Shown here: in pieces, positions 1 to 34,514 of the stretch | Layout of the letters: every line of letters starts with the position of its first letter | Numbering within the stretch: position 1 is the stretch's first letter | The notes under the pieces: generated by a model | Seen by the model: the letters and a program-made list of their open reading frames with translations, nothing else | What the model was told of the DNA's origin: nothing | Database searches by the model: none | Assembly: GCA_019247755.1 (NCBI GenBank) | Contig: JAFBAM010000104.1 | Span: 1-34,514 of the forward strand | Reading direction: 5' to 3' | Source of the DNA: Sphingomonas sp. | GTDB lineage: Bacteria > Pseudomonadota > Alphaproteobacteria > Sphingomonadales > Sphingomonadaceae | Length of the DNA stretch: 34,514 nt | Made by a program: the position numbers and the translations under genes

Positions 1-2
1 AC

Positions 3-62
3 ATCGGATACGGCCAGTCGCAAGAGTCTAATTCGATCCTCATCAACGGGTTGCGCATCTAG
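3..62 (+). CDS. C-terminal fragment of a truncated CDS (...IGYGQSQESNSILINGLRI*)
   Basis: Open frame from the window edge to TAG at 60-62 with protein-like composition; very short. Confidence 0.3.
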   Translation: MGYGQSQESNSILINGLRI

Positions 63-671
63 TTCCAAGCTGAGCTGAATTCTGAGGTGGTCGCGCTCAT
101 CAAGAAGAGCTTCCAAGCGAGGTGTATGGGTGAAGCAGCGTAATCCATTTCGTTAGTGTGCTGAGGCTAGTTATTGGCGTCAATCTGTGGCCCGCGGCCA
201 ATTCCTGCAAACAGGTGGCGCGCCCCTTCTGAGAGAGGCAAGAGAGGTGTCGTCGTTCAGAAATCTAAACGGCGTGTAATAATATGTTTACTTAGGCCGG
301 CTAAGGCGAAGCAGCGATCAGGTCTCCCACCCGATCAGCAATAGGTTAGGCCTGACCCGGCCCCGACCTGGAGCCCTGCTCTTCGTTGTCTGGAGCCGAA
401 GAGCAGGGCCCACCCGCCAAGTCTCTCGCCCCGTAGGACAATCGCTCGGCGTGAGACGTCTGCGCCACAACCTCGCTAAGTAAGGGCTTCGTCGCCTGAA
501 CCAAGTAAGATCGACAAAGAACCCTCTATACACATGGGCCGCTCTACAAATCGGTCTGAACGTGAGTAACGTCCCGGCTGATGCGCCAATATCCGGACGG
601 CGTTCTCAAGTGCCGCGCGGGGCGGTGAAGAGCCGGAATAATTCATTATAGTGCACCGCGGTATGGGGCCC

Positions 672-1832
672 TCAGTTTACCCGTGCCCGAAATCGAATTG
701 TGAAACTGCTGTTGGCGGCCATCGTCCCGCTGGGGATCAGCTTCAGCGCCTTGACGTTCGGATCATAGCCGGCGCTTGGCGTGTAGGTATAAGTCGCGCC
801 GCCATTGTCCGAATAGCTTCGCCCCGAAGCCGGAAGCGTGACCGTGCTCGACCCGGCCGTCAGCTCGAAGGGGCCCATGCCCGGCGAGCCGGGGTTGAAG
901 TCCCCATTGTAGAACGTGACGTTCGCCGGGAGCACATCGGCGAGGACGAGGCTGTTCAGGTCGACCTTGCTCCCGCCGCTGTTGGTGACCGTCAGCGTAT
1001 AGGCGACGTCCGCGCCAGGGACCGCGAACCGGGTCACGCCCGTCGTGTCGTAGGGAGCCGAGGTCTTGGTAACAGTCACGCTTGGCAGCGGGCAGAAGCT
1101 TAGCTTGACGACGCCCAGCGCCTGCTGGCCCGTCAGCGCTTCGCCGGCGCTAAGCGGGTAATTGCCGTAGCGGAGCGAGACGCTGGTCACCGGTTCGTTG
1201 AACAAAATGTCCATGTCGCCGGTGGTCGCGCCGGTGTTGGCGGTGCCGGTCCCAATAGCCTCGTTCGCCGCGAGCGAGGGCGATCCGCCGGGGCCTATCC
1301 GGGCTGACGTCGGGCTTTGCAGGGTGAGGACGGGATCCGCATAAGTGCTGGTCCCATCCGACCCCGTGATCCACAGCCAATCGCGATACTGGTTATTGGT
1401 ATAATCGATATCGTTGACCGAGAGCGTGAGCTCGCGGATCGGCGTTGCGAACGTGAACGTAGTGACGATCACCCGGGTAGCGCCCGTAATCGACGCGGTC
1501 CTTCCGCCGAACACCCCGCCAATGTTGAGCACCCGGCCCCCGGTCGAGGTTGACAGCGGAGTGCTGTCGATCCGCGGCAACGTGTCGCCGTTGACGCTCG
1601 TGCTGGTGAGGCCGTTCTGCGTGATGTTGACGCTGAACGTCCGCGTCGCGGCCGCACCGTTGGTGGCCGTGTAGTTGGTCGTCCCACCATAGCTGAGCTG
1701 GGTCGTCGGAGCGCTGCTGAACGCATAGCTGTAAAGGTTCGTATTGTCGCAGCTGGTCGCCGCCTGCGCTGTGCTGGTCGGGCCCGCCACGACGAGCGCC
1801 GCCACCGCGCTAGGAAGGAGAGCGCGCCTCAC
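672..1832 (-). CDS. Secreted DUF11-type repeat protein (386 aa)
   Basis: Signal peptide (MRRALLPSAVAALVVAGPTSTAQA); DUF11-like C-terminal region VTVTKTSAPYDTTGV..VPGADVAYTLTVTNSGGSKVDLNSLVLADVLPANVTF; 4-nt overlap with the upstream gene. Confidence 0.85.
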   Translation of the reverse strand: MRRALLPSAVAALVVAGPTSTAQAATSCDNTNLYSYAFSSAPTTQLSYGGTTNYTATNGAAATRTFSVNITQNGLTSTSVNGDTLPRIDSTPLSTSTGGRVLNIGGVFGGRTASITGATRVIVTTFTFATPIRELTLSVNDIDYTNNQYRDWLWITGSDGTSTYADPVLTLQSPTSARIGPGGSPSLAANEAIGTGTANTGATTGDMDILFNEPVTSVSLRYGNYPLSAGEALTGQQALGVVKLSFCPLPSVTVTKTSAPYDTTGVTRFAVPGADVAYTLTVTNSGGSKVDLNSLVLADVLPANVTFYNGDFNPGSPGMGPFELTAGSSTVTLPASGRSYSDNGGATYTYTPSAGYDPNVKALKLIPSGTMAANSSFTIRFRARVN

Positions 1833-4800
1833 CGTCGCCTCCCGAGCCCGAGGCTTTCGAGCGAGAGCTCATCGAACTTGAAGCGGAGGTCGGCGTAAAG
1901 ACCCGAGCGGGTGTAGCGGTCCGCGGCGAAATCGCGGTCGCGATAACCAACGACATTATAGCCGAGGAGGAGCCAGGTGTCGGCTGTCGGGCGGAACCCG
2001 ACCTGGGGACCAAAGGAATAAGCGAGCGAGCGGGCGCCGATGCCATGCCGGACGCTGACCTCCGCGCCGAGTTCGGCCTTTTCCCCGATCGACACCCTGA
2101 GGTCAGCCGATACCAAATTGCTGAAGCCCTCGATATCGTCTTGGCCAAACCGGTCGGACACGTAGCGGGCACCCCAGAACAAGGACATTTCATAGCGGTT
2201 GTCGGAGCTCGAATAATTGATTGCGAGCGCATTGATCAAACGCGCGGAGCGGGCGTCGCCGGTGACCGTCAGGGGATTGCCGAGGGGGTCGGTCGAGCCG
2301 GGCGTGGCGCCGGTGACCGAATCGCGGCGGAGCTCGAGCTTGTCGAGCCAGGAGAGGGGCCGGTTGGCGGGACGATTGGCCCAGCTGAGGCTCGCGTTGG
2401 CGACGGAAGTGATGGCGCCGTCGCGGCCCTTCGCGCGAAACCAGTCCAGGGCACCGCCAAGAGCCCGTCCTTCGCCGATCTGGCGGAGCGCGCCGAAGAG
2501 GAGGCCGGTGCGGTCCTCGCGGTCGCCGTGCCGATATTCGCCGCGTCCGGTGAGGCTGAGCCGGCCCGAACGATAGGTGGCTCCCGCCGTCACAGCGGTG
2601 AAGTCCTCGGTGATGAGCGATCCGTCACCGACAAAGCCACCGCTTGCAACGGGCTGAAGCGGGTTGATCACCGTGCCCGGGTTAATCCCGCCGATCGTCC
2701 GGTTGCTGTCGAGCGACAGGTCGACCGACCAGCGTTTGGAAAGGATCAGGCTTTGCGCGAGGCCGAACGCGGCAAAGGTCCGTCGGCCATATTCTGGAAT
2801 GTCCTGAGCGTTGCCGCTGAGCGCGATCTTGGCGCCGGCCCACGGCGCAAGGTCGAATCCGAGGCGGGCGGTGCGGGCATCAAGGGACCCGCCCTTGGCG
2901 ATCTCGTAGCTGGCGACGAGCGATGCCCAGCGAGTCGCTTCGAAGCGCGCGGTCAACCGGTGGCGCGCCGGGAAATCGACGCTGCCGTCTCGGCCAAGCG
3001 GTATGTCGCTTTCAGCGCCGAACTCGAGCTTACCGCGGGCGAACCTCTTGCTTCCGCCGACGGTCAGCAACGTGCTTTGATTGCTCGACCCGTCGGCAAG
3101 CTCGTCGTGGGCGAAGGTCAGGCCGGCCCGCGCCATTACGTCGGAACGGCGATATTCGGCGAGGAGCTGGCCGGCGTCGCGCCGAGCGCCATCTTCCAGC
3201 ATCACGTGGTGCCAGGCGCTGGCGACCAGCGCCAGGCGGTCGTTGAGGTGCCAGCGGGCATCAAGCCCAATCTTGCGGGTGCCGTTCTCAGCGCCGCTCA
3301 GCTGGTCCGTCCCAAAGCCTGCCTCGCGCTCACTGGCATAGGCCAGCGCGTCAAAATGGCCGTCATGATGCTCGAGCTCGACCAGCCAAGCATGCGCATT
3401 GTGCTTAGCCGCGGTGGCGCCGCTCGAATGGCTGATAGCGGCCTCGGCACGAAGCTCGGTCGACGGCGTAACCCTGATCTTGACGTCGGCGCCGGCAACG
3501 TCGGTCTTGACGCTGCCGTCATTGTCATGGATCGCGGTCGCGCCCAACTGGACCCTTTTGTGTTGGCTTTGCCAGCTCAGCCGGGCGCCGGCGTCGAGCA
3601 CCGTTCTTCCGAACGTGACCACGTCATATTCGACAATGATGAACTGTGGGTCGAGGCCAGACGACCGGCTCAGCACTGGAGAGCGGAAGGTCAGCGTTCC
3701 TCTCTCATAATCGATGTCATAATCGACGTAGCGGGCGAGGAGCTTTTCATCGAGGATCTTTTCAGAACGGAGCCGGTCGCGCGTCTGCAGCGTGACCCGT
3801 TCGGAATTGGCAAGCAGGCCGCGGCTGCGGAGCGGATAGGGACCGCTCAGGCCATTGCCCTGGATCTCGTCGCGCTGGTGCGCGAGGGGTGTCTTCGATG
3901 CGAATGCGAGCGCCGCCACCTGCGGCGACCGATATTCTGCCTTGGCGCCGTTCAGCGAGCGGATGTAGCGGGTTAGCACTGGCTCATCGATCGCGGTGTT
4001 GTAATCACCGAACAACGCATAGAATTGCGGGCGCTCGAGGCGGATGTAGAGCTTGCGGATCGAGGCCGCGTCGTAGCGGCGCTCCGAGCGGTCAGCGTAA
4101 ACCGTATAATATTGCTGCGGGTCGATCACGCCGCCGAACCGCTCGTCGCGCTTGTGCTTGTCGCTGTCGTAGGAGAGCGTCATCAGCCAGCGGCCGAGCA
4201 CCCGGCCCTTGGCATAGAGGGCGAGGCGTCCGTCGACGAGGTCCTTCGGCGTATCAGCGCCAATCTGCTCGAGATGCTTGTCGAGCCGGCTGAATCCGAC
4301 GCTGCCTTCGGCGAGGCCAACGACCGTCCACGGCCGCTCGCCCGGCGAGAGCCATGCCTCGAGCCGCTCTTCCCGGACGCTCGCGCCGTCGTGGAAGGAA
4401 AAGCGCAGCGAGACGCTGCCCGAGGCGGTGGTCGGTTCGAGCTCGACCAGAGCGATCCCGTCGTCACCGGCGACGTGCCAGGCTGGGCGGGCGCGCTCGA
4501 GCCCGGCCAGCTGCCGCGCCTGCTGAGCGTCGGCCTCCATCGCGGGATAATAAGGATCGGGCAGTTCGAACTCGCCGGAAACGCCGTGATGGACCGGGCG
4601 GCCGCCGCGATCCGTGATCCGAAAGGCGAGCACCGGCCGGTGAATGCCGTCCGCGAGCAGCAGTGAGCGATCCCGCACAAGTTCGGCGTTGGCCGGCATG
4701 TTGGCGAAGGCCACGGTGCGGCGGAGGGTTTTGACGAGGCTTCCCGATGGGTCGCGCACATCGACCCTGAGCTCGGTCGAGCGTCCGGTGAGCGGGATCC

Positions 4801-6859
4801 CGCGCCAGGTGCTGACCGCGACGGTGCCGTCCGCGCTTTTGCGGGTTCCGTCGAACGCGATCGGGTCGGCGGGCTTGCCGTCCACCAGCAATGTCAATCG
4901 CTGCCCCGGCAAATGCTTGACCACGACCCGGGTAACCGGCGAGCGCGGGTTGGCATCCATCGCCGGAAACAAGAAGTCGACACCCGCCGACTGGCCGACA
5001 AGCCAGTCCCGATCGCCGCCGGCGGCAGCTGAGTCCGAATCGGACGTGGGCGGCACCGGCGCACTGACCGCGGCCGGCGTTTCCGGGATCGGAGCGGCGG
5101 TTGATCCGGGCGCCGGGGCTAGACGGAAATCGACGCGTTTCAGCTCGCCGCCAAGGCCGGTCACGAAGCGTGAATTGCCTTGACCGCCGCTCCGGACGTC
5201 GCGCTCGCAATCGATTGCCACCGCGCCGGCCGGAATCGTCGCCCGGTCGATCTGGACGACGTGGGTGCCGGTCTTGACGCCGTCAAAATGATAGCGTCCG
5301 TCAAGGTCCGTCACGGCATAGCTGCCGTCTTCGAGCATAACCCGGATTCCGGGAACGCCGCGTCCCTCGCCGGCCGGACCGCAGCCGCCGCCGATCACTC
5401 GTCCCTCGACGGTCAGGCGCTCGGCGATCTCATCGTCGCGGATCCGGACGAGAGCGTCGGCGATATTGCTGTCGAGGCCGTCGGCGCGCGCCTGGGCCTT
5501 GTTAAGCGCATCGCCGGCGGCCGCATTGGGGCGGACTTCGAGAACATAGCTCAAGATCTCCTGCGCGCCCGCGCCAAGCGGCGGGAGCGTGAAGATCAGG
5601 GCGCGGTCGGGTCCGCCGGCCGGATCCGCAAGGCGGTTTCCGTCGACCTTCGCGCTCGAAACGCGGTAGCGCAACTGGATCGGGAGATTGTCGGTGACGA
5701 GGACCGGTCCAGTCGGGCCGACGCCCGGGTTGCGGACCACGACCTGGTAGGCAAGGAGGTCGCCGCGTTGCGCGTCGGCGCGATTGACGGTCTTCGCGAT
5801 CACCAGCGGGGTCGCGGGCCGGTCGAGGGGGACGTCGGTCCTGACGGACCCCGCCGTCGTCACCGTGAAGCTCTGGCCAAACGAGCCCACCGAGATCGTG
5901 AACGGCTGGCCGTCCGGCCGCCGCAGCCCGCTCAGCTGGGCCGGCGTGGCGACGGACGGGAAGCCGTACGGCGCGACTGGCTGAACCGCCAGCCGATAAG
6001 TGCCGGGAGCTACCAACGGGAACCGGTAATCGCCCGGCGGGAAGGAATAAGTGGTTCCGCCACTGTCGGTCACCGCCTGGCCGGTGATCACGGTCGAGGG
6101 ATAAGTGGAAACGCCGTCGTCCCCGAAGACCGCTGCCGGCTGGCCGGTCGCCGCATTCATAAGGGTGACCTGCACTCCCGCGACCGGCGATCCGCTCCTG
6201 CTGTCGAAGGCGATCCCGAACGGGTCGACGAGGATCGCGAGCGAGGCCGTCGCCATCGGCGATCCGCCCTGCGGGTCCATGATCGTGATCGTAACTGCCG
6301 ATCCGCCGGCGACGCTCAGCCGGCAGTCGCCGGGCGCGGGCGCCGGGGGCAGCGCCTGGGTCCCGACGACGGCAAGGAAGGTCCCGCTATTGGGCCCGCT
6401 CTCGGTGAACGTTATCGTCTCGCTGTCCCCGTTGCTGGTGCGGACAAGGACGGTGATGGTGTCGATCGCCGCCGGGTCGTGGTTCGCGGCCGGGCTGGCC
6501 AGCGACAGGACCACCGGCCGGCCGACGTAAACCGAGGGAGCCGGAGTGAGCCCGACGCCCGCTAGCGGGGATGGCAGGCCCGTTCCAGCGGCAGCGCCGT
6601 TGGCGGCGCAGCTCGCCTGCGCGGCGCCGGCGGGAAGGGTCCCGGCGGTCGGAACATAGGTCGAGAGAACGTCGCCCGACTGGAAATCGAGATCGACCCG
6701 GTTGGACGCGACCTGGCCAGTCCCGCTTCCGGCGCTCCACTGAAGGAAGGCGGTGTTAGAGATGGTGCGCGTGGCCGCCGCCGGCTGCGGAGCAGCAAGC
6801 ACGGCGACGGCCACGAACGCGCGCGTGAGCGTTCGCCAGATTTGGCTAGGTCTGCCCAT
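1829..6859 (-). CDS. 1676-aa surface protein: N-terminal Ig/SpaA/DUF11-like domains, C-terminal probable outer-membrane beta-barrel
   Basis: Signal peptide; DUF11 segment (PLVIAKTVNRADAQRGDLLAYQVVVRNPGVGPTGPVLVTDNLP); SdrD-B/CarboxypepD_reg-like segment (GRGVPGIRVMLEDGSYAVTDLDGRYHFDGVKTGTHVV); from about residue 850 to the end, alternating amphipathic strands and a near-terminal YADLRFKF resembling a beta-signal. Confidence 0.85.
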   Translation of the reverse strand: MGRPSQIWRTLTRAFVAVAVLAAPQPAAATRTISNTAFLQWSAGSGTGQVASNRVDLDFQSGDVLSTYVPTAGTLPAGAAQASCAANGAAAGTGLPSPLAGVGLTPAPSVYVGRPVVLSLASPAANHDPAAIDTITVLVRTSNGDSETITFTESGPNSGTFLAVVGTQALPPAPAPGDCRLSVAGGSAVTITIMDPQGGSPMATASLAILVDPFGIAFDSRSGSPVAGVQVTLMNAATGQPAAVFGDDGVSTYPSTVITGQAVTDSGGTTYSFPPGDYRFPLVAPGTYRLAVQPVAPYGFPSVATPAQLSGLRRPDGQPFTISVGSFGQSFTVTTAGSVRTDVPLDRPATPLVIAKTVNRADAQRGDLLAYQVVVRNPGVGPTGPVLVTDNLPIQLRYRVSSAKVDGNRLADPAGGPDRALIFTLPPLGAGAQEILSYVLEVRPNAAAGDALNKAQARADGLDSNIADALVRIRDDEIAERLTVEGRVIGGGCGPAGEGRGVPGIRVMLEDGSYAVTDLDGRYHFDGVKTGTHVVQIDRATIPAGAVAIDCERDVRSGGQGNSRFVTGLGGELKRVDFRLAPAPGSTAAPIPETPAAVSAPVPPTSDSDSAAAGGDRDWLVGQSAGVDFLFPAMDANPRSPVTRVVVKHLPGQRLTLLVDGKPADPIAFDGTRKSADGTVAVSTWRGIPLTGRSTELRVDVRDPSGSLVKTLRRTVAFANMPANAELVRDRSLLLADGIHRPVLAFRITDRGGRPVHHGVSGEFELPDPYYPAMEADAQQARQLAGLERARPAWHVAGDDGIALVELEPTTASGSVSLRFSFHDGASVREERLEAWLSPGERPWTVVGLAEGSVGFSRLDKHLEQIGADTPKDLVDGRLALYAKGRVLGRWLMTLSYDSDKHKRDERFGGVIDPQQYYTVYADRSERRYDAASIRKLYIRLERPQFYALFGDYNTAIDEPVLTRYIRSLNGAKAEYRSPQVAALAFASKTPLAHQRDEIQGNGLSGPYPLRSRGLLANSERVTLQTRDRLRSEKILDEKLLARYVDYDIDYERGTLTFRSPVLSRSSGLDPQFIIVEYDVVTFGRTVLDAGARLSWQSQHKRVQLGATAIHDNDGSVKTDVAGADVKIRVTPSTELRAEAAISHSSGATAAKHNAHAWLVELEHHDGHFDALAYASEREAGFGTDQLSGAENGTRKIGLDARWHLNDRLALVASAWHHVMLEDGARRDAGQLLAEYRRSDVMARAGLTFAHDELADGSSNQSTLLTVGGSKRFARGKLEFGAESDIPLGRDGSVDFPARHRLTARFEATRWASLVASYEIAKGGSLDARTARLGFDLAPWAGAKIALSGNAQDIPEYGRRTFAAFGLAQSLILSKRWSVDLSLDSNRTIGGINPGTVINPLQPVASGGFVGDGSLITEDFTAVTAGATYRSGRLSLTGRGEYRHGDREDRTGLLFGALRQIGEGRALGGALDWFRAKGRDGAITSVANASLSWANRPANRPLSWLDKLELRRDSVTGATPGSTDPLGNPLTVTGDARSARLINALAINYSSSDNRYEMSLFWGARYVSDRFGQDDIEGFSNLVSADLRVSIGEKAELGAEVSVRHGIGARSLAYSFGPQVGFRPTADTWLLLGYNVVGYRDRDFAADRYTRSGLYADLRFKFDELSLESLGLGRRR

Positions 6860-6898
6860 CGCGGTCGCGCGCGCTCATCGCGCGCGCTCGTCCAACGG

Positions 6899-7969
6899 TC
6901 AGTTGATCGTCACTCGGAACACGACGGTCCGCGTGTCCGCTGCAAGCAGCGAAGCGATCGTGCCCGTGACGGTGGTGCCGGCAAAGCTTCCGCCGGCGAC
7001 GCCGTCGGCATTGCAGGTGGCGCCCGTGACCGTGCCGTTGACCTTGATCCCGAAGGTGGAATCGTAGGTCGTCTGCGCCGGCAACGGATCGGTAACCACG
7101 ACGTTGGTCGCGGTCGCGCTTCCCGAGCCGTTGGCAACGGCGATGCAATATTCGACCGTTGCTCCCGGGATCATCTTGGGATTGGTGGTCCCGTTGATCG
7201 GGTCGCTGACGACACGGCTGGTCTTGGTCGCCGCGACGTTCGCGCCGAGGACCGTATAATCATCCTCGGCAAAGCCGATCCCGTCGTTGGCCGTATTGCC
7301 GTTGGCGTTGGTGTCGGCGAACACCGTGTCCATGGCCGCCGTGTTGGCGCCCGCGGTCTGGGTCAGCACCGCCCCCTGGCTGCCAGCAGTGCTTCCGTCG
7401 GCGGCGGTCGCGGTCAGTCGAACGCCGGCGACATCGCCGGTCGAGCGGCCGAGCGGGACGTCGGCGACTACGAACACCGTGACTACCGCGTCGGCGGCGA
7501 CCTGGTCGAGATAGGTCACCTGCTGGTCGGTGCCGGCGTCATAAACGCCGTTGCTGTTGGTATCGACGTACATCTTAATGTTGCTGACGTCGAAATTGTC
7601 GGTTCCGCCATGCGCCGCCGTTCCGCCGCTGCGATTCGTCGCGGCAAGAGCGAAGTCGAGGGTCGCGTTGGAGGAGTTGGTGACGGAGAAGGTGGTCACG
7701 GCGGCCGATTGGCCCGGCGAGACCGACGTCGTCGCATTGCCGACCTCGGCGACCGTCAGATTGACCTTGCGGTCGACGACCAGGCTGTTGCTGGCGCTTA
7801 TCTGGTTCTGGCTGACACCGCCGACCTTGAAGTCGACCGTCACATTGTTGACGATGTTCGAGCCCGCGGTTGTCCCGGCGGCATTGGCCGGGGTCGCGGT
7901 CCCGAAGATGAGTGCGGCGAGGCTGACGCCGGCCGCGATCCTGTTCCTGATCATTGTTCGAGTCCCCAC
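6899..7969 (-). CDS. Secreted DUF11-type protein (356 aa) with D-x-N-x-N-G loops
   Basis: Signal peptide; MIPGATVEYCIAVANGSGSATATNVVVTDPLPAQTTY; loop VDTNSNGVYDAGTD. Confidence 0.85.
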   Translation of the reverse strand: MGTRTMIRNRIAAGVSLAALIFGTATPANAAGTTAGSNIVNNVTVDFKVGGVSQNQISASNSLVVDRKVNLTVAEVGNATTSVSPGQSAAVTTFSVTNSSNATLDFALAATNRSGGTAAHGGTDNFDVSNIKMYVDTNSNGVYDAGTDQQVTYLDQVAADAVVTVFVVADVPLGRSTGDVAGVRLTATAADGSTAGSQGAVLTQTAGANTAAMDTVFADTNANGNTANDGIGFAEDDYTVLGANVAATKTSRVVSDPINGTTNPKMIPGATVEYCIAVANGSGSATATNVVVTDPLPAQTTYDSTFGIKVNGTVTGATCNADGVAGGSFAGTTVTGTIASLLAADTRTVVFRVTIN

Positions 7970-8025
7970 TCAATGACGCCTGATGAAAAATGCCCGCCGG
8001 CGCCCGTGGCGGGACTGTCTTCAAA

Positions 8026-8487
8026 TCATTTGACGATGGCTTCGAAGCGCAATTCCCCGCGTTCTCCGGCGGCAACGGCGCGCGCGAAAGTCCAGCGGAC
8101 GTGAGTTACGTCCGAAGGTCTCGCAGCGCGCCTCTTCCCGTCCGCGTCGACAACCTTGAGGGTATCCAGGGGTCCGAACGACTTGCCGGAATCGACCGAG
8201 ACTTCAGCACCCTTGCTTTCCTCGCCCGCGAAGATGACCCCAGACGGAACCGGGTCGGAGACGACGAAATGATCGGCCGGTTTGCCCGAATTGTTCGAAT
8301 AATCGAGGGTGAATAGGAGGCGGTCACCCGGCGTCACCAGCTTGGGTTCCTCGAGTGACCGGACCGGCGTTCCCGACCGGCCGGCCTTGATCCGGACGAC
8401 CGAGACGTGGCTGGTTAAACTGACCTGCGGCTCAGCGGCGGCCGGAACGGCGGTCACGGCGAGCAGCAGAAAGGCTAGCATTTTCAT
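8026..8487 (-). CDS. Small secreted DUF11-type protein (153 aa)
   Basis: Signal peptide MKMLAFLLLAVTAVPAAA; VTPGDRLLFTLDYSNNSGKPADHFVVSDPVPSGVIF; same strand and spacing as neighbours. Confidence 0.8.
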   Translation of the reverse strand: MKMLAFLLLAVTAVPAAAEPQVSLTSHVSVVRIKAGRSGTPVRSLEEPKLVTPGDRLLFTLDYSNNSGKPADHFVVSDPVPSGVIFAGEESKGAEVSVDSGKSFGPLDTLKVVDADGKRRAARPSDVTHVRWTFARAVAAGERGELRFEAIVK

Positions 8488-8490
8488 TGC

Positions 8491-9501
8491 TCAGTTCACT
8501 TTCACTTTGAAGGTCACGGTACGGCTGGCGCCGGCAGCGACATTGCCGAGGCGAACGACGACATTGCCGCCGACGACCTCTCCCTGGTCGCCGTCCGCGG
8601 CGTCGGTTAGCGAGGTCCCGCCGAGATCGAGGGTGCCGGGTTGGTAAGTCGTTCCGACCGGCGCGGAATCGGTGAGAGTAAGGTTGGCGATGCTTCCCGA
8701 CCCGGTGACGGAGGCGACCAGCGTGTAGGTGATGGTCGAGCCCGGCACGTGCGTCGTACCGCCGAACGGGTCGCTGACGGCCGCGCTCTTGGCCAGCCCG
8801 ACGAGCGCCGCCGAGACCCGGTAGAATCCCTTGTCCTGCGCGCTCGCGCCAGTGGAGCCGACGACGGCGTCGCCGCCGCCCTGGCCCTGGCCCGTGAAGA
8901 CTGTTCCGGCCGTCCCGGTGCCGGTCATCGCGGCGGCGACGAGATCGACTTCGCCGCGCTGGCCGTCGGTTGCCGCCGCCGGGATGGTTGAGAGCAGGAA
9001 AACGGTGACCGACGCGTCGGCGGCGAGCAGCGGATCATTCGCGCCCGCGACATAAACGGTATCGACGCCCGGATCGTAGCTACCGTTACCGTTGGTATCG
9101 AGCACGATTGACGTGGTCGTCGGGTCGAAATCGTCACCCGTGATATTGTCGCGTGCGGTGAGTTTGAACGCCTCCGGCCCATTGCCCGCGTTGGTGACTT
9201 TGAAGACGAGGACCTGCTTGGTTGCGCCCGGCGACACGATCACGTCGCTTGCGCTGAGCGTCGCGACAGAAACGTCGAGGATCTCGTCGACCTTGACCGA
9301 GACACTGTTTGAATCGACACTTCCGCTTCCTCCGTTCGGGAGGTCGTAGGTCGCCTTGGCGATATTGGTGATGAGAGTGCCGGCAGGCGTCTTCGCCGCC
9401 ATGACCGGCGCCAAAGGTGCGACCAGAGCCGCAATCCCAACAATCCAACCGAGCTTTTTCACTATAAGCCATCTTTGATTCAGATGGCCCTTTCTCTCCA
9501 A
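8491..9501 (-). CDS. Secreted DUF11-type protein (336 aa), first gene of the cluster
   Basis: Signal peptide near LGWIVGIAALVAPLAPVMA; VPGSTITYTLVASVTGSGSIANLTLTDSAPVGTTYQPG; Ca-loop-like LDTNGNGSYDPGVD. Confidence 0.85.
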   Translation of the reverse strand: MERKGHLNQRWLIVKKLGWIVGIAALVAPLAPVMAAKTPAGTLITNIAKATYDLPNGGSGSVDSNSVSVKVDEILDVSVATLSASDVIVSPGATKQVLVFKVTNAGNGPEAFKLTARDNITGDDFDPTTTSIVLDTNGNGSYDPGVDTVYVAGANDPLLAADASVTVFLLSTIPAAATDGQRGEVDLVAAAMTGTGTAGTVFTGQGQGGGDAVVGSTGASAQDKGFYRVSAALVGLAKSAAVSDPFGGTTHVPGSTITYTLVASVTGSGSIANLTLTDSAPVGTTYQPGTLDLGGTSLTDAADGDQGEVVGGNVVVRLGNVAAGASRTVTFKVKVN

Positions 9502-9579
9502 AATGGGTTAATTTTTTACTGACCGTTAGTCTTTCGTGCGCGGCCGAGGAGTTTCGTTCACTCTCATAGGCGTTTCTTA

Positions 9580-10200
9580 ATGCATCTCATGCAGATGCAG
9601 CCCGCGCAGCCGCAGCATCAGGGTGATAAAATGCGTGCAACTCAGTGCCGACCTGAATTCTATATTCGGATTGATTTTATTGAATCCCTGGGCTGGGCGA
9701 CGGTTGCTCGGGAGCATCTCGCGGTCGCCCTCGACGTTCTGGTCGTTGCGGTGTCGCGAACCCTGGAACATGATGTGGTATGCGATCGCAACTCTTTCGA
9801 AGGAAACGCCAACTACTTGTTCACGATACCTGCTGCATGCGGATTGCGTCTCGCTTGGGCAGTCGAGGCACGCGCGATCGGGCGGACCGCTCGGCAGCTT
9901 GAGGAAGACTACCGATGTGCCGCTCGTGGCGTCCTCTACTCGCGCGGGGGAGGCGATCTTGAGAGCCTCATGCGAGAGCTCATTGAAAAGGCAGGAGGTC
10001 CACGCGCGAGCTTGAACATGACTCCGCGAAGGATAGACCAGCTTGCGGCAAGTATGAGGCAGGTTGCGCGGCGTGCTTCCGAGCTCGCCCACCTTATCTT
10101 TCTATCGAACGAGCCCTCTCAACCAATAAACCTCAAGCGATCCAGAGGGCCGGGATTGGGAGTCGAACCGCGCCGCGCCCCGATCACCATTCACGGCTGA
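9580..10200 (+). CDS. Hypothetical protein (206 aa; start may be the internal ATG at 9631)
   Basis: Most protein-like of the overlapping frames here (amphipathic helical C-terminal half); no family recognised. Confidence 0.4.
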   Translation: MHLMQMQPAQPQHQGDKMRATQCRPEFYIRIDFIESLGWATVAREHLAVALDVLVVAVSRTLEHDVVCDRNSFEGNANYLFTIPAACGLRLAWAVEARAIGRTARQLEEDYRCAARGVLYSRGGGDLESLMRELIEKAGGPRASLNMTPRRIDQLAASMRQVARRASELAHLIFLSNEPSQPINLKRSRGPGLGVEPRRAPITIHG

Positions 10201-10302
10201 ATGAAACCATAAACAACAACGAGTTGGCAGGCTTTGGAATTCTGGCGAATAGCCGGTCCGTGGTTGACGGGTTTTTAAGCATCTTTCGATACCAGAGAGG
10301 TC

Positions 10303-10815
10303 ATGCCGAGGCTGCTGAAATCATGGGGCGTGGCGGCCCTGGCGTTGGGCCAGTTGGCTTTCCCCGCCAGTGCCGCTCCGCCGTCAGCTGCGTCGGGCGC
10401 AAGCCTCACGCTCGCAAAGCCCGTGTCCATCGTGAAAACGGCAGATCTCGATTTTGGATCTCTCACGGTAACAAGCGGAGGAACAGCAGTCGTTGACCCA
10501 AACACGAGCCAGCTTTCGGTGACTGGCGGCGTGGTCAGGATTGGAGGATCGGCGCAGCCGGCCCGATTCGAAGTCTCGGCGTCTCGCCTGGCGCTCATCG
10601 TCATCAGGGTGCCTGATACTCCCATAACACTGACACGGATCGGCGGCACCGAACAGATGACTGTCTCGAACTGGACCCTGAATCGGTTCTTCTTGACCCT
10701 GATCGATCAAGCCACGCCCATTCAGTTTGCTGTGGGGGGAACACTCAATGTCGCTGCAAACCAGGTCGAGGGAACGTACCAGGGCACCTTTCCTGTCACC
10801 GTCGACTATTTTTGA
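10303..10815 (+). CDS. DUF4402 domain-containing secreted protein
   Basis: Signal peptide; KPVSIVKTADLDFGSLTV...GTLNVAANQVEGTYQGTFPVTVDYF, the typical DUF4402 start and end motifs. Confidence 0.85.
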   Translation: MPRLLKSWGVAALALGQLAFPASAAPPSAASGASLTLAKPVSIVKTADLDFGSLTVTSGGTAVVDPNTSQLSVTGGVVRIGGSAQPARFEVSASRLALIVIRVPDTPITLTRIGGTEQMTVSNWTLNRFFLTLIDQATPIQFAVGGTLNVAANQVEGTYQGTFPVTVDYF

Positions 10816-10822
10816 GGTAATT

Positions 10823-11135
10823 ATGCGATACAGACTGCTGAACTTGGGGTTAGTCATCGCCTCACTGGGGGCATGCGGCGACCGCGACCAGCGAAGTTGC
10901 GCGGCCGACCGGATGCATCAAATCAGAGAGCTTACCGCGTCTGGCAAAATGGGTACGGATACTAAAGCTGCAACAGCGCGTATCGGAGCGATCTGCGGGA
11001 GCCAGGCTCACAGATTACCGGGATCAGCGCAAATACCTCGAACGACAGTGCGAGAGGTCAGAAATCGTCGCTAGGCGCCAAGATGATGCGAGCATTGAAA
11101 TCTGTGACTCGGGAGCCGGGCTGCCCGGCTCATGA
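10823..11135 (+). pseudogene. Small lipoprotein-like gene with a probable frameshift near 11010
   Basis: MRYRLLNLGLVIASLGACGDRDQ has a lipobox (LGAC). After AICGSQAH a protein-like continuation lies in another frame: DYRDQRKYLERQCERSEIVARRQDDASIEICDSGAGLPGS* ending at 11135. Confidence 0.5.
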
Positions 11136-11192
11136 CGCCATTGAACGCATTTAGGCGCCAACTGAGAAGCACTTCAGTTCCTTGGCCCAACA

Positions 11193-11693
11193 TCATTGAT
11201 AGTCGGCCGTAACGGTCCAGGTGCCAGTATAAATTCCATCGGGGGTGGTCGAGGCAACGCTCACGGACGCGCCAAGGGAGACGTCCAGCGGCCCCGCGGT
11301 GAGGGTCACCGTTTGTGAAGTCGAGCTCGGCGTGACTGCTAGGGTGGAAGGCCCGGTGAGATTGAATCCCGGTGATGTTAGGGTCACGTTGGCATTGGCT
11401 GTTCCGACCAACCGGAATTTGGCCGACTTGGGGGACCCGCTGCAGGTTATCTTTCCCGTGCCAGAGCCGCACGTGACGGCCCCAGCCGTGCTCACCGTGA
11501 CGGTCTCGCCCGTGAAAGCTCCGGCGCCTAATATAACCGTCCCGAAGTCCAGATCCTGAATCTTGGTGATCGTCAGAGGCTTGTATATGCGGGCGGTTCC
11601 GGTCGCCTGCGCCGTTGGTGACACCGCGAGAGCCGGGCTGGCGACCAGGACGAAGGACGCGAATGCCGCTGTACGCCAAGCCCTGCCCAACAT
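11193..11693 (-). CDS. DUF4402 domain-containing secreted protein
   Basis: ARIYKPLTITKIQDLDFGTVILGAGAF...VASTTPDGIYTGTWTVTADYQ. Confidence 0.88.
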   Translation of the reverse strand: MLGRAWRTAAFASFVLVASPALAVSPTAQATGTARIYKPLTITKIQDLDFGTVILGAGAFTGETVTVSTAGAVTCGSGTGKITCSGSPKSAKFRLVGTANANVTLTSPGFNLTGPSTLAVTPSSTSQTVTLTAGPLDVSLGASVSVASTTPDGIYTGTWTVTADYQ

Positions 11694-11898
11694 CGTTCTC
11701 CAGTTTTTTGCCGAACACTGCGATCGACTTTTGTGGTTGCGATCACGTTAACCAGAAGCCTTTGAGATCTGGTTCCGCTTCATGGTTAACGCGCTCTTAG
11801 GGTTTTCAGGGCACTCAACCCTGAACGAATGACGTTTGATGAAGCGTAGCATAGCGGCCGCTAACTGGCCGGTAAGATTGTCATGGTAGCTCGGACCG

Positions 11899-12105
11899 GT
11901 GAGCAAGCCTCTCCCTACCAAAATTGCCTTTGGGACTCAGCCGCCTTCTCGGATACGCCGGGACCCACCGCCGGCTTTGCCCCAGCGCAAGGCATTGCAG
12001 CCCTTTCCTACGGAGCGCGAAGTATTGACCGTGGTCGTAGGAGTGATCTTGTTCGCCGTGGCGATTTCCATGATCACTTTCGGGCTGAGCGCGATCAGCA
12101 GCTAG
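11899..12105 (+). CDS. Small single-TM hypothetical protein (68 aa, GTG start)
   Basis: C-terminal TM segment VLTVVVGVILFAVAISMITFGLSAIS; overlapping frame 11883..12248 is less protein-like. Confidence 0.5.
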   Translation: MSKPLPTKIAFGTQPPSRIRRDPPPALPQRKALQPFPTEREVLTVVVGVILFAVAISMITFGLSAISS

Positions 12106-12402
12106 CTTTTAGAGGGTGGTTTTCAGCCCGAGCTGAGGCTCAAGCCACACGAGCTTGGTGGCGCGCTACCGAGGCGTTCGGCGTTCTGAGGAGGTCGAGG
12201 CCCGCCCTTTGTCGCGCAACAGCGGCCGGGCCTCTGTCGCGGTCTTAGCCCCCAACCTATGAAAAAAACATTAAGTGCCCGCCAGACTGGCGATGGTTCT
12301 GTGGTCGCTCCGGCCAGTCCTAGGAATGGCGTCGCGTGGCCCAGGCTTCGTCTCTTGTAGTGCGCGAGTGCGGCCCCACAGTCCGGGTGGCCAAGGTGCA
12401 AA

Positions 12403-12741
12403 TCAGCTGTGACCGGGAATAGGGTTGTCCGATTCTTCGAATTGCAGCCCAGCGGAGCCGGGAAGCGACCAGCGAATCTGTGCCAATGTGCAGTTGCCAC
12501 CGGCCGTCTCAAGCCGAACTCGCTGGCCAATCGGCAGAGAGCCCTCGCAGGCAACTTTGCAGCCCTCAGAGTTGATGTCGATGATCATCACTGCCAGACG
12601 GCTTCCATCCTGCAAAGCAATTACCCCAGGATATGAGATGGGACTGCGGTGGTCACGTTCGATCCGCTCGGGCACGACCCTCTCCGACGATGGAAGGCCG
12701 TCCATAGCCCGCCGGCGACTTGTGAACGACAAGATTCTCAC
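12403..12741 (-). CDS. PilZ domain protein
   Basis: RRAMDGLPSSERVVPERIERDHRSPISYPGVI...DINSEGCKVACEGSLPIGQRVRLET..IRWSLPGSAGLQFEE; PilZ-like core (D.S..G..V.....L..G..V.L). Confidence 0.75.
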   Translation of the reverse strand: MRILSFTSRRRAMDGLPSSERVVPERIERDHRSPISYPGVIALQDGSRLAVMIIDINSEGCKVACEGSLPIGQRVRLETAGGNCTLAQIRWSLPGSAGLQFEESDNPIPGHS

Positions 12742-12860
12742 CTGGTTGAATTCTTCAACCCAATCGAGGTGGCGACTGGGCCCGGGCTTGTTCGTAAGCA
12801 GCGGCCGCGGTCGTTCGGTGAATAACGGAATATTTAAGCGGGCCTGTTAAAGGGATAGGA

Positions 12861-12989
12861 ATGGGAAAGGGCTCGCAACAATATCATTGGGCTCCGGTCG
12901 TGGATCAGCGCCGCGCCAAGTTCCCCTTTACCTTGCTCTTGTGCCTTGCAACCATACTGACTTTCATCGTCGTATTCGTTGTCAGATAA
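12861..12989 (+). CDS. Small single-TM protein (42 aa)
   Basis: MGKGSQQYHWAPVVDQRRAKFPFTLLLCLATILTFIVVFVVR*; below the ORF-track length cutoff; AGGGATAGGA upstream. Confidence 0.55.
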   Translation: MGKGSQQYHWAPVVDQRRAKFPFTLLLCLATILTFIVVFVVR

Positions 12990-13534
12990 TCGGCCGAAGG
13001 TGAGGATGGGGTCTGCTTGGGCTCACGCACGGCGATCGCTCTCACGGCGTTCCCTCCGGCGTTTATCCTCTGTTTCCGGTCGTGCTCGGTCGTCTTGCCT
13101 TCGATCTGTTTGTCGCCGGTCAGGTCCTGAGCGCTGGATCAGATGCTCGTCCTTATCTGGCTTCTTCATCAGTCGGGGTCCTTTGCGTCTAAGTCAGCAG
13201 GCGTCGCTGACATCTGGGCTAGCGTCGCGTCGCCTGCATCGAATTTGCGAAACGAACACACTCTGGCTGTACCCATAGAAGTCCATTTCGCGCGAGGAGA
13301 TCATCGAAGCCACGCCCGAACTAGGATACGCTGGTCGGATGGGAACTTGAGTGAGGCCCGCGCTACCCCAGCCTCGCCGATACGGGAAGGGTCATCGCGA
13401 GCCTCACCTAAGCCCTATCATCGCACGGCGATCGCTTCGAGTTAACTCTGGTCGGAACTAATACACTCGCACAAAGTTTACCCGCTGCATCGTGTAGCCC
13501 CTAATCCTGCTTGATGCGCAGGTGACAGTAATAA

Positions 13535-13566
13535 GGCGGTTGAAGCTCCCTTCAGCCGCCTTTTTT
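13535..13566 (+). terminator. Rho-independent terminator
   Basis: GGCGGTTGAAG-CTCC-CTTCAGCCGCC stem (one G-U type pair) followed by TTTTTT at 13561-13566. Confidence 0.8.
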
Positions 13567-13602
13567 CATGGTTAGTCTTAATAGACGCCGCGCTCTGTCG
13601 CG

Positions 13603-13974
13603 CTAGAAACTATCCTTCAGGACCAAGCTCGCAATCCCCTCGAATGACCAGCGAACCTCGGCGGCGACTTCCTCGTTTCCGGCCTTGAGGATCACTGCTT
13701 CACCTATTGGCAACACCTCAGAGCATTGCACCTTGCATCCACTAATCGATACATCTTCTATTCGCACGTAGATGGCTCGACCATTTGGTAAGAGCAGTTG
13801 GGCGGATGAATCATGATTACCGTTGATTCGTGTCAAGCGCATCTCCTGCCCGTTGAGGAGGGCAAAGTCTGAGGGCCTCCGGCCCAGCAGCCGTGCGGCT
13901 GCGTGCTGATTGGGCTTTTGTCGTGGGGCGTCTGCCTTTTGCACCCGCGTCGTGGAAGAGCAACTGTGTGTCAA
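13603..13974 (-). CDS. PilZ domain protein
   Basis: GRAIYVRIEDVSISGCKVQCSEVLPIGEAVILKAGNEEVAAEVRWSFEGIASLVLKDSF. Confidence 0.7.
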   Translation of the reverse strand: MTHSCSSTTRVQKADAPRQKPNQHAAARLLGRRPSDFALLNGQEMRLTRINGNHDSSAQLLLPNGRAIYVRIEDVSISGCKVQCSEVLPIGEAVILKAGNEEVAAEVRWSFEGIASLVLKDSF

Positions 13975-14085
13975 ACAGCCGTCTCGCTCCCGCCCAGCGG
14001 GGGGTCGTAGCGAGCGACGGAGTATTAAATAGCTATTCAGAGGTTCGCATTATCCTAGCCGAAGTTCTTGAGGTGCGACCGCAAC

Positions 14086-14703
14086 ATGAAATCGAGTTCT
14101 GAGAAACACAGTATGGACGACGTCGTCTCGAGTGGCGGCGCTGCTGCTGCTCAGCCCGCGCGTGACGAGCGCCGCATGGTCGAGCTCTCCGGCTACCTAC
14201 TTCGACCAACCAAGGAGATCGTAGATATCAAGATCGTCGACCTCTCCTACGATGGGTGCGCAGTCACTACTACCGTCCCGCTTAAGCCTGGTGAAGTCGT
14301 AAGACTGAGCGTGCTTGGCCGAAGCGCTACTAGCGCGGTCGTCCGGTGGTATTCCGGGCGGAGATCGGGACTCCAATTCGAGGATAATCAAAAGGGACGG
14401 GTTTATAGGCCGCGTAGCTCCGACCGGCGGCAGGTCGAAACACAGGCCCTTCTTCGTCGCGCGGGCCGCTTGGCTTTTCCGGTCAGAGTCTTCGACATGA
14501 CATTGTCCGGTTGCCGATGCGAGTTCGTGGACCGCCCTCTCATCGACGAGCGGGTCTGGATTAAGCTCGATAACTTGGCTTCTTTAGAGGCCACCATATG
14601 CTGGATTGAGCAATCAATGGCCGGCCTGACTTATCAGACCCCGTTGCACCCGGCAGTGTTCGAAATGCTAATGTTGCGGCTTCGCCCAGCGGATCGAACC
14701 TAG
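14086..14703 (+). CDS. Tandem double-PilZ domain protein
   Basis: Two PilZ-like units: IVDLSYDGCAVTTTVPLKPGEVVRLSVLGRSATSAVVRWYSGRRSGLQFED and VFDMTLSGCRCEFVDRPLIDERVWIKLDNLASLEATICWIEQSMAGLTY. Confidence 0.75.
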   Translation: MKSSSEKHSMDDVVSSGGAAAAQPARDERRMVELSGYLLRPTKEIVDIKIVDLSYDGCAVTTTVPLKPGEVVRLSVLGRSATSAVVRWYSGRRSGLQFEDNQKGRVYRPRSSDRRQVETQALLRRAGRLAFPVRVFDMTLSGCRCEFVDRPLIDERVWIKLDNLASLEATICWIEQSMAGLTYQTPLHPAVFEMLMLRLRPADRT

Positions 14704-14787
14704 AAGCGCGACGTCCGAGATCCGAAGATTGGACCCAAATGCGGGCATTCATCGGGCAGTGTGTGTCGCCTACGCAAGCTCGCGCAA

Positions 14788-14946
14788 TCACCTCAATTTG
14801 TTTGAGACGTTATTAAATGTGGTGTTGAGCTTCGTCCCCAGGCCCGATATCGCCCCAACGGCGGCAACCGCGATTAGTGCTGCCACTAACCCGTATTCGA
14901 TAGCGGTTGCCCCGTCCTCGTTTCGCAACATTTTCAAGATGTTCAC
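14788..14946 (-). CDS. Flp/Fap-type pilin (52 aa, GTG start)
   Basis: Translation of the reverse strand: (M)NILKMLRNEDGATAIEYGLVAALIAVAAVGAISGLGTKLNTTFNNVSNKLR*; canonical ATAIEYGL processing motif; GGAGG 5 nt before GTG. Not in the ORF track (too short). Confidence 0.92.
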   Translation of the reverse strand: MNILKMLRNEDGATAIEYGLVAALIAVAAVGAISGLGTKLNTTFNNVSNKLR

Positions 14947-15076
14947 GTAGTCCTCCGTGGGTTAGGCGGCTCCCACTACGTGCCTTACATTAACATTTTG
15001 TAATGTGCGCCGATCTGGTGTTATGCCACCACGACCGCGTCAATCGAATTGAAAGGCGCGCGAGTGAGGGCGAGCA

Positions 15077-15280
15077 GTGGTACGACAGCAGTTGAGAAAG
15101 AGGCTCGATAAAGAAACGCTTGAGCAGCTCTATAATGGGGAGGGCTTGACGGTAGTCCAGATTGCCAATCGATATCATGCCTATTCGTGTAGCGTGCTCA
15201 CGCTAATGGAAAAATACGGGATCCCGCGGCGCCGACCTGGACCTAGGAGGCCAGAGGATCAGAAATCCCCTAACTCGTGA
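15077..15280 (+). CDS. Mini helix-turn-helix protein A (67 aa, GTG start)
   Basis: DKETLEQLYNGEGLTVVQIANRYHAYSCSVLTLMEKYGIPRRRPG; strong nucleotide and protein similarity to 16724..16921. Confidence 0.75.
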   Translation: MVRQQLRKRLDKETLEQLYNGEGLTVVQIANRYHAYSCSVLTLMEKYGIPRRRPGPRRPEDQKSPNS

Positions 15281-15486
15281 GTTTGTGGTTGCGTCATGGA
15301 AGCTTTCGTTGGCTCGCAATTTTCTGAAACTCGGGCCTGAGATAATACCGGCGAGCTGAGCTGCAACTTCGGTCTTAGGCCCGATCGGCCCTTGACGATC
15401 GATTGGTGAAGTTTTTTGTTAATCATATTCGTAAAATGATTATTTAATGAGGTTGTATAATGCCTTCCCCCGAAAGGGGCGGCATC

Positions 15487-16032
15487 ATGTCACTGTTCAG
15501 AGTTTTTACTTTTGCGTGCGCGGCAACGATCGTTGCTTTCACTTCCGGTTCTACTGCACATTCTCAAGCGGTCCCGGCCGCCGTTGGCGCGCCCGCTCCT
15601 GCGGGCACCTACCAGTTCGACATAAACAACGGATCGATATTCGCACTCGGCAGCGTCACGACCGATAGCGCGGGTCATGCCACAAGCATCTACGGGCTGG
15701 TCAATGGCACCGATCCCATCACTGGCCTGTCAACCTACGCAGGAGCGGACAATAATCTGTACTCTACCGGAGCCTGGGTCACATTTGGTGGATTATCGTT
15801 CTCCAGCATGTCACTAGGCGACTTCAATTTCTACAATTCGGGCCAGGGTTATTACGGCTTTCTTAGTAGTCGGAAGGACACCAATGGCTTCGCTGACGGT
15901 GTTGTTGCAACGGCCCACGTCGCGGCCGTGCCTGAACCAACAACGTGGGCAATGATGATGCTCGGATTCGCCGCGGTCGGTGGCGTAATGCGTCGTCAGA
16001 AGCGATCGACCAAGCTGGCGCAGCTCGCGTAG
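15487..16032 (+). CDS. PEPxxWA-CTERM sorting domain protein
   Basis: N-terminal signal peptide; C-terminal VPEPTTWAMMMLGFAAVGGVMRRQKRSTKLAQLA. Confidence 0.92.
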   Translation: MSLFRVFTFACAATIVAFTSGSTAHSQAVPAAVGAPAPAGTYQFDINNGSIFALGSVTTDSAGHATSIYGLVNGTDPITGLSTYAGADNNLYSTGAWVTFGGLSFSSMSLGDFNFYNSGQGYYGFLSSRKDTNGFADGVVATAHVAAVPEPTTWAMMMLGFAAVGGVMRRQKRSTKLAQLA

Positions 16033-16314
16033 TTTAATTACACACGTCTTGGCGAGCTGCGTCAGGCGCGGCCGGGATGGGGAGTGGAGCACATCGACTT
16101 GGTCGAGTATCAATGGAGCGGTGCCAAGCGCAGCGCGTTCGAATGATTGCTCACCTGAAGGAAGGACAAATTCGCTCCCCGGCTTAACCGTGGCCTAGCA
16201 GAGCGTTTGAAAAGGCTCTCTGCTGGCGGCGACGAGTTCATTCCCTCGTGCGAGGAGGATAGCGGATGAATAAGCAGGGCTTCGCGTTGGTTAGCAGTCT
16301 TACGACCTTGAGAT

Positions 16315-16374
16315 GTCCGCAATGGGTTGAAATTGGACGCTACGCTAGGAGCAGCTTTGGGTGGAAACTGACCT
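16315..16374 (-). repeat. Hairpin repeat locus R1 (two units)
   Basis: GTCCGCAATGGGTTGAAATTGGAC and GCAGCTTTGGGTGGAAACTGAC; immediately 3' of the minus gene ending at 16374. Confidence 0.75.
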
Positions 16375-16610
16375 TAAGTTGGCAGCCCCGATCCTAGCCA
16401 AAGCCCAACGATCAGTAGGAGCGCAAGTCCGACGAGAAAGAGGAGTGATTGTCTCGCTTGGCCTAGGTCTCGAGACGATTGCTCGGCATCAGCGTCGTTC
16501 CTACTCGCCGCATCCCGAATGAAGGGTCGGAAAGTGTCAAACACGAGGGCAGCCATGCCCAAGCCGAGCAATAAGACTCTGCCTCCACTAAAGGCGCCAA
16601 GGCATAACAT
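16374..16610 (-). CDS. Small two-TM membrane protein (78 aa)
   Basis: MLCLGAFSGGRVLLLGLGMAALVF...RQSLLFLVGLALLLIVGLWLGSGLPT. The longer 16374..17066 ORF reads through repeat R2 and antisense of a mini-HTH gene, so the start at 16610 is preferred. Confidence 0.6.
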   Translation of the reverse strand: MLCLGAFSGGRVLLLGLGMAALVFDTFRPFIRDAASRNDADAEQSSRDLGQARQSLLFLVGLALLLIVGLWLGSGLPT

Positions 16611-16620
16611 AGTAGCAGGT

Positions 16621-16680
16621 GTCCCCATTGGGTCGAAAAACCGACACTCGCTTAGAGTCCCATTTGGGTGGAAAGCTGAC
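16621..16680 (-). repeat. Hairpin repeat locus R2 (two units)
   Basis: GTCCCCATTGGGTCGAAAAACCGAC and GTCCCATTTGGGTGGAAAGCTGAC. Confidence 0.7.
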
Positions 16681-16723
16681 ATAACTTTCGATAGCCTCGG
16701 CACCCAAGGGAACGGGGTAGCAA

Positions 16724-16921
16724 ATGGTACGACAGCAGCTGCGAAAGCGGCTCGATAAGGCAACGCTTGAACAGCTTTATCATGGCGATGAATTGACCGC
16801 AGTGCAGATCGCAAATCGCTACGGGACGCGCTCGGCGTCTGTACTTGCCCTAATGCGAAAATATGAGATTCCGCGTCGCCCTCCTGGCTCCAGAAAGCAT
16901 CACGCGAAACGTGCAGGTTAA
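16724..16921 (+). CDS. Mini helix-turn-helix protein B (65 aa)
   Basis: MVRQQLRKRLDKATLEQLYHGDELTAVQIANRYGTRSASVLALMRKYEIPRRPPG; paralog of 15077..15280. Confidence 0.78.
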   Translation: MVRQQLRKRLDKATLEQLYHGDELTAVQIANRYGTRSASVLALMRKYEIPRRPPGSRKHHAKRAG

Positions 16922-17007
16922 GCGGTTTTGAATCGCCAGCCGATCCCGCTACACTGTTGTTGAGACTCGCGTCCCCCGCTCGGCAAAAGCAAAGGCTGCG
17001 AGGCTTA

Positions 17008-17041
17008 CGGCTCGACGGGGAGTAACCCCTCCGTCGAGCCG
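17008..17041 (+). promoter_or_regulatory. Perfect 11-bp inverted repeat in the leader of the 17065 ORF
   Basis: CGGCTCGACGG-GGAGTAACCCCT-CCGTCGAGCCG; ends 23 nt before the ATG at 17065; no T-tract. Confidence 0.65.
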
Positions 17042-17064
17042 CTCTTGTGGAGGGGCCACAGGAC

Positions 17065-17250
17065 ATGACCTACGAACTCTTCTGTCTCGACAGAGACGGC
17101 GAGTGCCAAGCTGTGCGAGAGATACGTGCGCTTCACGACGCCGACGCAATCTCTCAAATAGAGCTTATGCGCATGCCGGCCAGCTGCGAAGTTTGGCAGG
17201 GTGCCCGTCTTGTCGCGCTGCTTCCCCTGCCCGCAGTTAATCCGGCTTAG
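17065..17250 (+). CDS. Conserved-looking small protein (61 aa)
   Basis: MTYELFCLDRDGECQAVREIRALHDADAISQIELMRMPASCEVWQGARLVALLPLPAVNPA; protein-like composition. Confidence 0.6.
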   Translation: MTYELFCLDRDGECQAVREIRALHDADAISQIELMRMPASCEVWQGARLVALLPLPAVNPA

Positions 17251-17351
17251 CGCTTCGAGCCGTAGCTGATCCGGACCGTAACTGGACAGCTTGGTTAACA
17301 AAAATTATACAAATGGCTTGCTCGAAGGAGCGACCTCCGAACGAGCACCGT

Positions 17352-17387
17352 GAGCGGCCCGTGCTCTGCCTAGGGCGCGGGCCGCTC
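17352..17387 (+). promoter_or_regulatory. 10-bp perfect inverted repeat upstream of a 25-aa ORF
   Basis: GAGCGGCCCG...CGGGCCGCTC, extendable by three further pairs including a G-U; 15 nt before the ATG at 17403; no T-tract. Confidence 0.6.
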
Positions 17388-17402
17388 TAGTGGGGGCGTA
17401 AC

Positions 17403-17480
17403 ATGGCTAGTCAGGCCTTAGCTTTGGTCTTCTTAGTAACAGCCGCAGCGGCACTGATGACCAGACGACGGAGCGCTTAG
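17403..17480 (+). CDS. Possible 25-aa hydrophobic microprotein
   Basis: MASQALALVFLVTAAAALMTRRRSA*; GGGGG upstream; TM segment followed by RRR. Confidence 0.35.
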   Translation: MASQALALVFLVTAAAALMTRRRSA

Positions 17481-17494
17481 CTTCAGACCCTTGG

Positions 17495-17526
17495 TAGAGT
17501 CAGTTTTGGGTCGAAAACTGACTCTA
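17495..17526 (-). repeat. Hairpin repeat R3, perfect 13-bp stem
   Basis: TAGAGTCAGTTTT-GGGTCG-AAAACTGACTCTA, exact inverted repeat. Confidence 0.9.
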
Positions 17527-17559
17527 GCCGACGAACCACATAAAGAGGGACGATGCGGG

Positions 17560-17763
17560 TTAAGCCGCGCGGCCCCGATCTTCTAAACGGCGAATATCTT
17601 CTTCGCCTTCCAGTGCCATTCCCAACAGTGCTTCGATCGCAGGCTGGTCAGTAAGTTGCGCGGCAAGTCTGCGGCAACGGGCCACCCGGTTGCGGATGTT
17701 CTCAATCACGTCTTCGTTGCCCTGTTCCGGCTCGAAAGCGCTGGGTTCCGGTTGCGTCGCCAT
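17560..17763 (-). CDS. Small hypothetical protein (67 aa)
   Basis: MATQPEPSAFEPEQGNEDVIENIRNRVARCRRLAAQLTDQPAIEALLGMALEGEEDIRRLEDRGRAA. Confidence 0.6.
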   Translation of the reverse strand: MATQPEPSAFEPEQGNEDVIENIRNRVARCRRLAAQLTDQPAIEALLGMALEGEEDIRRLEDRGRAA

Positions 17764-17876
17764 TCGATAGGAATACCAGCGTCTGACACGGACCGAGCCG
17801 TGCATCACTGTGCTTGTCGGCTCGATTCCTTTGCAGCGCAGCTGAGCGGAGCTTTGTCGTCCGCAACCGGCGTCGG

Positions 17877-18287
17877 CTATCGCCTGGACAAAGATCGCGC
17901 CAACGGAAGCACGTAATCGCGGGTGAACGGCGCGAGCGGCAGGTGGTCCGCGGCGTCGACCTCAACCCAAAGCACATCGTCTAATTCCGCGCCAATCTGA
18001 AAGTCTTCTTCCGCCGCTCGGACGTGGAACAGGTGTGCTTCGAGCATGTGATCAGGCTCGTTGGCGGCCTGGCAATGGAATGTTCCGAGGAAGACCGCAT
18101 TGCCGACCGGTGGCACAAACTCAAGTTCCTCTCTCAGTTCACGGAGCAGGGCTTCGACGGCCAGTTCGCCCAGCTCGATCTTGCCGCCGGCTTGCATGTA
18201 GAAGGTGGTGCCTCGCTTACGAACTAACAGTACCCGGCCGCGCGGGTCATCGATGAGAGCCGCTGCTATGCAAATCAGCTTGGGCAC
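17877..18287 (-). CDS. NUDIX hydrolase
   Basis: Nudix box GGKIELGELAVEALLRELREELEF. The longer ORF N-terminus (MAARPIAD...) is translated repeat R4; GTG at 18287 (MPKLICIAAALID) preferred. Confidence 0.88.
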   Translation of the reverse strand: MPKLICIAAALIDDPRGRVLLVRKRGTTFYMQAGGKIELGELAVEALLRELREELEFVPPVGNAVFLGTFHCQAANEPDHMLEAHLFHVRAAEEDFQIGAELDDVLWVEVDAADHLPLAPFTRDYVLPLARSLSRR

Positions 18288-18314
18288 TCGCGGAGAATGT
18301 CTGGAGGTGAAAGC

Positions 18315-18336
18315 GTCCGCAATGGGTCGAGCTGCC
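18315..18336 (-). repeat. Hairpin repeat R4
   Basis: GTCCGCAATGGGTCGAGCTGCC; 3' of the VOC gene. Confidence 0.65.
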
Positions 18337-18390
18337 AATCAACTCTGAGCACGGCGGACGGCCTGGTACTCCAGCTAAGGTCTCAAAACC

Positions 18391-18753
18391 CTAGGCGATG
18401 TGGACCACGCGTCCGTCTGGATCGATCACATCGAACTCGCCGTTCGGATTGAAGACGGGATTACTGATCGCCGTGGGAGCCAATCCCCTTTCGGACGCAT
18501 TCGCGTGCATCTTCTCTACGTCGCCGCAGTAGAGATAAAATTCGTCCAGCCGCGTGCGACTATCAAGTCCGCTACGCCCGAGCATCACCTCCACACTTCC
18601 GGCTGTCAGCGACGCCCACTGCGGCTGCTCGCCTTCAGGTCCAAAGCTGTTACTCACAGAAAAGCCGAGCTTCTCATAAAACGCGATTGAGGCTTCCATG
18701 TCGGAGACCTTCAGCAGCGGAACGAATGCACGGACTTCAGGAATCGAAAGCAT
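18391..18753 (-). CDS. VOC family (glyoxalase/bleomycin-resistance-like) protein
   Basis: RAFVPLLKVSDMEASIAFYEKLGFSVSNSF...FNPNGEFDVIDPDGRVVHIA. Confidence 0.85.
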   Translation of the reverse strand: MLSIPEVRAFVPLLKVSDMEASIAFYEKLGFSVSNSFGPEGEQPQWASLTAGSVEVMLGRSGLDSRTRLDEFYLYCGDVEKMHANASERGLAPTAISNPVFNPNGEFDVIDPDGRVVHIA

Positions 18754-18816
18754 ACTAGCCTCCAGCTGTGCAGAAGGCTTGTAGCATGATTCCGCCTAGT
18801 CGTGCCCGCAATCGAA

Positions 18817-18913
18817 GTGTCTGCTTTGGTCGAAGGCGGACGCTCCGCTAGCGGCAGGTTTGGGTCGACGGACGCTACTCTAGCGGCAGGTCTGGGTGGA
18901 AAGCTGCCGCTAG
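18817..18913 (-). repeat. Hairpin repeat R5 (three tandem units)
   Basis: Units at 18817-18842, 18848-18883 and 18880-18913; the last is CTAGCGGCAG-GTCTGGGTGGAAAG-CTGCCGCTAG with a 10-bp perfect outer stem. Confidence 0.8.
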
Positions 18914-19058
18914 AAAGCGGTGGATCGATCGGCTGATCGTTCTCGGCCCCATGAACCTGCCGGCCAGCCGCGGCTTTTAGGGTTAGCCAATCCTAAAAAT
19001 CGCCTTCAGAGGCGGTTCAGGAGGCTAAGCCATATTCTCATTGCGCAAGGAGATAGGG

Positions 19059-20516
19059 ATGCTTGCCACCACGATTGCGCTCAACCGCTTCGGTCTCGGC
19101 GCGCGCCCGAGCGACCAGGCACCCGGCGATCCAAAGCGTTGGCTGCTGCAGCAATTCGATCGCTTCGAGCCCCGGCCGCAAGCGCTCGCCCAAGTGCCGA
19201 CCCGCGCCGCCGTCGCCACTGAGCTAGCCGATTATATCCAGGCGCAGCGCCAGTTCGCGCAGGGCAAGCGCCAGCAGCTTGAGCCGCAAGGCGCGGCGAT
19301 AACCCCGGCAGCCATGCCGCAACGCGCCAACGCCCAGCAGGATGACCCGCTCAAGCGCTATCTGCGGCAGAACATTCGCCAGAATTATCTGTTGATGAGC
19401 TCGGCGCGGCTCGACTCGGCGCTCGCAAGCGACACTCCGTTCGTCGAGCGACTGGTGCACTTCTGGGCCAATCATTTCGCGGTCTCGGTCGACAAGTTGC
19501 CGGTGATTGGACTTGCCGGCTTGCTGGAATTCGAAGCGATCCGGCCGCACGTGCTCGGCCGTTTTTCGGACATGCTTCTGGCGGTTGAGCAGCACCCGGC
19601 CATGCTGGTCTACCTCGACCAAGCGCAGTCGATCGGCCCCAATTCGCGCGCGGGCCAATTTGCGGCGATGCGCGGCGGAAAGGCTCGGGGCCTCAACGAG
19701 AATCTCGCGCGCGAGATCATGGAGCTGCACACGCTCGGCGTTCGCACCGGCTACAGCCAGGCCGACGTCACCGAATTTGCGCGAGCCTTGACCGGCTGGA
19801 CGGTCGGCGGAATTGGGCGCGGCCCGGGCGCGCGCATGCTCGGCAACGTGCCCGCGGGCGACTTCCAGTTCGCGGATTTCCTGCACGAGCCCGGTGACCG
19901 CGTCATCATGGGCAAGCGCTATGGCCAGGGCGGAGAGGCACAGGCGCGCGCCGTGCTGATGGACCTGGCATCGAGCCCGGCGACCGCGAAGCATCTCGCG
20001 ACCAAGCTTGCTCGCCACTTCGCAGGAGACGAGCCGTCGCCCGCGCTCGTCGACCGGCTGGAGAGAGCGTATGTCGCCAGCAACGGCGACTTGCCCGCCG
20101 TCTATCGTGCGCTGATCGAATCGCCCGAGCCCTGGGCAACGCAGCCGCTAAAGTTCAAAACACCGTGGGAATGGTCGGTCTCGGCGCTGCGCGCAATCAA
20201 CGCCGCCCGCATCCCGGCACAAGCCCAGGCGGGCCTTTTGAAGCAGCTCGGCCAGCCGACCTGGCAGCCCGGGTCGCCCGCCGGCTGGGACGACATTGCC
20301 GCCAGCTGGGCCGCGCCCGAAGCTCTGGTACTTCGGGTCGAGGCCGCGCAGCGCCTTGCCGATAGCGCCGGATCGAGCGTTGACGCCCGCGCGCTGGCTG
20401 AGAAGCTTTATCCTGGCTCGCTCAGTGACACGACGCGCACCGCAATCGCACGAGCTGAAAGCCCCGCCGAGGGATTGGCCTTGCTGTTCGTCAGCCCCGA
20501 ATTCGTGAGGAGATAA
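19059..20516 (+). CDS. DUF1800 domain-containing protein
   Basis: ALNRFGLGARPSDQAPGDPKRWLLQQFD...PFVERLVHFWANHFAVSVDK...LNENLAREIMELHTLGVRTGYSQADVTEFARALTGW; RBS AAGGAGAT. Confidence 0.92.
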   Translation: MLATTIALNRFGLGARPSDQAPGDPKRWLLQQFDRFEPRPQALAQVPTRAAVATELADYIQAQRQFAQGKRQQLEPQGAAITPAAMPQRANAQQDDPLKRYLRQNIRQNYLLMSSARLDSALASDTPFVERLVHFWANHFAVSVDKLPVIGLAGLLEFEAIRPHVLGRFSDMLLAVEQHPAMLVYLDQAQSIGPNSRAGQFAAMRGGKARGLNENLAREIMELHTLGVRTGYSQADVTEFARALTGWTVGGIGRGPGARMLGNVPAGDFQFADFLHEPGDRVIMGKRYGQGGEAQARAVLMDLASSPATAKHLATKLARHFAGDEPSPALVDRLERAYVASNGDLPAVYRALIESPEPWATQPLKFKTPWEWSVSALRAINAARIPAQAQAGLLKQLGQPTWQPGSPAGWDDIAASWAAPEALVLRVEAAQRLADSAGSSVDARALAEKLYPGSLSDTTRTAIARAESPAEGLALLFVSPEFVRR

Positions 20517-20518
20517 GG

Positions 20519-21673
20519 ATGATTTCCCGCCGCTCCTTCATTAGCGCAACGGGTGCCGCAGCCGGACTTGCCACCCTCGGATTGCCGAAGATGGTCTTAG
20601 CCCGAGCCGCCACCGACCGGCGCTTCGTCTTCATCATCCAGCGGGGCGCTGCCGACGGACTGCACATCGTCGCGCCGACGGGGGATCCGGCCTATGCGGG
20701 CTTGCGCGGGGATTTCGCACAGGATCTGGCGAGCGGCGCCAAGCTCGGGACATTCTTCACGCTTCACCCAGCGCTGGCCGAAACCGCGAAACTCTACTCG
20801 GATAAGCAGGCGTTGTTCGTCCACGCGGTTGCGTCGCCATACCGGGACCGCAGCCACTTCGACGGCCAGAACGTGCTCGAGACCGGTGGCTCGGCCGCCT
20901 ATCGCCTGCGCGACGGTTGGATGAACCGGCTGCTCGGCCTGCTTCCAGCCGACGAGGCCAAAGCGCTTGCGCTGTCGACGACGGTGCCGATGGCGCTTCG
21001 CGGGAGCCACGAGGTCTCATCCTACGCCCAGTCGCAACTGCCGAGCCCCAGCGATGACCTGCTGACGCGGGTGTCGGCGCTCTACGCCGCTGACCAGCAG
21101 CTCCACGGCCTGTGGAGCGCCGCGATGGACACGCGGATGATGGCCGGCGATCCCATGAAAGGCGGCGGGCAGAATGGTGCCGCTGTCGGCTCGCTCGCGG
21201 CGAAGATGCTGGGCCCCGACGGGGCGCGGATCGCAATGATCGAAACCACCGGTTGGGACACGCACTCCGGCCAGCGGGGGCGGCTCACTGCGCAGCTCAG
21301 GAGCCTCGACCAACTGGTGGCGGCACTCAAGGCAGGCCTCGGCCCGGACTGGGCGAATACGCTGGTGGTCGTCGCGACCGAGTTCGGGCGTACCGCGAAG
21401 CCCAACGGCACCGGCGGTACTGATCACGGGCAGGCTTCGGCCGCTATGCTGCTGGGCGGCGCGGTGCGCGGCGGAATGGTGATGGCAGATTGGCCCGGTC
21501 TGGCGACAGCGTCGCTTTACGAAGGGCGAGACCTCAAGCCGACGGCCGATCTCGACGCACTGCTCGCCGGGGCGCTGGCGCAACATTACGGGCTTGAGCC
21601 GGCGCGGGCGATGGCGACATTGTTTCCCGACAGCCGAGGTAGCGCACTGCGCCAGCCATTGATCAGCACTTGA
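20519..21673 (+). CDS. DUF1501 domain-containing protein, probable Tat substrate
   Basis: SRRSFISATGAAAGLATLGLP Tat-like signal; GWDTHSGQRGRLTAQLRSLDQLVAALKAGLG...VVVATEFGRTAKPNGTGGTDHG. Confidence 0.92.
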   Translation: MISRRSFISATGAAAGLATLGLPKMVLARAATDRRFVFIIQRGAADGLHIVAPTGDPAYAGLRGDFAQDLASGAKLGTFFTLHPALAETAKLYSDKQALFVHAVASPYRDRSHFDGQNVLETGGSAAYRLRDGWMNRLLGLLPADEAKALALSTTVPMALRGSHEVSSYAQSQLPSPSDDLLTRVSALYAADQQLHGLWSAAMDTRMMAGDPMKGGGQNGAAVGSLAAKMLGPDGARIAMIETTGWDTHSGQRGRLTAQLRSLDQLVAALKAGLGPDWANTLVVVATEFGRTAKPNGTGGTDHGQASAAMLLGGAVRGGMVMADWPGLATASLYEGRDLKPTADLDALLAGALAQHYGLEPARAMATLFPDSRGSALRQPLIST

Positions 21674-21783
21674 CCTCGAAGCTGCAGAGATAAGTTCTAC
21701 TCGTCTCGTTCGATCAGCTTCAGATAGAAATTCCATTTAGGGCTGGCTTCGCTAGCACGCGCGGCGGCAAATCCGCCACTCGG

Positions 21784-21815
21784 CTAGTGTCCGCAATGGG
21801 TCGAAAACTGACTCT
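21784..21815 (-). repeat. Hairpin repeat R6
   Basis: CTAGTGTCCGCAATGGGTCGAAAACTGACTCT. Confidence 0.75.
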
Positions 21816-21973
21816 GGCGATCCCCTGACCAACCGTCGTTTTGAACGTGATTGGGATTCGGAGGCGGCATCGAGATTCGCGACAACGGATGTTATGTAAA
21901 ATTGTGTCGATCCGCTGCACGTCAATCGGGGCATCCGCATGGAAAGCCACTCTAACAGCGAACCTCCACTCCC

Positions 21974-22720
21974 TTACTCGTCAGTGACTTCACAGTCCGT
22001 TGAGTCGTATTCAACTCCGCTGTCGCCACTCGGCGTGAACCTTGGCGGACCCAACGGCTGTCCATCCGGTCCAAAAAGTATCGATACCCTGCCGGTGATT
22101 ACTGAAGTTCGGGTAGGATGATCGGCGTCCCTGCCGAATCTCACGACGTAACGATACTCGCCCTTTAGGACGGGGGGCGATTTGATGGGCGGATCGAAAT
22201 AAACGTGGTCTTTTTGGACTGGGATTGCCGCGCCCGGAATTAGTCTTTCAGCTGGAACCAAGTCGATGGATTTTTCCTCAAATCGGTCAGTGCTGGCTCT
22301 TCCGTCCAGTCTGAGGAAATGATCGCTCACAACATAATGCACCGTTTCGGAATTCTTGTTGCGAGGCTCTATCTCCAGCACGAACTTTGCCAGCCTGTTT
22401 TGGTCGTCATGATTCATTGAGCCGCATATGCGATAAGCGAGGCGCAAATTCGCGCCTTGGTACACGCGGTAGCCCGCAACCCAGCAGTAAATCAGCCAAG
22501 TTCCGCACGCGGCCGTAAGCACAACAAGCCAACCCAATTTCAAAGCGCGCCAGAGATAGGTCAGGCCATATAAGGGTAGAAAGCTCAGGATGAGCCAGCG
22601 ACTTGTTTCGGTCGGCCACTCAGCCATCCATGCGCCGATTCCCAGCGCAATTGCCGCTTCGAGAGGTCGCCTTGCTCCCGCGAGAAACTGTTTTCCACGA
22701 CTAGCGGAGTGCGAAGGCAT
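21974..22720 (-). CDS. Hypothetical membrane protein (248 aa)
   Basis: Several hydrophobic segments (LILSFLPLYGLTYLW, LGWLVVLTAACGTWLIYCWVAGY) then a hydrophilic domain. Confidence 0.6.
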   Translation of the reverse strand: MPSHSASRGKQFLAGARRPLEAAIALGIGAWMAEWPTETSRWLILSFLPLYGLTYLWRALKLGWLVVLTAACGTWLIYCWVAGYRVYQGANLRLAYRICGSMNHDDQNRLAKFVLEIEPRNKNSETVHYVVSDHFLRLDGRASTDRFEEKSIDLVPAERLIPGAAIPVQKDHVYFDPPIKSPPVLKGEYRYVVRFGRDADHPTRTSVITGRVSILFGPDGQPLGPPRFTPSGDSGVEYDSTDCEVTDE

Positions 22721-22918
22721 GGCTGTTTGATATCATTGCGGTCTTCCGCCGCAACGCGCTTGAACAAACGTCCCGTCGTTTCAGCTTCAAGACTTGACTG
22801 GCCTGTCTAACAGAGCGTTGGTCCACATGAGCCGCTGATGAGCGGTAGCGCCGCCCTTCGATGCTGAAGCCCGCGGCTTGGGTCAGTGCCAGCGATGATA
22901 CTGGCGAGGAGACCCAAG

Positions 22919-23152
22919 ATGACCAAGCAGACAAAGAAGCAATCGAAAAGCGCCCACGTCACCAAGATGCTGTCGCGCGGCACCGGCGCGACCGTCGCTG
23001 AGATTGTGAAATCGACCGGCTGGAAGGAGCACAGTTGCCGCGCATTTCTCACCGGTGTGCGGAAGAGCAACAAACTCCTCAAAGAGCAGCGGGCGGATGG
23101 CAAGACAGCCTACCGGATCGACGCGGCTCCGGCTGAGGTCACGGCGGAGTGA
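22919..23152 (+). CDS. DUF3489 domain-containing protein
   Basis: SAHVTKMLSRGTGATVAEIVKSTGWKEHSCRAFLTGVRKSNKLLKEQRADGKTAYRI. Confidence 0.85.
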   Translation: MTKQTKKQSKSAHVTKMLSRGTGATVAEIVKSTGWKEHSCRAFLTGVRKSNKLLKEQRADGKTAYRIDAAPAEVTAE

Positions 23153-23601
23153 CGTCGCTCGAGCAGCAACTAGCGGAGCTGCCCGGAATGTCACCGGCGC
23201 AGCTCCGCGCCAAATGGCGCGATTGCTGGCGCAAGCCTGCGCCCGACATCGGCCCCGACCTGCTTCGCCGCGGGATTGCGTGGAAACTCCAGTCTCGCGT
23301 TTACGGCGAGTTGCCAAGGCACATCGAGCGTGAGCTCGAGAGGGCAGCGCAGCGACTCCGTCGAGGCGATGAGCTGATCAGCACAAGCCCGTCCTCGCTC
23401 AAGACGGGGACGAGGCTCGTTCGAGAATGGCAGGGCAGGGTGCACCACGTGCTCGTGCTGGATGAGGGCTATGAGTATGACGCAAGGTGCTTCAGCTCAC
23501 TGACGCAGGTTGCCACGGCTATCACCGGCACGCACTGGTCAGGCCCGACCTTCTTCGGACTGAGGAAACACAAGTCCGTCAGCCGTAGGGCGCAGACGTG
23601 A
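23149..23601 (+). CDS. DUF2924 domain-containing protein
   Basis: SPAQLRAKWRDCWRKPAPDIGPDLLRRGIAWKLQSRVYGEL...GTRLVREWQGRVHHVLVLDEGYEYDARCFSSLTQVATAITGTHWSGPTFFGL; 4-nt overlaps on both sides. Confidence 0.9.
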   Translation: MTSLEQQLAELPGMSPAQLRAKWRDCWRKPAPDIGPDLLRRGIAWKLQSRVYGELPRHIERELERAAQRLRRGDELISTSPSSLKTGTRLVREWQGRVHHVLVLDEGYEYDARCFSSLTQVATAITGTHWSGPTFFGLRKHKSVSRRAQT

Positions 23602-25160
23602 AGCGCCGCTGCGCCATCTACACTCGCAAGTCGACGGAAGAGGGCTTGGAGCAGGCGTTCAACAGTCTCGATGCTCAGCGCGAGGCCTGCGCCGCCTACA
23701 TCCTCAGCCACGCCCATGAGGGCTGGGAGCAGGTCAACGAGCATTATGACGATGGAGGCTGGTCTGGCGGAAATATGGCCAGGCCAGCACTCCAGCAGCT
23801 CCTTGCTGATGTTGCTGCCGGCAAGGTCGACGTCATCGTCGTCTACAAGGTTGACCGGCTGACACGCAGTCTCGCTGACTTTGCGCGCATCGTCGAAGAG
23901 CTTGATAAAGCAGGCGCATCGTTCGTGAGCGTCACGCAGGCCTTCAACACGACGACAAGTATGGGGCGGCTCACCCTCAACGTGCTGCTGTCGTTCGCCC
24001 AGTTCGAGCGCGAGGTGACCAGCGAGCGGATCCGGGACAAAGTCGCGGCATCCAAGCGCAAGGGCATGTGGATGGGTGGCGCGGTGCCGCTCGGGTACCG
24101 CCTTCGAGATCGGAAACTGCTCATCGACGAGAGCGAGGCCGCGATCGTCCGGCACATATACAATCGCTACTTGCACCTGAAGTCTGCCACTGCGCTCGCG
24201 AACGAGCTTGCGCGATCAGGCATTCGATCGAAGCTTAGAACTTTCAACGATGGGAGGACCCGAGGGGGTTGTGCTTTCAGCGCGGGGTCGCTCGGCCAGA
24301 TACTCAAGAACCCACTGTTCATCGGCAAGGTTAAACACCGCGGCGAACTCTACGAAGGACAGCACGAGGCGATCATCGATCAAAAAACCTGGGACCAGGT
24401 TCAAACCACCTTTGGCGCGAACAGACGAGCTCGAGTGCTTGGGGACCGAGCGCGGTCGCCCAGCCTTCTCGCCGGTATGGTCTTCGACCCTGATGGTCGG
24501 CGGATGACTCCCGTGTTCACGAACAAGGGATCGCGTCAGCATCGGTATTATGTCACCCGGCTAAAACCCGGGGAGGGGAAGGCTGAGGCATGGCGGGTTC
24601 CCGCTGCCGATATCGAGGCGGCGGTCTTGGATCAGGCCGAGCAAGCGATGGCGCGTGGCCTGGAAGCCAATGTTACCGAAGAGGCGACGAGCATTCGTGG
24701 GCTGCCTGTTCCTGAGCAGCGCTCTATTCTTCTCGCACACAGGACGGCGGTTCGGTTGTCTGCTGAAGAACTCGAAATCGCGTTCGGGGCTGAGGACGCA
24801 CAATCCGTCCGGCTGCCGGCCAAGCTCAGGAAGGGTAAGGAGCTTAGGCTCGTGGTGGGGGATGGAGGCTCACAGACTCGCGCACCCGATCGCTCGCTTT
24901 TCCGATTGGTAACCCATGCCCTGGCCGCTCAACGGGCGGTACTTGCTGGTGAAGCGGACCCGTTGGTTTCCGGCTACACCGAGCGTCACCTCTACAAGCT
25001 TCTGCGACTTAGCTGGCTGGCGCCAGACATTCTCGCTGCGATGGTAGAGGGTCGACAGCCGATCGAACTATCCGGACGTCGTATTTTACGCGCAGCTGAC
25101 GTTCCCCTCTGCTGGCGTGAGCAGCGGCGGTTCTTCGGCTTCAGTGAGCAATCAAGCTAG
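23598..25160 (+). CDS. Large serine recombinase
   Basis: YTRKSTEEGLEQAFNSLDAQREAC catalytic motif; VYKVDRLTRSLADFARIVEELDKAGASFVSVTQAFNTTTSMGRLTLNVLLSFAQFEREVTSERIRDK; recombinase domain KNPLFIGKVKHRGELYEGQHEAIID. Confidence 0.95.
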   Translation: MKRRCAIYTRKSTEEGLEQAFNSLDAQREACAAYILSHAHEGWEQVNEHYDDGGWSGGNMARPALQQLLADVAAGKVDVIVVYKVDRLTRSLADFARIVEELDKAGASFVSVTQAFNTTTSMGRLTLNVLLSFAQFEREVTSERIRDKVAASKRKGMWMGGAVPLGYRLRDRKLLIDESEAAIVRHIYNRYLHLKSATALANELARSGIRSKLRTFNDGRTRGGCAFSAGSLGQILKNPLFIGKVKHRGELYEGQHEAIIDQKTWDQVQTTFGANRRARVLGDRARSPSLLAGMVFDPDGRRMTPVFTNKGSRQHRYYVTRLKPGEGKAEAWRVPAADIEAAVLDQAEQAMARGLEANVTEEATSIRGLPVPEQRSILLAHRTAVRLSAEELEIAFGAEDAQSVRLPAKLRKGKELRLVVGDGGSQTRAPDRSLFRLVTHALAAQRAVLAGEADPLVSGYTERHLYKLLRLSWLAPDILAAMVEGRQPIELSGRRILRAADVPLCWREQRRFFGFSEQSS

Positions 25161-25186
25161 AGTCCGTTTTCGACCCATTGCGGACG
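25157..25186 (+). repeat. Hairpin repeat R7 overlapping the recombinase stop codon
   Basis: CTAGAGTCCGTTTTCGACCCATTGCGGACG; TAG stop at 25158-25160. Confidence 0.8.
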
Positions 25187-25212
25187 CTTGTGGCGAATGC
25201 GACATTCTGGAC

Positions 25213-25815
25213 GTGTTCACTGCAGTCCTCTTCTTCATGGCCGCTCAAATTTCCACGTCCGGGGGAGTCTACGAAAACATTACGGCTCAAGAGGCAGCCA
25301 AACGTTTCACCCAGTGCGGTCTCGGGCCCGCCACGATCCGTTGGAATGATCCCGAAATGGGGGGCGAGGACGTACTGGCCGCATCAGACATCAAGTCGGC
25401 GACTGACGAGCAACTAAGGTGCGCGGACCTAGCGATCAGCTATTACAGCCTTGAGTTGCCGCCCGAGATCGAGCGCCGCTTCGAGGTTTTGCGCGAGGCG
25501 CGCTTAGCTCCCGTGTTCCAAGCGCAAGCTCGCGAGTGGCTTTCTGCTCGAGGGCTTCTCAACCGCGTCCCGCAGTATCGAACAGGTGTGACGGACGACG
25601 CCGCCTTCACGCGGCAAGTGGAGAACGTTTGTGGTCGCCGAGCTAAAGGCGCCTTCCAGTCAAAGTTCGGATTCCATGCAGTCAGTCCTGACTGGGTAAA
25701 TCGAAACCTGAATCCGCCTGGCAAGGGCAGCGAGGTCCTGTCTTGCCTCATGAATGTCGCCACCGTCAGCGGCTTCCAAATCGGCTTCATCGGGAACGAA
25801 TATTACCAGCGCTAG
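25213..25815 (+). CDS. Hypothetical secreted protein (about 200 aa)
   Basis: GTG start gives a signal-like N-terminus MFTAVLFFMAAQISTSGG (alternative ATG at 25237). The longer ORF N-terminus VRFRPIADAC is translated repeat R7. Confidence 0.6.
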   Translation: MFTAVLFFMAAQISTSGGVYENITAQEAAKRFTQCGLGPATIRWNDPEMGGEDVLAASDIKSATDEQLRCADLAISYYSLELPPEIERRFEVLREARLAPVFQAQAREWLSARGLLNRVPQYRTGVTDDAAFTRQVENVCGRRAKGAFQSKFGFHAVSPDWVNRNLNPPGKGSEVLSCLMNVATVSGFQIGFIGNEYYQR

Positions 25816-25848
25816 CTAGTGTCCGTTTTCGACCCAAAGCTGACGCTA
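25816..25848 (+). repeat. Hairpin repeat R8
   Basis: CTAGTGTCCGTTTTCGACCCAAAGCTGACGCTA directly after the stop at 25813-25815. Confidence 0.8.
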
Positions 25849-25872
25849 CGGGATTAGACCTCATTTTGATGC

Positions 25873-26976
25873 CTAAGGCTGCCGCGCTGGCGGCGGCGTG
25901 ATCATCCGAAACGGCGAAGGTCGATCTTCAGCGCCAAGCGGCTGGCAGGTTCCTGTCGTCGCCATTTTACTCATGACCTCGCCCATTAGCTCGCCGGCCG
26001 GCGGATCGTAGTTTGAGAGGGTCACAACCACCCAGCCGCTTTCCGGAAAGACGGCGAAATCGGTGTTCGTGCCGATGCTTCCACCCGACTGGCCGATGCG
26101 CCACGGGCTCGATTTCTGCTGGAAGATCCGCTCCTTGGTGGTCTTCGACACAAGCTTGTCGCCGACCAGGGCGCGGCCGAGGGCGAGCATGTCCGATGCA
26201 GAGCTCAGCCCGTCGCCGGCGGCCGACGCAGGAAGATCAGGCAACCCCGCCGTCACTGGCCGAGGCGTTTCGGCCAGCCCGGCGGGCGACATTCTTGTGT
26301 ATCGAATGACGGCTTTGCCGTCTGGCGTGAGGCTGCTGTGGGTCATGTCGAGCGGCCGAAAGACATGCGATTGCAGGTAGTCGCCGTAAGACTGGCCAGA
26401 CGTTGCCTCGATTACTGCGCCGAGCAGGAAATAGCCGCCATTCGAATATTCTGTCCGACTACCGGGTGCGAAAGCCAACGGCTGGGCAGCGACCAATGGG
26501 ACTAGATCTCGCGCAGACCGTGCCGAGATCAACACCTGCGCGATCTCTGGGTTCAGCATGGTGAGGCTGGCGACGCCCGACTGGTGATGCAGCAGCTGGT
26601 CGATCGTCACCGCGGCCAGTTGAGGCGGAAGCCCGCCCAAATAGCGGCCGACCGGGGCAGCCAGATCGAGCTTCCTGGCGTCGACCAGTTGGGCGATTGC
26701 GATTTGAGTCAGGACCTTCTGGACGGATGCCAAGCGGAACGGCGCATCTGACGTCGGGCGGCGCGTGCCGGCGGCATCAGCAAAGCCAGCGGCCCGCTCA
26801 AACCTAGCGGTGCCGTCACTAGCCGCCACAATTCCCGAGAAGGGCACTTTTGCCGACTGCTGGTCGAAGCAGTGACCAAGGCGGTCTTCCATCGAAGCAG
26901 CGGCGGGCGGTGGTGCCGCGGCAGGAAGAATTGCGAGCGCCGCCGACGCGAGAGCCACATTTGCGAGACACGACAT
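25873..26976 (-). CDS. Serine hydrolase, class C beta-lactamase-like family
   Basis: SVQK (SxxK), YSNGGY (YxN), VTIDQLLHHQSGV; signal peptide MSCLANVALASAALAILPAAAPPPAAA. Confidence 0.9.
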   Translation of the reverse strand: MSCLANVALASAALAILPAAAPPPAAASMEDRLGHCFDQQSAKVPFSGIVAASDGTARFERAAGFADAAGTRRPTSDAPFRLASVQKVLTQIAIAQLVDARKLDLAAPVGRYLGGLPPQLAAVTIDQLLHHQSGVASLTMLNPEIAQVLISARSARDLVPLVAAQPLAFAPGSRTEYSNGGYFLLGAVIEATSGQSYGDYLQSHVFRPLDMTHSSLTPDGKAVIRYTRMSPAGLAETPRPVTAGLPDLPASAAGDGLSSASDMLALGRALVGDKLVSKTTKERIFQQKSSPWRIGQSGGSIGTNTDFAVFPESGWVVVTLSNYDPPAGELMGEVMSKMATTGTCQPLGAEDRPSPFRMITPPPARQP

Positions 26977-27033
26977 TTCCGATGACTCCCGACCACGCTT
27001 GCTGACAGAGGAGTATCCCGGCATCTACTCAGG

Positions 27034-27654
27034 ATGGAAGACAATATCCTGAGTAGAACGAGGACCGTCCATCGGGCCGACCAGGCCGCCCTCTTCGCAA
27101 CGTCGAGCAAGCGAAGGATGCTTATGATGTTCGCGCCCGAGGCGCTTTCGGTGTCTGAGGCCGCCGCTCGCTCGAATTTCGAGCTGAAGCGGTTCCATTA
27201 TCATGTTGGCCGGCTGTTCAAGGCTGGCCTGCTCAAAGTGGATTCCGTCCGAACTCGGGCGGGTCGAGCGATCAAGCTTTACCGGACGGTCGCGCCCGCC
27301 TTCTACGTTCCGAGTGAGGCGCTTCCGAAGCCATCGACAGATGAAATCGCGAAGGAGCTTCGTGAGCTGCTTCAAGCAGACGAAGCGCAGGCGAGTGCGG
27401 GTATATTGGTCAGCCTCGGGGCCAACATGGAGCCCAAAGTCGAGTTCATTTCCGCGGAAGGGCACAAGCGCAACGGCTTCGAGCTGTGGCGCATCCTGCG
27501 GCTCAAGCGGATAGATTACGAGCGCTTGCGAAGCGAACTCGATGCAGTGCTAAGCCGCTATCAGGACTGCTCCGACAAGGAGGGTAACGTCTACCTGATG
27601 CATGCCGGCGGCGCGCTTCGCGAGCGTTACGAGGGTGTTGTCGATAACGCCTAG
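27034..27654 (+). CDS. Winged-helix (ArsR-like) transcriptional regulator
   Basis: FATSSKRRMLMMFAPEALSVSEAAARSNFELKRFHYHVGRLFKAGLLKVDSVRTRAGRAIKLYRTVAPAFYV; divergent to the serine hydrolase. Confidence 0.75.
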   Translation: MEDNILSRTRTVHRADQAALFATSSKRRMLMMFAPEALSVSEAAARSNFELKRFHYHVGRLFKAGLLKVDSVRTRAGRAIKLYRTVAPAFYVPSEALPKPSTDEIAKELRELLQADEAQASAGILVSLGANMEPKVEFISAEGHKRNGFELWRILRLKRIDYERLRSELDAVLSRYQDCSDKEGNVYLMHAGGALRERYEGVVDNA

Positions 27655-27680
27655 GGTCCACGCACTCGCAACACGGGAAT

Positions 27681-27740
27681 GTCAGCTTTCCACCCAAAGC
27701 TGCCGCTAGGCTAGCCTCCGTATTCGACCCAAAGCAGACG
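27681..27740 (+). repeat. Hairpin repeat R9 (two units)
   Basis: GTCAGCTTTCCACCCAAAGCTGCC and CTCCGTATTCGACCCAAAGCAGAC. Confidence 0.8.
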
Positions 27741-27775
27741 TTGCGGTATCCCCGTGCTTGTAGCAGCGTTGCACG

Positions 27776-27961
27776 ATGAAGCGTTGGTGGTTGCTCTACG
27801 CCCTGACTTTGCTGCTCTTGGCGCTTTACGTGCTTTGGATTTTGAGAGGCATCACGCCGGAAACGAAATGCAAACAGGGCGGGGGTTTTTACAGCAACGC
27901 CTATCGAACCTGCATGTACGCAGAGCCTCCAGCCGCCCCGATCAGAAATGTCGGCCACTAA
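27776..27961 (+). CDS. Small membrane/secreted protein (61 aa)
   Basis: MKRWWLLYALTLLLLALYVLWILRGITPETKCKQGGGFYSNAYRTCMYAEPPAAPIRNVGH. Confidence 0.65.
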   Translation: MKRWWLLYALTLLLLALYVLWILRGITPETKCKQGGGFYSNAYRTCMYAEPPAAPIRNVGH

Positions 27962-27962
27962 C

Positions 27963-27986
27963 GTCAGCGTTCCACCCATTGCTGAC
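27963..27986 (+). repeat. Hairpin repeat R10
   Basis: GTCAGCGTTCCACCCATTGCTGAC, one nucleotide after the stop at 27961. Confidence 0.75.
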
Positions 27987-28013
27987 GGACAGGCTTGGCT
28001 TCATGATCGTTGC

Positions 28014-28661
28014 ATGAAGGTTCGATTGCTCCTGATGGCTTCGCTCCTTGCCGTCGGAGCGTCGGCGAGGGCGGAACCAGAGACCGACGCGAAACACGCG
28101 ATCCAGGCCATGTATTCATACGGCGGTTGCGTGGTCGATTTTTCTCCGTCGCGCACGCGACGAGTCCTCAGCATGGTTCCCGGCTCCAAGGAAGAACAGG
28201 CGCTGCTGAGGTCAGTTACCGACGACCGGTGCATCAATGGTCACGGCGGCTCGCAATATCTCTTCTTTGAGCCTGAGATGCTCCGGGGAGCTATCGCAGA
28301 GGCCATCCTGCACTTGGACCAAAAGCGCGGCACGAAAGCCAAGATGACGGATGCCCCTGCGCCCTTTGCGCCATTGTCGCCAAAGGATTTGGAAGGGCTG
28401 AGCACCGAAGGAAAATCAACATTGCTGGTATTGGACGTTGCCCAATGCCTGGTTGCGTCTGACGCACAAGACGTAAATGCGCTCTTGGACACCGATCCGG
28501 CCTCGCAGGAAGAGGGGCAGGCATTCGCGAAGTTGGTGCCGCATCTCGGACCGTGCATTCCGAATGGAAGGCAGGTGACGCTGGCAAAGCCTCGGCTTCG
28601 TGGCGCTTTGGCTGAGGCGGTTTATCGGTCTGCTTTCGTAATGGCTCCGGCATCGCGCTAG
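28014..28661 (+). CDS. Secreted hypothetical protein (215 aa)
   Basis: Signal peptide MKVRLLLMASLLAVGASARA; longer ORF N-terminus MSATNVSVPPIADG is translated repeat R10. Confidence 0.7.
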   Translation: MKVRLLLMASLLAVGASARAEPETDAKHAIQAMYSYGGCVVDFSPSRTRRVLSMVPGSKEEQALLRSVTDDRCINGHGGSQYLFFEPEMLRGAIAEAILHLDQKRGTKAKMTDAPAPFAPLSPKDLEGLSTEGKSTLLVLDVAQCLVASDAQDVNALLDTDPASQEEGQAFAKLVPHLGPCIPNGRQVTLAKPRLRGALAEAVYRSAFVMAPASR

Positions 28662-28691
28662 AGTCAGTTTTCCACCCAAAACGGACTCTAG
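28658..28691 (+). repeat. Hairpin repeat R11
   Basis: CTAGAGTCAGTTTT-CCACCC-AAAACGGACTCTAG; one mismatch in a 14-position stem; overlaps stop codon TAG 28659-28661. Confidence 0.9.
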
Positions 28692-28788
28692 CGACATCCC
28701 TAACAAATCGGCATCTGCAACTGGTGCCACTAGCGCTTCGCTCTCCTGGAATTGTAGTCCAAGCAACCCAATCGAGCGTTAGGGACTA

Positions 28789-29493
28789 ATGTTTCGAGCG
28801 CTCGCCCTTGCTCTCACGGACCTTGGTCGCGGCCGGATCCTTGTGATCATGCTTCAAGCGATTGCGATCTCGATCCTTATCTTCGTCCTCATGGCCGGTA
28901 TCCTGATTTGGCTCCTGACGGGTTCAGATCCGTGCGCCCTCGGTGGTATGGGCAGTTGTCCTGTTGGGGTCGGCGGAAGCACGATCGGTGCCATCTCCCT
29001 GACCCTGCTTGCGGCGTGGTTCCTGTTCCCCGCCGTTGCTCTTACCGTGATTGCGACGTTCACGGATCGCATTGCTGCTGCAGTCGAACAGCAGCATTAT
29101 CCGGGGCCCGCAGAAACCGCCCGACCGGTCGGGTTGGGCCGCGGGTTGCTCCTTGGCCTGAAGTCCGCCGGCCGACTCATTCTATTCAATCTTGTAGCGC
29201 TGCCGTTCTACGTCCTGCTGCTGATCACAGGGGTAGGGCCCTTCATTTTGTTTGTGATCGTCAATGGGATCGCGTTCGGGCGGGATGTCGCCGAGATCGC
29301 AGCGGCCCGCCATGGCGATCCCTCCTCACGTAGGGCCTGGCTGAAGGCGACGCGAGGGCAACAGCACTCGATTGGCGTACTGATCAGCGCTCTTTTGCTG
29401 GTGCCGGTCGTCAATCTGCTTGCGCCAGTTCTAGGGGCCGCGGCCGGCATTCATCTATTCAACGGATCATTCTGGTCGAAGGCGGGCCACTGA
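28789..29493 (+). CDS. EI24/CysZ-like membrane protein
   Basis: MFRALALALTDLGRGRIL..., multiple TM segments, LLLITGVGPFILFVIVNGIAFGRDVAEIAAARHGDP. Confidence 0.65.
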   Translation: MFRALALALTDLGRGRILVIMLQAIAISILIFVLMAGILIWLLTGSDPCALGGMGSCPVGVGGSTIGAISLTLLAAWFLFPAVALTVIATFTDRIAAAVEQQHYPGPAETARPVGLGRGLLLGLKSAGRLILFNLVALPFYVLLLITGVGPFILFVIVNGIAFGRDVAEIAAARHGDPSSRRAWLKATRGQQHSIGVLISALLLVPVVNLLAPVLGAAAGIHLFNGSFWSKAGH

Positions 29494-29715
29494 CGAGCTC
29501 AAGGCGCCATCTGCATCAAAACAACATCTGCATCCGGTGCCACGAAAAAGAGGGCCTTGAGAAACCGGCTGGGATTTCGGCTAGGATCTGAGGCCACAAA
29601 GCTCTCTGGGACAGCGATTCTGATGTGCCGGGAGGCCACAGGTGCCGGAGAAATGGGCACAATTCTGACTTCCGACAATGCATCTAAGTTATTGATAATA
29701 AAGAAGAAAACTGTG

Positions 29716-29791
29716 TGGTGCCGGATGCAGGATTCGAACCCGCGACCTTCGGTTTACAAAACCGCTGCTCTACCAACTGAGCTAATCCGGC
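29716..29791 (-). tRNA. tRNA-Thr (anticodon UGU), CCA encoded
   Basis: Reverse strand GCCGGATTAGCTCAGTTGGTAGAGCAGCGGTTTTGTAAACCGAAGGTCGCGGGTTCGAATCCTGCATCCGGCACCA; acceptor GCCGGAT/ATCCGGC, loop TTTGTAA. Confidence 0.95.
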
Positions 29792-29808
29792 CCGCGGACG
29801 CCTCTGAA

Positions 29809-30663
29809 TTATAGCACGCCGAACGTCCACCCCTCGGTCCTGGCGATTTGGGGCGTCAGGCCTTCGGGTTCAAAGGCTCGCGGTTCGGTCAGCGCGAGCT
29901 GCCGCATTCCCGCGGCCGTCACGAGCGCGTCGGTCTGGTGGTCGTTGGGCTCGAAGCGAAGGCGCGCCGGGGGGCTGCCGAGGCCTTCAAGTGCAAAGTT
30001 GAGTTGCTGGCGCGTGCGGAGTTTGGTCCCGCTCATCGCTGCGCGGCGCAGGTAAATGCGGGTGTAAATCTCTACCACGGCGCTGCCATGTTGCGGCAGC
30101 GGGTCCATCGGCCAGATTGCGACCTTGCCGTCAAGCTGGTGAAGGAACCGCATGCCGGAAAAGCTGGCCTTAGCGACCTGCGCTGCGCCGATCGCGTCGT
30201 AGGCACTCGCCGTCTTGCGTCCGCCCTGCGCGTTCAGCCGAGCATCGCATTGGCGGAAGCGGACGAAGTCAGCCTTCGTCCCGTCGGCGATGCCGAAATA
30301 GAAGTGGGGGCGATGCGCTACCTCGAGGAAGCTGGCCGCGCCGAGGTCTTCGTCGTCGCACTTCGCATCGACATAGGCCCAGAATTGTCGCGCCGTTTTC
30401 GGGACATCAGGTTCACCCGGTAGATATTCGCCGCGTTCGATCAGCGGTGGCGCAAAGCTGAAGTCGAAGCCAAATAACGTCGGCTCCTTTGCTGCCTGCC
30501 GAAGCAGCCAATGGAGGACCTCCTCACGAGACCAGACATGCCCCGGACGGATGAGGCGCGGTGCTGCCTCGCCGCGCGCCTCGGCAATGGCGATGCCCTT
30601 GTGCCTCTTGCCTTTCGCGCCCGACCAGTCGATCGCGACGTACGCCGCGAAGCGATGGGTCAC
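29809..30663 (-). CDS. RNase H-fold/DUF429-like protein
   Basis: YVAIDWSGAKGKRHKGIAIAEA N-terminus; GFDFSFAPP; FEPNDHQTDALVTAAGMRQLA. Confidence 0.6.
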   Translation of the reverse strand: MTHRFAAYVAIDWSGAKGKRHKGIAIAEARGEAAPRLIRPGHVWSREEVLHWLLRQAAKEPTLFGFDFSFAPPLIERGEYLPGEPDVPKTARQFWAYVDAKCDDEDLGAASFLEVAHRPHFYFGIADGTKADFVRFRQCDARLNAQGGRKTASAYDAIGAAQVAKASFSGMRFLHQLDGKVAIWPMDPLPQHGSAVVEIYTRIYLRRAAMSGTKLRTRQQLNFALEGLGSPPARLRFEPNDHQTDALVTAAGMRQLALTEPRAFEPEGLTPQIARTEGWTFGVL

Positions 30664-31004
30664 TTGCGCTTGCGCGGCCGCGCCTTCGGCTTGGCGGCGA
30701 CGAAGTCACGCGAGCGCCCGATCACTTCACGCACCCGCTCCGGGTCGCTGCTGTCGTAGCGGATCAGAACGCCTTCCCAGCCGACATAATGGGGCGTCTG
30801 CCAGAAGGTCTGCGGATCGGTCTCCTTCAGCATCTCGATGCTGTCGAGGTCGATCGCGATGCCGAACGAGGTGTCGGCCTCATGGCTCGGAAACAGGAAC
30901 GCGCGGCCGTTGGAAACGACCTTCACCGCCGGCTTGCCGTAGCTGGTGCCGCGTTCCGTATCCGGCAGCGTCAGCGCGAAGGCGACCGCCTGGTCGAAGG
31001 TCAT
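30660..31004 (-). CDS. MmcQ/YjbR family protein
   Basis: MTFDQAVAFALTLPDTERGTSYGKPAVKVVSNGRAFLFPSHEADTSFGIAIDLDSIEMLKETDPQTFWQTPHYVGWEGVLIRYD; 4-nt overlap with the downstream gene. Confidence 0.8.
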   Translation of the reverse strand: MTFDQAVAFALTLPDTERGTSYGKPAVKVVSNGRAFLFPSHEADTSFGIAIDLDSIEMLKETDPQTFWQTPHYVGWEGVLIRYDSSDPERVREVIGRSRDFVAAKPKARPRKRK

Positions 31005-32302
31005 CAGACCAGGGGCGGCTGATCGTCCGACGGCGCGGGGTTGCCGCGAATGCGCTTCGGCGGCGCCGGCCGCGCGGGCGGGCCGACGTCCGCCCACCGC
31101 TCCAGCGTTCGCGCGGCGGCATCGCGGCCGCCAAGGCCGAATGCGAGCGCCGCAGCCACAGCCGCGGAACCGAGGATCAAGCCGAACGCCATTTGAACGA
31201 TTGCGTCCGCCAGGCCCATGAAGGTGAGCCCGATCGCCGTGAACAGCGCGATGATCGCGTAGCGAACGAGGGTTTGCGCAAAGCCGCCTTCGCCCGTGCC
31301 GCTACCGACGAGGTTGGCAATGATTCTGGCGAGGAAAATGCCAACAACGACGATCAACGACCCGAAGATCACCTTGCCGCCAAGCGCGGTGACCTGCGCG
31401 AGGAAAATCGCGATGTCATCTCCGCCCAACTGCCGCGCAGCCTCGATCGACGCCGCGAGGATGATGGCGATCATTGCGACGTTGGCGACGATCCGCGACG
31501 GGAAGGCGCTTGCCGGGAGCACGCCCGTCGAGCGGATCGCGTCATCGAACCCGGTCGGTGGAAGGATCGCTTCGATGATCGTCTTCAGGAACCGCGCCGC
31601 CACGAAAGCGATTCCGATCCACAGGGCGGCCGCGAGCACGCGCGGGATGGCCGCCAGAATCTCGTTCAGCATCGTAATCGCCGGTCCCGAGATCGCTTCG
31701 ATCCCCAGCACCTGAAGCGCCGCGATGGCGACCGGAATGATGATAAGCGCATAAACAAGCACGCCAGCAGCTCGCGCCAAGCTGGCGCGGGTCATGCCCG
31801 TGGCCGCTCCTGGCGGAACGGCCTCGGGAGAAGTCCTCACGGTGCCTTCGGTCGAACCGATGCCGACGCGGGCCAGCAATCCGTCGATGTTTGCGGCGAT
31901 GAGGACAGTCTCGACCAGCCGCCGAACGATCCGCGCAACGATAAGGCCAATGAAGAAGATCAGGCCGGCGCCGATCAGCTTTGGAAGGAAGGCGAAGATG
32001 TCGGTGACGAGCTCATTGATGGGGGCAAGAATCTGACCGATGCCGAGAAACTGCAGCGCGGCCATGATGCCGACCAGCCAGATGATCAGTTTGGCAATCG
32101 TGCCGAGCTGGTGCCCGACGGTCTCTTCGGGGGCGCCCGTCATATGCTTCCTGAGCGCAGGAGTTCGGTCGATCGCTTTCTGTATCACCCATTTGACAGC
32201 CCGGGCGACGGCCCAGGTGGCAATCAGGATCAGGATCGCAATGACGATTTTCGGTCCCCAGTTCATTAGCTGGGCCTGCCAATAAGCGCTCGTGTCGTAC
32301 AT
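31004..32302 (-). CDS. Mechanosensitive ion channel-like protein (TM-helix repeat)
   Basis: Repeated units WGPKIVIAILILIATWAVARAVKWVIQKAID, LIGAGLIFFIGLIVARIVRRLVETVLIAANIDGLLARVGIG, FLARIIANLVGSGTGEGGFAQTLVRYAIIALFTAIGLTFMGLADAIVQMAF. Confidence 0.8.
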   Translation of the reverse strand: MYDTSAYWQAQLMNWGPKIVIAILILIATWAVARAVKWVIQKAIDRTPALRKHMTGAPEETVGHQLGTIAKLIIWLVGIMAALQFLGIGQILAPINELVTDIFAFLPKLIGAGLIFFIGLIVARIVRRLVETVLIAANIDGLLARVGIGSTEGTVRTSPEAVPPGAATGMTRASLARAAGVLVYALIIIPVAIAALQVLGIEAISGPAITMLNEILAAIPRVLAAALWIGIAFVAARFLKTIIEAILPPTGFDDAIRSTGVLPASAFPSRIVANVAMIAIILAASIEAARQLGGDDIAIFLAQVTALGGKVIFGSLIVVVGIFLARIIANLVGSGTGEGGFAQTLVRYAIIALFTAIGLTFMGLADAIVQMAFGLILGSAAVAAALAFGLGGRDAAARTLERWADVGPPARPAPPKRIRGNPAPSDDQPPLV

Positions 32303-32330
32303 CGCTGTCGCTCCCTCGACTTTGCGCGGC

Positions 32331-33677
32331 TTAACCCGCGTCTTCACTCCTTTGTTGCAACTCCTTGCGCCGCTGCTCCCAATATTCCAAGCGCTCCTTC
32401 ACCCGCGCTTCGAACCCGCGGTCGCTCGGCTCGTAAAAGGCCTGCGGCTCCATCTCCTCCGGCCAATAGTCCTGGCCGGAAAAGGCCTCATCGGCATCAT
32501 GATCGTAGGCGTAGCCCTTGCCGTAACCGACGTTCTTCATGAGCTTGGTCGGTGCATTCAGGATCTGCATCGGAGGCATCAGCGAGCCTGTCTCCTTCGC
32601 TGAGGACCAGGCTTTCTTCTGGGCCATGTAGGCAGCGTTCGATTTGGGCGCGGTGGCGAGGTAGAGGCAGGCCTGGACGATGCCGATCTCACCCTCCGGC
32701 GAGCCGAGGAAATCATACATTTCCTTCGCGGCCAGGCACTGCAACAGGGCGTTTGGGTCGGCCATGCCGATGTCCTCGACCGCGGCGCGGGTGAGGCGGC
32801 GCAGTACGTAGAGCGGTTCTTCGCCGGCGACGAGCATTCGCGCGAGATAATAGAGTGCTGCCTGCGGGTCGGAGCCGCGGATCGTTTTATGCAGCGCTGA
32901 AATGAGGTTGTAGTGACCCTCCCGGTCCTTGTCGTAGACGGGCACGCGGCGGTGAAGCAGATCGCTGAGCTCGGTGGGCCCGAGCAGCTGCTCGATCGCG
33001 ATCGAGAACAGCGTCTCGACCTGATTGAGGAGAAAGCGTCCGTCGCCGTCGGCACTGGCGATCAGGGCTTCGCGTGCCTCGGATGTAACCGGCAGCTTGC
33101 GATCTTCAAGGGATTCAGCGCGACCCACGAGCTCCTCCAGGGCCGTGTGATCGAGGCGCCGGAGGATCAAGACCTGGCAGCGTGACAGCAGCGCCGCGTT
33201 GATCTCGAAGCTCGGGTTCTCCGTCGTCGCCCCGACGAGCGTGACGGTGCCGTTCTCCACGTAGGGGAGGAAGCCGTCCTGCTGGGCGCGGTTGAAGCGG
33301 TGGATCTCATCCACGAATAGCAGGGTCTGTTGTCCGGCTCGAGCCGCAGTCGCGGCCTCGGCGAATACTTTCTTGAGATCCGCGACGCCGGAAAAAACTG
33401 CAGAGATTGCCACGAAGCGCATCCCGACTGCGCCTGCGAGCAGCCGGGCAATGGTCGTCTTGCCCGTGCCCGGCGGTCCCCACAGGATCATGGAGGCCAA
33501 GCGCCCGGCCGCGACCATACGCCCGATCGCGCCGTCGGGCCCTGTCAAATGCTCCTGCCCGACGACTTCGTCGAGCGAGCGCGGCCGCAGCCGGTCGGCA
33601 AGCGGCGCGGTGGCGGGCGGCGCCTCGGGCTCCCGCGCCGGAACATCCTGGTCGGCAAAGAGGTCGGCCATCGCCAT
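32331..33677 (-). CDS. rarA: Replication-associated recombination protein A
   Basis: PLADRLRPRSLDEVVGQEHLTGPDGAIGRMVAAGRLASMILWGPPGTGKTTIARLLAG; LLFVDEIHRFNRAQQDGFLPYVENGTVTLVGATTENPSFEINAALLSRCQVLIL. Confidence 0.97.
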   Translation of the reverse strand: MAMADLFADQDVPAREPEAPPATAPLADRLRPRSLDEVVGQEHLTGPDGAIGRMVAAGRLASMILWGPPGTGKTTIARLLAGAVGMRFVAISAVFSGVADLKKVFAEAATAARAGQQTLLFVDEIHRFNRAQQDGFLPYVENGTVTLVGATTENPSFEINAALLSRCQVLILRRLDHTALEELVGRAESLEDRKLPVTSEAREALIASADGDGRFLLNQVETLFSIAIEQLLGPTELSDLLHRRVPVYDKDREGHYNLISALHKTIRGSDPQAALYYLARMLVAGEEPLYVLRRLTRAAVEDIGMADPNALLQCLAAKEMYDFLGSPEGEIGIVQACLYLATAPKSNAAYMAQKKAWSSAKETGSLMPPMQILNAPTKLMKNVGYGKGYAYDHDADEAFSGQDYWPEEMEPQAFYEPSDRGFEARVKERLEYWEQRRKELQQRSEDAG

Positions 33678-33731
33678 CCGCTAATAATCACCGGGACGAA
33701 AAATGCACGAAGCGGCTTGTCGGCGATGCAA

Positions 33732-33747
33732 CTAAGATATATCTTAG
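33732..33747 (+). promoter_or_regulatory. Perfect 16-bp palindrome, probable PadR operator
   Basis: CTAAGATATATCTTAG, 23 nt before the ATG at 33771. Confidence 0.75.
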
Positions 33748-33770
33748 ACACATCGAAAAGGAGGACGTGA

Positions 33771-34400
33771 ATGAGACACAGGCATCATGGATGCGGCCCG
33801 CGGGGTCACCTCGAGTTCGCATTGCCCGAGGCATTGATCGCGATGCGCGGCGGGCGCGGCTGGCAGGGCAATTGGGGGCCGTTCCACTTCGACTTCGGAG
33901 ATGAGGGCTGGAGCGGCGGTCGCCGCGGCCGTCGTGCACGCCGGATGTTCGAGAGCGGCGAGCTTCGCCTAGTGCTGTTGAAACTGATCGCGGATGAGCC
34001 GCGCCACGGCTACGACCTCATCCGGGCGATCGAGGAGCTGACCGGCGGCGAATATGCGCCAAGCCCCGGCGTCGTTTATCCTACCCTGACCCTGCTGCAG
34101 GACATGGGCCTGATCGAGGAAGCCCCGGGCAAGGCCGCACGCAAGCCGTTCCAGGTCACCGACGAAGGCCGCGCTCACCTCGAAGAGCGCGCCGAAGAGA
34201 TTGAAGGCCTGTTCGAACGCCTGAGCGATCTCAAACCCCACGAAGGGACGATGCATGGCTCGCCGGTATGGCGGGCGATGCGCAACCTCGGCGTCGCGCT
34301 CCGCACCCGCATGGCCCAGGGCGATGTAACCCAGGACACCATGCACGACCTCGCCGCCTTGATCGACGAGTTCGCGCAGCGGGTCGAACGTCTGAAGTAA
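33771..34400 (+). CDS. PadR family regulator, YqjI/NfeR-like
   Basis: FESGELRLVLLKLIADEPRHGYDLIRAIEELTGGEYAPSPGVVYPTLTLLQDMGLIEE; His/Cys-containing N-terminus MRHRHHGCGP; RBS AAGGAGG. Confidence 0.93.
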   Translation: MRHRHHGCGPRGHLEFALPEALIAMRGGRGWQGNWGPFHFDFGDEGWSGGRRGRRARRMFESGELRLVLLKLIADEPRHGYDLIRAIEELTGGEYAPSPGVVYPTLTLLQDMGLIEEAPGKAARKPFQVTDEGRAHLEERAEEIEGLFERLSDLKPHEGTMHGSPVWRAMRNLGVALRTRMAQGDVTQDTMHDLAALIDEFAQRVERLK

Positions 34401-34403
34401 TTC

Positions 34404-34514
34404 CTATCGGCCGGTGATCCGGGTCAGGCGGTCGCGTTTGACGATCGCGTGCTTGTAGGCGCGGATCACCGCCGAATTGATCGTGTCCCAGTCCATCCGC
34501 TGAGCGACTTCGAG
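34404..34514 (-). CDS. C-terminal fragment of a CDS running off the window (...LEVAQRMDWDTINSAVIRAYKHAIVKRDRLTRITGR*)
   Basis: Open frame from the window edge to stop at 34404-34406; protein-like; family not recognised. Confidence 0.55.
   Translation of the reverse strand, partial: LEVAQRMDWDTINSAVIRAYKHAIVKRDRLTRITGR

Follow-up and report, generated by a model that had tools for sequence, protein, structure and literature searches.

A five-gene cluster of Sphingomonas sp. (GenBank assembly GCA_019247755.1, contig JAFBAM010000104.1) raises the question of what four small secreted DUF11-type proteins and one giant protein with Ig-like domains and a barrel-like C-terminal half might build together. 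The window, i.e. the whole analysed stretch of 34,514 nucleotides, had been the subject of a preliminary description, in which the giant protein was suggested to display, export or scaffold the small ones. Judging from domain boundaries and residue conservation, the cluster probably encodes an uncharacterised outer-membrane-anchored fibre system, whose subunits would be joined by donor strands.

The five genes, termed A to E in the order of their transcription, all encode secreted proteins and share one direction on the minus strand (ORF list, window positions 672-9501; Table 1). A and B are separated by 3 nt, B and C by 56 nt, and C and D by 39 nt, while D and E share a 4-nt GTGA overlap, which agrees with the co-directional, tightly spaced or overlapping arrangement given in the preliminary description. 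Judged by eye, each of the five proteins begins with a Sec-type signal peptide, and a lipobox is absent from all of them. The ORF of A extends from a TTG at 9501 (8491-9501, 336 aa), the likelier start being the GTG at 9462 (MKKLGWIVGIAALVAPLAPVMA...; 323 aa); for C, an alternative start at the ATG at 7954 is possible. The source genome is a fragmented assembly of 2.2 Mb with 75% completeness, in which D is present once.

Just upstream of the cluster, the window contains two genes for secreted DUF4402 proteins (10303-10815, plus strand; 11193-11693, minus strand). These were considered as members of the system and rejected: a homologue adjoins just one other locus among those checked (L061), and the DUF4402 genes thus probably lie outside the system. 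Elsewhere in the window, adjacent DUF1800 and DUF1501 genes (19041-20516 and 20519-21673, plus strand) were observed, as well as a large serine recombinase with Resolvase and Recombinase domains (23598-25160, plus strand), which suggests an integrated element in that part of the contig.

Table 1. Genes and predicted features of the cluster, in window coordinates.
Feature	Position	Strand	Description	Source
Gene A	8491..9462	-	Predicted fibre subunit; donor strand at the N-terminus, GEVED-like central part, DUF11/CLIPPER domain truncated at its C-terminus	
A, donor strand	9352..9390	-	TPAGTLITNIAKA, right behind the signal peptide; Asn46 (ORF numbering) in 43/45	
A, acceptor domain	8668..8790	-	Lys238 (45/45) to Asp278 (45/45); no Asn strand after it	
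Gene B	8026..8487	-	153 aa; one truncated DUF11 domain, without donor strand	
Gene C	6899..7969	-	356 aa; paralogue of A and predicted fibre subunit; donor strand and truncated DUF11 domain	
C, donor strand	7832..7873	-	TTAGSNIVNNVTVD; Asn41 in 45/45	
C, acceptor domain	7088..7225	-	Lys249 (45/45) to Asp294 (44/45)	
Gene D	1829..6859	-	1676 aa; predicted base and outer-membrane barrel protein	
D, N-terminal donor strand	6740..6781	-	AAATRTISNTAFLQ; Asn35 in 48/48	
D, internal DUF11/CLIPPER domain	5450..5812	-	Complete; Lys356, Asp390 and Asn453 each in 48/48	
D, CarboxypepD_reg/SdrD_B-like domain	5240..5374	-		Pfam/NCBIfam
D, Ig-like domains	4325..5029	-	Big_1/Invasin_D3-like in relatives	
D, most conserved segment	3644..4342	-	Precedes the regular strands; common to the separate barrels of split systems	
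D, barrel region	1880..3643	-	About 32 predicted antiparallel strands, residues 1073-1660	
Gene E	672..1832	-	386 aa; predicted tip; variable N-terminal domain, C-terminal truncated DUF11 domain, no donor strand	

The cluster recurs far beyond chance, in dozens of genera of the home family and with a fixed order. Of the 151 genomes sampled in this family, 48 encode D together with A, and A is confined to these 48; seven further matches of D are distant split-type or fragmentary. In addition, 60 full-length D loci were read, which include distant relatives found via alignment and span several families of Pseudomonadota in at least two classes. A/C-type genes lie directly upstream of D in all 60, and the order A-B-C-D is kept in 49 (E precedes A in two, and A is split in one), counts which, like the other conservation counts given here, come from related sequences and hence do not reflect independent events. 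The remaining 11 loci feature one to three A/C-type genes directly upstream of D, usually together with B. The synteny on which the preliminary description had made its proposal depend is therefore conserved. Clustering of all neighbouring ORFs revealed no conserved gene beyond A, B, C and E, so that the lack of a chaperone, usher, sortase or TPS gene, first noted for the single locus, also applies to the conserved unit.

A and C are paralogues. E is optional, being present in somewhat under half of the D loci, usually after D with a 4-bp overlap, and ranges from 163 to about 850 aa with a variable front (P-domain, DUF7933, further complete DUF11 domains) and a DUF11-like end. B also exists outside the cluster: in many genomes, some of which lack the cluster altogether, a related stand-alone DUF11 protein of a single domain is encoded beside housekeeping-type genes (L088-L105). 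Among the named relatives are Sphingomonas gilva, Caulobacter sp., Henriciella sp. and Leucothrix pacifica, and one genome harbours two full copies of the cluster. A near-complete genome of the same genus (G147, compared with G079 and G000) is devoid of it, hence the cluster appears to be readily gained or lost. In one locus (L071, 14146-15119, minus strand) A is split into adjacent ORFs of 178 and 146 aa, the second of which carries DUF11; the subunit may be naturally split here, or the sequence may contain an error.

Searches against Pfam and NCBIfam assigned DUF11 (residues 352-467) and CarboxypepD_reg/SdrD_B (about 496-540) to D, above or near the cut-off, and DUF11 above the cut-off together with a weak GEVED match to C. 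In A, B and E, DUF11 is found at or under the Pfam cut-off, and the NCBIfam B_ant_repeat cut-off is passed by A, C, D and E. The DUF11 domain has been described as the CLIPPER isopeptide domain, which forms an intramolecular bond between Lys715 and Asn806 with Asp748 as the presumed catalyst (PDB 9IFR; PMC12617251). Alignment to 9IFR places the Asn of this triad in the last strands. The complete combination of CLIPPER fold, Lys, Asp and last-strand Asn is present in D, whose internal domain keeps the triad invariant at a spacing of 34/97 vs 33/91 in 9IFR, and for which an intramolecular isopeptide bond is predicted. The terminal domains of A and C retain the Lys and Asp only, as the chain stops before the Asn strand. 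On a DUF11 profile of 105 positions, which was seeded from the DUF11 domain of D and trained on giant adhesins only, these domains end at position 91-92 (A 30/45, C 32/43), one residue before the end of the protein, while the internal domain of D is complete in 47 of 47 cases. The C-terminal endings listed in the preliminary description (FKVKVN, FRVTIN, FRARVN and FEAIVK) do exist, and none is an LPXTG-type signal, just as no sortase gene belongs to the conserved unit. They had been taken for the last strand of the DUF11 fold, a view that is not supported, as they form the strand before the missing one. The terminal N/D residue of A and C was dismissed as bond acceptor, because it maps to position 92 instead of 101 and is unconserved.

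The segment missing from the terminal domains of A and C, with the consensus adatGsvtNtvtv, is matched at the N-terminus of mature C (TTAGSNIVNNVTV), mature A (TPAGTLITNIAKA) and mature D (AAATRTISNTAFL). Their donor Asn is conserved to the extent given in Table 1, two A proteins carrying Ser in its place. When about 340 windows per protein were scored with a 13-residue tail matrix, the mature N-terminus ranked first in 43/45 C, 27/46 A and 20/48 D proteins, and among the top three in 43/46 A and 42/48 D proteins; the N-termini of B and E do not carry the motif. A short HMM derived from the DUF11 tail of D itself proved too weak as a donor test, which is why the giant-adhesin profile with controls was used instead. 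Appending the N-terminal 18 residues of C to the acceptors of A and C raised the score by a median of 7.0-7.6 bits, compared with 0-0.3 bits (95%: 2.7-3.1) for control segments from within the proteins (20 per case), and the donor of C surpassed all 20 controls in 41-42 of 45 cases. Shuffled donors yielded no gain. With a D-derived DUF11 profile the gain was weaker (2.5-5.1 bits, all controls beaten in 8-24 of 45), and with Pfam DUF11 it was small (2-6 bits), one reversed control gaining 1.2 bits. For E as acceptor, the same test was essentially negative. In other families and classes, which were not used for discovery of the pattern, A/C-type proteins also feature the N-terminal motif (TGAGATILNVVTVD, TAAGTVLTNAVTVD, APANTTVTNTATLT) and similarly truncated ends (FQVTVD, YYQVTID, FRVKINE). 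Among the distant D proteins the motif is less clear in some, and several score higher in a window other than the N-terminal one.

AlphaFold2 prediction of residues 613-1676 of D, using seven sequences, yielded Ig-like domains, followed by a poorly modelled, highly conserved segment and by about 32 antiparallel strands in a row, each 8-18 residues long, between residues 1073 and 1660 (pLDDT mostly 50-85; mean pLDDT of the barrel models 58-61, pTM 0.41-0.49). A model of the barrel only reproduced most of these strands, except for the C-terminal 90 residues, and was overall no better. Foldseek matches are dominated by outer-membrane barrels (LptD, SlpA/SDBC, SprA, BtuB and FimD), albeit with low TM-scores and poor global superposition; the large barrels of SprA, LptD and SlpA are among the best structural matches, but a PDB search revealed no sequence relation to D. 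The models thereby support the earlier assignment of the C-terminal half of D to an outer-membrane barrel, a very large one, and single out no specific relative. Moreover, no Pfam or NCBIfam family spans the Ig-plus-barrel half of D from about residue 600 to the end, though the Ig region of some D relatives matches Invasin_D3/Big_1, and a PDB sequence search gave no match to the barrel, only a glycoside-hydrolase Ig stretch and a marginal hit to ErpP. Neither D nor its relatives match the Usher family (Pfam/NCBIfam) or, above the Pfam cut-off, the Autotransporter, POTRA/TpsB and intimin-type barrel domains of type V secretion, a marginal YadA_anchor match (E 0.03) being confined to one D relative. 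TonB_dep_Rec and Plug have no Pfam match in D, in the seven-member barrel alignment or in two split-system barrels. In contrast to type 9 secretion substrates, the subunits of the cluster lack the Por_secre_tail and CHU_C sorting domains, as do all proteins of the window (Pfam/NCBIfam).

In the mechanism proposed here, A and C would be subunits exported via Sec, with a C-terminal DUF11/CLIPPER domain that stops just before its last strands, and A, C and D would each contribute the missing strand at the mature N-terminus. Head-to-tail polymerisation by donor-strand complementation appears likely on this pattern, and at each junction two chains would together restore a full isopeptide site, with Asp and Lys from the acceptor and Asn from the donor. 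With the catalytic Asp and the reactive Lys retained on the acceptor side and the reactive Asn supplied by the donor, the fibre probably cross-links itself covalently without a sortase, though for the Lys-Asn junction between subunits the balance tips only slightly in favour. A donor without acceptor is found in D, both elements in A and C, and an acceptor without donor in E and B; this distribution implies a linear chain E-(A/C)n-D. Such a chain would run from N to C, tip to base, i.e. with the polarity of a giant adhesin that had been cut inside its DUF11 domains. The display or scaffold reading of the preliminary description thus persists with regard to the predicted barrel and the synteny, sharpened to donor-strand joining onto the N-terminal strand of D, and is unsupported where it invoked a last-strand ending.

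Because D possesses a donor while its own internal DUF11 domain is complete, it is assigned to the base of the fibre: its N-terminus would plug the last subunit and its barrel of about 32 strands would hold the fibre in the outer membrane. A function of this barrel as fibre conduit is probable, whereby either the fibre would be threaded through the barrel or the front half of D would itself be exported, and we infer that the fibre is located at the cell surface. E possesses an acceptor (Lys256 and Asp299, each in 17 of 18) and no donor, which makes it a candidate for the tip with a variable, presumably adhesive head; the chances of this assignment are about even. As B has no conserved triad Lys, and Asn instead of Asp in 39 of 45 relatives, its pairing could only be non-covalent. 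It might serve as non-covalent cap, in length control, or as periplasmic chaperone or protector of donor strands, of which a role as cap or chaperone is rather doubtful.

The barrel and the synteny would be explained equally well if D were an export or display barrel, autotransporter-like or two-partner-like, and A, B, C and E independent, non-polymerising cargo or periplasmic partners whose N-terminal strands fold back on their own C-terminal domain. Such auto-complementation has precedents in a report on TasA and in AlphaFold predictions for the subunits of the archaeal thread (PMC9715654), and the occurrence of B as a stand-alone paralogue elsewhere would also fit. Nevertheless, a donor with invariant Asn in D, despite its complete DUF11 domain, makes little sense without chain exchange, nor do the acceptors of E and B without donors, which renders this explanation improbable.

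A donor-strand fibre might also be held together non-covalently, with Lys, Asp and Asn as structural leftovers of DUF11. Some DUF11 domains lack the bond according to the CLIPPER survey (PMC12617251), and B retains the fold without the triad residues; on the other hand, the acceptor Lys and Asp and the donor Asn vary little or not at all between genera, although the proteins as a whole are far less conserved, and the probability of a purely non-covalent fibre is accordingly small. It is very improbable that the proteins instead form a surface layer or a scaffold of the envelope around the barrel, resembling the SlpA/S-layer deinoxanthin complex of Deinococcus: SDBC/SlpA structures do score comparatively well in Foldseek, and part of D is matched by DUF11 proteins of Deinococcus, but the TM-scores amount to just 0.2-0.3, and linear chains are what the donor/acceptor pattern implies.

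The tip-to-base order postulated for the donor-strand fibre recurs in a two-gene version found in many bacteria, where a giant DUF11 protein (about 1,860-3,550 aa) precedes a separate barrel of 1,090-1,490 aa that is related to the C-terminal half of D (Sinorhizobium meliloti, Phyllobacterium, Nitratireductor), the two genes often overlapping by 4 bp. Some of these giants comprise CshA_NR2, GEVED and OmpA besides many DUF11 domains, and their parts are ordered CshA_NR2-GEVED-DUF11-OmpA plus barrel, as in the cluster. A C-terminal aromatic residue, the usual signal of outer-membrane barrels, ends many of the separate barrels (FINLVGKF, FFINLVGRY). The donor motif is mostly absent from them, as expected of barrels that need no donor; one high score occurs at residue 115 of the barrel of locus L079. 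The Acinetobacter adhesin from which the DUF11 domain of 9IFR, renamed CLIPPER, was derived has the same architecture as the split-system giants, and a barrel partner goes unmentioned in the respective paper (PMC12617251). A mixed form was observed on plasmid p4 of Acinetobacter haemolyticus (L167), where small DUF11 genes accompany a D of 2,008 aa and a separate OmpA-family gene lies between D and a DUF11 protein of 979 aa. Split-system barrels are annotated as 'TonB-dependent receptor' or 'hypothetical' (L168, L169, L170; plasmid matches H7-H21 and H40-H58), and downstream genes encode ExbB, ExbD and TonB in Phyllobacterium sp. 628.

Donor-strand fibres are known from chaperone-usher pili, type V pili and TasA. 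As proposed, the cluster would resemble chaperone-usher pili (Fim/Pap) in subunits that, judged from sequence profiles, are short of the final Ig strand and would be completed by the N-terminal strand of the next subunit, in a predicted two-domain, acceptor-only tip adhesin, in a predicted outer-membrane barrel and in the clustering of subunit, barrel and tip genes. It differs in the lack of a PapD-type chaperone gene, B being DUF11-like, and of an Usher match, in a larger barrel that has Ig/DUF11 domains at its N-terminus and itself provides a donor, and in the use of the DUF11 fold with its isopeptide triad. SpyTag/SpyCatcher is an engineered split isopeptide Ig-like domain, in which the detached strand re-forms the bond in trans; the cluster would constitute a natural, polymerising version. 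The archaeal thread formed by Saci_0406 combines N-terminal donor-strand complementation with an intermolecular isopeptide bond and has no known chaperone or usher, but there the bond links Asn57 with the N-terminal amino group of the next subunit but one (n to n+2) (PMC9715654), whereas a bond from Lys to the donor Asn of the neighbour, with a catalytic Asp, is predicted for the cluster. Moreover, the proteins are different and archaea have no outer-membrane barrel. CLIPPER adhesins such as B9T28_05395 of Acinetobacter silvestris (PMC12617251) share the DUF11 stalk with Lys/Asp/Asn triad, the GEVED/CshA_NR2-like parts and the tip-to-base order; they are single giant chains with intramolecular bonds and an OmpA anchor, while the chain of the cluster is cut inside DUF11 into subunits.

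Neither a description of the cluster nor one of a bacterial outer-membrane fibre with split CLIPPER domains and a giant barrel base, independent of chaperone, usher and sortase, was found in the literature searched; a paper on type 11 secretion with many 'DUF11' matches concerns DUF1194. The fibre system therefore stands a fair chance of deserving its own class. More tentatively, with prospects just short of even, it might represent a widespread Gram-negative "split CLIPPER" fibre with self-catalysed Lys-Asn bonds, which would be bonded to the N-terminus of a barrel of about 32 strands and require neither sortase nor PapD-type chaperone. If the proposed mechanism is true, the peptide TTAGSNIVNNVTVDF would covalently label A or C lacking its own N-terminus, and the system would provide a source of natural split-isopeptide pairs. 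It would further comprise a very large single-chain outer-membrane barrel with a natural covalent donor-strand junction, and would hint at the surface route of giant DUF11 adhesins, whose genes adjoin a D-related barrel that now often bears the annotation 'TonB-dependent receptor'. Isopeptide chemistry as in the pili of Gram-positive bacteria would thereby be extended to self-assembling Gram-negative fibres, and about one third of the sampled genomes of the home family, together with relatives among the Alpha- and Gammaproteobacteria, would possess an unrecognised surface-fibre system.
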